In this document: positions 1 through 64,000 of the stretch, one piece after another
Position numbering within the stretch: the stretch's first letter is position 1
Layout: every line of letters begins with the position of its first letter
Source: Opitutales bacterium
GTDB lineage: Bacteria > Verrucomicrobiota > Verrucomicrobiia > Opitutales > UBA953
NCBI GenBank assembly: GCA_030725715.1
Contig: JANRFG010000018.1
Span: 214,485-278,484, forward strand
DNA length: 64,000 nucleotides
Direction: 5' to 3'
Notes under the pieces: generated by a model
The model's input: only the letters and a program-made list of their open reading frames with translations
What the model was told of the DNA's origin: nothing
Database searches by the model: none
Program-made: the position numbers and the translations under genes

Positions 1-189
1 GGTGCCGCGGACCATCTGGTCCGACTGCTTGGGATCGACGCCGAGGAAGGCGGAGAGCTCGACGGTCTCGTCGAACTTGGTGCCGGGCATCTTCTTGATG
101 ATCTCGGCGGCCTGGGTGACGTCATACTTGGCCTTCAGGTCGGCGACCTGGAGGGCGGCGCGGTAGCGCTTGCTGGGTTTCTTGCTCAT
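1..189 (-). CDS. rplA: 50S ribosomal protein L1, N-terminal part (cut by window edge)
   Basis: The reverse complement from 189 reads MSKKPSKRYRAALQVADLKA and continues through the L1 N-terminal region (VTQAAEIIKKMPGTKFDETVEL). Only the first 63 residues are in the window. L1 binds 23S rRNA at the L1 stalk and, in other bacteria, represses its own operon. It follows rplK on the same strand after 59 bases, the usual nusG-rplK-rplA order. rplJ, rplL and rpoBC probably continue to the left, but they are not visible. Confidence 0.93.
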   Translation of the reverse strand, partial: MSKKPSKRYRAALQVADLKAKYDVTQAAEIIKKMPGTKFDETVELSAFLGVDPKQSDQMVRGT

Positions 190-248
190 AGCGACTTTTG
201 GTCTCCTGCGGGATGCAGTGGTTTTGGTTGGATTAGGGTTGGGTGAGA

Positions 249-674
249 TTAACCGATGACTTCGATGCCCATCGAACGCGCGGTGCCGGCGATCATGCGG
301 GCGGCGTTGTCCGGGTTGACGGCGTTGAGGTCCTTCTTCTTCAGCTCGACGATTTCGAGGAGCTGCTTCTTGGTGACCTTGCCGACCTTGTCGCGGTTCG
401 GGACCTTGGAGCCGGACTCGATCTTCGCGGCCTTCTTGAGGAGGACGGAAGCGGGCGGGGACTTCAGGATGAACGTGAAGGACTTGTCCTGGTAGACGGA
501 GATGATGACCGGGAGGATCAGGCCGGCCTGGTCCTTGGTCTTGGCGTTGAATTCCTTGCAGAACGCCATGATGTTGACGCCCTTCGCGCCGAGCGCGGGG
601 CCGACGGGAGGAGCAGGGTTAGCGGCGCCCGCGGGGAGCTGGAGCCTGATTTCGCCGACGACTTTCTTAGCCAT
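249..674 (-). CDS. rplK: 50S ribosomal protein L11
   Basis: A full-length 141-residue L11. The N-terminal domain has the Pro-rich [16 protein letters not shown] segment. The C-terminal rRNA-binding domain ends [21 protein letters not shown]11 forms the GTPase-associated centre with 23S rRNA and is needed for RelA-type stringent signalling in other bacteria. It lies between nusG and rplA. No Shine-Dalgarno sequence precedes the ATG; the upstream minus-strand bases are CACCCACC. Confidence 0.97.
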
Positions 675-710
675 GGTGGGTGTTTAGATGGTTGGGTTGA
701 TGAAAAAGGA

Positions 711-1280
711 TCACTCGCGGTCGTCGCGTTCGACCTGCCAGAACTCGAGTTCGACCGGGGTGGAACGGCCGAAGATGTCGACGGAGACCTCGAGCTTCCC
801 GCGGTCGGCGTCGATCTTGTCGATGTTGCCGGCGAGATTGGCGAAGGGGCCGTCGGTGATCTTGACGCGCTCGCCGATGTTGAAGATGACCTTCGGGACG
901 ACCTTATCGGCGGCGTCGGCCATCTGCTGGAGGATCGTGTCAATCTCCTCGGTCTTGAGGGCGACCGGATTCTGGCCGCCGATGAGGCCGATGACGCCGT
1001 CGGTCTTGCGCAGGAAGCTCCACGGAGCCTCGAGCAGCGTGCCTTCGTCGTCGAAGAGACGGGCGCGGACGAAGAGGTACGAAGGATAGAGCTTCATCTC
1101 GCTCTCGCGCTTCTTGCCGTTGCGGAAGTCCTTGACGGTCTTCACCGGCATCAGGATCTCGGCGACGAAATCGCCCATCTCCTCGTCCTTGATGGCCTTG
1201 TCGAGCAGGCGCTTCACCTTGCTCTCGTTGTTCGAGAGGGTCTGGAGGGTATACCAGCGGAAATCAGAGGGAGAGGACAT
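711..1280 (-). CDS. nusG: Transcription termination/antitermination factor NusG
   Basis: 189 residues from the ATG at 1280. The frame is open further upstream, but the NusG fold begins at FRWYTLQTLSNNESKVK, so the longer start is rejected. The NGN domain covers about residues 1-120 and includes the EILMPVKTVKDFRNGKKR segment. The C-terminal KOW domain runs from about 130 (GERVKITDGPFANLAGNID). NusG binds RNA polymerase and couples it to Rho or to the ribosome through S10. secE lies 8 bases upstream, so the two are probably co-transcribed. Confidence 0.97.
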   Translation of the reverse strand: MSSPSDFRWYTLQTLSNNESKVKRLLDKAIKDEEMGDFVAEILMPVKTVKDFRNGKKRESEMKLYPSYLFVRARLFDDEGTLLEAPWSFLRKTDGVIGLIGGQNPVALKTEEIDTILQQMADAADKVVPKVIFNIGERVKITDGPFANLAGNIDKIDADRGKLEVSVDIFGRSTPVELEFWQVERDDRE

Positions 1281-1288
1281 GGGGCGGA

Positions 1289-1495
1289 TCAGCGCACGAG
1301 CTTGGTCGCGAACTGGACTAAGTTGGAGAGGGAGAAGTCGCAGAGGAAGACGACGGCGCCCAGGAGGGCGACGGCGGCGATCACGACCAGCGTGGAGTCG
1401 GCCAGCTCCTTGGCGGTAGGCCACGAAGCCTTGACGAAGACCTCGGTGATGGTCTCGTTCCAGAAAGCGCGGAGGCGTCCGAGGAAGCTGAACAT
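1289..1495 (-). CDS. secE: Preprotein translocase subunit SecE
   Basis: 68 residues starting MFSFLGRLRAFWNETITEVF. A single-span SecE: an amphipathic N-terminal helix, the conserved KASWPTAKELADST hinge, and one transmembrane helix at about residues 38-58. It joins SecY (encoded at 30095-31621) in the membrane translocon. It sits between tRNA-Trp and nusG, the standard arrangement. The start at 1495 was chosen over an upstream one because the extra residues would overlap tRNA-Trp. Confidence 0.95.
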   Translation of the reverse strand: MFSFLGRLRAFWNETITEVFVKASWPTAKELADSTLVVIAAVALLGAVVFLCDFSLSNLVQFATKLVR

Positions 1496-1521
1496 GATGC
1501 TGGTGGTGATGTGGTGGAGAG

Positions 1522-1597
1522 TGGCAGGACGGGAGGGAGTCGAACCCACAACCAACGGTTTTGGAGACCGCTACTCTGCCAATTGAGCTACCGTCCT
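1522..1597 (-). tRNA. tRNA-Trp (CCA anticodon)
   Basis: Read on the minus strand, a 7-bp acceptor stem AGGACGG/CCGTCCT closes a full cloverleaf. The D arm is TAGCTCAATTGGCAGAGTA. The anticodon stem-loop carries CCA (bases 1562-1564 in reverse complement), and the T loop is GGTTCGACTCC. The 3' CCA is encoded (1522-1524). It lies between tuf and secE, as in many bacteria. Confidence 0.96.
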
Positions 1598-1621
1598 GTA
1601 CTGGTGGTTAAAGAGACGAAT

Positions 1622-1649
1622 GCCGGGGCCCTTTTGAGGGGGCCTCGGC
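1622..1649 (-). terminator. GC-rich stem-loop between tuf and tRNA-Trp
   Basis: On the minus strand an 11-bp stem (one A/C mismatch) closes an 8-base loop, CTCAAAAG. It lies about 30 bases after the tuf stop codon. Only short U stretches follow (ATTCGTCTCTTT), so it is at best a weak intrinsic terminator. It could instead be an RNA-processing or stabilising structure separating the tuf mRNA from tRNA-Trp/secE. Confidence 0.4.
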
Positions 1650-1678
1650 ACCGTAGTAGGTCGTTTTTGGTCAGGAAA

Positions 1679-2866
1679 TCACTTGGTGATTTCGAGGATC
1701 TGGCCGGCGCCGATAGTCTTGCCACCTTCGCGGAGGGCGAAGCGCTGGCCCTTTTCCATCGCGACGGGCTTCTGCAGCTCGATCGTGATCGTGACGTTGT
1801 CGCCGGGCATCACCATTTCCACGCCTTCCGGGAGGATGACGGTGCCGGTAGCGTCGCAGGTACCGAAGAAGAACTGCGGACGGTAGTTGTTGGCGAACGA
1901 GGTGTGACGGCCGCCTTCATCCTGCTTGAGGACGTAGATCTGGGCCTTGGCGACGGTGTGAGGCTTGATGGAACCCGGCTTGGCGAGCACCTGGCCACGC
2001 TCGATCTGGCTCTTTTCGATGCCACGGACGAGGAGACCGACGTTGTCGCCGGCCTGGCCCTGGTCGAGCTCCTTGCGGAACATTTCGACGCCGGTGACGG
2101 TGGTCTTGAGGGTGTCGCGGAGACCGACGATCTCGATTTCTTCGCCGACCTTGATGACGCCGCGCTCGATACGACCGGTGGCGACGGTGCCACGACCGGT
2201 GATGGAGAAGACGTCTTCGACGGACATCATGAAGGGCTTGTCGGTCTCGCGCTTAGGCTCGGCGATCTCGGAGTCGAGGGCGGCGAGGAGGTCCTGGATG
2301 GACTGTTCGCCTTCCGGGGTGCCTTCGAGGGCGGCGGTGGCGGAACCACGGACGATCTTGGCGTTGTCGCCGTCGTACTGGTACTTATTGAGGAGGTCAC
2401 GGACTTCCATCTCGACGAGGTCGATCAGGTCAGGCTCGGAAAGGTCGACCTTGTTGAGCCAGACGACGATCTTCGGCACGCCGACCTGGCGGGCGAGGAG
2501 GATGTGCTCCTTGGTCTGGGGCATGACGCCGTCCGCAGCGGAGACGACGAGGATCGCACCGTCCATCTGGGCGGCGCCGGTGATCATGTTCTTGACGAAG
2601 TCGGCGTGGCCCGGGCAGTCGACGTGGGCGTAGTGACGGTTGATGGACTCGTACTCGACGTGCGAGGCGGCGATGGTCACGGTCTTGGTGGCGTCACGGA
2701 CGGTACCACCCTTGGTGATTTCGGCGTACGACTTGGTCTCGGCGAGGCCACGACGAGCCTGGACGGCCACGATGGCGGCGGTGGTGGTCGACTTGCCATG
2801 GTCAATGTGACCGATGGTGCCGACGTTGACGTGAGGCTTGGTGCGGTTGAACTTCTCTTTGGCCAT
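1679..2866 (-). CDS. tuf: Translation elongation factor EF-Tu
   Basis: 395 residues from ATG 2866 ([16 protein letters not shown]). The frame stays open upstream, but that stretch is the tRNA-Thr. The P-loop is GHIDHGKS at residues 19-26, with Ile and Ser where most EF-Tu proteins have Val and Thr. DCPGHADF and the NKVD base-recognition motif are present. Domains II and III follow ([34 protein letters not shown]). EF-Tu delivers aminoacyl-tRNA to the ribosome. This is the only tuf in the window; the str operon at 41100-44525 lacks it. Confidence 0.98.
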
Positions 2867-2913
2867 GGTTTTTGGTGGTGAGGAGGTGGTTAGGTTTGGT
2901 GTGTGGAAAGTGA

Positions 2914-2989
2914 TGGAGCCCCCGACTGGATTTGAACCAGCGACCTCGTCCTTACCAAGGACGCGCTCTGCCAACTGAGCTACAGGGGC
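2914..2989 (-). tRNA. tRNA-Thr (GGT anticodon)
   Basis: The minus strand forms a full cloverleaf. The acceptor stem is GCCCCTG/CGGGGGC, the D arm TAGCTCAGTTGGCAGAGC, the anticodon loop CTTGGTAAG with GGT, and the T loop GGTTCAAATCC. Discriminator U and an encoded CCA follow (2914-2916). It is the first gene of the tRNA-Thr, tuf, tRNA-Trp, secE, nusG run. Confidence 0.96.
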
Positions 2990-3097
2990 GAACCGTCGAC
3001 GTACATGAAGACGCGAAGGGAAGGGTTTGAATGACCATCGAAACCCCCTCCGTCAAGCGGTTTTTTGCAAGGGTTTTACAACCCTTTTGGCGGCCCT

Positions 3098-3871
3098 TCA
3101 GGGGCCTACGATCAGCCGGTAAACCCCGGGAGACAGCCGCTTACCCCATTCGACCGAGGCGGCCCACCGCAGGACGGCTTCATCCTGCGCCTTTGACCCC
3201 GAATAGCGCAGGACCGCCCCCAAAGGGGCCTGGCCGAGGCTGTCCACGCTCAAGACGACCTCAAAATAGCCGACCAGTGGGGTGTTTTTAACGTTTATAG
3301 CGTTATTTTTACCATTTTTAACATCCAAGTGTTCGATTTTCCCGCTAATAATTGAATTATTACCCCCTTGGAGCGGCAAGACCTCGAAGAAAGCCGTCCG
3401 GGGCTCGAGCCTGACGTCACGGAAGCCGGCCGACCCGAAAGTCGTCAGGGGCTCCTGGGCCACGAGGGGAATCGCCTGCGCCGCGGCCGGCACGGTCTGG
3501 CGGGGCACCTGCAGCATGGAGTCCTTACCCAGCGGCTTGGCCGGATCAAACTGCAGGATGGGCTGGAACGCGGCGAAGGGGGCGTCCTCGGGCTGGCCGA
3601 CTTCGCCGCGCCCGGCCTTGGACGATTTCGACGTCGAGGGCAGGTAGACCGCCGAGCTGTCCAAGAGCACGACGCTTTCGGTCCGGGCGTCGCCGGGTGA
3701 GACCAGCCGGACGCCTTGGGTCAGCGGGCGCGCCGCCGGCCGCCCCCCTGCCCCGGGACTGAAAAAGACCAAAGCCGCGATGAAGACGCTGAGCCCGCAG
3801 AGCAAAGCCGTGCGCGTGAGCGGCGGCAGACGCCCGCCGGCCAGGTTCCGGAATGTCGAAAGCGCCCCCAT
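3098..3871 (-). CDS. Membrane-anchored protein with TonB C-terminal-like domain
   Basis: 257 residues, not firmly recognised. One N-terminal membrane helix (about residues 20-38) is followed by a Pro/Ala/Ser-rich middle region. The C-terminal segment from about 195 (VGYFEVVLSVDSLGQAP ... SGSKAQDEAVLRWA ... PGVYRLIV) has the strand-helix-strand pattern of a TonB C-terminal domain, but degenerate. The start is 2 bases from the stop of the HtrA-like gene, so it is probably the last gene of smc-htrA-orf. Bases 3281-3362 are strikingly AT-rich and encode an Asn/Lys/Ile-rich patch. A periplasmic role is inferred from the anchor topology only. Confidence 0.6.
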   Translation of the reverse strand: MGALSTFRNLAGGRLPPLTRTALLCGLSVFIAALVFFSPGAGGRPAARPLTQGVRLVSPGDARTESVVLLDSSAVYLPSTSKSSKAGRGEVGQPEDAPFAAFQPILQFDPAKPLGKDSMLQVPRQTVPAAAQAIPLVAQEPLTTFGSAGFRDVRLEPRTAFFEVLPLQGGNNSIISGKIEHLDVKNGKNNAINVKNTPLVGYFEVVLSVDSLGQAPLGAVLRYSGSKAQDEAVLRWAASVEWGKRLSPGVYRLIVGP

Positions 3872-3873
3872 GC

Positions 3874-4983
3874 TCAGCGGTCGAGCGGGCGCTCCGCGAC
3901 CGTCAGGCGCGCCAGCGCGCCACGTCCTTCGCGGATGTAATTCAAGGTGAGCGCCTCACCCGGACGACGGCGCGAGATCTCGAGACGCATCTCATTCCAG
4001 TTCTCGACCGGCTTGCCGTTGAGGCCCACGACGATGTCGCCCACCTTCAGCCCGGCCTTGGCCGCCGGCAGCTCGTCGGAGACGAGGACGAGACGCACGC
4101 CGCCCGTCTGGCCGAGCGAAAGCTTCGTGGCTTCGGCGACGGAGAGATCCTCGCCCTGCACGCCGATCAGCCCGCGGACGACGCGACCCTGGTTGGCGAG
4201 GTCGAGCGCGACGGCGGTGATGAGGTTCGAAGGAATGGAATAGCCGAGGCCGACGCTGAGGCCGGTGCCGGACTTGATGGCGGTGTTCATGCCCAACAGG
4301 CGGCCCTCGAAGTCGATCAGAGGCCCGCCGCTGTTGCCTGGATTGATCGCGGCGTCGGTCTGGATGAAATCCTCGAAGGCCATGCCCATGCCCAGCTTGC
4401 CGGAACGTCCCAAGGCCGAGACGATGCCCGACGTGACCGTGAGACCGGCATCAAGCGGATTGCCGATGGCGAAGACGACGTCGCCCACGCGGGCCTTGTC
4501 GCTGTCGGCGAACCGGGCGTAAGGCAGGCCCTTGCCTTCGATCTTCAGCACGGCGATGTCCGTGCCGGCGTCGACGCCGAGCACCTTGGCCCGGAATTCA
4601 CGTCGGTCGGCGAGCTGCACGATGACGGTCTTGGCGACGCTGCGACGATTGTCCTGCAGGACGACGTGGCGGTTGGTGATGACGTAACCGTCCGGATGGA
4701 TGATCGTGCCCGAACCCAGCCCGGTGGGCAGGAGCGTCTCGCCGGTCTGCGCATCCTGCATGACCTTGTCCGGGTCGATCCGGCCACGGTAGCGGTTCAG
4801 GACGGATTGCGGGATGACCTCGGCCGTGCGCACGCTGACGACCGCAGGGGTGATCCGCGCGAGCATGTCGGCGTAACTGGCACCAGGCGCCGTCCGGTTG
4901 ACGGGGCGAGGATCGGTCTCGAAGGTGACGCCGGCGAGCGCCATGGCCGGCAAGAGGACAAGCGCGGTGAGATGACGGAGCAT
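3874..4983 (-). CDS. HtrA/DegP-type periplasmic serine protease with one PDZ domain
   Basis: 369 residues. The signal peptide is about residues 1-17 (MLRHLTALVLLPAMALA). The trypsin-like domain has the triad His106 (TNRHVV), Asp142 (GTDIAVLK) and Ser218 (NPGNSGGPL). One PDZ domain follows at about 255-350 (GVRLVLVSDELPAAKAGLKVGDIVVGLNG). Members of this family degrade or refold misfolded exported proteins. With a single PDZ it resembles DegS/HtrA rather than two-PDZ DegP, but it has a cleavable-looking signal rather than a clear anchor. smc ends 44 bases upstream on the same strand. Confidence 0.92.
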   Translation of the reverse strand: MLRHLTALVLLPAMALAGVTFETDPRPVNRTAPGASYADMLARITPAVVSVRTAEVIPQSVLNRYRGRIDPDKVMQDAQTGETLLPTGLGSGTIIHPDGYVITNRHVVLQDNRRSVAKTVIVQLADRREFRAKVLGVDAGTDIAVLKIEGKGLPYARFADSDKARVGDVVFAIGNPLDAGLTVTSGIVSALGRSGKLGMGMAFEDFIQTDAAINPGNSGGPLIDFEGRLLGMNTAIKSGTGLSVGLGYSIPSNLITAVALDLANQGRVVRGLIGVQGEDLSVAEATKLSLGQTGGVRLVLVSDELPAAKAGLKVGDIVVGLNGKPVENWNEMRLEISRRRPGEALTLNYIREGRGALARLTVAERPLDR

Positions 4984-5027
4984 GACTCCCCCACCCTAAG
5001 CCGACCTCCCGCCCAAGGCAAGCGACC

Positions 5028-8000
5028 TCAGCGGGCCATCGTGAACCCGCCGCCCGGCTGGGTCGGCTCGGCCTCGTCGCGCTCCTTGTTGAAGCGCATG
5101 GAGAAGAGGCGGGTGACGCCCTTCTCCTGCATGGTGGCCCCGAAGATGGCGTCGGCCGCCGAGACGGTGCGCTTGTTGTGGGTGATGACCACGAACTGGG
5201 AGAACCGGGTGAACTCGCGGATGATGTCCGTGAAGCGGCTGACGTTGGCGTCGTCCAGCGGAGCGTCGAGCTCGTCGAGCACGCACAGGGGCGAGGGCTT
5301 CACCATGTAGATGGCGAAGAGCAGGGCCACGGCGGTCATGGTCTTCTGGCCGCCGGAGAGCAGCGTGATGCCGCGGAGCTTGGTGCCGGGCGGCTGGGCG
5401 ACGATCTCGATGCCGCTCTCGAGCGGGTCTTCGGCCTGGACCATGGTGAGGTCGGCCGCGCCGCCGACGAAGAGGCGTTCGAAGGTGAACTTGAAGTTCT
5501 TGCGCACCTGCTCGAAGGTGTCGGTGAAGAGCTTGAGCGAGGTCTGGTTGAGCTCGTCGATCGCCTTGGTGAGTTCTTCCTTCGCCTTCCAGAGGTCATC
5601 GCTCTGCTTGGTGAGGAAGTCATGACGGTCGCGGAGCGAGGAGTATTCCTCGACGGCGACGAGATTGACGGAGCCCATGCCGGCCATGCGGTCGCGCAGG
5701 TCGGCGATCTCACGCACGAGGGGCGGCCAGTCGGCGGATTCCATCGCGGCGAGGTCCTCGGCGGTCGGTTCGCCGCGGCGGGCGACGGCCTTCGGGGCCG
5801 GACGGGAACCTTCCTCGTCGGTCTCCTCGAGGTCGTCGAAGCTGGAGATGCCTTCGGGTTCGCCGTCGGAAAGCCAGAGCTGCAGGCGCCAGTCGACGTC
5901 GGCGACGTCGAGCTGATGGTCGGCCTGGACCTTCTCGACGATGAAGCCGCACTGCGAGGTCTGCTCGGCGAGCGAGACTTCGAGGCCCTTGAGGCGGGTG
6001 TCGGCGACGCGGAGACGATCGCGGTCGACGGAGAGGACGCGGTCTTCCGATTCGACGGCGGCGTCGGTCTCGGTGAGGGCGAGGCGCTGTTCGTTGAGCC
6101 GCGCGGAAGCGGTTTCGACCTCGCCGGCGAGGCGGGCGGAGGTCTCGCGCGCGGTCACGGCCAGGGCCTTGAGTTCGGCGATGAGCTTCTCGTTCTGCTG
6201 CGCTTCGATGCGGCGCGAATTCAGGCGGGCGGTGGCTTCGGCCCGGCGCGACTCGAGGTCGGCGAGTTCGCGGCCGACGAGTTCGAGGCGCTGGCGCTGC
6301 TCGGCGAGCGAAAGGCGGACGTCGCCGAGGGCGTTGCGGCGGAGCTCGGCTTCGGCGCGGGCGGATTCGAGCTGGCCTTCGCCGGAGGAGATCGTCGCGC
6401 GGAGTTCGGCGACCTGGGCGTCCTTGGCCGTCAGCGTCTCCTGCGCGCGGTCGCGGCGCTTGAGCGCTTCGGACTTGGCGTTGTCCAGCTCGGCGAGCTG
6501 ACGCTCTTCGCGCTGGATGCGATCGTCGGCGGAGGTGAGGGACTGGCGGGCGGAACGCTCGTCGGCCTGGGCCACGGAAAGCTCCTGCGCGGCGAACTGC
6601 GTGGCGTCGCGGGCGGCCGAGACGTCGAGTTCATTGGCGTCCATCGCGGCCTGGATGCCGAGGGCCTTCTCGTTGAGGGTCGTGAGCTGGTCGTTCTCGG
6701 ATTCGAGCGAGGCGCGGACGGCGCGGATCTCGCTTTCACGGGAGAAGACGCCGGAACCGGCGTTGGCGGCGGCCTTGCGGGGCTTGCCGGCGTAGACGAG
6801 GCCGCGGCGGTCGACGAGGTCGCCGTCGGTGGTCGCGACGAGGAAGAACTCGAAGCCCGGATTGGCGCGCCACCACGCGATGAAATCACCGAGGGACGGA
6901 CAGACGTAGCAGCCGTCGAAGAGGTTGGCGACGAGGCGGGCGTGCTCGGGGGACTTGGCCTGCACCGCCGTGGTGGCCGGACGGAGCCAGCCGGGAGCGG
7001 CGGAGCCGGAGCGGGCGGCGGGCGGGGCTTCGACCTGGAAGACCGCGCGACCGAGCTGGCGTTCGCCCATCTTGGCGACGATCCCCGGCAGGAACTCGGC
7101 GGAGTCGAGGGCGACGGCCTCGGAGGCTGCTCCGAGGATGTTCTCGAGCGCGGCGGCGGCGGAGACGTCGACGACGGTCACGAGGTCGGCGAGCGCCGAG
7201 GCCTTGCCGGAGCGCAGCTCTTCGGAGAACTCGCCACGCAGGACGGCCTTCGCGGCTTCGGAGAAGCCTTCGAGGCGGGACTGCATCTGTTCGAGCAGGC
7301 CGAGCTGGGCGGAGAGTTTGGCGACCTTACGATCCTGCTCCGAAATCGTCTGCTGCAGCGCGCGGAAATCGTTGAGGAGATCGCGGCCTTTCTCGGTCGC
7401 TTCCTGTTCGGCCGTGCGCGCGGCCTGCAGCTCGCCGTGGCGGGTGGTGACGACGGCGCCGGACTCGGTGACGCGCTGCTCGAGCGCGAGGCGGTCCTGC
7501 TTGGCCTGGGTGAGCGAGTCGGAAAGATCGACGTGGCGGGACTGATACCCGCGGAGGTCGACCTCGAGGTTGGTGACATCACCACGGGCGCGGGTCATCT
7601 CGCCTTCGGCGACAAGGATGTCCTGGCGGGCGCGGCGGAGACGGTTCTCGGCCTCGACGACCTGACGGGCGGCCTCCTCGACCTGGGCGGTCTTCTCGCG
7701 ATAAGCAGCATCGGTGGCGGAGACGGAGCCGGCCGCCGTCGACTTGGCGTCGGAGCTGCCGCGGAGGCGGAGCTCATATTCGGCGATCTGGACTTCGGCT
7801 TCCTGCGCCTCGCGGCGGGCCTCGGCGAGGCGCGAAGCGAGGTCATCGGAACGCAGGTCGGAAGTGCGGGCTTCGTTCTCGGCGTTCTCGCGGGCGGTGC
7901 GCAGGTCGAAGAGGGCCTGCTGGGCGAGCTGGACTTGTTCGGCGAGTTCGGCGCGGCGGGCGCGGGTCTGGAGCAAGGCGGCTTCGCGGTCGCGCAGGCC

Positions 8001-8780
8001 GTCGGTGAGGCCGGCGACCTCGGCGCGGCAGGCGGTCGCATCGGTCTCGAGCGTCGCGACCTGGGCGCGACGGTCGCCGAACTGCTTGGCGTGCCAGGCG
8101 AGGTCGAGGTGCGTGAAGCGGTGGCGGAGGCGGCGGTAGCGCAAGGCCTTGGCGGCCTGACGGCGGAGGGAAGCGATCTGGCGGCCGACTTCGCTGACCA
8201 CGTCGGTGATGCGCGCGAGGTTGGCGTCGACGCCGCTGAGCTTGTTCAGCGCCTCACGACGCTGGGCCTTGTAGCGGGTGATCCCGGCGGCCTCTTCGAA
8301 GAGGTAGCGGCGCTCGGCGGGATTGGCGGACAGGATCTGGTCGATCTGGCCCTGCACCATGAAGGAGTACGACATCCGGCCGATGCCGGTATCCATGAAG
8401 AGGCGCTGGATGTCCTTCAGGCGCGACGGCTTGCCGTTGATGAAGTAGTCGCTGGCGCCCTCGCGGTGGAGGCGGCGCATCACCGAGACTTCGGCGAAGG
8501 CGGTGCCCAGCTCCTTCTCGCAGTCGGCGAAGATCAGCTCGACCTCGCACTGGGGGAGGGGCCTGCGGCGGTCCGTACCGGCGAAGATGACGTCCTGCAT
8601 CGCCGGGGCGCGCAGGGATTTGGCGGACTGTTCGCCCAGGACCCAGCGGATCGCGTCGACGATGTTGGACTTACCGCAGCCATTGGGCCCGACGACGGCC
8701 GTGACCCCGGTACGGAGCTCGATGCGGGTCCGGTCGGCGAAGCTTTTGAATCCGTTGGCGACGATTTCCTTGAGGTACAT
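5028..8780 (-). CDS. smc: Chromosome partition protein SMC
   Basis: 1,250 residues, full length for a bacterial SMC. The N-terminal ATPase half has Walker A GPNGCGKSN at residues 31-39. Two long Glu/Ala/Arg-rich coiled-coil arms flank a hinge at roughly 500-690. The C-terminal half has the signature LLSGGQKTMTAVALLFA (Gln where Glu is usual) and Walker B CVLDELDAPLDD. SMC with ScpA/ScpB loops and compacts the nucleoid. Start MYLKEIVANGFKSF fits the family exactly. A protease and a TonB-like gene follow on the same strand; rpsU is divergent. Confidence 0.97.
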   Translation of the reverse strand: MYLKEIVANGFKSFADRTRIELRTGVTAVVGPNGCGKSNIVDAIRWVLGEQSAKSLRAPAMQDVIFAGTDRRRPLPQCEVELIFADCEKELGTAFAEVSVMRRLHREGASDYFINGKPSRLKDIQRLFMDTGIGRMSYSFMVQGQIDQILSANPAERRYLFEEAAGITRYKAQRREALNKLSGVDANLARITDVVSEVGRQIASLRRQAAKALRYRRLRHRFTHLDLAWHAKQFGDRRAQVATLETDATACRAEVAGLTDGLRDREAALLQTRARRAELAEQVQLAQQALFDLRTARENAENEARTSDLRSDDLASRLAEARREAQEAEVQIAEYELRLRGSSDAKSTAAGSVSATDAAYREKTAQVEEAARQVVEAENRLRRARQDILVAEGEMTRARGDVTNLEVDLRGYQSRHVDLSDSLTQAKQDRLALEQRVTESGAVVTTRHGELQAARTAEQEATEKGRDLLNDFRALQQTISEQDRKVAKLSAQLGLLEQMQSRLEGFSEAAKAVLRGEFSEELRSGKASALADLVTVVDVSAAAALENILGAASEAVALDSAEFLPGIVAKMGERQLGRAVFQVEAPPAARSGSAAPGWLRPATTAVQAKSPEHARLVANLFDGCYVCPSLGDFIAWWRANPGFEFFLVATTDGDLVDRRGLVYAGKPRKAAANAGSGVFSRESEIRAVRASLESENDQLTTLNEKALGIQAAMDANELDVSAARDATQFAAQELSVAQADERSARQSLTSADDRIQREERQLAELDNAKSEALKRRDRAQETLTAKDAQVAELRATISSGEGQLESARAEAELRRNALGDVRLSLAEQRQRLELVGRELADLESRRAEATARLNSRRIEAQQNEKLIAELKALAVTARETSARLAGEVETASARLNEQRLALTETDAAVESEDRVLSVDRDRLRVADTRLKGLEVSLAEQTSQCGFIVEKVQADHQLDVADVDWRLQLWLSDGEPEGISSFDDLEETDEEGSRPAPKAVARRGEPTAEDLAAMESADWPPLVREIADLRDRMAGMGSVNLVAVEEYSSLRDRHDFLTKQSDDLWKAKEELTKAIDELNQTSLKLFTDTFEQVRKNFKFTFERLFVGGAADLTMVQAEDPLESGIEIVAQPPGTKLRGITLLSGGQKTMTAVALLFAIYMVKPSPLCVLDELDAPLDDANVSRFTDIIREFTRFSQFVVITHNKRTVSAADAIFGATMQEKGVTRLFSMRFNKERDEAEPTQPGGGFTMAR

Positions 8781-8852
8781 CGGGGGGTGAACCGCACGAT
8801 TGCCCTGCCCTACCCCCGCCGCAAGAGTCTAGTGCCCTCCGGGAGGCCCACT

Positions 8853-8870
8853 TATTCACGGCTGTGAATA
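8853..8870. promoter_or_regulatory. Perfect inverted repeat between smc and rpsU (putative operator)
   Basis: TATTCAC-GGCT-GTGAATA is a perfect 7-bp inverted repeat with a 4-base spacer, in the 153-base region between divergent smc and rpsU. A TTGACG (8886-8891) lies just downstream on the plus strand and could be a -35 box for rpsU. The AT-rich arms stand out in GC-rich surroundings. The binding protein is unknown. Confidence 0.45.
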
Positions 8871-8933
8871 CCCGAGGATTCGGGGTTGACGAACGCCCTC
8901 CCCCCTTGTTCTTTCGACCCTCCAAACGCTCAC

Positions 8934-9134
8934 ATGTCCGTAGAAATCAAGATTCGCAAAGGCGAGACCGTCGACAAGGCTCTCCGCCGCCTCAAGAAGA
9001 AGATCGACCGCGAGGGCATCATCAAGGACGCCCGCGCCAAGCGAGGCTTCGAGAAGCCGGCCGAACGCCGTCGCCGCAAGAAGAAGGTCAAGAACTTCAG
9101 CGCCTACCTGCGCAAGAAGTGGGACAACGTCTAA
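8934..9134 (+). CDS. rpsU: 30S ribosomal protein S21
   Basis: 66 residues starting MSVEIKIRKGETVDKALRRL, with a basic C-terminal half (PAERRRRKKKVKNFSAYLRKK). S21 binds near the 3' end of 16S rRNA, close to the anti-Shine-Dalgarno sequence. The frame extends upstream to 8886, but only MSVEIK onward matches the family. It is monocistronic, followed by a strong intrinsic terminator at 9159-9185. Confidence 0.95.
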   Translation: MSVEIKIRKGETVDKALRRLKKKIDREGIIKDARAKRGFEKPAERRRRKKKVKNFSAYLRKKWDNV

Positions 9135-9158
9135 GCGTCCATCCTAGTCCAAGCACCC

Positions 9159-9185
9159 GAAGGCCCGTCAAAGCGACGGGCCTTC
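9159..9185 (+). terminator. Intrinsic terminator of rpsU
   Basis: GAAGGCCCGTC-AAAGC-GACGGGCCTTC forms an 11-bp stem with a 5-base loop, 25 bases after the rpsU stop. It is followed by TGCTTTGG, a short U-rich tail. Function as a terminator is inferred from structure and position. Confidence 0.75.
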
Positions 9186-9215
9186 TGCTTTGGGGACCCG
9201 CCGACGGGCCCGGGC

Positions 9216-9248
9216 GACAAAAAGGGCCGAACCCTGAGGTTCGGCCCT
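9216..9248 (-). terminator. Intrinsic terminator of glnN
   Basis: On the minus strand, 26 bases beyond the glnN stop, AAGGGCCGAACC-TCA-GGTTCGGCCCTT forms a 12-bp stem followed by TTTGTCG. This is a classic Rho-independent terminator for the convergent glnN transcript. It sits back to back with the rpsU terminator. Confidence 0.82.
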
Positions 9249-9273
9249 TGGTCTCGGCAAAGCCGGTCGAGGC

Positions 9274-11430
<2,157 letters not shown>

Positions 11431-11473
11431 GGATGGGGGATTGGAAAGATGACTAATTACGAACAATTTCAAA

Positions 11474-11488
11474 GCACCCCGTGTGCCA
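11474..11488 (-). promoter_or_regulatory. Sigma-54 (-24/-12) promoter of glnN
   Basis: The minus strand reads TGGCACACGGGGTGC. GG (11487-11486) and GC (11475-11474) are separated by exactly 10 bases, and TGGCAC matches the -24 consensus fully. The predicted transcript start is about 11462. Placement upstream of a glutamine synthetase fits the known use of sigma-54 in nitrogen metabolism. Confidence 0.7.
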
Positions 11489-11519
11489 CGGTTCAATAGG
11501 TAACCATTCACAAGGGGTT

Positions 11520-11557
11520 TTGTGCATTTTTAGACAATTGTGCCTATTTTTAGATAA
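11520..11557 (-). repeat. Two tandem copies of an AT-rich motif upstream of the glnN promoter
   Basis: On the minus strand TCTAAAAATAGGCACAA (11554-11538) is followed by TCTAAAAATGCACAA (11534-11520). The TCTAAAAAT cores start 20 bases apart, about two helical turns. They lie roughly 33-65 bp upstream of the -24 element, in the place of an activator-binding site. Likely an upstream activating sequence for an NtrC-type regulator; the binding protein is not shown by sequence. Confidence 0.5.
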
Positions 11558-11568
11558 ACTCACCCTGC

Positions 11569-12576
11569 TCATTTCCAGACATAGGTCGTCCGAAGGAAGT
11601 AGGATGTGTCGGTTTTGACCTGCCTGGGCAGGGGCTTGGAGCGGAAATTATTGGCCAAACCTACCCTGAAGGAAAGCGGCCCGCTGTTACGCAGCAGGTT
11701 CAGGCTGCTTTCGTGTCGGATGAAGTAGTCCCCCGCCACCTGGAAAGACGGGACGAAATCCAAGGAGGTATCCCAGGACGCCCAGCCGAGTTCGCGCGAG
11801 AAGATCAGTCCGAAGTCACCAGAGGGAGCCGTCCGGTTCGGCTCGAGGGTATCATCAAAGATCTCGATGCGATGACCCAGGCCGGCGCGCGCATCGAGCT
11901 TGCCCTTGGCGTCGGTGAAGAGACGGAAGCCGAGGCCGACGGCGTTGACGGAGAAGAAGTCGATCCGCCGGGCGTTGTCGAAGCCGGTGTCGGTCCGGAG
12001 ATACCAGAAGAGGACGTTCGTCGGATTCGTCTCATAGGAGAAGGTCACATGGAGGTCATCCGCCGAGATCCGGTCCTGGGCCTCGGCCCGCATGAGGCGG
12101 ACGCCGCCGATCAAGGTGTCCGCCTTGGTCACGCCCTTGGCGGAGAAGCCCGTGCTGAAACCTGAGCCGGCCACCACGCCGCTGCGCCCGGAGAGATCCG
12201 CGTCCGCCTGCGTGAACCATTGCCGCGTACCGCCGCTCTCGGACGGACGCTGCGAAGGCTCCCGCCAGAGCTCGACGGCCCGGTCGAGGGTGTTGGTCTC
12301 GCGGCCGCCACGCGTGACGACCCGGCCGCCTGCCGCGGAAGCAATGCCGTCCGAGACGACGCCCCCCGCGCTCACGCGCACGGATTCGTCGGTGACGAAA
12401 GATTCGACCTGCCCGAGCTCCAGCCGCAGCAGATTTGCGTTTCCCAAGGAAGGCGCGCGGAACTCCATCACGCCGTCGACGATCCGTTCGATGCGGCCTT
12501 TGAGGAATGTGCCGTCCTTCATGGTGACGGTATCCCCAAGGCAGGCCAAGGGCAGCAGGATGAAGATGGGCCTCAT
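11569..12576 (-). CDS. DUF481-type putative outer-membrane beta-barrel protein
   Basis: 335 residues. A short hydrophobic signal (MRPIFILLPLACLG) precedes a small beta domain (DTVTMKDGTFLKGRIERIVDGVM), as in other DUF481/YdiY-like proteins. From about residue 165 the chain has alternating polar/aromatic strands (FSYETNPTNVLFWYLRTDTGFDN; FFSVNAVGLGFRLFTDAKGKLDARAGLGHRIE) and ends SYFLRTTYVWK, the aromatic C-terminus of a barrel. The function of the family is not established. It is divergent from hemY across 64 bases; glnN lies downstream on the same strand but has its own promoter. Confidence 0.72.
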   Translation of the reverse strand: MRPIFILLPLACLGDTVTMKDGTFLKGRIERIVDGVMEFRAPSLGNANLLRLELGQVESFVTDESVRVSAGGVVSDGIASAAGGRVVTRGGRETNTLDRAVELWREPSQRPSESGGTRQWFTQADADLSGRSGVVAGSGFSTGFSAKGVTKADTLIGGVRLMRAEAQDRISADDLHVTFSYETNPTNVLFWYLRTDTGFDNARRIDFFSVNAVGLGFRLFTDAKGKLDARAGLGHRIEIFDDTLEPNRTAPSGDFGLIFSRELGWASWDTSLDFVPSFQVAGDYFIRHESSLNLLRNSGPLSFRVGLANNFRSKPLPRQVKTDTSYFLRTTYVWK

Positions 12577-12640
12577 GCCTTACAGACAGCCCGAACGACG
12601 CAGGGTTGCCAACCTCAGGCTTCTCGGCCGAAGATGCCTC

Positions 12641-13984
12641 ATGGGCTACGACGCAGTCATCCTCGGAGCCGGGCCGGCCGGCTTGGCCGTGGCCCATGCG
12701 ATGCTCCGCGCCGGGGCGAAGGTGAAGGTCCTCGAACCCGCCGTCCGCGTCGGCGGCTCGATCCGGACCCACCTGGACGAGGGCTGGATCGTCGAGACCG
12801 GCCCCAACACCCTGCAGCTCGAAGGGGCCGAAGACGAGGCCTTGATGGCCGCTTACGGGCTCGGCGAGGTCATGCAGTCGGCCGACATGCGGGCGGCCCG
12901 TCGCTACATCTTCGCCCGCGGCGAACTCCACGGCCTCGGCCCGAGCCCCCTCACCCTGCTGACCAGCAACCTGCTCACATGGGCCGGCAAGCTGCGCCTG
13001 CTCTCCGAACCCTTCCGCGCGAAGGGCGGACATGCCGGCGAGACGGTCGTCGAATTCGCCACCCGCCGCTTCGGTCGCGAGGCCGCCGCGATGCTCATGG
13101 ATCCGATCGTCTCCGGCGTGCACGCGGGCGACCCGGCCCGCCTGGTGATGGCCAGCTGCTTCCCGCGCATCCATGCGCTCGAACAGGTTCACGGCTCGGT
13201 GCTCAACGGCCTGCGCCGCGGACCGAAGACGAAGCGCACGGTCGTCGGTTTCCCCGGGGGCATGCGTCAGCTGGCCGAGACGATGGCGGCGCGCCTGCCC
13301 ACGGCAGACCTCCGGCTCGGCGTCGTGACGACTTCGCTCCGTCGCGACGCCCGCGGCTGGAACGTCGCCTGGCGCGGCCCGGACGGAGCGGACGACGGCG
13401 TCTCCGCGAAGCATCTGGTGGTCACCGCACCCTGCTGGCATTGGGGCTCGCTGCCCTTCGACGAGACCGTCACGCCGTTCCTCCGGGATTGGGAGAATCC
13501 GCAAGTGCCGCCGGTGACCGTCGTCGCCCGTGGCTACGCTCGGGAGGACGTCCCGCACCCGCTCGACGGCTTCGGCTACCTGACCCCGGGCGGCGAACAT
13601 CGCGACGTGCTCGGCTGCCTGTTCCCTTCTTCCGTGCTGCCGGGACGGGCCCCCGAAGGTCACGTGCTGGTCTGCTGCTTCATCGGCGGCGACCGCAGAC
13701 CGGAACTCGCGCGCCTGCCGGACGAAGAACTCCGCCGATTGGTCGACGCTGAACTCACCGTGACGCTCGGCATCCGGAAGGCGCCGGCGCGCGAATGGAT
13801 CCAGCGCTGGGAACGCGCGATTCCTCAATACGACGCCGGTCAACCGCGCCGAGAAGCCGCGCTGGTCCAGGCCGAAGCCGCCCATCCCGGACTGCATTTC
13901 CATGGCGCCTTCCGCGGCGGCATCTCGCTGATGCACACGCTCCGCGGCGGCGACGCGCTCGGCCGCAGCCTGGCGCAGGCTTAG
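12641..13984 (+). CDS. hemY: Protoporphyrinogen oxidase (HemY type)
   Basis: 447 residues. The FAD-binding Rossmann motif is GAGPAG at residues 9-14, followed by EPAVRVGGSIRTHLDEGWIVETGPNTL, characteristic of HemY/PPOX. The C-terminal FAD contact HGAFRGGISLMHTLRGG is present. It oxidises protoporphyrinogen IX to protoporphyrin IX using oxygen. The frame is open back to 12092, but those residues are antisense to the DUF481 gene; the family N-terminus begins at 12641. It agrees with heme A genes at 46978-48860. Its stop overlaps the stop of the convergent MFS gene by 4 bases. Confidence 0.9.
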   Translation: MGYDAVILGAGPAGLAVAHAMLRAGAKVKVLEPAVRVGGSIRTHLDEGWIVETGPNTLQLEGAEDEALMAAYGLGEVMQSADMRAARRYIFARGELHGLGPSPLTLLTSNLLTWAGKLRLLSEPFRAKGGHAGETVVEFATRRFGREAAAMLMDPIVSGVHAGDPARLVMASCFPRIHALEQVHGSVLNGLRRGPKTKRTVVGFPGGMRQLAETMAARLPTADLRLGVVTTSLRRDARGWNVAWRGPDGADDGVSAKHLVVTAPCWHWGSLPFDETVTPFLRDWENPQVPPVTVVARGYAREDVPHPLDGFGYLTPGGEHRDVLGCLFPSSVLPGRAPEGHVLVCCFIGGDRRPELARLPDEELRRLVDAELTVTLGIRKAPAREWIQRWERAIPQYDAGQPRREAALVQAEAAHPGLHFHGAFRGGISLMHTLRGGDALGRSLAQA

Positions 13985-15327
13985 GCCGGAGTGGCTTCCG
14001 AGGACGGATCCGGCAGGCCGCGGATGATCCAGATGGCCGGGAGCATCAGCAACGCTCCGCCGAGGTAGACCCAGAAGTGGGAGCCGAAGTGGAAGTAGAG
14101 CAGCGCCGCGGTCACCGGACCGATCACGCGGGCGAGCGATCCGGCCGACCGCAGGATGCCCAGGTTGCGTCCCTGCTCCGAAGCGCCGGAGTAAAGCGAC
14201 ACCAAGGCCGAGACGCTGGGCAGGATCAGGCCCGTCGCGAAGGAAATCAGGCCCAGACCGAGGTAGAAGGTCGTCTCGGCCCCGTCACCCGCGACGGCGC
14301 GCGTGGCCGGGATCAGGGCGACGACGGAGAAGGCGACGGCGGCGGTGAGCATCCCGATCATGATGACCTTGCGCTGGCCGAGCCGCTTGACGAGCTGACG
14401 GGCGAGACCTTGGGCGAAGATCATGCAGGCGCCGTTGAACAGGAAGAGCCAGGCGTTGTCGCGCGGGCTGTAGAGGAACAAGGCGAAGGTCAGGAAGACG
14501 ATGGTGTTCTCCATGCCGGTGAAGGCCACCTGATAGACGAGATTGGCGAAGGAGGTCCTGCGGACGGCGGACGAAGGGACCGTGGCGAGGTCGAAGACCG
14601 AAGGACGCTTGGCGTCCGCGGAAGCCCGGCGCTCCGGCGCGAGCGTCTCCGGGAAGGACTTCACGACCAGCAGGAAGTTCAGCAAGGCCAAGGAAGCGGC
14701 GATGGCGGCCGGCACGGAGAAAGGATTCAGGCCGAACGAACCGGAGACAGGTCCGTGGGCGAACTGCACCGACGAAGCCAGACCGCCGATGACCGGACCG
14801 AAGACGAAGCCGAGGCCGATGGCGATGCCGACGACGGCCATGCCCTTCGTACGCTCCTTCTCGTCGGTGACATCCGCGGCGGCGGCGCTGGCCACGGCGA
14901 TATTGCCGGCCATCATGCCCGAGATGAGCCGGGTGACCACCACGAGCCAGAACTGCGCCGCAAAGATCCACAGCAGGTAGGAGAGCGCGTTGCCGGCCAA
15001 GGTGATGGTCAGGATCCGGCGACGTCCTAGGCGGTCGGAGAGCGCGCCCCAGATCGGCGAGAACACGAACTGCAGCAACGAGTAGAGGGTGCTGAGGAGA
15101 CCGCCGAAGAGCACCGTCTTCTTGAAGACCGTGTCGCCTCCCATCCATTCGGCGGCCGCGTTCATCGAACCGATCAAGGTGCCGGCCGCGCCTTCCGTCC
15201 GGATATAGTGGTCCAGAAGGTGCGGGAACAGCGGGATGATGATGCTGAAGCCGACGATGTCCATGAACACCGTCAGGAAGATGAGTCCGAGGGTGCGGCG
15301 CTGGGGGAGGACGGCGGGGGCGGACAT
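13981..15327 (-). CDS. Major facilitator superfamily transporter, TetA-like
   Basis: 448 residues with about 12 hydrophobic spans. Helix 1 reads LIFLTVFMDIVGFSIIIPLFP, the form seen in the TetA/drug:proton antiporter group. Loop 2-3 has the MFS signature GALSDRLGRRRIL. A long cytoplasmic loop lies near residues 225-245. The substrate cannot be deduced. The start at 15327 (MSAPAVLPQRRT) was preferred to 15366 because the longer form adds a non-family stretch. The 3' end overlaps hemY by 4 bases (convergent). Confidence 0.85.
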   Translation of the reverse strand: MSAPAVLPQRRTLGLIFLTVFMDIVGFSIIIPLFPHLLDHYIRTEGAAGTLIGSMNAAAEWMGGDTVFKKTVLFGGLLSTLYSLLQFVFSPIWGALSDRLGRRRILTITLAGNALSYLLWIFAAQFWLVVVTRLISGMMAGNIAVASAAAADVTDEKERTKGMAVVGIAIGLGFVFGPVIGGLASSVQFAHGPVSGSFGLNPFSVPAAIAASLALLNFLLVVKSFPETLAPERRASADAKRPSVFDLATVPSSAVRRTSFANLVYQVAFTGMENTIVFLTFALFLYSPRDNAWLFLFNGACMIFAQGLARQLVKRLGQRKVIMIGMLTAAVAFSVVALIPATRAVAGDGAETTFYLGLGLISFATGLILPSVSALVSLYSGASEQGRNLGILRSAGSLARVIGPVTAALLYFHFGSHFWVYLGGALLMLPAIWIIRGLPDPSSEATPA

Positions 15328-15410
15328 GCGCCTCACGATGGGGTCTCCCCCTTCCCGTGCAAACAAAACAGCGGCTTGCGGCGGAGCGGGCGAACGAGGA
15401 GGATGATGGC

Positions 15411-16412
15411 ATGCGCTTCTTCACCGCCCTCGCCCTGGTCCTCGTCGGCACCGCCGCCGGCGATGCCGCCACCGACCCGAAGCTGCTGCTCATCGAGCAG
15501 AAACTCGGCGGCTTCGAAGACCGAGACTACGCCGTCGCCGTGGAGAAGACCCTCGGGGAGTTCGAAGGCCGCACCGGCCTCAGCCTCCGCCCCGGCGAGC
15601 TCAAGCGCTGCGGCCTCAAGCTTTCCTCCGAAGGCGGCGCCGGCCTGGCCACGCCCAAGCCGCTGGTCCGCGCGATCACGGCCGCCCTCCTCCGCCGCGG
15701 TTTCGCGCAAGGCGCGATCACTCTTTGCGACGCCAAGCCGGACAATCTCCGACAGGCCGGCTTCCTGCCCCCGCTGTCCTCCCAGCCCGACAGCTTCGAA
15801 GGCTTCCCGGTCCTCGCCTGGGAGACCCTCGCCCCGGGCTGGGCGGCCGACAGCCGCCTGCGCTACGAGAACCAAGTGCTGCCTCGCCCGGGAACCCCGA
15901 ACGTGCCTTGGGGCGACGCGCGCGTGAGCGTGCTCCCGAAGACCCTCGTCGACGAGGTCGATTTCTGGATCAACCTGCCGGTGCTCAGCGACAGCCGCTC
16001 GCTCGGCGTGCACGGTGCGATGGCCGCGGCATCGATCGGCAACATGGCCAACGCCGAACGCTTCCTTGATAATCCCTTCAACGCCTCCAAGGCCGCCGTG
16101 GAAGTCTGCGCCATCCCGAAGCTGTCCAAACGCAACGTGCTGACGATGCTCTCGCTGGAGCGCTACCAGGTGCTCGGCGGTCCGGGCTTCGACGCCAGCT
16201 GGTGCCGCTCGGAGAAGACGCTGCTCGGCAGCGCCAACCCGGTGATCCTCGATTTCATCGGGCTCCAGAAGATCAACGCCGCCCGCGCCGCCAGCGGCAT
16301 CGCGACGATCCACCCGGAGCCGCCGATCTTCGCCGCCGCCAACGCCGGCGAGATCCGCCTCGGCACCTGCCGCCCGGCGGACATCACGCTGGTCCGTCTC
16401 CCCGCCCCTTAA
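15411..16412 (+). CDS. Secreted DUF362-like protein
   Basis: 333 residues. A signal peptide (MRFFTALALVLVGTAAGDA) is preceded by a strong Shine-Dalgarno, GAGGAGG, one of the few in the window. The body has DUF362-like features: a segment LVRAITAALLRRGFAQGAITLCDA, then DEVDFWINLPVLSDSRSLGVHGAMAAASIGNMAN, which parallels the 'inlPvlk...g...gamKN' core. The usual 4Fe-4S cysteines are absent. The biochemical role is unknown. It is divergent from the MFS gene and convergent with, overlapping by 4 bases, the YndJ-like gene. Confidence 0.65.
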   Translation: MRFFTALALVLVGTAAGDAATDPKLLLIEQKLGGFEDRDYAVAVEKTLGEFEGRTGLSLRPGELKRCGLKLSSEGGAGLATPKPLVRAITAALLRRGFAQGAITLCDAKPDNLRQAGFLPPLSSQPDSFEGFPVLAWETLAPGWAADSRLRYENQVLPRPGTPNVPWGDARVSVLPKTLVDEVDFWINLPVLSDSRSLGVHGAMAAASIGNMANAERFLDNPFNASKAAVEVCAIPKLSKRNVLTMLSLERYQVLGGPGFDASWCRSEKTLLGSANPVILDFIGLQKINAARAASGIATIHPEPPIFAAANAGEIRLGTCRPADITLVRLPAP

Positions 16413-17752
16413 GCCGCCAGTCGACGGAGGTTGTCCGCGCCGGCGCGGAAAGCGGCCAGCTGGAACCGACGGTAGACCGGCAATCCGCACCAGACGAACC
16501 AGCGGCTCGGTCGGACATGATACGAGACGGTGAGGATGAGTTCTTCGCCTTCGCGTTTCACTTCCGCCCGCCAGACGCCGCGTCCGTAATGACGACGGGT
16601 CGTCGCATAACCTAAGGCGACCTGTTCAGCGCCGGCTTCGACGACGTCGACCTCGACGACGGCCGGTAGCATCAGCGGCGCCAGGCCGGGCAAATTCGGG
16701 ACGAACAAGCCTAGCCCTAACCTGTCGCCGACGCGCACCGCCCGTCCTTCGTCTTCGAATTGAGTCCGTCGAACCATGACGGAAGCGGGGTAGAAGCGGT
16801 AACCGAGCAGAGCCTCCTTCACCCGAGCAAAGGCTTCCGGCGACCAAGCGCCGACCACGACGCGATGCGAATCGGCGAAGATCGCCGTCGCGCGATCGCC
16901 GGCCTCGACAGGCGTATCGAGATCGGGCGCCGTCGCGGCGACGTCATCGAACGCCGGCGCCTGAGCCGCGAGCAATAACGCGCCGAGCAGATTGAGCGAG
17001 CCGTGTACCGCCGCCATCTGCGGGATGGTGAGATAATCCCAGCCGAAGGCGTGCGCCGCGGTGTAGCCGACGCCGAGGAGGAAGCCGGGGACGAGGCAGA
17101 CGTAAGGCCACGGGCCGCGCCTGACGGGCATGAACGCCGCCCAGAGCAAGAAGCCCGCGGCGAAGACCACGGCGGCCGCGACTTCGACGGCACCCGGCCG
17201 AAGCGGATTCGTCCGCAGGGCGAAGCACAACGCGGTGGCCGGAGCGCCGGCCACATAGAGCCACTGTCCCAGGTCACGCCAGCGGCAGCGGGCGAGCGGA
17301 CGTTCACTGGCCGCCATCGCCAGCGGCAGGACGCCGAAAGTGATGGCGAAGTGCACGGTGGTCAGCGTGGCGAGCGGATCGGGGAAGCCGGCGAAGGTGC
17401 GATCATAGCGCGACCAGATCCAAGCCGTCGCGGCGACCAACGGACCGGTCGCGGACAACATCTCGAGAAAGCGACGCGGCGCAGGCGCCAGGTCGTCGGC
17501 CAGGAAACGACGCAAGCCGTGCGCCCAGAGCCAAAGCGCAAAGAGGAAAGCCGGCGCGGCGGCCAAAGCCATGACGATACCGGGCTCGTAGAAGAAGACC
17601 GAAGCCAATACCCAGATCCACAGGGCAGGTACGGTGAGCCGGTTGAGCCACGACGGGAAACCGCGATCCAGGTGCTGCGCCCAGACCAGCGCCTGCCAGA
17701 AGCAGAGCGCCGCGATGATCGTGTACCAATCGACGGCAGCGAGGCGGTCCAT
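16409..17752 (-). CDS. YndJ-like membrane protein fused to DUF1990 domain
   Basis: 447 residues. The first ~255 carry about eight hydrophobic helices resembling the YndJ-like membrane family (HFAITFGVLPLAMAASERPL; WDYLTIPQMAAVHGSLNLLGALLLA). From about residue 295 the soluble part matches the DUF1990 pattern (LLGYRFYPASVMV, VGDRLGL, YATTRRHYGRGVWRAEV, SYHVRPSRWFVWCGLPVYR). Neither part has a known activity. The DUF1990 half should be cytoplasmic if the last helix ends inward. It is convergent with the DUF362-like gene. Confidence 0.68.
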   Translation of the reverse strand: MDRLAAVDWYTIIAALCFWQALVWAQHLDRGFPSWLNRLTVPALWIWVLASVFFYEPGIVMALAAAPAFLFALWLWAHGLRRFLADDLAPAPRRFLEMLSATGPLVAATAWIWSRYDRTFAGFPDPLATLTTVHFAITFGVLPLAMAASERPLARCRWRDLGQWLYVAGAPATALCFALRTNPLRPGAVEVAAAVVFAAGFLLWAAFMPVRRGPWPYVCLVPGFLLGVGYTAAHAFGWDYLTIPQMAAVHGSLNLLGALLLAAQAPAFDDVAATAPDLDTPVEAGDRATAIFADSHRVVVGAWSPEAFARVKEALLGYRFYPASVMVRRTQFEDEGRAVRVGDRLGLGLFVPNLPGLAPLMLPAVVEVDVVEAGAEQVALGYATTRRHYGRGVWRAEVKREGEELILTVSYHVRPSRWFVWCGLPVYRRFQLAAFRAGADNLRRLAA

Positions 17753-17771
17753 CCCGTCAGCCTAGGGGCGC

Positions 17772-17804
17772 AAAAAAGGCGGTCAAGGGAGGTCCCTTGC
17801 CGCC
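17772..17804 (-). terminator. Intrinsic terminator of mdh
   Basis: On the minus strand, 21 bases past the mdh stop, GGCGG-C-AAGGGA-CC-TCCCTT-GA-CCGCC forms an interrupted 11-bp stem followed by TTTTTT. The U-tract and position make a Rho-independent terminator likely. Confidence 0.8.
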
Positions 17805-17825
17805 TGATGCCTCATAAGGCCGTCT

Positions 17826-18827
17826 TCAGAGCTTCAGGCCGAGGGCTTCGGAAGCCGTCGCGCGCTCTTCGAGCAGTTCCTTCTCGGTGATCGCGATCTT
17901 CTCCTTGGAGAAGGCGTCGATCGGCAGGCCCTGCACGATTTCCCAAGAACCATCGGCCTTGGTACGGAGCGGGTAACCGAACATGATGCCCTCCGCGATG
18001 CCGTAGTCGCCCTTGGAGAGCACGGCGACGGAATGCCAGTCGCCGGCCGGCGTCGGGAAATGCAGGCTGCGCAGGGTGTCGAGGGCGGCGTTGGCGGCGG
18101 AGGCGGCCGAAGAGGCGCCACGGGCCTTGATCACGGCCGCGCCGCGCTTCTGGACGTCGGGGACGAAGGTCTCCTTGAGCCAAGCGTGATCGGTGATGAC
18201 CTGAGTCGCCGGCTTGCCGTCGATGAGGGCGTTGGTGAAGTCAGGATATTGCGTCGAGGAGTGGTTGCCCCAGATGGCCACGCTCTTGACGACGGAGTTG
18301 TGCGCACCGGCCTTGGCGGCGAGCTGCGACTTGGCGCGGTTCTCGTCGAGGCGGGTCATGGCGAAGAAGTTCTCGACGGGCAGGTCGCCGGCGGAACGCA
18401 GCGCGATGAGGGCGTTGGTATTGCAAGGGTTGCCGACGACGAGGACCTTGACGGACTTCTTGGCATTGCGCGCGATGGCTTCGCCCTGACCGATGAAGAT
18501 CTTGCCGTTGATGCCGAGCAGGTCCTTGCGCTCCATGCCGTCCTTGCGCGGGACTGCGCCGATGAGCAGGCACCAATCGGCATCCTTGAAGCCTTCGTTG
18601 AGGTCGCCGGTGGCGACGACGTCGGTGAGGAGCGGGAACGCGCAGTCCTGGAGTTCCATCACCACGCCAGCGAGGGCGTTGAGGCCGGGTCCGACTTCGA
18701 TGAGGTTGAGTGCGACCGGCTGGTCGGGGCCGAAGACGGCGCCGGAAGCGAGGCGGAAGATGGCGGCGTAACCGATGTTGCCGGCGGCGCCGGTGACGGC
18801 GACGCGAATGGGGGACTTGGAGGCCAT
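17826..18827 (-). CDS. mdh: Malate dehydrogenase
   Basis: 333 residues. NAD-binding [19 protein letters not shown] at the N-terminus is of the 'GAAGxIGY' MDH type (like cytosolic MDH and proteobacterial type 2). [36 protein letters not shown] and the catalytic [13 protein letters not shown] follow. It converts malate and oxaloacetate in the TCA cycle. Start [16 protein letters not shown] is 48 bases downstream of the exonuclease stop. A terminator follows. Confidence 0.95.
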
Positions 18828-18875
18828 AGTTGTGGGTCTATCTAGTTAGGCCCGCCCCCGGGAGTGAAGCGGAAA

Positions 18876-19556
18876 CTAAAGCCCGAGCTCCCCTTGCATG
18901 AGGTCATCAGCCGCCGGCGCCGACATGCTGTCGCGAACTAATTGTGACAAAGGCGCGGCCGACCGCCCCTCCTGGCCGCAGAGCGCCCGGAGCACCAAGG
19001 CGGCGGCCAGGGCATCATAAAGCGCGCAATGGTAGCGCCGGCGGCCGGGCGGACAATGGTCGGCCGCCAGCTCGTCCAGTCGAGGGCCGAGCCGTAGGGC
19101 CGAGACCAAGGCGCCGAGCCGGAAATCGCCGAGCGAAGGGGCCCAGGCCCGGGCCAGCCGGCAGGTGTCGATCCAAGGCCCCCACTCGGCGACCTCAGCG
19201 TTCTCGCCGACGAAACCGGGGACGACCGACGGCCGCGACCAGGTGCCGCGTAACAAGCCGGATTCGACCGAGGCGTTATGGGCGGCGAGCAAACCCGTCC
19301 GGCGAAGGCTGACCCAGCGGTCCCATTCGGACTCGAAGGGCGGACGGCCCTTGAGCTCCTTGGCGCCGAGTCCGTGGCACTGCGTATCGATGGCCGGAAC
19401 GGGCACCCGCGAGGCGTGCAGGCTCGTGGACGCGGAGACGACTTCACCGCCGAGCAAGGTGGCGACGCCGAACTCGACCACACCGGTGCGAGTGCTTCCC
19501 TCGAAGTCGATGACGTGAATCGGGACCGAAGACCAGGTGAAGGCGACAGGGCTCAT
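18876..19556 (-). CDS. DnaQ-like DEDDh 3'-5' exonuclease family protein
   Basis: 226 residues. Motif I is HVIDFEGS (Asp17, Glu19), motif II LLAAHNASVE (His93-Asn94, with Glu98 where Asp is usual), and motif III YHCALYDALAAA (His176, Asp181). The spacing fits the DEDDh fold of the DNA polymerase III epsilon/RNase T superfamily. No polymerase- or clamp-binding segment is obvious, so it need not be the replicative proofreader. It lies 4 bases after hrpB in a run dnaX, phosphoesterase, hrpB, exonuclease. Confidence 0.78.
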   Translation of the reverse strand: MSPVAFTWSSVPIHVIDFEGSTRTGVVEFGVATLLGGEVVSASTSLHASRVPVPAIDTQCHGLGAKELKGRPPFESEWDRWVSLRRTGLLAAHNASVESGLLRGTWSRPSVVPGFVGENAEVAEWGPWIDTCRLARAWAPSLGDFRLGALVSALRLGPRLDELAADHCPPGRRRYHCALYDALAAALVLRALCGQEGRSAAPLSQLVRDSMSAPAADDLMQGELGL

Positions 19557-19560
19557 GGGG

Positions 19561-22092
19561 TCAGCGCCATTCGTGCTTGGGGTAACGACCGCGGAGCTCC
19601 TTCTTCACGCCTTCGTAAGAGCCCTTCCAGAAAGCGTCGAGGTCGGTGGTGCGTTGCTGGGTCCGGCGGGCCGGCGACTGGATGCAGACGACCATCGGTA
19701 CCTTGCCGAGGCAGACACGCAGCTTGCTGCCCGGGAAATCGTAGAGCTCCTGCACGGTGGCTTCGACCTCGGCCTGCCCGTCCTCGGTATACTCGATGCG
19801 CGCGGGATGCTTCTTGCGCGGCAGGACGATCTTCTCGGGGCAATAGGACTCGAGCGCCATGGCTTGCTCATGCGTCAGCCAGCCGCGGACGACGCCGAAG
19901 ACGGGGCGATCGCGGATGTCGCGGTAGGCCACGGCGCCGGCGCAGACCTCTTCGATCACCATGCGGCGGGCCGCTTCGTCGAACGGCGGGATGCCGAGCT
20001 CAGGGCAATGCTTGGAGAGGAAATTGACGCGACGAATCCACGCGTCCACGGGCGCGTCCCATTTCTCGAGTTCGAGACGTCCGGCGGCGACCTCTTCCGC
20101 GAGCAGCCGGCTGGCGGCGTCGGAAGGGGCGTCGTCACGCTCCTTGGCTTCAAGGACGAGGTCGCGGAAACGTCGCTCGACGCGCGTGACGACGCGACGC
20201 TGCGAACCGTCGTAGCGGACCTGATTGACCGTCGAGAATTCGGCCGGGAAGAGTTCCTGCAACCAGGCCTCCTCGATGGCCGTCGCCAAGGAAAGATAAG
20301 TCGTCACGCCGCCGCGGGCCTGAATCTCATCGACCTCGGCCGCGACCAAGAGCTTGGCGTTACGGATGGAGGACTCACGGCGCAGTTCGCCGGTACGCCC
20401 GTGCACCAAGGCGCAACGTAACGTGCCCGCGTCGAGACGGACGGCGAGGCGGTCCGAGAAACCGAGCAGCAGGCAACGGCGGACGGCGGCAGGGTCGGCG
20501 ATCCGGTCGCTGACGGGCAAACCCTGCCCTTCCGCGAGTCGCAGGAACTGTCGGGCGGCCTGGTCGGCCTGACGCGCAGCCTGGCCATGCACGCCGAAGC
20601 GGTCGCAGGCATCCGCATCGAACTTCATCTCGACCGCGCGCTGGAGAAGCGCCAGCCGCGGGAAGAAATCGGAACCATCTTCCTGTTCGACGGAGTCGCG
20701 GGCGTTCTCGGTGCGGTCATCAACCTTGCGGAAAAGGATGTCCCGTCCTTGGGCGAGCCCGGCGATCCGGCACACTTCGTAGACGCAATCGAGGTCGCCC
20801 GCCGCGAGGAGCATGCGCGCGTAACGCGGGTGGGCCGGGAAGACCGACATCCGTCGGCCGAGGTTCGTGAGCTTGCCTTGGGCGTCGACGGCGCCGAGGT
20901 CGGCAAGGACGGTCAGCGCGCGCTGCAGGGCCTTGTCATCCGGCTTCTCATACCATGGGAAAGTCGCGGCTTCGCCCCAGCCGGACGAGAGCAGCAGCAG
21001 GATCGTCTCCGAGAGGTCGACGCGCTTGATCTCCGGGACTTCACGCAGCGGACGGGCTTCGTGGTCGGTCTGTGACCACAGGCGGATGCAACGGCCCGGA
21101 CCGGTACGGCCGGCGCGACCTGCGCGCTGTTCGGCGGAAGCCTGGGAGACCGGCTCGACGAGCAGCGTGTCGATGCCGCGGTGCGGGTCGAAGCGGGCGA
21201 TGCGGGCGAGGCCGGCGTCGACCACCGCGCGGACGCCGGGGATGGTCAGGGAAGTCTCCGCGACGTTGGTCGCGACGATCACCTTGCGGCCGGGGCTAGG
21301 CTTGACGGCGCGGTCCTGCTCTTCCGGCGGAAGTTCGCCGTAAAGGGGCAGGATATCGATACCGCCGGACTCGGGGAGATTCCGCACCGCACCGATGGTC
21401 CGCATGATCTCATACGACCCCGGCATGAAGACCAAGATATCGCCTTCGGCTTCCTCGCTGAGGACGCGGCGAACCTGCTCCGCGGCGGCGTCCCAGATCG
21501 GGCGGGTCGAATTACGCGGGAGATGGGTATACTCGACCTGCACCGGATAAGCGCGGCCGTCGGCGGCCAGAGTCTCGGCCGAACCGAGCCATTTCGCGAC
21601 GCCCTCGGTGTCGAGGGTCGCGGACATCGCCATGATCAGGAGGTCGGGACGATGCGTCTCCTGCAGACGACGGGCGAGCGCGAGGGCCACGTCGGAGTGG
21701 AGGTTGCGCTCGTGGAATTCGTCGAACACCACCGCGCCGACGCCCTTGAGCTCGGGGTCCGAGGCCATCTGCCGGAGCAGCAAGGCCTCGGTCACGAACT
21801 TGATGCGCGTCTGGGCCGACTCGACGCGCTCAAAGCGGATCTGGTAGCCCACCTCGCCGCCGAGACGCACGCCACGTTCCTGCGCGATGCGCGCGGCGAG
21901 CAGGCGGGCCGCGATACGGCGGGGCTGCAGGACGACGATCTGCCCTTGGACGAGGTTCAGGTCCAGGAGCATCTGCGGGATGCGGGTCGACTTACCCGAC
22001 CCCGTGGGCGCACGGAGCACCAGCCGGCGCACGCGGCCGCAGGCGGCGACGAGGTCGGCCTGCAGTGCGTCGATGGGCAAGGACTGCTTCAT
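19561..22092 (-). CDS. hrpB: ATP-dependent helicase HrpB-like (DEAH/RHA)
   Basis: 843 residues. Walker A is APTGSGKST near residue 30. Motif II is DEFH (VVFDEFHERNLHSD), the HrpB variant of DEAH. SATLD, TNVAETSLTIPGV and QRAGRAGRTGPGRCIRLW follow. The helicase-associated domain and the HrpB C-terminal domain end with SYEGVKKELRGRYPKHEWR, typical of HrpB. The physiological substrate of HrpB is not well defined. The ATG overlaps the stop of the phosphoesterase gene (ATGA), so the two are translationally coupled. Confidence 0.93.
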   Translation of the reverse strand: MKQSLPIDALQADLVAACGRVRRLVLRAPTGSGKSTRIPQMLLDLNLVQGQIVVLQPRRIAARLLAARIAQERGVRLGGEVGYQIRFERVESAQTRIKFVTEALLLRQMASDPELKGVGAVVFDEFHERNLHSDVALALARRLQETHRPDLLIMAMSATLDTEGVAKWLGSAETLAADGRAYPVQVEYTHLPRNSTRPIWDAAAEQVRRVLSEEAEGDILVFMPGSYEIMRTIGAVRNLPESGGIDILPLYGELPPEEQDRAVKPSPGRKVIVATNVAETSLTIPGVRAVVDAGLARIARFDPHRGIDTLLVEPVSQASAEQRAGRAGRTGPGRCIRLWSQTDHEARPLREVPEIKRVDLSETILLLLSSGWGEAATFPWYEKPDDKALQRALTVLADLGAVDAQGKLTNLGRRMSVFPAHPRYARMLLAAGDLDCVYEVCRIAGLAQGRDILFRKVDDRTENARDSVEQEDGSDFFPRLALLQRAVEMKFDADACDRFGVHGQAARQADQAARQFLRLAEGQGLPVSDRIADPAAVRRCLLLGFSDRLAVRLDAGTLRCALVHGRTGELRRESSIRNAKLLVAAEVDEIQARGGVTTYLSLATAIEEAWLQELFPAEFSTVNQVRYDGSQRRVVTRVERRFRDLVLEAKERDDAPSDAASRLLAEEVAAGRLELEKWDAPVDAWIRRVNFLSKHCPELGIPPFDEAARRMVIEEVCAGAVAYRDIRDRPVFGVVRGWLTHEQAMALESYCPEKIVLPRKKHPARIEYTEDGQAEVEATVQELYDFPGSKLRVCLGKVPMVVCIQSPARRTQQRTTDLDAFWKGSYEGVKKELRGRYPKHEWR

Positions 22093-22547
22093 GGGACGTC
22101 GAGAGGGATGAGGCGGGCGCTCGCCCTGCCCTGTCGCACCGTAATCCGCGCCACCGTCACGGGAAGGTTAAAGCGTCGCGGGCCCGCGCTGCCCGGATTG
22201 AGACGCAACACGGCACCGTCCTGCTCGATCTTGGGGACGTGCGTATGGCCCGTGATGACGACATCCGGCCGGAAGACGGCTTCGTCGACGGGCAGGTGAC
22301 CGTGATGAATCAGGACACGGAGGCCGGCGACGACCTGCAGTGAGGTCAGGGGCAACGTATCGTCGTCATCGCAGTTGCCCGCGACGACGTGGCAGGGCGC
22401 AAGCTCGGTGAGCTGCGGGACGATCAGCGGACCGCAGACGTCGCCGGCATGGAAGATCACGTCGCACCCTTCGAGCGCGAGGATGGCCTCGGCGCGCAGC
22501 CGGCCATGCGTGTCGGAGATGACGCCGATCTCGAACGACGGCTCCAC
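22089..22547 (-). CDS. YfcE/MJ0936-type metallophosphoesterase
   Basis: 152 residues. Metal-binding motifs of the calcineurin-like superfamily: GVISDTHG (Asp12, His14), IFHAGDVCG, VAGNCDD, HHGH and VITGHTHVP, with a C-terminal NPGSAGPRR. The small one-domain size matches YfcE-type phosphodiesterases with broad in-vitro activity. It starts 3 bases after the dnaX stop and overlaps hrpB by 4 bases, so the three form one operon. Confidence 0.9.
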   Translation of the reverse strand: MEPSFEIGVISDTHGRLRAEAILALEGCDVIFHAGDVCGPLIVPQLTELAPCHVVAGNCDDDDTLPLTSLQVVAGLRVLIHHGHLPVDEAVFRPDVVITGHTHVPKIEQDGAVLRLNPGSAGPRRFNLPVTVARITVRQGRASARLIPLDVP

Positions 22548-22549
22548 GG

Positions 22550-24097
22550 TCAGAGCGGGCGACGCAGCTTGCCGGCCGGGATCGGCCGCAGGGCCGTGAA
22601 GTCGGCGCCGATGGTGGTCTTCAGCTTATCCTTCAGTCCAGGCGGCAGCGACTCGACCGCCTCGATGAATTCCTTGTCGCCCGGGAAGGCCGTCTTACCG
22701 ACCTCGGCGACCGGGAGGCTGGCAAGGGCCGACTCGGGGAAGGCGAAGTCGGCACGGCGGGCGGAGTTGGCGGCTTCGTTCTCGGCGGACTCGACGTCAA
22801 GCGGAGGCAGGGAGTCCTCGAGGTTACCGGAGTCCTCGACCGGCACGTCGACGAAACGGGAAGGCGTGGCCACGAAGGTGGCGGGCGGCGCGACGGCTTG
22901 GACCGCGGGCGCGACCGGTTCGGCGACGGCCTCAGGGGCCGACGGCGTGGTCCTTATTTTTTTTTGGCCGGGCTCCCGAGGGAGACCAGCTGCGGCGGCG
23001 GCGATGTCTTTGATGAGCAGGTCTATCGACCGTGACCTGCTTTGCTCGATCGCCTTGAGCAACGTCACCTCGAAGTTCGCGCGGGGCGAGAGGCCTTGGC
23101 GGATGCCGTTCTCCCCTTCCTGCAGGCACTCCAAGAGGCGGACGAGCTGTTCGGTCGCCAGCGGCGCGCCGAGCTGGGCGGAGGTCCCGCCGGAGCGGAC
23201 GGAATCAAGGGTGGCGGCGCGGACGCGGACCTGGAGGTCGGCGAGCACGCGGAGCAGGTCGCGGCCTTCGGCGTGGAAGGCGTCGCAGAGCGCGAGGACC
23301 TTCTTGCCGTCGCCGGTCGAGATGCCCTGGCAGAGATCGGTGACCTGCTGGGCCGAGGCGAGACCGTAGATGGAAAGCACGTCGGCCTCGGTGATCTGCT
23401 TGCCGGAGAAAGAGATGACCTGGTCGAGGATCGACTGGGAGTCGCGCATGCCGCCGGCGGCGAGGCGGGCGATCGCCGTGAGGGCGTGCTGGTCGGCGGT
23501 CACGCCGTCGGCCTTGACGATGCGGGCGAGCTGGGCGGCGATGACCTCCTCGGAGATCGGGTGGAACTCCAGGCGCTGGCAACGGGAAGTGATGGTCGGC
23601 AGGACCTTGTCGGCCTCGGTCGTGGCCAGGATGAACTTCACCCAGGGCGGCGGCTCTTCGAGGGTCTTCAGGAGGGCGTTGAAGGCGTCCTTCGTGAGCT
23701 GGTGGACTTCGTCGATGATGAAGACCTTGAACGGGCAGCTCGTCGGCGAGAACTGGCACTCATCGCGGATCTTCTTGGCGTCCTCGATGGAGCGGTTGGA
23801 GGCGGCGTCGATCTCGACGACGTCGAGGCAGTTGCCCTGCTCGATCGCGAGGCAGACCGGGTCGTCGAGGGAGAAGTCCGGCTTGGGGCCGCCGGCGCAG
23901 TTCAGGGCCTTGGCCAGGATGCGGGCGGTGGTCGTCTTGCCGGTGCCACGCGGACCGACGAAGAGATAGGCGTGCGCCATGCGCTTCGTCTCGAGCGCGT
24001 TGCGGAGCGTCTTGACGATATGCTCCTGCCCGACGAGCTCGTCGAAGCGGCGGGGACGCCAGCGGCGCGCGATGACCTGGAAGCCGGGTGCAGACAC
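22550..24097 (-). CDS. dnaX: DNA polymerase III subunits tau/gamma
   Basis: 515 residues. AAA+ clamp-loader subunit: Walker A GPRGTGKT (48-55), FIIDEVHQL, the sensor region LATTEADKVLPTITSRCQ, and the domain III collar to about residue 370. A Pro/Ala-rich linker and a short tau tail follow. Of the four zinc cysteines only the outer pair remain (Cys67, Cys82, spaced as E. coli Cys64/Cys79); the middle pair are Ser76 and Asp79. Codons 378-381 contain nine A (22957-22965). Losing one A gives TAA at once, and a -1 shift gives TGA eight codons on, so a gamma form of 380-388 residues is predicted. It heads the operon with the phosphoesterase and hrpB. Confidence 0.95.
   Translation of the reverse strand: MSAPGFQVIARRWRPRRFDELVGQEHIVKTLRNALETKRMAHAYLFVGPRGTGKTTTARILAKALNCAGGPKPDFSLDDPVCLAIEQGNCLDVVEIDAASNRSIEDAKKIRDECQFSPTSCPFKVFIIDEVHQLTKDAFNALLKTLEEPPPWVKFILATTEADKVLPTITSRCQRLEFHPISEEVIAAQLARIVKADGVTADQHALTAIARLAAGGMRDSQSILDQVISFSGKQITEADVLSIYGLASAQQVTDLCQGISTGDGKKVLALCDAFHAEGRDLLRVLADLQVRVRAATLDSVRSGGTSAQLGAPLATEQLVRLLECLQEGENGIRQGLSPRANFEVTLLKAIEQSRSRSIDLLIKDIAAAAAGLPREPGQKKIRTTPSAPEAVAEPVAPAVQAVAPPATFVATPSRFVDVPVEDSGNLEDSLPPLDVESAENEAANSARRADFAFPESALASLPVAEVGKTAFPGDKEFIEAVESLPPGLKDKLKTTIGADFTALRPIPAGKLRRPL
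22951..22972 (-). promoter_or_regulatory. Slippery A9 recoding site in dnaX
   Basis: The minus strand reads GGCC followed by nine A (22965-22957), then TAAGGA, in frame as CAA AAA AAA ATA AGG. A GGGAG lies 7 bases upstream of the run, where E. coli dnaX has an SD-like stimulator. CGGCC-CCTGA-GGCCG about 15 bases downstream can pair. Polymerase slippage (known for A9 in Thermus thermophilus dnaX) or ribosomal -1 shifting on A-AAA-AAA would both end near domain III. Confidence 0.65.
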
Positions 24098-24150
24098 TGG
24101 CGTCTAGGTAAGGTCGGTCCGAAGGGGTGTCAACGGGGCAAACCCCCGGC

Positions 24151-25707
<1,557 letters not shown>

Positions 25708-25727
25708 GGTGGGAAAGTATGAGGGGT

Positions 25728-25964
25728 TCAGAACTTGAGGCGAACATTGTTCCATCCGCAGCGGGGGCAGACGGCTTCCTCGCGGCGGCGGGGACGGACG
25801 TAGGTCAGGCTGCAACGGACGCAGGAAAAGGCGGAATTGATGCGACGATGGTCCGAGAGGAGCACGTCACGGCGGTCGTACCACGCCTGCAGCCCGAACA
25901 GGATGACCGCGGCGAGCCCGGCCAGGAAGGCCAGGAAGGCGCCGAGGTCGACGGGGATCTGCAT
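25728..25964 (-). CDS. Small membrane protein with C-terminal zinc ribbon
   Basis: 78 residues, family not recognised. One N-terminal transmembrane helix (residues 5-27) is followed by a short basic linker. A CxxC...CxxC zinc ribbon (CVRC at about 48 and CPRCGWNN at about 66) ends the protein in NVRLKF. It sits between rplQ, with its terminator, and guaA on the same strand, 20 bases before guaA, so co-transcription with guaA is likely. A role cannot be assigned. Confidence 0.62.
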
Positions 25965-25980
25965 GGGCGGGAGGTTCGGA

Positions 25981-26019
25981 AAAGGCGAGACGCGCCAGCC
26001 GGGGGGCGGACGCGTCTCG
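25981..26019 (-). terminator. Putative terminator after rplQ (end of alpha operon)
   Basis: On the minus strand GAGACGCG and CGCGTCTC form a perfect 8-bp stem around a 16-base C-rich loop, 22 bases past the rplQ stop. It is followed by GCCTTTTCC. The short U-run makes this a moderate intrinsic terminator closing the ribosomal-protein block. Confidence 0.6.
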
Positions 26020-26041
26020 GGTTCAAGCCTGGGCGGTCAGC

Positions 26042-26512
26042 TCAGGCCTGGGCAGGAGCGGCGGCCGCTTCCTTCTTGGCCTTGGGCTTGCGCGCCGTCT
26101 TGGCCTTCGGGGTCATGTCCGGGGACTTGTCGTCCTTGGCCACGAGCTCGATGAGCGCGGTCTCCGCGGCGTCACCCTTGCGGGCGCCGAGCTTGTAGAT
26201 GCGGGTGTAGCCGCCGTTGCGGCCGAGGAACTGCTGCACGCGCTCCTTGAACAGGAGCTGGGCGGCGTCTTCGTTGCGCAGCTTGGCGATCGCCAGTCGG
26301 TAGTAGTGGAGCTTCACCGACTTGTCGGCGGACTGCTCGGCCTTCTTGGCGTAGGTGATGATCTGCTCGGCGAAAGGACGGAGGGCCTTGGCGCGGGAGA
26401 GCGTCGTGGTGATGCGCGCGTTGGTGAACAACGCGGACGCGAGGTTGGCGACGAGGGAGCGGCGGTGGGCCGTCTTGACGCCGAGGACGTGATTGTGGGT
26501 GCGGTGACGCAT
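26042..26512 (-). CDS. rplQ: 50S ribosomal protein L17 with basic C-terminal tail
   Basis: 156 residues. The core MRHRTHNHVLGVKTAHRRSL through FLGRNGGYTRIYKLGARKGDAAETALIEL is canonical L17 (about 120 residues). A ~30-residue Lys/Ala/Pro tail follows (TPKAKTARKPKAKKEAAAAP). L17 binds 23S rRNA near the tunnel exit. It is the last gene of the alpha operon, 21 bases after rpoA, and a stem-loop follows. Confidence 0.96.
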   Translation of the reverse strand: MRHRTHNHVLGVKTAHRRSLVANLASALFTNARITTTLSRAKALRPFAEQIITYAKKAEQSADKSVKLHYYRLAIAKLRNEDAAQLLFKERVQQFLGRNGGYTRIYKLGARKGDAAETALIELVAKDDKSPDMTPKAKTARKPKAKKEAAAAPAQA

Positions 26513-26533
26513 GAGGGTTGGTTCCGGTCTGGG

Positions 26534-27550
26534 TTAGGCGTTGACGCCCTTGTCGAGGAGGCCCTCGTTGATCTTCTGACCGAGCGAGAGGCCGAGCTGC
26601 TCGAGCTTGGCCTTGATCTCGTTGAGGGACTTCTTGCCGAAGTTGCGGTACTTGAGCATCTCCTGCTCGGTCTTCATCGCCAGTTCGCCGACGGTGTTGA
26701 TGTTGGCGTTGTTGAGGCAGTTGGCCGCGCGGACGGAGAGCTCGATCTCGTTGACGGACATGTTGAGCAGCTTGCGGAGACGGTTGGTCTCTTCGCTGAT
26801 CTCCTTGTGCCCGGTCTCGAACTCGACGGAGTCGGCGGAGACGGTGTCGAAGACTTCGAGGTGGTGGCGCAGGATCGCGGAGGCTTCCTTGAGGGCTTCG
26901 TCCGGGGTGATGCGGCCGTCGGTGGAGATTTCGAGCACGAGCTTGTCGTAGTCGGTCTTGTCGCCGGAGCGGGTGGACTCGACGGAGTACTTCACGAGGG
27001 TGACCGGCGAGAACAGGGAGTCGACGGGGATGGAACCGATGGCCTGTTCGGCCTTCTTGTTCTCCTCGGCGGAGGCCCAGCTGCGGCCCACGGTGACTTC
27101 GAGGTCGGCGTAGAAGCGACGCTTGCGGTCGAGGGTGCAGATGACCTGGTCGGGATTGACGAGGGTGACGGTGGCGCCCTTGGTCTCGAACTTGATGTCC
27201 GAAGCCTTCACGGGGCCGGTCTTGTTGACGTCGATGGTGCCCTTGAAGGCCTCGCGCTTGTTCGCCTCGGTGCGGATGCGCACCTTCTTGAGGTTGAGGA
27301 CGATCTCGGTGACGTCCTCGACGACGCCTTCGATCGGCTGGAACTCGTGCTGCACGCCTTCGATCGTCACGGCGGAGATCGCGGCGCCTTCGATGGAGCT
27401 CAGCAGGATGCGGCGGAGGGAGTTGCCGACGGTGTGACCGAAGCCCGTCTCGAAGGGTTCGGCGAAATACTTCGCGTAGGTGGGGGTGGCGGAAGACTCC
27501 TCCTTCTTGAGGGTCTTGGGGCGTTGGAACTGTCCGAGTCGCTTGGTCAT
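26534..27550 (-). CDS. rpoA: DNA-directed RNA polymerase subunit alpha
   Basis: 338 residues from ATG 27550. The N-terminal dimerisation domain is about 20-235 (HTVGNSLRRILLSSIEGAAI; VEDVTEIVLNLKKV). The flexible linker and C-terminal domain run from about 260 (LNMSVNEIELSVRAANCL; KYRNFGKKSLNEIKAKLEQLGLSLG), which contacts UP elements and activators. Upstream residues in the open frame are antisense noise within rpsD. It lies between rpsD and rplQ, the standard order. Confidence 0.97.
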   Translation of the reverse strand: MTKRLGQFQRPKTLKKEESSATPTYAKYFAEPFETGFGHTVGNSLRRILLSSIEGAAISAVTIEGVQHEFQPIEGVVEDVTEIVLNLKKVRIRTEANKREAFKGTIDVNKTGPVKASDIKFETKGATVTLVNPDQVICTLDRKRRFYADLEVTVGRSWASAEENKKAEQAIGSIPVDSLFSPVTLVKYSVESTRSGDKTDYDKLVLEISTDGRITPDEALKEASAILRHHLEVFDTVSADSVEFETGHKEISEETNRLRKLLNMSVNEIELSVRAANCLNNANINTVGELAMKTEQEMLKYRNFGKKSLNEIKAKLEQLGLSLGQKINEGLLDKGVNA

Positions 27551-27587
27551 GTCTGTGGGTCCGTGGGTTGGGTTTGCTTGGCCGGGA

Positions 27588-28196
27588 TCAGCGGCTGTAG
27601 AATTCGACGATGATCTGGACGTTGACGTCGGAGGGGAGTTCTTCCTTGGCGGGCTCGCGGACGATCTGGCCGTTGAGCTGGTCGGTCTGGACGATGAGCC
27701 AGGCCGGGGCGGAGCGTCCCTGGCCTTCTTCGACGGCGCGGGTGGCGAGCTGCTTGGAGGAGGTGCGGTCGCGGACTTCGATCTTCTCGCCGGGCGCGGT
27801 GGCGAAGCTGGCGACGTCGACCTTGCGGCCGTCGACGCGGATGTGGCCGTGGGCCACGAGCTGGCGGGCGGCGGCGCGGGAGTTGGCGAAACCGAGGCGG
27901 AACACCACGTTGTCGAGGCGGGTCTCGAGGATGCGGAGGAAATTGTCACCGACGACGCCGCCCATGCGCTTGGCGCGTTCGAAGGAGAGGCGGAACTGCT
28001 TCTCGGTGAGGCCGTACATCATGCGAAGCTTCTGCTTCTCGTTGAGGCCGACGCCGTATTCGGAGACCTTGCGGCGGGTCGTCTTGCCGTGGATGCCCGG
28101 AGGGTACGGACGACGCTCCTCACCCTTGGAGGTGGGGAAAATGTTCTGACCGAAGCGACGGTTGAGCTTCGTGGTGGGACCGGTGTAACGGGACAT
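27588..28196 (-). CDS. rpsD: 30S ribosomal protein S4
   Basis: 202 residues starting MSRYTGPTTKLNRRFGQNIF. The S4 RNA-binding domain is in the second half (RLDNVVFRLGFANSRAAARQLVAHGHIRVDG). It ends VQIIVEFYSR, the family end. S4 nucleates the 30S body and in Proteobacteria represses the alpha operon. Zinc cysteines of the C+ form are absent. It follows rpsK after 86 bases. Confidence 0.97.
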   Translation of the reverse strand: MSRYTGPTTKLNRRFGQNIFPTSKGEERRPYPPGIHGKTTRRKVSEYGVGLNEKQKLRMMYGLTEKQFRLSFERAKRMGGVVGDNFLRILETRLDNVVFRLGFANSRAAARQLVAHGHIRVDGRKVDVASFATAPGEKIEVRDRTSSKQLATRAVEEGQGRSAPAWLIVQTDQLNGQIVREPAKEELPSDVNVQIIVEFYSR

Positions 28197-28282
28197 ATGG
28201 TATTAGGATTTGGTAGAGGTGGCGGAGGGAAGGACCCGCCCGGTTTGCCATAGCCGGACGGTGATGCGGAAAGCAGGGACGA

Positions 28283-28831
28283 TCAGACGCGACGGCGCTT
28301 GGGCGGACGGCAGCCGTTGTGCGGGATCGGGGTGGTGTCGAGGATCGAGGTGACGTTCAGGCCGAGCACCTGGAGGGCGCGGATGGCGCTGTCGCGGCCC
28401 ATGCCCGGACCCTTGACGCGGACGGCGACGTCCTTGAGTCCGTGGGCCATGGCGAGCTTGGCGGCTTCGGAGCAGACGACCTGGGCGGCATAGGCGGTGG
28501 ACTTGCGGGAGCCACGGAACTGGTGACGGCCGGCGCTGCCCCAGGAGATCACGTTGCCGTTGGCGTCGGTGATCGTGACCTTCGTGTTGTTGAAGGTCGC
28601 GAGGATGTGGCAGATGCCGGTGGTGATGTTCTTCGAGCCTTTGGCGCGACGGACCTTCACTTCGCCGAGTTCTTCGCCGAGGAGTTCCTTGGCGGTGATC
28701 TCCTTGCGTTCCGGAGCGGCGGCTTCGGCCGGAGCGGCCGCGGCGGCGACGACTTCGGGGGCGGCGGCGCCTTCGGCGGCGGGGGCCTTCGGCTTCTTGG
28801 CCTTGGGCGTCTTGGGGGCTTCTTCGCTCAT
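28283..28831 (-). CDS. rpsK: 30S ribosomal protein S11 with long N-terminal extension
   Basis: 182 residues. The canonical S11 core begins at about residue 58 ([25 protein letters not shown]) and runs to [18 protein letters not shown]. The first ~57 residues are an Ala/Pro/Lys/Glu-rich low-complexity extension ([17 protein letters not shown]...). A typical S11 has about 129 residues. S11 lines the mRNA exit on the 30S platform. The ATG at 28831 is preceded by a U/A-rich leader without Shine-Dalgarno. No better internal start is apparent, so the extension is probably translated. Confidence 0.93.
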
Positions 28832-28860
28832 CGTAAAATAGTTTTAGGAGAAAGGTTGGC

Positions 28861-29241
28861 TTACTTGGAGGGAGCCGCGGCGACGCCGATGGTCTTGCGC
28901 TTGCCCTTGCGGGTACGGGCGTTGGTGCGCGTACGCTGACCGCGGACCGGGAGGCCGCGGAAGTGGCGGAGACCGCGGTAGCACTTGATCGCCTGGAGTC
29001 GCTTCAGGTTCTGCGCGACGTCGCGGCGAAGGTCGCCTTCGCACTTGTAGCCCATGCGTACGATGTACTCGACGATCTTGTTCAGCTGCTCCTCGGAGAG
29101 GTTCTGCGCCCGCATGGCGGGATCGAAGCCGAGGGCTTCGCAGATCTCCGTGGCGCGGCGCGGGCCGATGCCATAGATGTAGCGGAGAGAGATCTCTACT
29201 TTCTTGTTGTTGGGAATGTCTACGCCGAGGATTCGAGGCAT
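28861..29241 (-). CDS. rpsM: 30S ribosomal protein S13
   Basis: 126 residues from ATG 29241 ([19 protein letters not shown]). The helix-two-turns-helix [18 protein letters not shown] and the basic tail [28 protein letters not shown] are canonical. S13 sits in the 30S head and contacts P-site tRNA. It normally follows infA and rpmJ; here it follows map by 79 bases with neither in between. Confidence 0.97.
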
Positions 29242-29320
29242 GGTGTCCGTGCTGTTTGGAAGGTGGGAAAGAGGTCGGAACTTGAAGGTTCTGGTGGGAT
29301 TGGAAAGCAAAAAATACGGT

Positions 29321-30082
29321 TTAAACGAGGGTCAGGATTTCGGGGCCGTTTTCGGTCACCAATACGGTGTGCTCGAAGTGAGCGGAGACCTTGCCGTCGG
29401 CGGTCCGGGCAGTCCAGCCGTCGGAGGCCATGACGATCTTATGGGAGCCGAGATTGACCATCGGCTCAATCGCTAAGGCCATGCCAGCCAGCAACTTAGG
29501 TCCAGTTCCCGCCTTGCCGTAGTTCGGGATCTGGGGTTCTTCGTGCATTTTACGACCGACGCCATGGCCGACGAAGTCGCGGACGATACCGTACCCCCCG
29601 GGGGTCAGGGCTTCCTGGATGGCCGCCGAAATATCCCCTACCCTGTTGCCGACGCGGGCGGCGGCGATGCCGGCCTGGAGCGATTTCTCGGTGTCGACGC
29701 AGAGCTGACGGGCCCGCGGGTCGACGGCGCCGACCAGGACGGTGCGGGCGTTGTCGCCGATGAATCCGTCCCGGCGCACGACGACGTCGAGCGAGACGAG
29801 ATCGCCGTCCCGGACGATCCGATCGGCCGAGCCGATGCCATGGACGATCTCCTCGTTGAGGGAGATGCAGACGTAGCCGGGGTAGCTGAGGCGGCCGACG
29901 ACGTAGCCATGGCAGGCGCTCTCGCAACCATGCCGGGCCATGAGGCCGCGGGCGGCCGCGTCGAGCCCGGCGGTGGAGATGCCGGGGACGACGAGCGTCG
30001 AAAGATCGTGGAGGACGCGGGCCGCGGCGGCGCACGCCGCACGCATGCGGCTCACGTCCTCGGCCGACTTCAAATCGATCAT
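29321..30082 (-). CDS. map: Methionine aminopeptidase type I
   Basis: 253 residues. The pita-bread fold is recognisable by [50 protein letters not shown] (two metal Asp), [18 protein letters not shown] (metal His) and AIEPM...[16 protein letters not shown] (metal Glu residues). It removes initiator Met from nascent proteins. It lies directly between secY and rpsM, 12 bases after secY. Confidence 0.96.
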
Positions 30083-30094
30083 CCCGGAAGAGAC

Positions 30095-31621
30095 TTAACC
30101 GGCGAAGCCGCCGAAGTGGTTCAGGCCCCAGGCCACGAGGCCGAGGACGAACAGGAAGAGACAGGTCTTCTCGAGCGAACCGAGCGCCGAGCCTTCGCCG
30201 TCGGAACGCAGCGAAGCGGCCGGGACGGGGACGCCGCCGATGCGGCCCTTCTTGAGGAAGCCTTCGTAGTTGCGCTGCAGGAGATAGGTCTCGATCTGGC
30301 GCATGGTGTCCAGCATCACGCCGACGGTGATGAGGCCGCCGGTGCCGCCGAAGAAGCTGGCGAGGCGCATCGGGAAGCCGAGCTGCGTGATGAAGAGGTC
30401 GGGCATCAGCGCGATGATGAGCAGGAAGACCGAGCCGGCCAGCGTCAGGCGGGTCATCACGAAGTCCAGGAACTGGGCGGTGTGCTCGCCGGGGCGGACG
30501 CCCAGGATGTAGCCGTTGTTCTTCTTCAGGTCGTCGGCGATCTGCACCGGACGGAACATGATGGAGATCCAGAAGTAGCTGAAGCCGAAGATCAGCACCG
30601 AATACAGCGTGTAGTAGAAGCCGTTGTTACGGGAGAAGAAGTCGGCCCAGTCGCGGAGGAAGGCGAGCGTCGGGAAGTAGGTGCTCAGCGGATTGAGCAG
30701 CATGGGCGGGAAGCTCATGATGGCGCCGGCGAAGATGACCGGCATGACGCCCGCGTAGTTGACCTTGAGCGGGAGGTAGTTGGTCTGCGCGCCGTACATC
30801 TTGCGGCCGACCATGCGCTGCGCGTACTGGATCGGGATCTTCCGGACGGCCTGGTTGATGGCGACCATCGCGGCGGTGACGACGACGAAGAGGAGGACCA
30901 TGCCCGCGGCCTTCTCCCAGCCATGGGAGTTGGCGGCGGCGGCGCCGACCTTGCCGCCGAACGTCATGTCGACGAAGGAGGTGAGCGCGCCGGGGATGTC
31001 GGCGAGGATGCCGACGGTGATCAGGACGGAGGTGCCGTTGCCGATGCCGCGCTGGGTGATCTGCTCGCCGAGCCAGAGCATGACGATCGCGCCCGAGGTG
31101 AGCAGGCAGACGCCGAGGCACACGAAGAGGGTCTTGCTCTCCATCACCACGATGGTGCCGGTGAAGTTGCCGAGGCCGAGGGCCTGCCCGACCTGCTGCG
31201 GATTGCAGAACGCGCCGAGGAGCAGCGCGGACTGGACGACCGCGATGAGGATGGTGAGGTAGCGGGAGTACTGGGCGACCTTCTGGCGGCCGACTTCGCC
31301 TTCCTGCTGCAGACGGGCGATGGACGGCACGACGGCCGACATCAGCTGCATGATGATCGAGGCGCTGATGTACGGCATGATGCCCAGCGAGAAGACCGCG
31401 CCCTTGAGGAGCGCGCCACCCGTGAACATGTTGTACATCGCGACCACTCCGCCGGCCGACTTGTCGGCCATGGAGTGGTAGTAATCCATGATGTCCTTCG
31501 GGTCGATGCCCGGCAGCGGGATGTTCGCGCCGATACGGGCGACGAACAACAACGCGACAGTGGCGACCAGACGGGCCCTGAGCTCAGGGATCCTCCAGCA
31601 GTTGGCGAAGGCCGCGAACAT
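30095..31621 (-). CDS. secY: Preprotein translocase subunit SecY with extra C-terminal helix
   Basis: 508 residues with ten core membrane spans, starting MFAAFANCWRIPELRARL. Conserved SecY blocks are ARIGANIPLPGID, MPYISASIIMQLM, GEQITQRGIGNGTS and KKNNGYILGVRPGEHT. Typical SecY ends soon after LQRNYEGFLKKGRI. Here about 48 residues follow, including a hydrophobic helix (TCLFLFVLGLVAWGLNHFGG) that would be an eleventh span. SecY forms the protein-conducting channel with SecE (1289-1495). It lies between rplO and map; adk is missing from this position. Confidence 0.96.
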   Translation of the reverse strand: MFAAFANCWRIPELRARLVATVALLFVARIGANIPLPGIDPKDIMDYYHSMADKSAGGVVAMYNMFTGGALLKGAVFSLGIMPYISASIIMQLMSAVVPSIARLQQEGEVGRQKVAQYSRYLTILIAVVQSALLLGAFCNPQQVGQALGLGNFTGTIVVMESKTLFVCLGVCLLTSGAIVMLWLGEQITQRGIGNGTSVLITVGILADIPGALTSFVDMTFGGKVGAAAANSHGWEKAAGMVLLFVVVTAAMVAINQAVRKIPIQYAQRMVGRKMYGAQTNYLPLKVNYAGVMPVIFAGAIMSFPPMLLNPLSTYFPTLAFLRDWADFFSRNNGFYYTLYSVLIFGFSYFWISIMFRPVQIADDLKKNNGYILGVRPGEHTAQFLDFVMTRLTLAGSVFLLIIALMPDLFITQLGFPMRLASFFGGTGGLITVGVMLDTMRQIETYLLQRNYEGFLKKGRIGGVPVPAASLRSDGEGSALGSLEKTCLFLFVLGLVAWGLNHFGGFAG

Positions 31622-31643
31622 CGGGGTCAGGGCGAGCCGAGGC

Positions 31644-32108
31644 TCACTCGGCGGAGGCCTTCTTCTTGAGCTCGATCAGGACCGCCTTGCCGCCGGCCTT
31701 CTCGATCTTGGCCTTGGCGTCCTTGGAGAAGCGGTGGGCCCTGACGGTGACGGCGCGCGTGAGCTCGCCGGTGCCGAGGATCTTGAGGAGAGGAGCGGAC
31801 TTGCGGAGCACGCCGGCGGCCACGAGTTCCTCGAGGCCGAAGGTCTTGCCTTCGAGTTCCTGGAAGTCGCGGACGTTGAGCACGGCGTAGTCGACGCGGT
31901 TGACGTTCTTGAAGCCGCGGTGAGGCAGGCGACGATAGAGCGGCATCTGACCGCCTTCGAAGCCGGGGCGATGACCGCCGCCGGAGCGGGCCTTCATGCC
32001 CTTGTGACCACGACCGGAAGTCTTGCCGTGACCGGTGCCGCGGCCACGGCCGAGGATCTTGTGGCGATGGGTGGAGCCCTTGATGTTGGGCAGAGAGTCG
32101 AGTTTCAT
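31644..32108 (-). CDS. rplO: 50S ribosomal protein L15
   Basis: 154 residues starting MKLDSLPNIKGSTHRHKILGRGRGTGHGKTSGRGHKG, the Gly/Arg-rich L15 N-terminus. The globular C-terminal half contains VTVRAHRFSKDAKAKIEKAGGKAVLIE. L15 is a late-assembling 23S rRNA-binding protein. rpmD, which usually lies between rpsE and rplO, is absent; the gap is 15 bases. Confidence 0.97.
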   Translation of the reverse strand: MKLDSLPNIKGSTHRHKILGRGRGTGHGKTSGRGHKGMKARSGGGHRPGFEGGQMPLYRRLPHRGFKNVNRVDYAVLNVRDFQELEGKTFGLEELVAAGVLRKSAPLLKILGTGELTRAVTVRAHRFSKDAKAKIEKAGGKAVLIELKKKASAE

Positions 32109-32123
32109 GTCTGTGTTTACCGC

Positions 32124-32759
32124 TTAGGCGCGGAGGGCCTTGATTTGTTCGAGGGTGCGGAGCTTGGAGAGACCGTCCAAGGTGGCCTTCACGATCGCCT
32201 GCGGGTTGTTGGAACCCATGGACTTCGAGAGGACATCCTTGTAGCCGGCGACTTCCAGGACGGCGCGGACGCCGCCACCGGCGATGAGGCCGGTACCGAG
32301 CGCGGCCGGACGGAGCATCACGACGCCGCCGTCGGCGTGGCCGATGACTTCGTGCGGGATGGTGTTGCCGCGGAGATTGACGCGGACGAGGGCGCGGTGG
32401 GCGCGGTCGGTGCCCTTGCGGATCGCATCGGGGACTTCCTTGGCCTTGCCGTAACCCACGCCGACGCGGCCCTTGCCGTCACCCGCCACGACGAGCGCGG
32501 CGAAGTTGAAGCGTCGGCCGCCTTTGACGACCTTCGAGCAGCGGTTGATGTGGACGACCTTGTCGTTGTATTCGGAAGCGGGACCGTCGTTGCGGTTGTC
32601 GCGACGAGGACCGCGGCCAGGGCCGCCGGGACCGTTGCGACGGCCACCGGGACCACCGGGGCCACCAGGACCGCGACGATCGCCGCCGGGTCCGGAACGG
32701 CCGGGGGCAGCGGAAGCGGGGGCGGCAGGAGCCGCGGCGGGGGTGTTTTCAGCGCTCAT
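32124..32759 (-). CDS. rpsE: 30S ribosomal protein S5 with Gly/Pro/Arg-rich N-terminal extension
   Basis: 211 residues. The S5 core starts near residue 62 ([23 protein letters not shown]) and ends with the dsRBD-like and second domains ([34 protein letters not shown]). The first ~60 residues are low complexity with GPGG and RR repeats ([18 protein letters not shown]), like an RGG-type RNA-binding tail. S5 functions in decoding fidelity and mRNA unwinding. It lies 4 bases after rplR. Confidence 0.95.
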
Positions 32760-32763
32760 GAAA

Positions 32764-33126
32764 TTAGAAGGTCAGGCCGGCCTGGCGGGCGGCTTCGGCG
32801 AAGGACTTGACGGTGCCGTGGTAACGGCGGCCGGCGCGGTCGAAGACCACGGTGGTGAGACCGGCGGCCTTGGCCTTGACGCCGAAGGCGGCGCCGAAAG
32901 CGGTCGCGCCGGCGACGTTGGCCTTCAGCTTCTGGCCACGGAGGTCCTTGGAGGTGGTCGCGAGGGAGACGAGGGTCACGCCCTTGTCGTCGTCGATGGC
33001 CTGGGCGTAGAGATGCGCATGGGTCATCTTGAGCGCGAGGCGCGGGCGGGCGGCGGTGCCGCGCACCGTCTTGCGGATGCGCCAGCGACGCTTCTGCGCC
33101 AGGAGATTCTTCTTCTGCAGTTTCAT
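32764..33126 (-). CDS. rplR: 50S ribosomal protein L18
   Basis: 120 residues from ATG 33126 ([21 protein letters not shown]). The core [31 protein letters not shown] and the C-terminal [28 protein letters not shown] are canonical. L18 binds 5S rRNA with L5 and L25. The frame is open upstream through rplF, which was rejected as antisense/shifted noise. Confidence 0.97.
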
Positions 33127-33149
33127 GGAATGTGTTCGGTTCGGGCGGA

Positions 33150-33716
33150 TTAGGCCGTCTTCTTGCCCTCCTTGCGGCGGACGAATTCGCCTTCGACGCG
33201 GACGCCCTTGCCCTTGTAGGGCTCGACGGGCTTGTACAGCTTGATCGAGGACGCGACCTGTCCGACCATGTGGCGGTCGGGTCCGGTGATGACGATCTTC
33301 GTGCCGTCGGTGACGACGACCTTCACGCCGGCCGGGATGGTGTAAGTGATCGGGTGCGAATAGCCGAGGGCGAGGTCGAGGACGTTGCCCTTGAGGATGG
33401 CCTTGAAGCCGACGCCTTCGATCAGGAGGGTCTTGGTGTATTCGGTGGCGACGCCTTCGCACATGTTGCGGATGATGGCGCGGACGGTGCCGTGGAGGGC
33501 GCCGGCGGTGCCGGGCTTCACGACCTTGCCGGCGGCGTCCTTGACCTCGGTGAGGTCAGTGACGTTGACGACCTTGGCGTCGGCGACGACGCCGATCTCC
33601 TTCGGGAAGGGTTTCGAGAGTTCGCCCTTGGGCCCCTTGACGACGACGACGTTGTCCTTCACGGACACGGTCACCTTGTCGGGGATGTTGACGGGCTGCT
33701 TACCAATTCGGCTCAT
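33150..33716 (-). CDS. rplF: 50S ribosomal protein L6
   Basis: 188 residues starting MSRIGKQPVNIPDKVTVSVKDNVVVVKGPKGELS, with duplicated L6 folds. The C-terminal signature is ITGPDRHMVGQVASSIKLYKPVEPYKGKGV. It ends in a basic tail, EFVRRKEGKKTA. L6 sits near the factor-binding site. It lies between rpsH and rplR in the spc order. Confidence 0.97.
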   Translation of the reverse strand: MSRIGKQPVNIPDKVTVSVKDNVVVVKGPKGELSKPFPKEIGVVADAKVVNVTDLTEVKDAAGKVVKPGTAGALHGTVRAIIRNMCEGVATEYTKTLLIEGVGFKAILKGNVLDLALGYSHPITYTIPAGVKVVVTDGTKIVITGPDRHMVGQVASSIKLYKPVEPYKGKGVRVEGEFVRRKEGKKTA

Positions 33717-33744
33717 TGAGTTGCTTGTTTAAGGGTGGGACGGG

Positions 33745-34143
33745 TTACCAGACCTTCGCGAGGAGCTCGCCGCCGACTTTCTGGCGACGGGCTTCGGCGT
33801 CGGTCATGACGCCGCGGGAGGTGGTCAGGATGGAGACGCCCATGCCGCCGATGACCTTGGGGACGGAGCTGTAGCCGGCGTAGATGCGGCGACCAGGGGT
33901 CGAGACGCGCTCGATGCTGGTGATCGCCGGGACGCCGGCGACGTACTTGAGGGTGAGTTCGAGGACGGGCAGGCCTTCGCGCTCGGCCTTGCGGGCGGAG
34001 GCGACGTAACCGGCGTCGACGAGGATCTTGGCGACGCCTTCGCGCAGGCGGGACCACTGGACGGTGATCACGGCCTTCTGGGCCTGCGAACCGTTGCGGA
34101 TGGAGGTGAGGAAATCCCCGATGGTGTCAGTAGAAGCGGACAT
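33745..34143 (-). CDS. rpsH: 30S ribosomal protein S8
   Basis: 132 residues starting MSASTDTIGDFLTSIRNGSQA. The C-terminal RNA-binding signature STPGRRIYAGYSSVPKVIGGMGVSILTTSRGVMTDAEARRQKVGGELLAKVW is family-typical in composition and position. S8 binds the central domain of 16S rRNA and in E. coli represses the spc operon. The leader is A-rich (CAAAAGAAAAAACAAAACC) with no Shine-Dalgarno. Confidence 0.97.
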   Translation of the reverse strand: MSASTDTIGDFLTSIRNGSQAQKAVITVQWSRLREGVAKILVDAGYVASARKAEREGLPVLELTLKYVAGVPAITSIERVSTPGRRIYAGYSSVPKVIGGMGVSILTTSRGVMTDAEARRQKVGGELLAKVW

Positions 34144-34164
34144 GGTTTTGTTTTTTCTTTTGGA

Positions 34165-34470
34165 TTACCAGGAGGCCTTGGTGACGCCGGGAATCTGGCC
34201 GTTGAGCGCGAGCTCGCGGAAGGTGATGCGGGAAAGGCCGAACTTGCGGATGAACGCACGCGGACGGCCGGAGATGGAACAGCGGTTCTTCTGACGGACC
34301 TTCGAGGAGCTGCGGGGCAGCTTCGCGAGGGTGCGCTGGGCTTCGTAGAAAGCCTCTTCGGTGACCTTGGGGTCGGCGAGGACCTTCTTGAGTTCGGCGC
34401 GCTTGGCGGCGTACTTCTTGACGAGGCGTTCGCGCTTGAGGGCGCGCTGGATGACGGACTTCTTGGCCAT
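34165..34470 (-). CDS. rpsN: 30S ribosomal protein S14 (long, zinc-free type)
   Basis: 101 residues from ATG 34470 ([20 protein letters not shown]). Length and the C-terminal [24 protein letters not shown] match the long C-minus form that lacks the CxxC zinc pairs. S14 is in the 30S head. The upstream open frame runs through the 3' end of rplE and was rejected. Confidence 0.97.
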
Positions 34471-34489
34471 GCTGGTAAGGAGTTGGGGG

Positions 34490-35077
34490 TTAGGCCTTGG
34501 CGGCGGTGGCGGCGGCCGCGTCGGCGGCGCTGGAGCGGCGGAACGGCATGCCGAGGAGGCGGAGCAGCTCACGGCCTTCGTCGTCGGTCTGGGCCGACGT
34601 GACGATCACGACGTCCATGCCGATGTTGGCGCGCTGGGAGCCGTCGGCCTGGGTTTCCGGGAAGATGGTGTGGTCGACGATGCCGAGGGAGTAGTTGCCG
34701 CGGCCGTCGAGACGGTTGGAGGTGCCGCGGAAGTCGCGGATCATCGGGAGGGCCACCGCGGTGAGGCGGAGATAGAATTCCCACATGCGGGCGCCACGGA
34801 GCGTGACCAAGCAGCCGAGGGTCATGCCTTCGCGCACCTTGAAGGAGGCGACGGACTTGGACGCCTTGGTGAGGACGGGCTTCTGGCCGGAGAGCTTGGT
34901 GAGGTCCTTGACGACTTCGGCGATGTGGCCCTTGTCGGCTTCAGCCTTGAAGGCGGTGTTGAGGACGATCTTCTTCAGGTTCGGGACCTGGTGGATGTTC
35001 GTGTAGCCGCGGCTCTTGAGGAGCTCGGGGACGACCTTCTCGAGGTAGTACTTCTTCAGGTAAGGAACGGTTGCCAT
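34490..35077 (-). CDS. rplE: 50S ribosomal protein L5
   Basis: 195 residues starting [20 protein letters not shown]. Core [56 protein letters not shown] and [26 protein letters not shown] are canonical. The C-terminus carries a short Ala-rich tail ([13 protein letters not shown]). L5 binds 5S rRNA and contacts the P-site tRNA. Confidence 0.97.
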
Positions 35078-35109
35078 TTGCGTGTGAGTCTCGGGTGGTT
35101 TCGTCAGGT

Positions 35110-35382
35110 TTACTTCTTGGCGGCCTTGGCCGGCTTCTTGGCGCGACGGGCGTCCCAGAGGGAGCCGAGCATCACGTTGGAGCGATGGATGGGGGCTTCC
35201 TTCTCGGTGATGCCGCCCTGCCCGTCCTGGGTGCGCTTCAGGTGGCGCTTGACGAGGTTCAGGCCCTCGATGGTGAGACGTTCGTCGGCGCGGTCGTAGC
35301 TGACGACTTTGCCGCGCTTGCCTTTTTCGGCGCCGGCGATGACGACGACTTCGTCACCCTTCTTGATGTCGGTCTTGGACAT
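35110..35382 (-). CDS. rplX: 50S ribosomal protein L24
   Basis: 90 residues. The KOW motif is [20 protein letters not shown] at residues 9-28, followed by [35 protein letters not shown]24 is an early assembly initiator at the tunnel exit. It starts 5 bases after the rplN stop. It is slightly shorter than the usual ~105 residues, with a Lys/Ala tail. Confidence 0.97.
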
Positions 35383-35387
35383 GGTGT

Positions 35388-35753
35388 TCAGAGTACCTCG
35401 GGAGCGAGGGAGATGATCTTCATGAAGTTCTTGCTGCGGAGTTCGCGAGCGACGGGCCCGAAGATGCGGGTGCCCTTGGGGTTGCCGTTCTCGTCGAGGA
35501 TGACGACGGCGTTGGTGTCGAAGCGCAGGTAGCTGCCGTCCGCGCGGCGGATCGGGGCGACGGTGCGCACGATGACGGCGCGGCAGACCGAGCCCTTCTT
35601 CACCTGGGCATCAGGGGTCGAATCCTTGACGGAGCAGATGATGATGTCACCCACGCCGGCGGTGTCGGTGAGCTGGCCGAGACGGCGGATCATGCGGACC
35701 CTGCGGGCCCCGGTATTGTCGGCTACTTCGAGCCGGGAAAGCATCTGAATCAT
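35388..35753 (-). CDS. rplN: 50S ribosomal protein L14
   Basis: 121 residues starting [25 protein letters not shown]. The family signature [23 protein letters not shown] and the C-terminal [24 protein letters not shown] are present. L14 forms part of the intersubunit bridge. It lies between rpsQ and rplX. Confidence 0.98.
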
Positions 35754-35785
35754 TGTGAGAAGGGTCGGAGGTTAGGTGGGGCCGT

Positions 35786-36070
35786 TCAGTCTTCGATGGA
35801 CTGGGCGGCGATCTTCGCGGCTTCGACGACGCGGACGACGCGCCAGCGCTTGAGCTTGGAAAGGGGGCGGGTCTCCATGATCTCGACCTTGTCGCCGGGC
35901 TTGCACTCGTTCTTCTCGTCGTGCGCATGCAGGACGGTACGGCGCTTGACTTCCTTGCCGTACATGGGGTGCGGCACGGTGTACTGGTAGTTGACCTTGA
36001 TGGTCTTGTCTCCCGAGCGGGAGGCGACGAGACCCAGGAGGGTCTTGCGGTTGGAGCGGTCTTCGGACAT
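35786..36070 (-). CDS. rpsQ: 30S ribosomal protein S17
   Basis: 94 residues. The OB-fold core is RKTLLGLVASRSGDKTIKVNYQYTVPHPMYGKEVKRRTVLHAHDEKNECKPGDKVEIMETRPLSKLKRWRVV in family order, with a short C-terminal helix. S17 is a primary 16S rRNA binder in the 30S body. It lies between rpmC and rplN. Confidence 0.97.
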   Translation of the reverse strand: MSEDRSNRKTLLGLVASRSGDKTIKVNYQYTVPHPMYGKEVKRRTVLHAHDEKNECKPGDKVEIMETRPLSKLKRWRVVRVVEAAKIAAQSIED

Positions 36071-36094
36071 CGGTAAAATCGTTTGGAGGGTGGA

Positions 36095-36325
36095 TTACTT
36101 CTTCTTCGCCGGGGCGGACTTGCCGGAAAGGACGGTCATGCAGCGGGCGACGTCGCGGCGCAGGGCGCGGATACGGGCGGAATTTTCGACGGCGCCGGTG
36201 GCCTTCTTGAGGCGCAGGCTGAGGAGCTCCTCGCGGGCTTCGCGGATGCGCTTCTGCAGTTCGGCGGGAGCCAGGGGGCGCAGGGCCGTGGCGGCGGTGG
36301 GCTTATCTTTCCGGTAGGTGGACAT
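36095..36325 (-). CDS. rpmC: 50S ribosomal protein L29
   Basis: 76 residues. Two helices with the L29 signature LAPAELQKRIREAREELLSLRLKKATGAVENSARIRALRRDVARCMTVL, plus a Lys-rich end (GKSAPAKKK). The N-terminus is longer by ~10 residues than usual (MSTYRKDKPTAATALRP). L29 lies at the tunnel exit and docks SRP and trigger factor. Confidence 0.95.
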   Translation of the reverse strand: MSTYRKDKPTAATALRPLAPAELQKRIREAREELLSLRLKKATGAVENSARIRALRRDVARCMTVLSGKSAPAKKK

Positions 36326-36366
36326 CGGTGAAAAGGGTCAGTTATGGGTGGTCGGGGCCGGTTGCA

Positions 36367-36795
36367 TCAATACTTTTCGAGCTCTTCGCGGGCGACGAAG
36401 CGGCAGCGGAGCTGAAGTTTGGTATCGGCGAGGCGCATGGCTTCGCGGGCGGCGGTGATCGTCACGCCGGCGACCTCGAAGAGCATGGTGCCCGGCTTGA
36501 TGCAGGCCACGTAGTACTCGACGCTGCCCTTACCGGAGCCCATGCGGACTTCGGCCGGCTTCTTGGTCACCGGGGTGTGGGGGAAGATGCGCATCCACAT
36601 CTTTCCCTTGCGCTTCAGGGCGCGGGAGATGGCGATACGGGCGGCTTCGATCTGGTTGGCCGGAACGCGGCCGCGATCGAGGGACTGGATGCCGAAGTCG
36701 CCGAAGGACAGCGTGTTGCATGCCGTGGCGTTACCGCGGATCTTGCCCTTGCGGTGCTTGCGCCACTTGGTGCGAGCGGGTTGGAGATTGGCCAT
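36367..36795 (-). CDS. rplP: 50S ribosomal protein L16
   Basis: 142 residues starting MANLQPARTKWRKHRKGKIRGNA. SFGDFGIQSLDRGRVPANQIEAARIAISR and MWMRIFPHTPVTKKPAEVRMGSGKGSVEYYVA are canonical. L16 organises the A-site tRNA region and is essential for 50S maturation. It lies between rpsC and rpmC. Confidence 0.97.
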   Translation of the reverse strand: MANLQPARTKWRKHRKGKIRGNATACNTLSFGDFGIQSLDRGRVPANQIEAARIAISRALKRKGKMWMRIFPHTPVTKKPAEVRMGSGKGSVEYYVACIKPGTMLFEVAGVTITAAREAMRLADTKLQLRCRFVAREELEKY

Positions 36796-36828
36796 GTTGG
36801 TCTGGAAGTTGAAGGTTGGGTGGGTGGC

Positions 36829-37470
36829 TTAGAACTCGGAGTCCTTGGAGCAGATCCAGCACTTGATGCCGACCTTGCCGGCCAGGGTGCGGGCTTCGGT
36901 GAAGCCGTAGTCGATGTTCTCGCGGAGGGTGTGGAGCGGGACGCGGCCGACGCGCGCGGACTCGACGCGGGCGATCTCGGCGCCACCGAGACGACCGCCG
37001 AGGCGGATACGGATGCCATCGGCGCCGTTGGTCATGGTGGTCTGGACGGCCTTCTTCATGGCGCGGCGGAAGGAGATGCGGCGCTCGAGCTGCAGGGCGA
37101 TGTTCTCGGCGACGAGCTGGGCCACGAGGTCGGGGCGCTTCACTTCGTTCACTTCGAGGATGATGTCGTCGATGCGGGCCTTGCCGGCGACCTTCTGGAT
37201 CTCGGCGCGGAGGTTCTTGAGCTCATCGCCCTTGCGGCCGATGACGACGCCCGGGCGGGCGGTCCAGATGCGGACGCGGACCTTCTGGCCGGCGCGCTCG
37301 ATGAAGATGCGGGGCACGGCGGCCTGGCGGAGCTTCTCCTTGAGGAACTCGCGGATGCGGTAGTCCTCGAGGATGTTGGCCGGGAAGTCGCGCTTGGTGG
37401 CGTACCAGCGGGATTCCCAGTTACGGCGGACGGCTAGACGGAAGCCGATCGGATTTACTTTCTGGCCCAT
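36829..37470 (-). CDS. rpsC: 30S ribosomal protein S3
   Basis: 213 residues starting MGQKVNPIGFRLAVRRNWES. The KH domain has the GxxG loop in GVVIGRKGDELKNL. The C-terminal domain has GADGIRIRLGGRLGGAEIARVE and ends KCWICSKDSEF rather than the usual KVWI...G. S3 is at the mRNA entry and has helicase activity with S4/S5. It lies between rplV and rplP. Confidence 0.97.
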   Translation of the reverse strand: MGQKVNPIGFRLAVRRNWESRWYATKRDFPANILEDYRIREFLKEKLRQAAVPRIFIERAGQKVRVRIWTARPGVVIGRKGDELKNLRAEIQKVAGKARIDDIILEVNEVKRPDLVAQLVAENIALQLERRISFRRAMKKAVQTTMTNGADGIRIRLGGRLGGAEIARVESARVGRVPLHTLRENIDYGFTEARTLAGKVGIKCWICSKDSEF

Positions 37471-37480
37471 GTTTCGGAAA

Positions 37481-37819
37481 TTACTTGGTGGCGGAACCCA
37501 GAGCCACGCGGATGTGGCTCATGGACTTGTGGATAGGGTGGGCGGAACCGCGGGCGGCCGGCATCGAACGCTTGATGACCGGACCCTGGTTGACCGTCGC
37601 GGAGACGATCACGAGGTCGCTGCTGGAGAGGTTGTGGTTGTTCTCGGCGTTGGCGATCGCGCTGGCGAGGGTCTTGCCCAGGAGGCGGGCGGACTTACGC
37701 GGGATGAAGCGGAGGAGCTGGATGGCTTCCTCGGCGGGGAGACCCTGGATCTGGCGCGCGACTTCGCGGACCTTCTGGGGCGACATACGGGCAAAACGGG
37801 TGGTGGCGTGGACTTCCAT
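37481..37819 (-). CDS. rplV: 50S ribosomal protein L22
   Basis: 112 residues from ATG 37819 (MEVHATTRFARMSPQKVREV). The beta-hairpin extension VNQGPVIKRSMPAARGSAHPIHKSMSHIRVAL reaches into the exit tunnel. The open frame upstream to 37978 overlaps the next gene and was rejected. It is separated from rpsS by an extra secreted-protein gene. Confidence 0.97.
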   Translation of the reverse strand: MEVHATTRFARMSPQKVREVARQIQGLPAEEAIQLLRFIPRKSARLLGKTLASAIANAENNHNLSSSDLVIVSATVNQGPVIKRSMPAARGSAHPIHKSMSHIRVALGSATK

Positions 37820-37838
37820 GACTTTGGTAAAGGTTGGG

Positions 37839-38177
37839 TTAGATGCGGGAGTTGGCGCGGAGGGTGACGAGGTCGCCGGCGGTGATCGCGGCGGAGGGGT
37901 CGAGGGAGAGGATGAGGGCGACGGAGCGGCGGAGGCCGGCTTCGGCGATGACGACGGCGCCGAAGGCGCGGCCGTCACGGCTCACGTTGCAGACCGTGCC
38001 GGGGCGGAAGCCGCGGTCGTGTCCGCCATCCAAGACCACCAGATCCGTCGCGCGGGCGGAGACGACCACGACGACCGGAGCCTTGCCATCCGCTTCGGCC
38101 GCACCAGGCGCACGGACTTCCGCGCCGACCGCGGTGGCGGCGACGAGAAGGGCGGACATGGTGAGGACGTTGCGCAC
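37839..38177 (-). CDS. Small exported protein inserted in the S10 operon
   Basis: 112 residues from a GTG at 38177; an ATG at 38159 is an alternative. The N-terminus RNVLTMSALLVAATAVGAEV is a good signal peptide. The mature part (VVVVVSARATDLVVLDGGHDRGFRPGTVCNVSRDGRAFGAVVIAEAGLRRSVALIL in composition) has spaced Gly turns and a final GDLV. This resembles small beta domains of the FlgT-C-like type, but that is only a pattern match. It is 9 bases from the rpsS stop and 19 from the rplV start, so it must be co-transcribed with ribosomal proteins. No such gene belongs to the standard S10 order. Confidence 0.7.
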   Translation of the reverse strand: MRNVLTMSALLVAATAVGAEVRAPGAAEADGKAPVVVVVSARATDLVVLDGGHDRGFRPGTVCNVSRDGRAFGAVVIAEAGLRRSVALILSLDPSAAITAGDLVTLRANSRI

Positions 38178-38186
38178 GGGGGTGGA

Positions 38187-38465
<279 letters not shown>

Positions 38466-38487
38466 GTTAGGAGAGGATCAGTAGGGG

Positions 38488-39348
38488 TTAGACCTGCTTC
38501 ACCTTGCGACCGTTGCGGCGCAGGATGATCTGGTTGTTGGAGGCCTTCGCCTTGGTGCGCGTCGGGAAGCCCTTGGCGAGCTGGCCCCACGGGGACTTGA
38601 GGTGCTGACGACCGCCGCCACCCTTCTTCTTACCGCCGCCACCGCCGTTCGGGTGGTCGACCGGGTTCATGGACATGCCACGCTGGCGAGGACGGATGCC
38701 CTTCCAGCGGCTGCGACCGGCCTTGCCGAGGCTGGCGTTGTGGTGGTCGACGTTGCCGACGATGCCCACGGTGGCGCGGCAATCGGCGTTGAGGTAGCGC
38801 TGTTCGCCCGAAGGCATGCGCAGGATCGCACGGCCGGCTTCGAGGCCGAGGAGCTGGGCGAAGCCGCCGGCGGAGCGGGCGAGCTGGCCGCCCTTGCCGG
38901 GTTCGATCTCGATGCAGTGGATGAAGGTGGCCGGAGGGATCAGGCTCAGCGGCAGGGAGAGACCAGGGGTCAGCTGTTCCTGCGCGGTGTTGGTGCTGAC
39001 GACCGTGTCGCCGACCTTGAGGCCATCCGGAGCGAGGATGTAGTTCAGGGTCTTGTCGGCGTACTCGATGAGGGCCAGGTGAGCGGTACGGTTCGGATCG
39101 TATTCGATCCGGATGACGGTGGCCGGGGCGTCGAGACGGTCGCGACGGAAGTCGATGGTGCGATAGAGCTTCTTATGGCCTCCGCCACGACGGCGGGAGG
39201 TGATGCGGCCGTAACAGTTACGGCCCATCGCGCGGTGCTTGAATTCGGTGAGCGAGCGCTCGGGGCGACCGGCGTGCAGGCCCTCGGTCTTCACGCGCAC
39301 TAGGAAGCGCGTGCCGGGGGTGATGGGGCGATGAGTGATGATGGGCAT
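38488..39348 (-). CDS. rplB: 50S ribosomal protein L2
   Basis: 286 residues. RNCYGRITSRRRGGGHKKLYR, RDRLDAPATVIRIEYDPNRTAHLALI and RWKGIRPRQRGMSMNPVDHP are canonical. The near-universal HPHGGGEG loop reads HPNGGGGG here and is followed by a Lys/Gly insert (KKKGGGG). The preceding Asp-His pair important near the peptidyl-transferase centre is kept. L2 is a core 23S rRNA protein. Confidence 0.97.
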   Translation of the reverse strand: MPIITHRPITPGTRFLVRVKTEGLHAGRPERSLTEFKHRAMGRNCYGRITSRRRGGGHKKLYRTIDFRRDRLDAPATVIRIEYDPNRTAHLALIEYADKTLNYILAPDGLKVGDTVVSTNTAQEQLTPGLSLPLSLIPPATFIHCIEIEPGKGGQLARSAGGFAQLLGLEAGRAILRMPSGEQRYLNADCRATVGIVGNVDHHNASLGKAGRSRWKGIRPRQRGMSMNPVDHPNGGGGGKKKGGGGRQHLKSPWGQLAKGFPTRTKAKASNNQIILRRNGRKVKQV

Positions 39349-39366
39349 GGCTGGGCTGCTCCGAGA

Positions 39367-39654
39367 TTAGGCGAGGGAGATGACGTCGCCCTTCTTCAGG
39401 GTGACGATGGCGCGACGGGAATCCGTCTCGGTGAAGATCGAACCGCCGGAGAGGCGGCTGCGGCGCAGCTTGCCCTTGCGGATGAGGATGTTGATCTTCT
39501 CGACGGTCACCTTGAAGTTGGCCTCGACGGCCTTCTTGATCTGGGCGCGGTCGGCGCCCGGAAGGACTTCGAAGACGTACTTGTTGGCTTCGGCGAGGCC
39601 GGAGGCCTTTTCCGTCAGGATCGGGCGGCTGATGATTTCAGAAGCGGGCTTCAT
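39367..39654 (-). CDS. rplW: 50S ribosomal protein L23
   Basis: 95 residues. MKPASEIISRPILTEKASGL, YVFEVLPGADRAQIKKAVEANFKVTVEKINIL and a basic C-terminus fit L23. The distal part is more divergent than usual (SRLSGGSIFTETDSRRAIVTLKKGD). It forms the tunnel exit platform for trigger factor and SRP. It lies between rplD and rplB. Confidence 0.95.
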   Translation of the reverse strand: MKPASEIISRPILTEKASGLAEANKYVFEVLPGADRAQIKKAVEANFKVTVEKINILIRKGKLRRSRLSGGSIFTETDSRRAIVTLKKGDVISLA

Positions 39655-39666
39655 GGGATGACGGTC

Positions 39667-40293
39667 TTAGTTTTTGGCGCGCTCGAGGACCTTCTTGAGG
39701 CCGTCTTCCGAGATCAGGACGCGCGGGGTGCGCACGAGATCGAGAGCGTTGAGGTTGGAAGAATTGGAGAAGACGGCGCGGCTGACGTTGCGGCTGGCGC
39801 GGACGATGGTGTCCGACCAGGCGCTGTCGACGACGAGGAGGCGCTTGCCGGCGGGGCTCACGTTGGCGAGCACCTTGGCGAAGAGCTTGGTCTTGGGCTG
39901 GGCGACTTCGAACTTCTCGATGACCGAGAGTCCGCCGTCGGCGGCGAGTTCGAAGAGGGCGCGCTGGAGGGCGACCTTCTTGGCCTGCGCGGTGATGGTC
40001 TTGGACCAGTCGCGGGGGCGCGGACCGAAGACGATGCCGCCCTTGAACATCTGGGGAGCGCGCTTGTCGCCGTGACGGGAACCGCCGGAACCCTTCTGCG
40101 GGAGGACCTTCTTGCCGGAACCGGCGACTTCGCCGTAATCCTTGGTCTTGGAGGTGCCCTGGCGCTTGTTGGCCTGGTAGGAGACGATGACCTGCTTGAG
40201 CAGGGCCACGCCCTTGTCGCCTTCGAAGGAAGGGATGTCGAATTCCTTCTCGGTGAAGGCGGATCCGTCGGGCTTGTAAACTTTGAGCTTCAT
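39667..40293 (-). CDS. rplD: 50S ribosomal protein L4
   Basis: 208 residues. The tunnel loop is around ANKRQGTSKTKDYGEVAGSGKKVLPQKGSGGSRHGDKRAPQMFKGGIVFGPRPRDW, and the C-terminal LNALDLVRTPRVLISEDGLKKVLERA is typical. L4 lines the exit tunnel and represses the S10 operon in E. coli. It lies between rplC and rplW, 12 bases from the latter. Confidence 0.97.
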   Translation of the reverse strand: MKLKVYKPDGSAFTEKEFDIPSFEGDKGVALLKQVIVSYQANKRQGTSKTKDYGEVAGSGKKVLPQKGSGGSRHGDKRAPQMFKGGIVFGPRPRDWSKTITAQAKKVALQRALFELAADGGLSVIEKFEVAQPKTKLFAKVLANVSPAGKRLLVVDSAWSDTIVRASRNVSRAVFSNSSNLNALDLVRTPRVLISEDGLKKVLERAKN

Positions 40294-40314
40294 ATCGCTG
40301 AGATGCTGGGTGGG

Positions 40315-40956
40315 TTACTTGGCGGCGATGGCCTTCTTGGCCGGACGCACGAGGACGACCTCACCGTTGGCGCCGGGGAAGCTGCCCTTGATGAGGAGGA
40401 GGTTCTTCTCGGCGAGGACCTGGACGACGCGGAGATTCTGGACGGTGCGCTGCACCTGGCCCATGTGGCCCGGCATGCGCTTTCCTTTGAAGACGTGACC
40501 CGGGGTCTGACGCATGCCGATCGAGCCGATTCGGCGGTGCATCATGTGACCGTGGGAGTCCGGCTGGCCGTCCATGTTGTGGCGCTTGACGACGCCCTGG
40601 AAGCCGCGGCCCTTGACGGTGCCGATGACGTCGACCATCTGGCCGGCGGTGAACTTTTCGACGGTGATCACGTCGCCGACCTTGGCCTCGGTGGCGCCGG
40701 CCTGGCGGATCTCGTGGAGATGGGTGTGGGGAGCGACGCCCGCCTTGCGGAGGTGGCCGACTTCGCCGGCCGACATGCGGCTTTCCTTCTGGGCGCCGAA
40801 GGCGATCTGGACGGCATCATAGCCATCATTGTCGACGGTCTTTACCTGGGTGACCGGGCAGGGACCCGCTTGGACGACCGTGACAGGGACGAGGTTGTTC
40901 TCCGCGTCATAGACCTGGGTCATTCCGATTTTCTTACCGAGTAGCTGGTGTTTCAT
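40315..40956 (-). CDS. rplC: 50S ribosomal protein L3
   Basis: 213 residues from ATG 40956 (MKHQLLGKKIGMTQVYDAEN). KGRGFQGVVKRHNMDGQPDSHGH, RRIGSIGMRQTPGHVFKGKRMPGHMG and VRVVQVL-type C-terminus are canonical. L3 is near the peptidyl-transferase centre. A 143-base gap with a stem-loop separates it from rpsJ, wider than other gaps in the block. Confidence 0.97.
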   Translation of the reverse strand: MKHQLLGKKIGMTQVYDAENNLVPVTVVQAGPCPVTQVKTVDNDGYDAVQIAFGAQKESRMSAGEVGHLRKAGVAPHTHLHEIRQAGATEAKVGDVITVEKFTAGQMVDVIGTVKGRGFQGVVKRHNMDGQPDSHGHMMHRRIGSIGMRQTPGHVFKGKRMPGHMGQVQRTVQNLRVVQVLAEKNLLLIKGSFPGANGEVVLVRPAKKAIAAK

Positions 40957-41013
40957 TTTTCTAAGAGGCAGGTGGCGTTTCCGCCGTTTGGTCATTGCTG
41001 ACCTGCATTAGGC

Positions 41014-41037
41014 TTAGGATTCCTTGCGGAATCTTGG
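41014..41037 (-). other. Stem-loop in the rpsJ-rplC spacer
   Basis: GATTCC-TTGC-GGAATC (41018-41033) is a perfect 6-bp inverted repeat. It extends to about 10 bp with an A-U and G-U pairs on each side. It lies 58 bases upstream of the rplC start within a 143-base spacer that holds no gene. No U-run follows on the minus strand, so it is more likely a leader or attenuation structure than a terminator. Confidence 0.4.
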
Positions 41038-41099
41038 TCCTGATAGAGGGGCTTGGACGTCCTGCGTTGGGTTGGAGGTTAAGGTGGAGGGTTGAAGAG

Positions 41100-41408
41100 T
41101 TAGACTACGATGTTGATGTCAACCCCAGAAGGCAGGTTGAGCTTCTTCAGTTCGTCGACGGTCTGGGCGTTCGGCTCCATGATCTCGATCAGACGCTTGT
41201 GCGTACGGATCTCGAACTGGTCCATGGACTTCTTGTCCACGTGGGGCGAACGGTTGACGGTAAGACGGGAGATGTCGATCGGCAGCGGCACGGGGCCGGA
41301 GACACGGGCGCCGGTGCGCTTGGCGGTGTCGACGATCTCATTGGCGGACTGGTCGACCATGCGGTAGTCGAAGCCCTTGAGCTTGATGCGGATTTTGGTG
41401 CGGGCCAT
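41100..41408 (-). CDS. rpsJ: 30S ribosomal protein S10
   Basis: 102 residues. [39 protein letters not shown] and the [44 protein letters not shown]-terminus are canonical. S10 also binds NusB and NusG for antitermination and coupling. It follows fusA after 24 bases; tuf, which often lies here, is at 1679-2866 instead. Confidence 0.98.
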
Positions 41409-41432
41409 CGGGAAGGGTGTGGGAGGGTGAGA

Positions 41433-43598
41433 TTAGGTGCGGGCCGGGGCGCGGGAAGAGGTCTCGACGACCTGCTTGAGGATCTGCGCGGGGACCTGCT
41501 CGTAGTTGGCGGGCTCCATGGAGTAGGAGGCGCGGCCCTTGGAAAGGGAGCGGACGTCCGTGGAGTAACCGAACATCTCGGCGAGCGGGACGCGGGCCTC
41601 GATGTTGCAGAGGCCGGACTTGGTGTCCATGCCCTGGATCTGGCCGCGGCGGCGGTTGAGGTCGCCCATGATGTCGCCCTGGTATTCTTCCGGGGTGACG
41701 ACTTCGACCTTCATGATCGGCTCGAGCAGGATCGGCTTGGCGTCCTTCATGGCTTCCTTGAACGCGAAGATGCCGGCCATCTTGAAGGCCATTTCGTTCG
41801 AGTCCACTTCGTGGAAGGAACCGAAGACGATGCGGGCCTTGAAGTTGATCACCGGGTAACCGGCGACGGTGCCGTTGTTGGCGGCTTCGAGGATGCCTTC
41901 GGTCGCAGGCTTGATGAATTCCTTGGGGATGACGCCGCCGACGATCTCGTTGACGACTTCTTCGCCCTTCTCACCGGCCACGCGGGTGGCGGGCGGGTTG
42001 GGCTCGAGCTTGATCTCGACGTGGCCGTACTGGCCGCGGCCACCCGACTGACGGATGAACTTGCCGACGCCTTCCGAGGCGGTGTTGATCGTCTCGCGGT
42101 AGGAAATCTGCGGCTTGCCGGACTTGGCCTCGACCTTGAACTCGCGCTTGAGGCGGTCGACGATGATTTCGAGGTGAAGCTCACCCATGCCGGAGATGAG
42201 GGTCTGGCCGGTCTCAGGGTTGGAGGTGACGCGGAAGGTCGGATCTTCCTGGGCGAGACGCTGCAGGCCGATGGACAGACGCTCCTGGTCGCCCTTGGAG
42301 TTGGGCTCGATGGACATCGAGATGACGGGCTCGGCGAAGGTGGTCTTCTCGAGGATCAGGTCGTCTTCGGCGGTGAGGGTGTCGCCGGTGGCGATGTCCT
42401 TCGGGCCGATGATCGCGCAGATGTCACCGGAGTAGGCGACGTCGATTTCTTCGCGGTCCATCGCACGGAGGAGGACGATGCGCGAGATGCGCTCGTTCTT
42501 GCGGGTGCGAGGATTGTAGAGGGCTTCGCCCTTCTTGAGCTGGCCGCGGTACACACGGTAGAAGACGAGCTGGCCGACGTGAGGGTCGGACCAGAGCTTG
42601 AAGCAGAGGCCGGTGACCTTGGCCTTGTCGTCCGGACCGATGGTGATCTCCTTCTCGCCGTCGTCGATGAACGCCTTCTGGGGGCGCATGTCGATCGGGG
42701 AGGGCAGGAAGTCGACGACGCAGTCGAGGAGCATCTGGACGCCCTTGTTCTTGAAAGCGGAACCGGGGATGACGCCGATGAAGTTGAGGGAGAGGGTGGC
42801 CTTACGGATGCCGGTGCGCATCTCGTCGATGGTCACTTCCTGGCCGTCCAGGTACTTGGCGGCGAGCACGTCGTCGAAGTCGGCGAGGGCCTCGATGAGC
42901 TTGGTGCGCCACTGCTTGGCTTCTTCCTTCTGGTTTTCCGGGATGTCGACCGTGTTGTACTTCATGCCCTTCGGGTCGGTCTCGTCGTAGACGTAGGCGA
43001 CGTTCTTGATCAGGTCGATCATGCCCTTGAACTCTTCGCCCTGGCCGATCGGGATGAAGAGCGGGTGGGCGTTGCCCTTGAGCTTGGTGCAGATGTCGTC
43101 GACGGCGCCGAAGTAATCGGCTCCGGTGCGGTCCATCTTGTTGACGAAGGCGACGCGCGGGACGCCGTACTTGTTCATCTGGCGCCAGACGGTCTCGGAC
43201 TGGGGCTGCACGCCGGCGACGGCGCAGAAGACGGCGACGGCGCCGTCAAGGACGCGGAGCGAGCGCTCCACCTCGGCCGTGAAGTCCACGTGGCCGGGGG
43301 TGTCGATGATGTTGATGCGATGGTCGATGTTCGCGAAATGGCCTTCCTTGGTCTTCCAGCCGGCGGAGATGGCGGCCGCGGTGATCGTGATGCCACGCTC
43401 GCGCTCCTGCTCCATCCAGTCGGTGGTGGCGTTGCCGTCATGGACTTCGCCCATCTTGTGCACCACGCCGGTGTAGAAGAGGATGCGCTCCGTGGTGGTC
43501 GTCTTGCCGGCGTCGATGTGCGCGGCGATGCCGATGTTGCGCGTATGCTCGAGCGGGAACGCGCGGGAGGCGGAATTGAATTCGGAAAGTTTGGCCAT
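41433..43598 (-). CDS. fusA: Translation elongation factor G
   Basis: 721 residues. The G domain has [19 protein letters not shown] (P-loop 26-33), DTPGHVDFT and [11 protein letters not shown]. Domain II is [24 protein letters not shown], domain [29 protein letters not shown], and the domain V end includes [25 protein letters not shown]-like sequence. EF-G drives translocation. It lies between rpsG and rpsJ. Confidence 0.98.
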
Positions 43599-43637
43599 GG
43601 TCGGAACCGGTTACGGGCTGCGGAAATTACCTGCGGA

Positions 43638-44111
43638 TTACCACTTGAGGTGGGCGAAGGCACGGTTGGCCTGGGCCATCTTGTGCGTCTCTTCGCGCTT
43701 CTTCACCACGTTGCCGGTGTTGTTGTAGGCGTCGACGAGTTCGGCGGCGAGGGCTTCGGACATCGTGGTGCCTTTGCGGCCGGCGGCGGCGGCGGCGACC
43801 CAGCGCAGCGCGATGCTGTTCTGGCGCTCAGGGGAGACTTCGACCGGGACCTGGTAGGTGGCGCCACCGACGCGACGGCTCTTCACTTCGAGCTTCGGGC
43901 GGCAGTTCTCGAGGGCGCCGAGCATCAGCTCGACGGGGTTGCCCTTCATCAGCTTTTCGCTGACCTTCTCGATCGCGCCGTAGACGATGCCCTGGGCGAT
44001 GGACTTCTTGCCGGACTTCATCACGACGTTGATGAGCTGGCTGATGAGGGGGGAGCCGTAACGGGCGTCCGGGAGGTGGGCGCGCTTGGCTGCTTTGCGA
44101 CGACGAGACAT
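43638..44111 (-). CDS. rpsG: 30S ribosomal protein S7
   Basis: 157 residues. MSRRRKAAKRAHLPDARYGSPLISQLINVVMKSGKKSIAQGIVYGAIE, LEVKSRRVGGATYQVPVEV and the C-terminal HKMAQANRAFAHLKW match S7. It binds the 3' major domain of 16S rRNA and represses the str operon in E. coli. It lies between rpsL and fusA. Confidence 0.97.
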   Translation of the reverse strand: MSRRRKAAKRAHLPDARYGSPLISQLINVVMKSGKKSIAQGIVYGAIEKVSEKLMKGNPVELMLGALENCRPKLEVKSRRVGGATYQVPVEVSPERQNSIALRWVAAAAAGRKGTTMSEALAAELVDAYNNTGNVVKKREETHKMAQANRAFAHLKW

Positions 44112-44141
44112 GGTCTGAGAGGTGTTAGGGTCGGAAACGGA

Positions 44142-44525
44142 TTAGGCCTTCTTTTCCTTCGGGCGCTTGACGCCGTACTTGGAACGGGAGCGACGACGCT
44201 TCTCGACGCCGGAGCAGTCGAGCGGGCCGCGGACGATGTGGTAGCGCACGCCGGGGAGATCCTTCACGCGGCCGCCGCGGACGAGGACGACGGAGTGCTC
44301 CTGGAGCTTATGGCCTTCGTCAGGGATGTAGGAGATGACTTCCTGGCCGTTCGTCAGGCGCACCTTGGCGACCTTACGCTGGGCCGAGTTCGGCTTCTTC
44401 GGCGTGCGGATCATGACCTGCACGCAGACGCCGCGGCGGAAGGGCGAGTTGTTCAAGGCAGGCGACTTCGACTTGGCCTTGGGTTGGACACGCGGTTTAC
44501 GGACGAGCTGGTTGATGGTAGGCAT
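44142..44525 (-). CDS. rpsL: 30S ribosomal protein S12
   Basis: 127 residues from ATG 44525 ([20 protein letters not shown]). The decoding-centre loop [17 protein letters not shown] keeps the wild-type Lys (streptomycin-sensitive form). [27 protein letters not shown] is canonical. It is the first gene of the ~18-kb ribosomal-protein block. GAGG lies 4 bases before the ATG; if used, it is one of the few such sites in the block. Confidence 0.97.
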
Positions 44526-44695
44526 GGACCTCGGTAAATAGGGAAAAGAGGGTTTGGGCATAGGGGTCGAGGCCCCTCATGCAAGAGGAAAGTGCGGGGA
44601 TTTTAAGGTTTCTTTACTCCCCTCCCGGCGGCACCCCCCTCCGGAATTTTTGGCGGGACAATTTCGAGCCCCCTGCCATTACTCAAACCCCGCCC

Positions 44696-46471
44696 ATGCC
44701 CCCCACCCGCCTGACCGCCTCCCTGCTCCTCGGAGCCTTCTGCCTGACCGGTCTGGCCCAGACGGCCACCCCTCCCTCCCCCCCGCCCCTCGGCGCCGTC
44801 AGCAAGGAAGAGGCCGAAGACGCCGAAATCATCGTCCTGGCCGGCCTCCCCAGCCTCAAGGATAAGGAAGCCATCCTGAGTTATGCCCGCCAGACCTACG
44901 TAAAAGCGGACCTAATCAAGGATAAGGCCCTCCTCCAGATTATCCGCCTATCCCTGTCCAAACTGGAGGATCAGCCTGAAAAATCGGCCCAAATCCTCCA
45001 AGAACATCGTAACCAGCTGTCCGAATACTTCACGAAGGAAGGGATGGCCGCCCAGGCCGCCGGCAGGATGGACGACGCCCTCCGTCTGGCGCAGGTGGCG
45101 GTCCGCTGCAACCCGGGGAGCGCTAAATCTAAGTTGTTCTTTGCCAACTTCTTACATTCTGTCGCCGGACGGACGGATGATGCGATCCAGACCCTTCAGC
45201 ACGGGCTTGACTTCCTCCCCCTCGAGGACCCGCTGACCAAGGACTACCTCGAGCGGTATTTCCAGTTCCTCCAGGCCAGGGAACGCGACCAGGAAGTCGT
45301 CGAAGCCAGCCTTAGACTGCTCAATAACTCCAAGAATATCTCCGGCAATATGCGGGAGGCCCTCTCCCTCTCGGCGGCGACCTCCCTTTACTGGACCGGC
45401 AAATTCCCGGATGCGGTCAATCTCATCAATGCCAGCGGCTTGGACAAACTCCCCAGCGGACTGCTCCTCAAGGCCCGGGCGCTCTTCGAGGGCGGCAAGA
45501 CCCGCGAAGCCATCAGCCTGCTGGAATCCAAGACCTCGGTCTTCAGCGGGGCGGCCCGCGAGGCGGTCCTCTCGCAGCTCACCCGCTACCATATCCTGCT
45601 GGGCGAAAGCCGCATCGCCCTGGCGGTCAACCAGGAGCGCATCGACCTCGATGAAGCCGCATTCTTCCCCCAGATCCAGAAACTCCACCTGCTCGACCGC
45701 CTCGGCCTCAAGGAGGACTTCGACAAGCAGCTCAAGCTGATCTTCACCCGCTACGCCGCGAACTCGGCCGCGATGCTCGCGCTCGCCAATTTCGCCGCCG
45801 AGAAAGGCTATTCCGAACTCACCGGCGCGATCGCCATCGCCGCCGGCCAGCAGGGCTTCGAACGCGTGACCTTCGCGGTGCTCCACCTCGAAGCGCTGGT
45901 GCGGGGACCCGACCCGGGCCAGGCGATCGCGCAGTACCAGCAGATCGTCGCCGCCGACCGCACCTATTTCAAGGCGAAGGAGCCGCTCGTCATGGCCTTG
46001 CTCGGCATCGCCCACCACGCTCGCCCGAAGAACGACCCGAAGTCCGCCAAGATCGACCGCGACACGGGCAACCGCTACCTGGAGGAGTTCCTCAAGGCCA
46101 AGGATCTCGGGCCCGAGGCCTACCGCTCCGTCGGCCGCCACCTACGCGCGATCCGCGCCGGCGAACCCGCGGTCCGCGTCCTCGAGGCCGGCGCCGCCAG
46201 ACATCCCCGGCACTCGCAGCTGCGCGCGGATTACGTCTCCGCCCGCATCCTCGCCGGCCAGACCGAAGCCTACGGCACGCGACGCTCCGTCGCCGACGAA
46301 CTCGAGACCTTGCTGACGCTCCGCCGCCCTTCCCCGCTCGTCTGGCAGGAAGCCGCCTCGTGGCTGCGCACCGAATCGAAGCTGCCGCCGGAACGCCAGC
46401 GCAAGCTCCAGGCCGCCTGCGACGCGCTCGTGCGCAGCAACCTCGACCCCGAAGCCCTCGCCGGTTTCTGA
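44696..46471 (+). CDS. Secreted TPR-repeat protein
   Basis: 591 residues from ATG 44696. The signal peptide is RLTASLLLGAFCLTGLAQ. About ten helix-turn-helix units follow with TPR spacing (AGRMDDALRLAQVAVRCNPGSA; AGRTDDAIQTLQHGLDFLP; ARALFEGGKTREAISLLESK; PGQAIAQYQQIVAADRTYFKAK). No enzymatic domain is seen. A scaffold role in the periplasm or on the inner membrane is inferred. It is divergent from rpsL over 170 bases; sufE starts 8 bases downstream. Confidence 0.78.
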   Translation: MPPTRLTASLLLGAFCLTGLAQTATPPSPPPLGAVSKEEAEDAEIIVLAGLPSLKDKEAILSYARQTYVKADLIKDKALLQIIRLSLSKLEDQPEKSAQILQEHRNQLSEYFTKEGMAAQAAGRMDDALRLAQVAVRCNPGSAKSKLFFANFLHSVAGRTDDAIQTLQHGLDFLPLEDPLTKDYLERYFQFLQARERDQEVVEASLRLLNNSKNISGNMREALSLSAATSLYWTGKFPDAVNLINASGLDKLPSGLLLKARALFEGGKTREAISLLESKTSVFSGAAREAVLSQLTRYHILLGESRIALAVNQERIDLDEAAFFPQIQKLHLLDRLGLKEDFDKQLKLIFTRYAANSAAMLALANFAAEKGYSELTGAIAIAAGQQGFERVTFAVLHLEALVRGPDPGQAIAQYQQIVAADRTYFKAKEPLVMALLGIAHHARPKNDPKSAKIDRDTGNRYLEEFLKAKDLGPEAYRSVGRHLRAIRAGEPAVRVLEAGAARHPRHSQLRADYVSARILAGQTEAYGTRRSVADELETLLTLRRPSPLVWQEAASWLRTESKLPPERQRKLQAACDALVRSNLDPEALAGF

Positions 46472-46478
46472 TCCGCCG

Positions 46479-46895
46479 ATGGACCTCGCGCGCCGCCGCT
46501 CCGAGCTCATCGCCGAGCTCGAACCTTTCTCCGACCACCACGAACGGTTCCAGTACGTGATCGACCGCGCGAAATCCGCGCCGGCGCTCCCGGCCGAACT
46601 GAAGCTCGAGGCCTTCCTCATCGAAGGCTGCACGTCCAACCTCTGGCTGATCCCCTCGCTCGAAGACGGCGTCTGCCGTTTCCGCTGCGACGCCGATTCG
46701 CTCATCACGAAGGGCGTCGCGAGCCTGGTCTGCGAATTCTACGACGGCGCCTCGCCGGCGGAGGTCGCCGCGACCGACGCGGACTTCCTTTCGGCCGTGG
46801 GCATCACCCAGCACCTGTCCCCGAACCGCCGCAACGGCCTGACGAACCTGGTCGGCAAGATCCGCGCGTTCGGCCGGCTCACCGCGGGTTCCTGA
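46479..46895 (+). CDS. sufE: SufE-type cysteine desulfurase activator
   Basis: 138 residues. The conserved active Cys51 is in LIEGCTSNLWLIP, followed by DADSLITKGVASLVCEFYDGASPAEV and a C-terminal LSPNRRNGLTNLVGKIRAF. SufE accepts sulfane sulfur from SufS/CsdA and passes it to Fe-S assembly. The suf cluster is not in the window. It starts 8 bases after the TPR gene stop. Confidence 0.92.
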   Translation: MDLARRRSELIAELEPFSDHHERFQYVIDRAKSAPALPAELKLEAFLIEGCTSNLWLIPSLEDGVCRFRCDADSLITKGVASLVCEFYDGASPAEVAATDADFLSAVGITQHLSPNRRNGLTNLVGKIRAFGRLTAGS

Positions 46896-46977
46896 TGAGC
46901 CCCATCGGCGGGGCTTAAGAAGCGGGATATGCGTGCTTGGGATTTGCGCCGTCCGGGTTGTCCCTTGAGATGAAGGC

Positions 46978-47919
46978 ATGACCCAGCCGGAATCCGCCGC
47001 GCCCGACCGACGTCTGTTCGGACTGTGCCTGCTCACGCTGGCGTGGTCGGTGCTCGTGCTCCAGGCAGGCGGCTTCACGACCAGCATCCAGGCCGGCATG
47101 GCCTTCCTGGACTGGCCGCTGTCCAACGGCTCCATCAATCCCCCGGGCTGGCTCACGGAGATCGATAAGTTCGCCGAACACTCGCATCGCCTCGCGGCCA
47201 CGGGCCTCGGCCTGCTCTGCGTGGTCATCGCCGTCGCGCACCGCCTGCGCGAGACGCGGACCGTCGTCCGCCGCGCGGCGTACGCGCTCGTCGGCCTCGT
47301 CGTGCTGCAAGGCATGCTCGGCGGCCTGCGCGTGCTCCTCGACCAGCTGAACATCGGCGGCGACGGCAACGTCAAGGCCGCGGCCTTCGCCGTCGGTCAC
47401 GCCGTCAACGCCCAGCTCACGCTCGCGCTCCTCGCCTTCATCGCCCTCGCCCACAGCGCCGCCTGGCACCGCGCGGGCCGCGGCGAAGACCCCGCGCCCT
47501 TCCGCGCCGGCCGCTGGGCGGCAGGCCTCACGCTGGCGGTCATCGTCGGCGGCGCGGTCATGCGCCAAGGTCGCTTCACCGCCTGGGTCACTTCCCCCGA
47601 CCAAGGGCTGTTCATCCCCTCGGTCGGCGACGGCGTGCTCTGGTGGGTCAACCTCGCCCACCGCGGCGGCGCCCTGCTGGCGGCCTCGGCCGTGCTCTTC
47701 TTCGCCTACCGGCTGGCCCGCCACGGCTATCCGTTCCTGCGCTGGGCCTCCCTCGTCGGCCTGCTGGGCCTGCAGGTCCTCCTCGGTATCCTGAGCCTCC
47801 GCCTCTACGACAACCCGCACGTCCGCACCGTCCACCTCGTCGTGGGCGCCGCGCTGTTCTCCTCGCTCTGCGCCGCGGTCGCCCTCGCGCATCGCCGCGC
47901 GCGGACCGTCGCCGCCTGA
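46978..47919 (+). CDS. ctaA: Heme A synthase (COX15/CtaA)
   Basis: 313 residues with eight predicted membrane helices in two related halves. Heme-ligand histidines are in EHSHRLAATGLG and AVGHAVNAQLTLALL of the first half, and LAHRGGALL and RTVHLVVGAALF of the second. It oxidises heme O to heme A in the cytoplasmic membrane. It is immediately upstream of ctaB (56 bases), the usual pair serving an aa3-type oxidase. Confidence 0.92.
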   Translation: MTQPESAAPDRRLFGLCLLTLAWSVLVLQAGGFTTSIQAGMAFLDWPLSNGSINPPGWLTEIDKFAEHSHRLAATGLGLLCVVIAVAHRLRETRTVVRRAAYALVGLVVLQGMLGGLRVLLDQLNIGGDGNVKAAAFAVGHAVNAQLTLALLAFIALAHSAAWHRAGRGEDPAPFRAGRWAAGLTLAVIVGGAVMRQGRFTAWVTSPDQGLFIPSVGDGVLWWVNLAHRGGALLAASAVLFFAYRLARHGYPFLRWASLVGLLGLQVLLGILSLRLYDNPHVRTVHLVVGAALFSSLCAAVALAHRRARTVAA

Positions 47920-47975
47920 GCCGGCGCGACGGATTTGCCTTTAACCCTGCGCGTAAACCCGCCACGACAAGACCG

Positions 47976-48860
47976 ATGAGCGAACGCGCCGGATCCGTGC
48001 CTGCCGCCTACTGGGAGCTGACCAAGCCCCGGCTGTCGTTCCTCTCCGTCCTGACCTCGCTCGCCGGCTATTTCTGCAGCGCGCCCGCGCAGCCGGCCGA
48101 CGCCAAGGTGCTCGTCTCCCTCGCCCTCGGCACGGCCCTCGCGGCCGGCGGCTGTGGCGCGGTCAACATGTGGTGGGAGAGCGACGCCGACGCGAAGATG
48201 GAGCGCACGCGCAATCGTCCGATCCCCGCCGGGATCATCCGCCCCGGCGCCGCCCTGCTCTTCGGGCTGATGCTGCTGGTCGCCGGCGTCGGCCTCGTGT
48301 GGTTCGGCGCCAACCCGCTGGCCGGCGCCCTCACGGCCGCGACCGCGTTCTCCTACCTGCTCCTCTACACGCCGCTCAAGACGCTGACGTCCTGGTGCAC
48401 GCTCGTGGGCTCGCTGCCGGGCGCGATCCCGCCGATCATCGGCACGGCGGCCAAGCTCGGCCACATCGACCGCATGGGCTGGCTGCTCTTCGCGCTGCTC
48501 TTCTGCTGGCAGATCCCGCACTTCATGGCCCTCGCGGTGATGTGCCGCGAAGACTACGTCCGCGGCGGCTTCAAGGTGGCCACGGTCGACGATCCGTCCG
48601 GCCGCTCGGCGTCGGTCTGGGCGCTGGCCTTCATCCTGCCGATGGTCGTCGTGGCCGGCGCGATCGCGACGAACTTCTTCCCGGACTGGACCAGCCCCTA
48701 CGTCTGGGTCTCCTTCCTGGCCGGCGCCTGGTTCTTCAAGCTGACCCTCGAGTTCGCCCTCCCGCAGCGCCGGGCCGCGGTCGCGAAGCCGCTCTTCATC
48801 GCCTCGATCCTTTACCTGCCGGTCGTCCTGTTGACTCTGACGCTCAACCGGCTTTTCTGA
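47976..48860 (+). CDS. ctaB: Protoheme IX farnesyltransferase
   Basis: 294 residues from ATG 47976 (MSERAGSVPAAYWELTKPRL). UbiA-family prenyltransferase with the substrate-binding NMWWESDADAKMERTRNRPIP motif (Asp residues for Mg-diphosphate) and YTPLKTLTSWCTLVGSLPGAIPP. About nine membrane helices. It converts heme B to heme O using farnesyl diphosphate, just before the CtaA step. The frame upstream runs through ctaA and was rejected. Confidence 0.95.
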   Translation: MSERAGSVPAAYWELTKPRLSFLSVLTSLAGYFCSAPAQPADAKVLVSLALGTALAAGGCGAVNMWWESDADAKMERTRNRPIPAGIIRPGAALLFGLMLLVAGVGLVWFGANPLAGALTAATAFSYLLLYTPLKTLTSWCTLVGSLPGAIPPIIGTAAKLGHIDRMGWLLFALLFCWQIPHFMALAVMCREDYVRGGFKVATVDDPSGRSASVWALAFILPMVVVAGAIATNFFPDWTSPYVWVSFLAGAWFFKLTLEFALPQRRAAVAKPLFIASILYLPVVLLTLTLNRLF

Positions 48861-48864
48861 GCGC

Positions 48865-49446
48865 ATGGACGCCCGCGCCGCCAAGCAGACCCTGCGCGCG
48901 GAACTGAAGGCCCGCCGCGCCGCGCTGACGGCGCGTGAACTGCAGGTCGCGGGCGACGAGGCCGCCCGGCTGATCACGCAGCTCCCGGAGTGGAAGCAGG
49001 CGAAGACGGTCTGCCTCTACGCCTCCTTCGGCGGCGAACTGCCGACCGACGCCCTCCTCGCGCTCGCCCTCCTCGAGGGGAAGCGGCTCCTGCTCCCACG
49101 CGTGACGAACAAGACGACGCTCGTCCTCCATGAGGTCACCGACCTCGGCGCGCTCCAGCCCTCGCGTCTCGGCATCCGCGAACCGAAACCCGCCGCCCCG
49201 GTCGCGACGCTGGCCGACGTCGGCCTGATCCTCGTCCCGGGCCTGGGCTTCGACGGCGCCGGCCGGCGCCTCGGGTTCGGCGGCGGCTTCTATGACCGGC
49301 TGCTGGCCAAGCCTCCCCGCAAGACCTTCCTCCTGGGCCACGCGCATGCCTTCCAACTGATCCCGCGCCTGCCGGACGAGCCGCATGATATCAAAGTCAA
49401 GGCGGTCGCCACCCCGCAGAGCGTGATTCGGTGCCGAGTGCGCTAG
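48865..49446 (+). CDS. 5-formyltetrahydrofolate cyclo-ligase
   Basis: 193 residues. The N-terminal KQTLRAELKARRAALTARE helix, ASFGGELPTDALLALALLEGKRLLLPRV, and the ATP-binding LVPGLGFDGAGRRLGFGGGFYDRLL motif identify the family (Fau/YgfA). It salvages 5-formyl-THF to 5,10-methenyl-THF. It starts 4 bases after the ctaB stop, so it is in the same operon. Confidence 0.95.
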   Translation: MDARAAKQTLRAELKARRAALTARELQVAGDEAARLITQLPEWKQAKTVCLYASFGGELPTDALLALALLEGKRLLLPRVTNKTTLVLHEVTDLGALQPSRLGIREPKPAAPVATLADVGLILVPGLGFDGAGRRLGFGGGFYDRLLAKPPRKTFLLGHAHAFQLIPRLPDEPHDIKVKAVATPQSVIRCRVR

Positions 49447-49489
49447 CGGGTTTGCCAAGCGGGGCGATTCGTGTCCGATGGAGGGTCCG

Positions 49490-52400
49490 ATGCCCGCCCC
49501 CCGACCAGACGCGATCCGCCTCCGCGGCGTCCGCCAGAACAACCTGAAGGGCTTCGACGTCGACATCCCGGTCGGCAAGCTGGTCGTGGTGACGGGCCTC
49601 AGCGGCGCGGGCAAATCCTCCCTGGTCTTCGATACGCTGCACGCCGAAGGGCAGCGCCGCTACGTCGAGACGTTCAGCCCGTACGTCCGTCAGTTCCTCG
49701 AACTGCTGCCCTCTCCGGCGCTCGACTCCGCGGAGAACGTCCGCCCGTCCGTCGCCATCAAGCAGGGCAACGCGGTCCGCACGTCGCGCTCGACGGTCGG
49801 CACGATGACCGAACTCTGCGACTGGTTCAAAGTCTGGTTCGCGCACCGCGCCGAGCTCGTCGACCCGGCCAGCGGCCAGGTGATCGTCCCGCGCGGGCCC
49901 GACGCCGCGTGGTCGGATTCGCTCGCGCGCTTCCCGGGGCAGTCGCTTTCGCTCGCGTTCGCGGTCGCCAAGCCGGCATCGCTGGGCTGGCCGACCATCG
50001 CCGAAGAATTCGCCAAGGCGGGCTTCAGCCGCGCCTTCGCCGCGGGCCGCCGCATCCGCCTCACGGAGGACGAGATCCCCGCCGACGCGACGGAACTGCT
50101 GGTCATCCAGGACCGCGTGACGATCGCCCCCGACCAGGCCTCGCGCTTCCACGAGGCGGCCCTCGCGGCCTTCCGTCTCGGCGGCGCCCGTCTCCGCCTG
50201 CTCGACGACCAAGGAAATGAGCTTTCGCGTTACAGCGAGGTGCTCGAATCGCCGGTCGACGGACGCAAGTTCCGCCCGGCCTCGCCCGCGCTCTTCTCCT
50301 TCAATTCACCCGTCGGCGCATGCCCGGAGTGCCGCGGCTTCGGCCGCGTCATCGGACTCGACTGGCACAAGATCATCCCGAATCCGGCGCTGACGCTCGC
50401 GGAAGGCGCGATCGCGCCGTTCCAAGGGACGGTCTACGGCGAATCGCAGAAAGACCTGACACGCGCCTGCCGCAAGGCGGGCATCCCGATGGATGTGCCG
50501 TGGAAGAAGCTTTCCGCGGCGCACCGGAAATTCGTCGAGCACGGCGAGCCGGGCTACGTCCAGGGTTCCTATGATTCGATGTGGTACGGCGTGCGCGGTT
50601 TCTTCCGCTGGCTGGAAGGCACGACCTACAAGATGCACGTGCGGGTCTTCCTCTCCCGCTGGCGCGCCTACGAGTCCTGCCCGAAGTGCCAGGGAAGGCG
50701 CTTCCGCGAGGAATCGCTCTTCTGGCGCTGGCAGGGCAGGACGCTGCCCGAACTCTACGCATCACCGGTCTCGGACCTGCGCGCGATGCTCGCGCCGCTC
50801 GCGCCCAAGGATTCACGCCACCCCGCCGACCACGCGCTCGAGGCCATCCTCGCGCGCCTCGGCTACCTCGAGGCGGTCGGCCTCGGCTACCTCGCGCTCG
50901 ACCGTTTATCCCGCACGCTCTCCGGCGGGGAAGTCCAGCGCGTCAACCTGACTTCCTGCCTCGGCGCCTGCCTGGCGGACACGGTCTTCGTCCTCGACGA
51001 ACCGAGCGTCGGCATGCACGCCCGCGACCTGGCCCGCATGGTCGGGATCCTCCGCAGCCTCGTCGACCAAGGGAATACGGTCGTGGTGGTCGAACACGAC
51101 GAGTCGGTGATGCGCGCGGCGGACTGGCTGATCGAGATCGGCCCGCGACCCGGCGCCGAAGGCGGGCACCTCCTCTACCAAGGAGTCCCGAAGGGCATCC
51201 TGAAGGTCAAGGAATCCGCGACGGGCAACTGGCTCTCCGGCCGCCGCACGCCCGAGACGCGCGCCCCGCGGCCAATCGGCGACACGACTCCTCGGCTCCG
51301 CGTCAGCGGCGCGACGGTCAACAATCTCCGCGACTTCAGCTGCTCGATCCCGCTCGGCCGTATGGTCGGACTCTGCGGCGTCTCGGGCTCAGGCAAATCC
51401 ACGCTGCTCCACCAGGTCATCGGCCGACGTGACCCGGAATCGGGCGACGAAGCGGCGGAACTGAAGTGGGTGAAGTTCGATAAGGAACCGGCGGAGGTCG
51501 CGCTCGTCGACCAATCCCCGGCGACCCGCACGCCGCGCTCCAACCCGGCGCTCTACGTCGGCGCCTGGGACGCGATCCGCACGTTGCTCGGCAACTCTCC
51601 GGAAGCGAAGGCCGCCGGGCTCACGCCCTCGCACTTCTCCTTCAACGCCGGCGAAGGCCGCTGCGAACGCTGCGGCGGCGCAGGCTGGGAGACGGTCGAG
51701 ATGCAGTTCGTCTCGGACGTCGCGCTGCCCTGCCCGTCCTGCAACGGCAAACGCTTCCGCGACGAGGTGCTGAGCTTCCAATACGACGGGAAGTCCGTCG
51801 GCGACCTGCTCGCGATGTCGGTCACCGAGGCGCGCAAGTTCCTCGGCGAACGCACGCCCGCCTCCGCCCAGCTGGCCTGCCTCGAAGAAGTCGGTCTCGG
51901 CTACCTCTCGATGGGCCAGCCGCTCACGACGCTCTCCGGCGGCGAAGCGCAGCGCCTCAAGCTGGTCCGCTACCTTTCCAAGATCGACGCCCGCAAGAGC
52001 GGCGCGCTCTTGCTCCTCGACGAACCGACGACTGGCCTCCACCGCGAAGACGTGTCCCGCCTGGTGGGCCTGCTCCATCGCCTGACCGAAGCCGGCCACT
52101 CGCTCATCGTGGTGGAACACCACCTCGACGTGCTGAAGTCCTGCGACTGGCTGCTTGAGATGGGACCGGAAGCCGGCCCGGCCGGCGGACGCCTCGTCGC
52201 CGAAGGCACCCCCGCGGAAGTCGCCCAGGCCGGCACGGTGACGGGCCGCTTCCTCGCCCAAGGGGACGACGCGTTCGCCTCCGCCTCGACGACGCCGAGC
52301 AAGCCCCGCCCGACCTCGATCTCCCTCCGCGGCGCGCGCGAACATAACCTCAAGGATGTCTCGCTCGAGATCCCGCACGGCTCGCTGACGGTGATGACCG

Positions 52401-55009
52401 GCGTGTCCGGCTCCGGCAAATCGTCCCTGGCCTTCGACATCCTCTTCGCCGAAGGGCAGCGTCGCTTCCTCGAATGCGTCTCGGCCTACGCCCGCCAGTT
52501 CGTCGAACAGCTCCCGAAGCCCGACATCGATTCGCTCACGGGCCTGCCGCCCACGGTCGCGATCGAACAACGCGTGACGCGCGGCTCGGCGAAATCCACG
52601 GTGGCGACGGTCACCGAAGTGGCCCAATACCTCCGCGTGCTCTTCGCGCGCGCCGGGGTGCTGCACAGCCCGACGACCGGCGAACCGCTCGAGGAGATGA
52701 CCGAAGACGCGGTCGTCCGCCTGGTCGCCAAACAGGCGAAGTCCTTGAAGAGGGGTTCGCTCCTCATCGCCGCCCCGCTCGTCCGCGCCCGCAAGGGCCA
52801 TCACCGACCGCTGGCGGAGTGGGCCGAGACGAAAGGCCTGCGCCATCTCCGCTGCGACGGCAAGCTGCTCAAGGTCGACGGCTTCGAAGGCCTCGACCGC
52901 TACTCCGAGCACGACGTCGACGCGGTCTTCGGCGAACTTCGCGCCGACGGGCTCATCCTCCTTCCAGACGAGACCGAAGAGTCCGGCGAGAAGGCCCTCC
53001 GCACGCTCGTTCGTCAGGCGCTGGCAGCCGGTAAGAACGCGTGCGTGCTCCTCGCTCCCGACGGGCGTCAGGTCGCCTATCTGTCGACGTCGCGCAGCGA
53101 TCCGGCCACCGGCGAATCTTTCCCCGAAGTCGATCCGAAGCATCTCTCCTGGAACTCGCCGCGCGGCTGGTGTCCGGACTGCCGCGGCCACGGCCTCGAG
53201 GTCACGACGTTCTCCTCCGACGAAGAAGAGTCGATCAATGAGAACGCGATCGCCGACCGCGTCGGCGAAGCGGCCTGCCCGACCTGCCACGGCGAACGAC
53301 TCGGCCCGATCGGCCGCTCCGTGAAGCTCGCCGGTCCGAAGGGACGCTCGCTGTCCCTGCCCGGACTGCTCCGCCTGCAGCCTGACGAGTCCCTCGCGTT
53401 CCTTTCCGGCCTCAAGCTCGAGGCGCGCGAGAAAGCCATCGTCGGCGCCCTCCTCCCGGAGATCGCCGCTCGCCTGCGCTTCCTCGATTCGGTCGGCCTC
53501 GGCTACCTCGCGCTCGATCGCGGCGCCGACACGCTCTCCGGCGGCGAAGCCCAGCGTATCCGTCTCGCGGCACAACTCGGTTCGACTCTCTCGGGCGCGC
53601 TCTACGTCCTGGACGAACCGAGCATCGGCCTGCACCCGCGCGACAACGACCGGCTCATCGGCTCGCTCAAGGGACTGCGCGACCGCGGCAACACGGTCTT
53701 GGTCGTCGAGCACGACGAAGACACCATGCGCGCGGCCGACCTGGTCGTCGACATGGGTCCGGGCGCCGGCGTGCACGGCGGCGAGATCGTCGCCCAAGGC
53801 ACCGCCGCCGCGCTCGAGAAACGCGCCGACTCGGTGACGGGTCGCTTTCTGAAAGAGGCCATCCCTCACCCTCTCCGCGGCGCGCGTCGACAGATCTCCG
53901 GCAAGGGCGCTCCGGCGGCCTGGGTCCGCCTCAAGGATGCTTCGCTCCGCAACCTCAAGGGCTTCGACGTCCAGATTCCGGTCGGCCGCCTGACCGTCGT
54001 CTGCGGCGTCTCCGGCGCCGGCAAGTCCACGCTCGTGACCGACCTCCTCGCGCCCGCGATCCGTGCGGCCATCGCGAAGAAGAAGGACGGACTCACGGGC
54101 AAGGAGGCGCTCAGCGTGGTCTCGCACGAGGGTAAGCCGGCCTTCGGCACCCTGTCCGGACTCAAGGGCTTCCGTCAACTGGTGGTCGTCGACCAGGAAC
54201 CGATCGGCAAGACGCCGCGCTCGACGCCGGCGACCTACGTCGGCGCCTGGGACCTCATCCGCGAACGGCTCGCTTCGCTCCCGGAAGCCGCCATCCGCGG
54301 TCATGGCGCTGGCTTCTTCTCCTTCAACACTTCCGGCGGACGTTGCGAAGCGTGCTCCGGCGCGGGCCGCATCAAGCTCGAGATGAGCTTCCTGCCCGAC
54401 ACTTACGTGCCGTGCGAAGAATGCGCGGGCACGCGTTACGGCTCGGCCGCGAAAGCGATCCGCTGGAACGGCAAGTCCGCCGCGGACCTGCTGGCGATGA
54501 CCTTCGAAGAAGCGGCGGCGTTCCTGTCCTTCGATGCAAAGCTGGGCGACCTCTGCGGGCTGATGGTGAAGACCGGCCTGGGCTACCTCACGCTCGGCCA
54601 GAGCAGCCCGACGCTCTCCGGCGGCGAAGCGCAGCGCCTCAAGCTCGTCAGCGAACTCGCCCAAGGCCTGCCGACCTTCCGCGAACGTTCGCGCGGCGAG
54701 ATCCGCCCGAACCTCTACATCCTCGAAGAGCCGACCATCGGACTGCACCAATCGGACTGCCGTCGCCTGATCGAACTCCTCCACGCGCTCGTCGACCAAG
54801 GCCATACGGTCGTGGTCATCGAGCATCACCCCGACGTGATCGCCGAGGCGGACTGGGTGATCGAGATCGGTCCGGAAGGCGGCAACGCCGGCGGCCAGCT
54901 GGTCCACGCCGGCGACCCGGAGTCCCTCGCCAAGCTGAAGAAGTCGCCCACGGCGCCCTCGCTCCGGCTCACCTTGGAACGCGGGCTCGTCAAAAAGGCC
55001 GCGGGTTGA
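49490..55009 (+). CDS. uvrA: Giant tandem UvrA (four ABC modules)
   Basis: About 1,839 residues, twice the usual ~940. Four Walker A motifs lie near residues 36 (GLSGAGKSS), 629 (GVSGSGKST), 970 (GVSGSGKSS) and 1505 (GVSGAGKST). Four LSGGE signatures lie near 476, 814, 1348 and 1708. Paired CxxC zinc motifs occur in both halves (CERCGGAGW...CPSC; CEACSGAGR...CEEC). UvrA finds bulky DNA lesions and loads UvrB. In ordinary bacteria two UvrA chains dimerise; here one chain may supply both. GGAGGG at 49480-49485 favours ATG 49490 over ATG 49478. Confidence 0.95.
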   Translation: MPAPRPDAIRLRGVRQNNLKGFDVDIPVGKLVVVTGLSGAGKSSLVFDTLHAEGQRRYVETFSPYVRQFLELLPSPALDSAENVRPSVAIKQGNAVRTSRSTVGTMTELCDWFKVWFAHRAELVDPASGQVIVPRGPDAAWSDSLARFPGQSLSLAFAVAKPASLGWPTIAEEFAKAGFSRAFAAGRRIRLTEDEIPADATELLVIQDRVTIAPDQASRFHEAALAAFRLGGARLRLLDDQGNELSRYSEVLESPVDGRKFRPASPALFSFNSPVGACPECRGFGRVIGLDWHKIIPNPALTLAEGAIAPFQGTVYGESQKDLTRACRKAGIPMDVPWKKLSAAHRKFVEHGEPGYVQGSYDSMWYGVRGFFRWLEGTTYKMHVRVFLSRWRAYESCPKCQGRRFREESLFWRWQGRTLPELYASPVSDLRAMLAPLAPKDSRHPADHALEAILARLGYLEAVGLGYLALDRLSRTLSGGEVQRVNLTSCLGACLADTVFVLDEPSVGMHARDLARMVGILRSLVDQGNTVVVVEHDESVMRAADWLIEIGPRPGAEGGHLLYQGVPKGILKVKESATGNWLSGRRTPETRAPRPIGDTTPRLRVSGATVNNLRDFSCSIPLGRMVGLCGVSGSGKSTLLHQVIGRRDPESGDEAAELKWVKFDKEPAEVALVDQSPATRTPRSNPALYVGAWDAIRTLLGNSPEAKAAGLTPSHFSFNAGEGRCERCGGAGWETVEMQFVSDVALPCPSCNGKRFRDEVLSFQYDGKSVGDLLAMSVTEARKFLGERTPASAQLACLEEVGLGYLSMGQPLTTLSGGEAQRLKLVRYLSKIDARKSGALLLLDEPTTGLHREDVSRLVGLLHRLTEAGHSLIVVEHHLDVLKSCDWLLEMGPEAGPAGGRLVAEGTPAEVAQAGTVTGRFLAQGDDAFASASTTPSKPRPTSISLRGAREHNLKDVSLEIPHGSLTVMTGVSGSGKSSLAFDILFAEGQRRFLECVSAYARQFVEQLPKPDIDSLTGLPPTVAIEQRVTRGSAKSTVATVTEVAQYLRVLFARAGVLHSPTTGEPLEEMTEDAVVRLVAKQAKSLKRGSLLIAAPLVRARKGHHRPLAEWAETKGLRHLRCDGKLLKVDGFEGLDRYSEHDVDAVFGELRADGLILLPDETEESGEKALRTLVRQALAAGKNACVLLAPDGRQVAYLSTSRSDPATGESFPEVDPKHLSWNSPRGWCPDCRGHGLEVTTFSSDEEESINENAIADRVGEAACPTCHGERLGPIGRSVKLAGPKGRSLSLPGLLRLQPDESLAFLSGLKLEAREKAIVGALLPEIAARLRFLDSVGLGYLALDRGADTLSGGEAQRIRLAAQLGSTLSGALYVLDEPSIGLHPRDNDRLIGSLKGLRDRGNTVLVVEHDEDTMRAADLVVDMGPGAGVHGGEIVAQGTAAALEKRADSVTGRFLKEAIPHPLRGARRQISGKGAPAAWVRLKDASLRNLKGFDVQIPVGRLTVVCGVSGAGKSTLVTDLLAPAIRAAIAKKKDGLTGKEALSVVSHEGKPAFGTLSGLKGFRQLVVVDQEPIGKTPRSTPATYVGAWDLIRERLASLPEAAIRGHGAGFFSFNTSGGRCEACSGAGRIKLEMSFLPDTYVPCEECAGTRYGSAAKAIRWNGKSAADLLAMTFEEAAAFLSFDAKLGDLCGLMVKTGLGYLTLGQSSPTLSGGEAQRLKLVSELAQGLPTFRERSRGEIRPNLYILEEPTIGLHQSDCRRLIELLHALVDQGHTVVVIEHHPDVIAEADWVIEIGPEGGNAGGQLVHAGDPESLAKLKKSPTAPSLRLTLERGLVKKAAG

Positions 55010-55031
55010 GCCGGAGCCTTTGCGGTTCCCT

Positions 55032-55059
55032 TTGACCCCGGCCCACCGACAGGTATTGC
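55032..55059 (+). promoter_or_regulatory. Putative sigma-70-type promoter of pdxJ operon
   Basis: TTGACC (55032-55037), a 16-base spacer, then TATTGC (55054-55059), in the 66-base gap between uvrA and pdxJ. The -35 matches 5 of 6 and the -10 four of 6 consensus bases. The predicted start is ~10 bases before the pdxJ ATG. Confidence 0.35.
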
Positions 55060-55075
55060 TTGCCTCCCCAGTCCG

Positions 55076-55831
55076 ATGTCCTCCCGTCCCCTCCTCCTTG
55101 GCGTCAACATCGACCACGCCGCGACGCTCCGTCAGGCGCGTTACCGCGGAGCCCATCTGTCGCCTCACGCCGAGCCGGACGTGGTGGCGTTCACGCGCGA
55201 AGCCCTCGCGGGCGGCGCCGACGGCATCACGCTGCACCTGCGCGAGGACCGCCGGCACATCCAGGACGCCGACGTCCATGCGATCGCCGCGATCCCCGGC
55301 GTCCGTCTCAACCTCGAGATGGCCTGCACGCCCGCGATGACCGCCTTCGCCCTGCAGCTTAAGCCGGCGGCGGTCTGCCTCGTCCCGGAATCCCGCCAAG
55401 AGGTCACGACCGAAGGCGGCCTCGACGTCGCCGGGCAGCTCGCCCGCGTCCGTGAGACGACCCACGCCCTGAAGGCCGCCGGCATCGAGGTCTCGTTGTT
55501 CATCGGACCGGACGCTCCGCAGATCGAAGCCGCCGTCGCCGTCGGCGCCCCGGTCATCGAACTCCACACGGGGGCTTTCGCCAACGCTTGGGAATCCCCG
55601 GCCGCAGAGGCCGAACTCGCACGCCTCCGCGCCGGCTGCGAGCTCGCCCATCGCCATGGGCTGACCGTGAACGCCGGCCATGGCATCAATTACGACAACA
55701 TCCGCGCGGTCCTCACGCTGCCGCACCTGCACGAGCTGAACATCGGCCACTCGATCGTCGCGCGCGCTCTCTTCACGGGCATCCGGGGCGCGGTCGCGGA
55801 GATGAAGGGCCATCTGGCCAGGCAGGCATGA
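55076..55831 (+). CDS. pdxJ: Pyridoxine 5'-phosphate synthase
   Basis: 251 residues. TIM-barrel enzyme with LGVNIDHAATLRQARYRG, ITLHLREDRRHIQD, LNLEMACTPAM, CLVPESRQEVTTEGGLDV and NAGHGINYDNI...LHELNIGHSIVARALFTGI. It condenses 1-deoxy-xylulose-5-phosphate with 3-amino-2-oxopropyl phosphate in the DXP-dependent vitamin B6 route. The stop overlaps the acpS start (ATGA), as in many bacteria where pdxJ and acpS are coupled. Confidence 0.97.
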   Translation: MSSRPLLLGVNIDHAATLRQARYRGAHLSPHAEPDVVAFTREALAGGADGITLHLREDRRHIQDADVHAIAAIPGVRLNLEMACTPAMTAFALQLKPAAVCLVPESRQEVTTEGGLDVAGQLARVRETTHALKAAGIEVSLFIGPDAPQIEAAVAVGAPVIELHTGAFANAWESPAAEAELARLRAGCELAHRHGLTVNAGHGINYDNIRAVLTLPHLHELNIGHSIVARALFTGIRGAVAEMKGHLARQA

Positions 55832-56223
55832 ACCTCGAAGGCGGCAACGTGCTCGGCGTCGGCGTGGACCTCACGGAGGTCGACCGCATCCGCTCGGCGC
55901 ACCTCAAGCATGGCGCCGCCTTCCTCGACAAGGTCTTCACGCCCGCGGAGCAGAAACTCTGTCTGGCGAAAGCCGACCCCTATCCTTCGCTGGCCGCCCG
56001 CTTCGCCGCCAAGGAAGCCGCCAGCAAGGCCTTCGGCACCGGCATCGGCGCGGAACTCTCCCTGACGAGCATCGGCGTCCTCAACGGCCCGGAAGGGGAA
56101 CCGGTCGTCGAACTCGACGACAAGGCCCGCGCCCTCCTCGCCGCCCGCGACGCCTCCCGCCTGCTGATCTCGCTCACGCACACCGACACGCTCGCGCAGG
56201 CCTTCGCGGTGCTGGTCCGCTGA
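55828..56223 (+). CDS. acpS: Holo-[acyl-carrier-protein] synthase
   Basis: 131 residues from ATG 55828. VLGVGVDLTEVDRIRSA (Mg-binding Asp14) and FAAKEAASKAFGTGIG (Glu) are the AcpS motifs; LISLTHTDTLAQAFAVL ends the protein. It transfers 4'-phosphopantetheine from CoA to ACP. The ATG overlaps the pdxJ stop by 4 bases. Confidence 0.96.
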   Translation: MNLEGGNVLGVGVDLTEVDRIRSAHLKHGAAFLDKVFTPAEQKLCLAKADPYPSLAARFAAKEAASKAFGTGIGAELSLTSIGVLNGPEGEPVVELDDKARALLAARDASRLLISLTHTDTLAQAFAVLVR

Positions 56224-56226
56224 CAC

Positions 56227-57720
56227 ATGACCACCACCGCCCGCCTGCCGGTCCTCTCCTGCGCCGAAGCCGCGGCCGCCGAAGCGGCGTTCCTGGCGGG
56301 TGATGCGAAACTTTCCTGGCAGCTGATGAACGTCGCCGCCCGCGGCGTCGGTGATGCCGCGCTCTCGCTCCTGGGCCGAAAGCCGAAGCGCATCCTGGTA
56401 CTGGCCGGCAAAGGAAATAACGGAGCCGACGCCTTCCTCGCCGCCCTGCACTGCGCCCGCGCCGGCACGGAGATCGTCGCGGTCTTCGCCGAAGGCGGTC
56501 CGGCCCGCGCCCAAGCCCAGCGCGCATGGGCCGTCCGTAAGCAAGGCGTGCGCATCGGCCTCGTCGCCGCGGCCAACCTCCGCCAGCTCGCCGCCCAAGA
56601 GTTCTGTCTGATCTTCGACGGCATCCTCGGCCAAGGTTTCCGGGCTCCGCTCTCCGCCGAGATGCGGCGCTTCCTCCGCGACACGGACAAGCTCCGAGGC
56701 CTGCGCATCGCGGTCGATCTGCCGAGCGGCCTCGGCGACGATTCGACCGGCCCGGCCTTCCGCGCCGACCTGACGGTGTCGATCGGTTGCCTGAAACGTC
56801 CGCTGCTCGCGCCGAAGGCCGCCCGCTTCGTCGGCCGCCTCCGCGTCCTCGATATCGGCCTGCCCCTCGGCGAGACCGAAGAAGCCTGCGTGACCGCCGC
56901 CGCCCTCGCGCCGCTCACCAGACCGCGCCGCGCCCGCAGCGATAAACGTCACCAGGGCCGGCTGATGATCATCGGGGGTTCCGAGCGCATGCCCGGCGCG
57001 GTCATCATGAATACCGCCGCGGCCCTGCGTTCAGGCGCGGCGCTGGTCACGACCTGCCTGCCGGAATCCGTGCGGGCGAAAGCCGCCGTCGCGTATCCCG
57101 AAGCGATGTGGCGCGGCCGCCGCACCGGACGGGACGGCTCGCTCGCATCGACGAACCTGCGAGAACTCCGCCCGCTCCTGGCGGACAAGGACGTGGTCCT
57201 GCTCGGCTCGGGCATGGGCGAGAAAGCGGTGAAGCTCATCGGGGCGCTCGCCGCCGCGGCCAAGTCGGCCCTGGTCCTCGACGCCGACGCGCTCCGTCCG
57301 GTGGTCATCAAGGCCTCGTCGGGCATGAAGGTCCGCGTGCTCCTGCCGCACGCCGGCGAGTTCAAACGTCTCAGCGGTCGCGTCGCGTCCGTGGCCGCGG
57401 CCCGCGCCTACGCCCGTCGCACGCAGACCATCGTCGTGCTCAAAGGCCCGCTGACCTGCGTCACCGACGGACTGCGCGTGCTTCACATCCCCTTCGGCGG
57501 CCCGGTGCTCGCCCGCGGTGGCTCCGGCGATCTCCTCGCGGGCATCGTCGCCTCGGTGCTGGCCCGCTGTTCCGAACTCGGCCTGACGGCCTTCGACGCG
57601 GTGGTGCTGGCGACGACCTGGCATGCGCGGGCCGCCGACTGGCTGAGGGATAACCACGGGGAGGAAGCGGTGAGAACCACCGAGCTCCTCGCTGGGCTTT
57701 CCCCGGTCTTGCGCGGCTGA
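56227..57720 (+). CDS. nnrD/E: Bifunctional NAD(P)HX epimerase/dehydratase
   Basis: 497 residues. The N-terminal YjeF_N (epimerase) domain is about 1-215, with ILVLAGKGNNGADAFLAALH. Here the usual NNGGDG loop reads NNGADA. The C-terminal YjeF_C (ADP-dependent dehydratase) domain has HQGRLMIIGGSERMPGAVIMNTAAALRSGA, VLDADALRP, LLPHAGEFKRL and RGGSGDLLAGIVASVLAR. It repairs damaged nicotinamide hydrates. It lies 3 bases after acpS. Confidence 0.93.
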   Translation: MTTTARLPVLSCAEAAAAEAAFLAGDAKLSWQLMNVAARGVGDAALSLLGRKPKRILVLAGKGNNGADAFLAALHCARAGTEIVAVFAEGGPARAQAQRAWAVRKQGVRIGLVAAANLRQLAAQEFCLIFDGILGQGFRAPLSAEMRRFLRDTDKLRGLRIAVDLPSGLGDDSTGPAFRADLTVSIGCLKRPLLAPKAARFVGRLRVLDIGLPLGETEEACVTAAALAPLTRPRRARSDKRHQGRLMIIGGSERMPGAVIMNTAAALRSGAALVTTCLPESVRAKAAVAYPEAMWRGRRTGRDGSLASTNLRELRPLLADKDVVLLGSGMGEKAVKLIGALAAAAKSALVLDADALRPVVIKASSGMKVRVLLPHAGEFKRLSGRVASVAAARAYARRTQTIVVLKGPLTCVTDGLRVLHIPFGGPVLARGGSGDLLAGIVASVLARCSELGLTAFDAVVLATTWHARAADWLRDNHGEEAVRTTELLAGLSPVLRG

Positions 57721-57742
57721 ACCGGGCCGACTGGCTGACGGG

Positions 57743-58828
57743 ATGCAGCCGATCCCGACCGACCCGCTCGCGCAACGCCTCCTGCTCAACGGACTCAAGG
57801 GCGTCGGCCCGGTCACGGTCCGGCGCCTGCGCGAGGCCTTCGGCGGCGAACTCTCCGTGGCGCTCGGCGCCCCGGCGGAACATCTCGCCAAGGTCGAGGG
57901 CATCAGCCGTCCCGTGGCGGCCGCCATCGCCGCGCGCGACTTCGACTGGGCGGCGGAGATGGGGCGCGTCCGTGACCTGGGCTTCCGGCTCCTGAGCGAA
58001 ACCGACGACGTCTGGCCCGCGCCGCTGGCCCGGCTCTGGGATCCGCCGCTCGTACTTTACGCGGAAGGTGAGAACTTCCCGACGGAACGCGCGGTCGGCA
58101 TCATCGGCTCGCGCTATTGCACGACCTACGGGGCCTCGCTCGCGCGCAGTTTCGCGCGCGACCTGGCCAAGCACGGCTGGTGGGTCGTCAGCGGTCTGGC
58201 CCGCGGCATCGACACCGCGGCGCACGAAGGCGCGCTCGACGCCGCGGGACGCACCGCGGCGGTCGTCGGCCACGGACTCGACCTGACGTTCCCGCCGGAA
58301 GCTGTCCGCCTCCGGGCACGGATGAAGGCCGACGGTTGCGTGCTCTCCGAATTCCCGCTCGGCCGGCCGGCGGACCGGCAGACTTTCCCGCAGCGTAACC
58401 GCATCGTCGCGGGTCTCGTCCGCGTGATGGTCGTGGTCGAGACCGACGTCGACGGCGGCAGCATGATCACCGCACGCTTCGCAGGCGACCTCGGCCGGAC
58501 GCTCTGCGCCGTGCCCGGCCGCGCGGACAGTCCCGCGAGCCGCGGTTGCCATGCGCTCATCCGCGACGGCGCGACGCTCGTGTCATCCGTGGACGACATC
58601 CTGACCGAACTAGGCGAAAGCCGCGACCAGCCGGCCTTGGCGTTGGTGACCGACCCGCCGGAGTTCGCCCGCTGGCTGCCGCATTTCGCCGGCGGGGCCG
58701 CGCAGGACGCCGAGAGCCTCGCCGCGCTCGCGGACTGCGCCGTCGCCGAGGCGGCGGTGGCCCTGACGATGATGGAGATCCGCGGCGTGCTGACGCGCCG
58801 GCCCGACGGCCGGCACGAGCGCGCCTGA
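57743..58828 (+). CDS. dprA: DNA-processing protein DprA
   Basis: 361 residues. An N-terminal SAM/HhH region (LLLNGLKGVGPVTVRRLREAFGG) precedes the Rossmann-like core: VGIIGSRYCTTYGASLARSFARDLA, VVSGLARGIDTAAHEGAL, FPQRNRIVAGL and ETDVDGGSMITARFAGDLGRTLCAVPGRADSPASRGCHALIRDGA. A C-terminal winged-helix-like segment follows. DprA loads RecA on incoming ssDNA in transformation. It is the last gene of the operon; its stop is 1 base from the convergent SanA-like stop. Confidence 0.94.
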   Translation: MQPIPTDPLAQRLLLNGLKGVGPVTVRRLREAFGGELSVALGAPAEHLAKVEGISRPVAAAIAARDFDWAAEMGRVRDLGFRLLSETDDVWPAPLARLWDPPLVLYAEGENFPTERAVGIIGSRYCTTYGASLARSFARDLAKHGWWVVSGLARGIDTAAHEGALDAAGRTAAVVGHGLDLTFPPEAVRLRARMKADGCVLSEFPLGRPADRQTFPQRNRIVAGLVRVMVVVETDVDGGSMITARFAGDLGRTLCAVPGRADSPASRGCHALIRDGATLVSSVDDILTELGESRDQPALALVTDPPEFARWLPHFAGGAAQDAESLAALADCAVAEAAVALTMMEIRGVLTRRPDGRHERA

Positions 58829-58829
58829 C

Positions 58830-59462
58830 TCAGCGATGCGGCACGTTGCCTTGGTCCGCCGGCACGGGCGCGGTGAGCGGATTGCCCAGGCAGAGGTCGA
58901 GCACCGCCTTCGGCTTGGCGAAGCAATCACGCAAGCTGCTCATCACCGGACGCCAGCCTTCGCCGAACGCGGCCGGATAAGCCGTGGAGCGCAGGCCGGC
59001 TCGGTCGGCCTGCCAGAGCGCGCGGACGCAATGCCAGCCTTGCGAGACGAACACGATGTGGTCGCCGGGATAATAGGCCTTCGCCCGCTGCACGGAATCC
59101 AGCGTGCGCCAGCCGTAAGGGTCTTCGACGATCGGACAGGTGACGCCGGCCGAACGCAGGCGTTCGGCCATCACGCGCGCATGGACGGCGGTCCCGGAAG
59201 TCACGACGAGCTTCACCCGGCCTGAACGGGCGAGCTCCGCGGCGGCGGCAATCCGCGGACGAAACGTGCCGGAGTGCTCCTGCGTTCCGTGCACAAACTC
59301 ATCCGTGCCGAGCAGGACCATGACCGCCCCGGCCGGAATCTCATCCGTCGTCGCGACGAGCCGTCCCCACCCGGCGGACCAGAGCCAGGCGTTGGAGCCG
59401 ACGAAGAATAACGCCAAGAGAGTGAAAGCCGCCCACACCCCGCGTTTGAGCCAACGAGACAT
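58830..59462 (-). CDS. SanA/YdcF-like DUF218 protein
   Basis: 210 residues from ATG 59462. One transmembrane anchor (residues 8-28) and a DUF218 domain: VMVLLGTDEFVHGTQEHSGTFRPRIAAAAELARSGRVKLVVTSG, then HARVMAERLRSAGV, EDPYGWRTLDSVQRAKAYYP and IVFVSQGWHCVRALWQADRAG, as in SanA/ElyC. These affect envelope integrity or vancomycin tolerance in E. coli. The frame is open to ATG 59534 as an alternative start; neither start has a Shine-Dalgarno. Confidence 0.82.
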   Translation of the reverse strand: MSRWLKRGVWAAFTLLALFFVGSNAWLWSAGWGRLVATTDEIPAGAVMVLLGTDEFVHGTQEHSGTFRPRIAAAAELARSGRVKLVVTSGTAVHARVMAERLRSAGVTCPIVEDPYGWRTLDSVQRAKAYYPGDHIVFVSQGWHCVRALWQADRAGLRSTAYPAAFGEGWRPVMSSLRDCFAKPKAVLDLCLGNPLTAPVPADQGNVPHR

Positions 59463-59519
59463 GAAATCGACAATTACGCCGAATTTTTCGTTAGCAAGGG
59501 GTCTGTCGGTACGGGTTTG

Positions 59520-59536
59520 CTTAAATTTAGGCATAA
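59520..59536 (+). promoter_or_regulatory. AT-rich motif upstream of the NtrC-type regulator, similar to glnN repeats
   Basis: CTTAAATTTAGGCATAA matches the glnN upstream copy TCTAAAAATAGGCACAA at 12 of 17 positions, including the AGGCA core. It lies 51 bases before the -24 GG of its promoter; the glnN copy lies 50 bases before its own. Orientation relative to the gene is the same. A shared binding site is inferred. Confidence 0.4.
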
Positions 59537-59586
59537 ATAGGTTGCCGAAAGTCCGTATTAGGTCATTTTAGGGAGACGTCATCTAC

Positions 59587-59601
59587 TGGCACGGATTCTG
59601 C
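59587..59601 (+). promoter_or_regulatory. Sigma-54 (-24/-12) promoter of the NtrC-type regulator
   Basis: TGGCACGGATTCTGC: GG (59588-59589) and GC (59600-59601) are 10 bases apart and TGGCACG matches consensus fully. The predicted transcript start is about 59613, only 4 bases before the ATG at 59617. That would give a nearly leaderless mRNA. Confidence 0.6.
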
Positions 59602-59616
59602 CTACTTTTACTCATC

Positions 59617-61110
59617 ATGAGTGCCAACCCCGCCGCCCCGAACGCCAAAGTCCTGGTCATCGATGATGACAAGGACCTTCGCTACTCGCTGCGTCGCGCG
59701 CTCGCGGGCCTCGGTCACACGGTGATCGAAGCAGACAGCGGCGAGACCGGCGTCGTCGCCGCCAAGCGCGAACAGCCCGACGTCATCCTCCTCGACAACC
59801 GCATGGGCGGCATGACCGGCATCGAGACCTTGCAGATGCTCCGTGGCGCGCAGCCGCAGGCGATGGTCATCCTGATGACCGCTTTCGGCACGACGCAGAC
59901 CGCGATCGAGGCGATGAAGTTCGGCGCGTACGACTACGTGATGAAGCCGTTCGATCAGGCGAAGCTGATCGCGCTCGTCGACAAGGCCCTTTCCGCCCGT
60001 CGCGACCTCGCGTCAGCGACGCGTTCGACGCGCATGCTCGTGAACCCGGCCGACTACAAGGAAGGCATCGTCGGCAGTTCCGAACCGATGCAGGAAGTCC
60101 TGAAGTCCATCGGCCAGGTCGCGGCGAGCGACGCCACCGTGCTCATCACCGGCGAAAGCGGCACGGGCAAGGAGCTCGTCGCCCGCTGCATCCACCAGCA
60201 CTCCCTGCGCGCCAAGGGCCCGTTCCTCGCCGTCAACTGCGCCGCGATCCCCGAGAACCTCATCGAGTCCGAACTCTTCGGCCATGAGAAGGGCGCCTTC
60301 ACCGGCGCGACCAACCAGAAGCCCGGCAAGTTCGAACTCTGCGACGGCGGCACGATCTTCCTCGACGAGATCGGCGACATGTCCCTGCCCACGCAGACCA
60401 AGGTCCTGCGCGCCATCCAGGAAGGCGAGATCCAGCGCGTCGGCGGCACGACGACCCTCAAGGTGAGCGTGCGCCTCGTCGCCGCGACCAACAAGGACCT
60501 CGAAGCCATGGTCGCCTCGCGCCAGTTCCGCGAAGACCTCTACTACCGACTCAACGTCTTCCGCATCCGCCTGCCCGCGCTGCGCCACCGCAAGGGCGAC
60601 GTGCCCCTGCTCGTCGACTACATGCTGCAGCGACAGGCCGCGGCCAAGAAGCTCAAGCCGAAGCGCCTTTCCGACGAGGCCCTCGACGCCCTGCTCGCCT
60701 ACGACTGGCCGGGCAACGTGCGCGAACTCGAGAACGTCGTGCAGCGCGCCAACGTGCTGGCCAAGGGCGAGACCATCCTCCCGAAGGACCTCCCGCAGGA
60801 CGTCCTCAATCCGCGCAAGCCGGCCGCCCCGGCTCCCGCCACCGCCGCCGCCGGCCCCGCCGCCGCGACCAGCGCCCCGGTCGAGACTTCCCTCGGCGTC
60901 AGCTCCGCCTACGACGCCATCTACAAGCAGGGCCGCGTCGGCGACGGCAAGTCGATCCTGACGACCATCGAGACGGAGATGATCAAGCGGGCGATGGAGG
61001 AGACCCGTGGCAACCAGCTGCGCTCCGCGATGATCCTCGGCATCAACCGTTCGACGCTGAAGAAGCGCCTGCTCGAGATGCGCGAGGCCGGCATCAAGGT
61101 GTTCACTTAA
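59617..61110 (+). CDS. NtrC-family sigma-54-dependent response regulator (orphan)
   Basis: 497 residues. The receiver domain is 10-125 with phospho-acceptor Asp60 ([10 protein letters not shown]) and Lys110. The AAA+ domain is about 150-385: Walker A GESGTGKE (179-186), the sigma-54 contact loop GAFTGA (226-231), FLDEIGDM and [16 protein letters not shown]. An Ala/Pro-rich linker (about 402-425) leads to a Fis-type helix-turn-helix ([30 protein letters not shown]). No histidine kinase adjoins. It may control its own sigma-54-like promoter and perhaps glnN. Confidence 0.94.
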
Positions 61111-61154
61111 TCTTTGCCACCCGGCGGGAAAAGGATTGGTTGGAGGCTCACCCC

Positions 61155-61802
61155 ATGAGCACCTCCTCCCCCCTCCGTACCACGCTGCTGGCCACGGCCG
61201 CGCTCTTCCTGAGCTCGTACGCCGCCTTCGCCGGCGAATCGATCCAGATGTTCGACGGCAAGTCCCTCGCCGGCTGGAAGGCTTCCAAGAACTCCCCCGA
61301 AGGCACCTACAAGATCGAGGACGGCGTCCTGCAGATCCGCGGCGGTCAGGGCCACCTCTTCTTCGTCGGCGCCGACGGCAAGGCCGACTTCACGAACTTC
61401 GACTTCAAGGCGAAGGTGAAGACCTACCCGGGCGCCAACTCGGGCCTCTACTTCCATACGGCCTACGAAGACAAGGGCTGGCCCTCCCAGGGCTACGAGT
61501 GCCAGGTCAACGGCAGCCACAAGGACATCAAGCGCACCGGCGGCCTCTACGCCGTCCGCGACGTCCTCAACACGCCCGCCGCGCCGGACAACGAGTGGTT
61601 CGACTACCGCATCCGCGTCGAAGGCAAGCGCATCCAGATCTGGATCAACGGCAAGCAGACCGTCGACTTCACCCAGCCCGAGGACTGGACCCCGCCGAAG
61701 GGCATGCCCGGCCGCAAGCTCGGCCACGGCACCTTCGCCATCCAGGCCCACGACCCGGGCTGCAAGGTCGACTACAAGGACCTCGTCGTCGAGCGCCTCT
61801 GA
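61155..61802 (+). CDS. Secreted DUF1080 (3-keto-disaccharide hydrolase-type) protein
   Basis: 215 residues from ATG 61155, preceded by TTGGAGG 8 bases upstream. The signal peptide is LLATAALFLSSYAAFAGE. The DUF1080 jelly-roll domain starts IQMFDGKSLAGWKASKN and has KIEDGVLQIRGG, FDFKAKVKTYPGANSGLYFHT, GYECQVNG and NEWFDYRIRVEGKRIQIWING...VDF. The family occurs widely in Verrucomicrobiota and Planctomycetota and includes 3-keto-glycoside hydrolases. A role in polysaccharide breakdown is inferred. It lies downstream of the regulator by 44 bases. Confidence 0.87.
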   Translation: MSTSSPLRTTLLATAALFLSSYAAFAGESIQMFDGKSLAGWKASKNSPEGTYKIEDGVLQIRGGQGHLFFVGADGKADFTNFDFKAKVKTYPGANSGLYFHTAYEDKGWPSQGYECQVNGSHKDIKRTGGLYAVRDVLNTPAAPDNEWFDYRIRVEGKRIQIWINGKQTVDFTQPEDWTPPKGMPGRKLGHGTFAIQAHDPGCKVDYKDLVVERL

Positions 61803-61818
61803 GCGGCTGAATCAGACC

Positions 61819-61850
61819 AAAAAAGGCGGACCGCCCGGTCCGCCTTTTTT
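61819..61850. terminator. Bidirectional intrinsic terminator
   Basis: AAAAAAGGCGGACC-GCCC-GGTCCGCCTTTTTT: an 8-bp GC stem flanked by six A and six T, so it can end transcripts from both sides. It serves the DUF1080 gene on the plus strand and the convergent gene at 61862-62734. Confidence 0.88.
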
Positions 61851-61861
61851 GCGCCTACGCG

Positions 61862-62734
61862 TCAGGCGAGCGCACGCTCGAGTTCGGCGATGAGCCGCGC
61901 CCGCACGGGCTCGGCCAGGGCCGACAACCGCCGCTGCTCGGCTTCGTATTCGCTCCGGCCTTCGGCGGTCTCGACCGTGATCGGCTTCAGGCCGATCGCG
62001 GAGAAGTCGTAAGGGCTGGCCCGCATGTCGACGGACCGGGCGACGTGCGCGAGTTCGAACGCGTCGGCGGCGAGCTCGGCCGAGACCCACGGCTGCGCCT
62101 TCATCGCCCACTTGAAGAGATCCATCGTGACGTGCACGCAGCCGGGCTGCTCGTTCTCGACCCGCGCCTCGAGCGTGGGCGCGAGTTTGTTCAGCGGCCG
62201 GGCGCCCGGGGTGAAGAAACGGAAGGCGTCGTAATGCGTGCAGCGCACGGGCATCGCCCGCACGACGGCGTCGGTGCCCTCCGCGCCGAGCCGCAAGGGC
62301 CAAGAGGCGTGCCGGCGTTGCTCGGCTTCTCCGTAGACCATCGCCCATTCGTGTAATCCGAAGCAGCCGTGGAAAGCGGGGCGCGCCGCGACGGCCCGGC
62401 AGAGCCGCAGGCTGAAGTCGAGACGCCCGGCCTGCGCCGCGTCAGGCAAGGCCACGCGCACGTAGCCGTCCGTGCCGCGCAGAAACCGGCGGCCGTCGAC
62501 GAGTTCGTCGGCGTCGGCCAGCGCGACGCCGGCGCCCGGCGTCCAGCGGCGCATCGCGGCCAGACGGAAAGGATAATAGGTGAAGAGGAAATCCTCGACG
62601 GGATCAGGCACGCCCTTGCGGGCGCGCTCGCGGCGCGCGTCGACGAGCCGGTCCGCGCGCGCCTCATGGGCGGCGCGACGGGCCCGCCACGCCTCGCCCT
62701 CAAGCACGACCTGACTGGCGGCGACGACGCTCAA
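61862..62734 (-). CDS. Conserved protein of unknown function (often mislabelled 3-methyladenine DNA glycosylase)
   Basis: 290 residues if the TTG at 62734 is used; a GTG at 62707 is the alternative. The block VPDPVEDFLFTYYPFRLAAMRRWTPGAGV near residue 45 and LHEWAMVYGE, RCTHYDAFRFFTPGARPLNKL and HVTMDLFKWAMKAQPWVSAEL match a family I recall from actinobacteria, where it is annotated as a 3-methyladenine DNA glycosylase without good support. No HhH-GPD motif is present. The TTG overlaps the stop of the next gene upstream (TTGA), so translation is likely coupled. Function unknown. Confidence 0.7.
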   Translation of the reverse strand: MSVVAASQVVLEGEAWRARRAAHEARADRLVDARRERARKGVPDPVEDFLFTYYPFRLAAMRRWTPGAGVALADADELVDGRRFLRGTDGYVRVALPDAAQAGRLDFSLRLCRAVAARPAFHGCFGLHEWAMVYGEAEQRRHASWPLRLGAEGTDAVVRAMPVRCTHYDAFRFFTPGARPLNKLAPTLEARVENEQPGCVHVTMDLFKWAMKAQPWVSAELAADAFELAHVARSVDMRASPYDFSAIGLKPITVETAEGRSEYEAEQRRLSALAEPVRARLIAELERALA

Positions 62735-63306
62735 TCGAAACGACGGTGATGCGCGGCGACCTTGACGTATTTCTCGGCCCAGCCCGGCAGAGCGGCCTGT
62801 TCGTCGGCCGTGAGCGCACGCATGACCTTGGCCGGCGAACCCATGACGAGCGAACCGGGCGGCACCTGCGTGCCTTTGGTGACGAGCGCGTTCGCGCCCA
62901 CGATGGAGCGCGCGCCGATGACCGCGCCGTCGAGGATGGTGGCGTGCATGCCGATCAGGCACTCGTCGCCGATCACGCACGCGTGGATCATCGCCAGGTG
63001 GCCGACCGTGACGCGCGCGCCGACCTTGGCCGGCAGGCCGTCGGCGACATGCACCACGGCGCCGTCCTGGATGTTGCTGCCTTCGCCCACCTCGATCGGG
63101 GCGATGTCACCGCGGAGCACCGCGCAGGGCCAGACGCTGGCCTTCGCGCGGACGGTCACGTTGCCGATGACGACCGCCTTGGAGTGGACGAAGGCCGTGG
63201 CATGGATGGTCGGACCCGCCGACAGGTTCCGGGTCAGCTCCTTGGAGAGGGCCGCATCGGCATCGATCGGCTCCTCAAACTGACCGCCTTGGTAAAATGG
63301 GTTCAT
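62731..63306 (-). CDS. Gamma-carbonic-anhydrase-like hexapeptide protein
   Basis: 191 residues from ATG 63306 (MNPFYQGGQFEEPI). Left-handed beta-helix repeats run from about residue 40: FVHSKAVVIGNVTVRAKASVWPCAVLRGDIAPIEVGEGSNIQDGAVVHVADGLPAKVGARVTVGHLAMIHACVIGDECLIGMHATILDGAVIG. Metal-ligand histidines appear in GHLAMIHAC and VVHV. It belongs to the YrdA/PaaY/CaiE group; true carbonic anhydrase activity is uncertain. A longer frame to 63387 exists, but its extra residues do not fit the family. Confidence 0.85.
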   Translation of the reverse strand: MNPFYQGGQFEEPIDADAALSKELTRNLSAGPTIHATAFVHSKAVVIGNVTVRAKASVWPCAVLRGDIAPIEVGEGSNIQDGAVVHVADGLPAKVGARVTVGHLAMIHACVIGDECLIGMHATILDGAVIGARSIVGANALVTKGTQVPPGSLVMGSPAKVMRALTADEQAALPGWAEKYVKVAAHHRRFD

Positions 63307-63396
63307 GCCCCAAGAATTAAGCACGTCCCCCCGGCTGGGAAGGCCTAACCACCCCGGCACCCCCTCTTTAGCCTGATTTAACCCCAAAAACGACTA

Positions 63397-63459
63397 CCCC
63401 TACCCCCACCCCTCTCTCATATCCTCCCCCACCCCTGCCCCTAACCCTACCCCTAACCC
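63397..63459. repeat. C-tract/telomere-like low-complexity segment
   Basis: The plus strand is a pyrimidine-rich run with C3-C5 tracts, ending CCCCTAACCCTACCCCTAAC-CC. The minus strand therefore has at least seven G-tracts of three or more within 34 bases (63426-63459) and could form a G-quadruplex. It lies in the 218-base gap between the divergent carbonic-anhydrase-like gene and rplU; no gene is visible there. Confidence 0.7.
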
Positions 63460-63524
63460 GAATCACCCGACAATTCCCCTTGCCAACCCCCCTCCAGTCC
63501 GTTTGCTCCGACCTTCCGACAGCC

Positions 63525-63839
63525 ATGAAGGCCACATTTATCACCTCCGGTCGCCAATTCACCGTCACTCAGGGCGACATCCTCATCGTTAACCAGTACC
63601 CTGGTAAGAACGAAGGCGACGTCCTCACGTTCGACCAGGTCCTCCTGGTCGGCGAAGGCGCCTCCGCCAAGATCGGCACCCCGACCGTCGCCGGCGCGAA
63701 GGTCACCGCCAAGATCCTTGAGAACAAGCGCGGCGAGAAGATCGACATCTTCAAGCACCGCCGCCGCAAGGGCTATTACCGCCGCCGCGGCCACCGCCAG
63801 GAACTGTCGGTGATCAAGGTCGAGTCCATCTCTGCTTAA
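63525..63839 (+). CDS. rplU: 50S ribosomal protein L21
   Basis: 104 residues from ATG 63525. [83 protein letters not shown] is canonical in order. It pairs with rpmA 19 bases downstream, the usual rplU-rpmA unit. A TTG-started upstream extension was rejected. Confidence 0.96.
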
Positions 63840-63858
63840 CCCTTAACGTCCTCCCACC

Positions 63859-64000
63859 ATGGCAACAAAGAAAGGCGGCGGCACTTCCTCCAACGGCCGC
63901 GACTCCACCTCCAAGCGCCTCGGCGTGAAGCTTTACAGCGGCGAATTCGCCACCGCCGGCTCGATCATCATCCGCCAGCGCGGCACCCGCATGAACGCGG
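63859..64000 (+). CDS. rpmA: 50S ribosomal protein L27, N-terminal part (cut by window edge)
   Basis: The frame reads [20 protein letters not shown] then [27 protein letters not shown] to the edge (47 residues). The N-terminal tail reaching the peptidyl-transferase centre is intact. There is no Firmicutes-type cleavable pro-sequence. It follows rplU by 19 bases. Confidence 0.95.

Follow-up and report, generated by a model that had tools for sequence, protein, structure and literature searches.

The window, the whole 64,000-nt stretch of DNA analysed here, has a GC content of 66.7% and carries a dnaX gene with a GTG start codon, whose neighbours are guaA and the genes for a YfcE-type phosphodiesterase and HrpB. 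The predicted protein matches the NCBIfam model TIGR02397 (dnaX_nterm) with 384.8 bits against a cut-off of 250, and the Pfam match places the end of domain III at residue 352. Twenty-six residues further on begins a run of nine A in the context CAA AAA AAA ATA AGG, read as Q378, K379, K380, I381, and R382 (Table 1). The length of the run determines the predicted product, as A9 leaves the 515-aa tau frame open, A8 ends at 380 aa, and A10 at 388 aa, the last being also the frame entered by a ribosomal −1 shift. The first-pass annotation had described a slippery site after domain III, with these three products and an immediate TAA upon loss of one A, preceded by GGGAG ending 7 nt before the run and followed by a CGGCC/GGCCG hairpin beginning 15 nt after it, and all of these positions and frame lengths were reproduced. 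As in the Thermus-type arrangement, at least nine A lie in the sense strand after domain III, tau is in the genomic frame, and both other frames of the window meet near stops, although the position of the added-A stop varies within the genus. Since tau is in the genomic frame, the window does not have the reversed two-ORF arrangement of Antonov et al. (2013), in which the genomic frame gives gamma.

Table 1. Features of the dnaX locus (positions within the window)
Feature	Position	Strand	Basis or remark
dnaX, full-length tau frame, 515 aa	22550..24097	−	TIGR02397; PF13177, PF22608, PF12169
Putative gamma-giving region, domains I–III, ~380 aa	22957..24097	−	Pfam domains, frame lengths
Tau-specific C-terminal part	22550..22956	−	Homologous tails in order relatives, all three frame arrangements
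Candidate A9 slippage run, codons 378–381	22957..22965	−	Only A9/T9 of the assembly; 51/51 genus loci
TAA, stop of the one-A-deletion frame (A8, predicted 380-aa gamma)	22954..22956	−	Adjoins the run
TGA, stop of the added-A / ribosomal −1 frame (388 aa)	22932..22934	−	Position not conserved
Predicted 5′-adjacent RNA hairpin, GCUGG-U-CUCC(CUCG)GGAG-C-CCGGC	22967..22990	−	Fold, pair counts on 23 relatives, synonymous conservation
GGGAG, SD-like, within the 3′ arm of the upstream hairpin	22973..22977	−	51/51 genus loci; replaced in other genera
Downstream CGGCC/GGCCG hairpin	22927..22941	−	Present in window; 6/51 genus loci

The run is exceptional in its genome and conserved throughout the genus. 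It is the only A9 of the window, where 0.08 would be expected (at least one in 5 of 100 shuffles), and the sole A9 or T9 of the 1,927,859-base (1.93 Mb) assembly. Fifty-five genus genomes were searched and the site was assembled in 51, with no dnaX match at the site in G012, G024, G048, and G051; in 33 of the 51, the dnaX run is the sole run of nine or more A, both strands counted. Given the peptide QKKI and the codon use of genus dnaX, in which ATA makes up only 0.04 of Ile codons, the probability of CAA AAA AAA ATA is 5.6 × 10⁻⁴. The run is present in all 51 loci (A9 in 48, A10 in L114 and L128, and A11 in L118) and is adjoined on its 3′ side by TAA in 46 and TAG in 5; nowhere is it broken by the synonymous changes among close relatives that had been named beforehand as speaking against a programmed site. 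In L114, L128, and L118 (genomes G009, G003, and G010), the genomic frame gives gamma only, and the L114 protein is 98% identical to the window DnaX across its first part. Many loci of this analysis come from MAGs, and the three longer runs, each in a single MAG, may be assembly errors or real frame flips. A further frame change in the dnaX tail of L126 (G006), between residues 414 and 456 and away from the A-run, is probably an assembly indel.

Synonymous conservation, measured as identical codons among same-residue pairs in the 45 genus genes whose genomic frame encodes tau, had a mean of 0.535 across 481 11-codon windows. The best 12 windows, with values of 0.79 to 0.97, all lie within residues 367–388. 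A separate estimate of synonymous conservation was discounted at the run codons, where it arises partly by construction, its loci having been picked and aligned by the run. Per-codon conservation drops a few codons past residue 382, and this profile indicates that the conserved element consists of the run and sequence 5′ of it, and less of sequence on the 3′ side. Presence of the run in every genus locus and the peak of synonymous conservation around it support the original suggestion of a programmed site placed for gamma production, as far as genome comparison reaches.

The stops of the two other frames behave differently. Among the 48 A9 genus loci, the frame opened by loss of one A is closed immediately in every case, against a chance value of 0.0225. 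The added-A or −1 stop lies 3 to 100 codons off (median 11, chance median 24), with distances of 63–100 codons in 3 of the 48, and in L137 and L136 it is about 120 codons away or not reached. Across the genus, the earlier view that both alternative frames close early is thus borne out for the lost-A frame but not for the added-A frame, and the conserved early −1-frame stop of the E. coli type was not found among these 48 loci.

The comparison was extended to the order in two samples. The first comprised 155 loci, namely the 51 of the genus, all 24 found in other members of the family, and 80 others taken among the matches listed (207 of 223 genomes with a match), which were picked for different genera and few contigs with frame lengths already seen and runs unseen; the eight families with the weakest matches were left out of it. 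Runs of A8 to A13 at codons 368–396 occur in 151 of the 155 loci (A9 in 78, A10 in 66, A11 in 4, A8 in 2, and A13 in 1), all but L164, L193, L209, and L223, and 149 of the 155 have A9 or longer. Tau is read in the genomic frame in 84 of the 151, with one A fewer in 23 and with one A more in 44, tail homology having assigned the eight loci in which two frames are long (six to the genomic frame and two to one A fewer). Consequently, 67 of the 155 loci do not encode tau in the genomic frame and have the reversed arrangement of Antonov et al. (2013). The tau tail matches that of another genus, across arrangements, in 141 of 151 loci, and none of nine long alternative-frame tails does so. On the best DnaX tree (114 rows, including 14 of the 51 genus rows and excluding three suspect MAGs), in which many branches are weak, the arrangement switches at least 12 times. 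Few-contig assemblies switch too, as within family f20 the one-contig L218 needs one A fewer and the two-contig L221 has tau in the genomic frame.

For the second sample, 30 further genomes were searched, and 27 gave a locus. Six of the eight families left out at first are represented, and five of these six lack the run. A9 or A10 at codons 365–379 was found in 10 of the 27 loci (f4, f24, and f26), with tau reached by one A more in 8 of the 10 and the remaining two, L279 and L286, cut by a contig end. No run of nine was present in 17 of the 27 loci, from families f6, f7, f25, f27, and f28 with genomes of 0.7–1.3 Mb (L281–L285, L287–L289, L292–L294, L296, and L299–L303), shorter runs in four of these 17 not being counted as a site. 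Family f26 keeps the run though its genome size is similar to that of the run-less families. Over both samples, A9 or longer was seen in 159 of 182 loci, and of the 26 families sampled, 21 include at least one locus with the run. The run is therefore common in the order but not order-wide, having been lost or never gained in several small-genome families, and the proposed slippage mechanism does not rest on the run being universal.

Several individual loci illustrate the variety around the site. L193 (G232, f21) has no long A-run and its genomic frame ends at residue 380, at CTA AAA AAC GCC TGA with a tau-like frame at −1 and the heptamer A_AAA_AAC, perhaps a switch to ribosomal −1 frameshifting. 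L164 (G085, f8), with a run apparently eroded to A5 before TAG and an open tau in its genomic frame, may have lost the site recently. In L206, L226, L227, and other f14 loci, a sequence resembling CTGATTGA follows the run and brings both non-tau frames to a stop only a few codons on. The base 3′ of the run in the first sample is T in 99 of the 107 loci with tau in the genomic frame or with one A fewer, and G or C in 41 of the 44 one-A-more loci. Beyond the order, 12 loci picked from other orders of the class had no run of nine or more A within codons 345–445. Such a run was found in 9 of 28 loci picked from other classes of the phylum, and six planctomycete loci (L100, L104, L105, L109, L110, and L111) have A9 or A10 at codons 387–404 with tau in frame and the other frames closing soon. 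The putative slippage device is either old or recurrent, because runs also occur in other classes of the phylum and in planctomycetes.

The conserved 5′ flank is predicted to form an RNA hairpin of 9 bp with one U·C mismatch, whose 3′ end lies 1 nt ahead of the run, so that, as in the Roseiflexus IS630 and IS1447 elements, a predicted stem-loop stands directly 5′ of the slippage motif. The 26 nt 5′ of the run fold at −16 kcal/mol (z −2.66, equalled by 1 of 200 shuffles; −13.9 in a Python fold), and the 41 nt on the 3′ side give a z of only −1.07. This hairpin was absent from the first-pass annotation, which had treated GGGAG as a separate Shine–Dalgarno-like (SD-like) part; GGGAG is indeed kept in all 51 genus loci, but it lies in the 3′ arm of the hairpin, and other genera keep the stem containing this position and not GGGAG itself. 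The downstream CGGCC/GGCCG hairpin fared worse. It is conserved in only 6 of 51 genus loci, and its role as a stimulator was rejected, and with it the presence of a conserved 3′ stem-loop of the E. coli type. Rfam holds a dnaX element family, and a search of matches up to an E-value of 10 returned no dnaX element, only two unrelated weak matches.

In loci with tau in the genomic frame of f1 (the window's family), f20, and f23, the hairpin ranks at or near the top of the 26-nt windows of the gene in stability (median rank 0.0 in each; n = 62, 5, and 1); weaker stems or none are seen in most of genus g4 and, within the same family, in L151 and L153. An alignment of 23 of 28 hairpin-lineage sites (L005, L017, L026, and L221 dropped for a repeated 26-mer and L201 as out of register) has 87.0% of its cells paired against 15–52% when slid, a value favored by the choice of rows from lineages where the stem had already been seen. 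Three pairs, in 6 cells, have changes on both sides. The covariation score and the share paired were matched by none of 500 shuffles, the number of covarying pairs by 32, and the pair types by 397, and an automatic consensus fold retained 5 of 10 pairs and is weaker than the counted structure. A share of 0.149 (15%) of synonymous versions of the window fold equally well, because the peptide alone favors a stem. With synonymous codon shuffles of 23 loci, a set that includes one-A-more loci, 11 were more stable than all but at most 3%, ten of them being L023, L140, L144, L147, L148, L141, L160, L218, L166, and L234 and the eleventh L227, of the one-A-more class. The share was 0.04 to 0.28 in the other hairpin-lineage and mixed loci and 0.67 to 0.97 in three one-A-more loci.

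We propose, with a probability of roughly 0.7, that dnaX is decoded by RNA polymerase slippage, A9 transcripts giving tau and A8 transcripts giving gamma, with the 5′ hairpin as a helper. RNA polymerase copying the T9 template would yield mRNAs mostly with A9 and some of other lengths; those with A9 (also 9 + 3n) would encode the 515-aa tau, and those with A8 would stop at the adjacent UAA and give the 380-aa gamma. The nascent-RNA hairpin of 9 bp, one nucleotide ahead of the run, would sit where the RNA leaves the RNA–DNA hybrid, which is 9–10 bp long as described in PMC5009743. The genomes directly show the run with its stops and the sequence of the hairpin, how far these are conserved, and that relatives exchange three arrangements. 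From this, we infer that slippage occurs, mainly by deletion and driven by the hairpin, and that the cell makes and uses both proteins. Whether recoding is ribosomal or transcriptional had been left undecided at first, and the genome comparison narrows it to probable transcriptional slippage with a 5′ hairpin. Three points favor transcription. The frame arrangements interchange among relatives, and a change of direction among orthologs is a published sign of transcriptional realignment, as set out in PMC3711429; run lengths match the RNA–DNA hybrid and not a 7-nt heptamer; and the deletion frame closes immediately in 48 of 48 loci, with the insertion or −1 stop spread over 3 to 100 codons.

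Ribosomal −1 frameshifting of the E. coli type on A_AAA_AAA, aided by GGGAG and the downstream hairpin and giving a 388-aa gamma, is improbable, although it survives best among the alternatives. The heptamer A_AAA_AAA is present in frame within A9, GGGAG is conserved throughout the genus, SD-like elements 8–11 nt upstream are described as stimulating −1 shifts (PMC6321510), and the −1-frame stop is somewhat nearer than chance. Nevertheless, few genus loci have the downstream hairpin, the −1 stop is distant in some loci and perhaps lacking in L137 and L136, relatives reach tau from both directions, and runs of A9–A10 exceed what a heptamer needs. The lack of an Rfam dnaX match and the drop of synonymous conservation within a few codons 3′ of the run also speak against it.

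Slightly less probable still is the absence of recoding, with A9 as a remnant of a Lys-Lys-Ile linker or as a tract subject to phase variation and with tau as the only product, or a proteolytic gamma as known in Caulobacter (PMC5009743). The A10 and A11 runs in 3 of 51 genus loci resemble tract drift, and the four first-sample and 17 second-sample loci without a run of nine imply that the order can live without it. Against this stand codons conserved at A-only synonyms and the 67 loci in which the genomic frame is without tau, yet the tail is homologous in nearly all. We give the least credence to ribosomal +1 frameshifting, in which tRNA-Lys would slip from AAA to AAA at a waiting AUA to reach UAA and the same 380-aa gamma, stimulated by the upstream hairpin or an SD duplex: re-pairing on the run would be perfect, ATA is rare, and refolding upstream hairpins are described as stimulating +1 shifts in a 70S in vitro system (PMC6321510), but ATA is already demanded by the TA(A/G) stop adjoining the run, the same source describes the effect only without RF2 and none detected at an A6G site, and a +1 shift cannot account for tau in the 44 order loci that require an extra A.

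Within transcriptional slippage, it is possible, though doubtful, that the 5′ hairpin of Opitutales sets the sign of slippage, polymerases losing an A with it and gaining one without it. The hairpin lineages (the window's, f20, and f23) might then lose one A, whether gamma or tau is genomic; with similar reserve, the lineages without the hairpin (f11, f14, and f21) might gain an A. The genomic frame would drift freely between arrangements, as the other frame would always be available from slipped mRNAs, and dnaX, if this is true, would tolerate frameshift mutations at the run. Among tree rows with tau in the genomic frame, those with the hairpin have a deletion-frame stop within 3 codons in 35 of 35 and an insertion-frame stop in none, and the 15 of 50 without it have 6 and 3, respectively. 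Taking genera without correction for kinship and including three suspect genus MAGs, upstream structure exceeds synonymous controls where tau needs one A fewer (p = 0.002, n = 11) and where it lies in the genomic frame (p = 0.006, n = 20), whereas genera needing one A more show no such excess (p = 0.24, n = 33); one A fewer differs from one A more at p = 0.009 and the genomic frame from one A more at p = 0.06. Under a strict threshold, the hairpin is found in only 6 of the 21 rows that need one A fewer and in 5 of the 43 that need one A more. A test of hairpin against direction on independent pairs had no power (median p of 1; 10 pairs on supported branches, of which a mean of 0.9 were informative), and the link between hairpin and deletion is confounded by kinship. 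Known systems differ in direction, as the Roseiflexus element is described with deletions only (PMC5009743) and the Thermus A9 in E. coli with mostly insertions (PMC6260861). A hairpin need not impose a direction, because deletions about equal insertions in IS1447.

The gene, the run, and the principle are already known from Thermus thermophilus dnaX, where transcriptional slippage at A9 was reported by Larsen et al. (2000), as described in PMC1088944, PMC5009743, and PMC6260861. According to these descriptions, gene and run length are the same, tau is in the genomic frame, gamma comes from slipped mRNAs, and stops are near; slippage there is mainly A insertion, whereas in the window the deletion frame is the one closed immediately, and the descriptions mention no 5′ hairpin such as the window has. 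Reversed dnaX genes have been known since 2013 (Antonov et al. 2013, PMC3711429), which describes 17 genes from 12 genera, each shifted by −1 at the DNA level, with gamma in frame and tau by realignment, and proposes a transcriptional mechanism. Most share the A-run after domain III, but tau is in frame in the window, and three arrangements interchange among its relatives in the order. E. coli dnaX resembles the window in gene, products, A-rich site, and SD-like element; as described in PMC5009743 and PMC3711429, it differs in its A6G motif, ribosomal mechanism, early −1 stop, and 3′ stem-loop, the last two of which are not conserved here.

Hairpins 5′ of slippage motifs are described in transposases. 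In IS1447 (Liu et al. 2018, PMC6211511), a stem-loop is followed by A9 and then T, as in the window, and A8 transcripts read the alternative frame; 9 A8 and 8 A10 were reported among 52 cDNA clones, with A9 in 30 of 30 genomic clones. Unlike the window, this is a mobile-element gene of Firmicutes in which slippage is about equal both ways and seven A suffice, and its description does not show that the hairpin is required (PMC6211511). The Roseiflexus IS630 element (Penno et al. 2015, as described in PMC5009743) also has a hairpin directly 5′ and a one-nucleotide deletion, but it is a transposase gene with a heteropolymeric T5C5 motif, in which mismatch limits also set the direction. A literature search of titles and abstract starts, with subscription papers and supplements outside it, found no report of a 5′ hairpin at a dnaX run, of the window's site, or of the interchange of three arrangements. 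The proposed hairpin-coupled dnaX form, common to many related families, thus seems to be new.

If the proposed slippage is true, a nascent-RNA hairpin as a slippage helper, otherwise described in transposons, would act in a cellular gene. The relatives offer a natural experiment, with and without the hairpin, with deletion or insertion frames, with tau or gamma genomic, and with the run kept or lost, by which the direction of slippage becomes testable. For annotation, 67 of the 155 first-sample genes would look truncated or frameshifted because their genomic frame ends before the tau tail, although nearly all of them have conserved that tail. Polymerase slippage would then be a fixed mode of expression of a cellular replication gene in most sampled families of a bacterial order.
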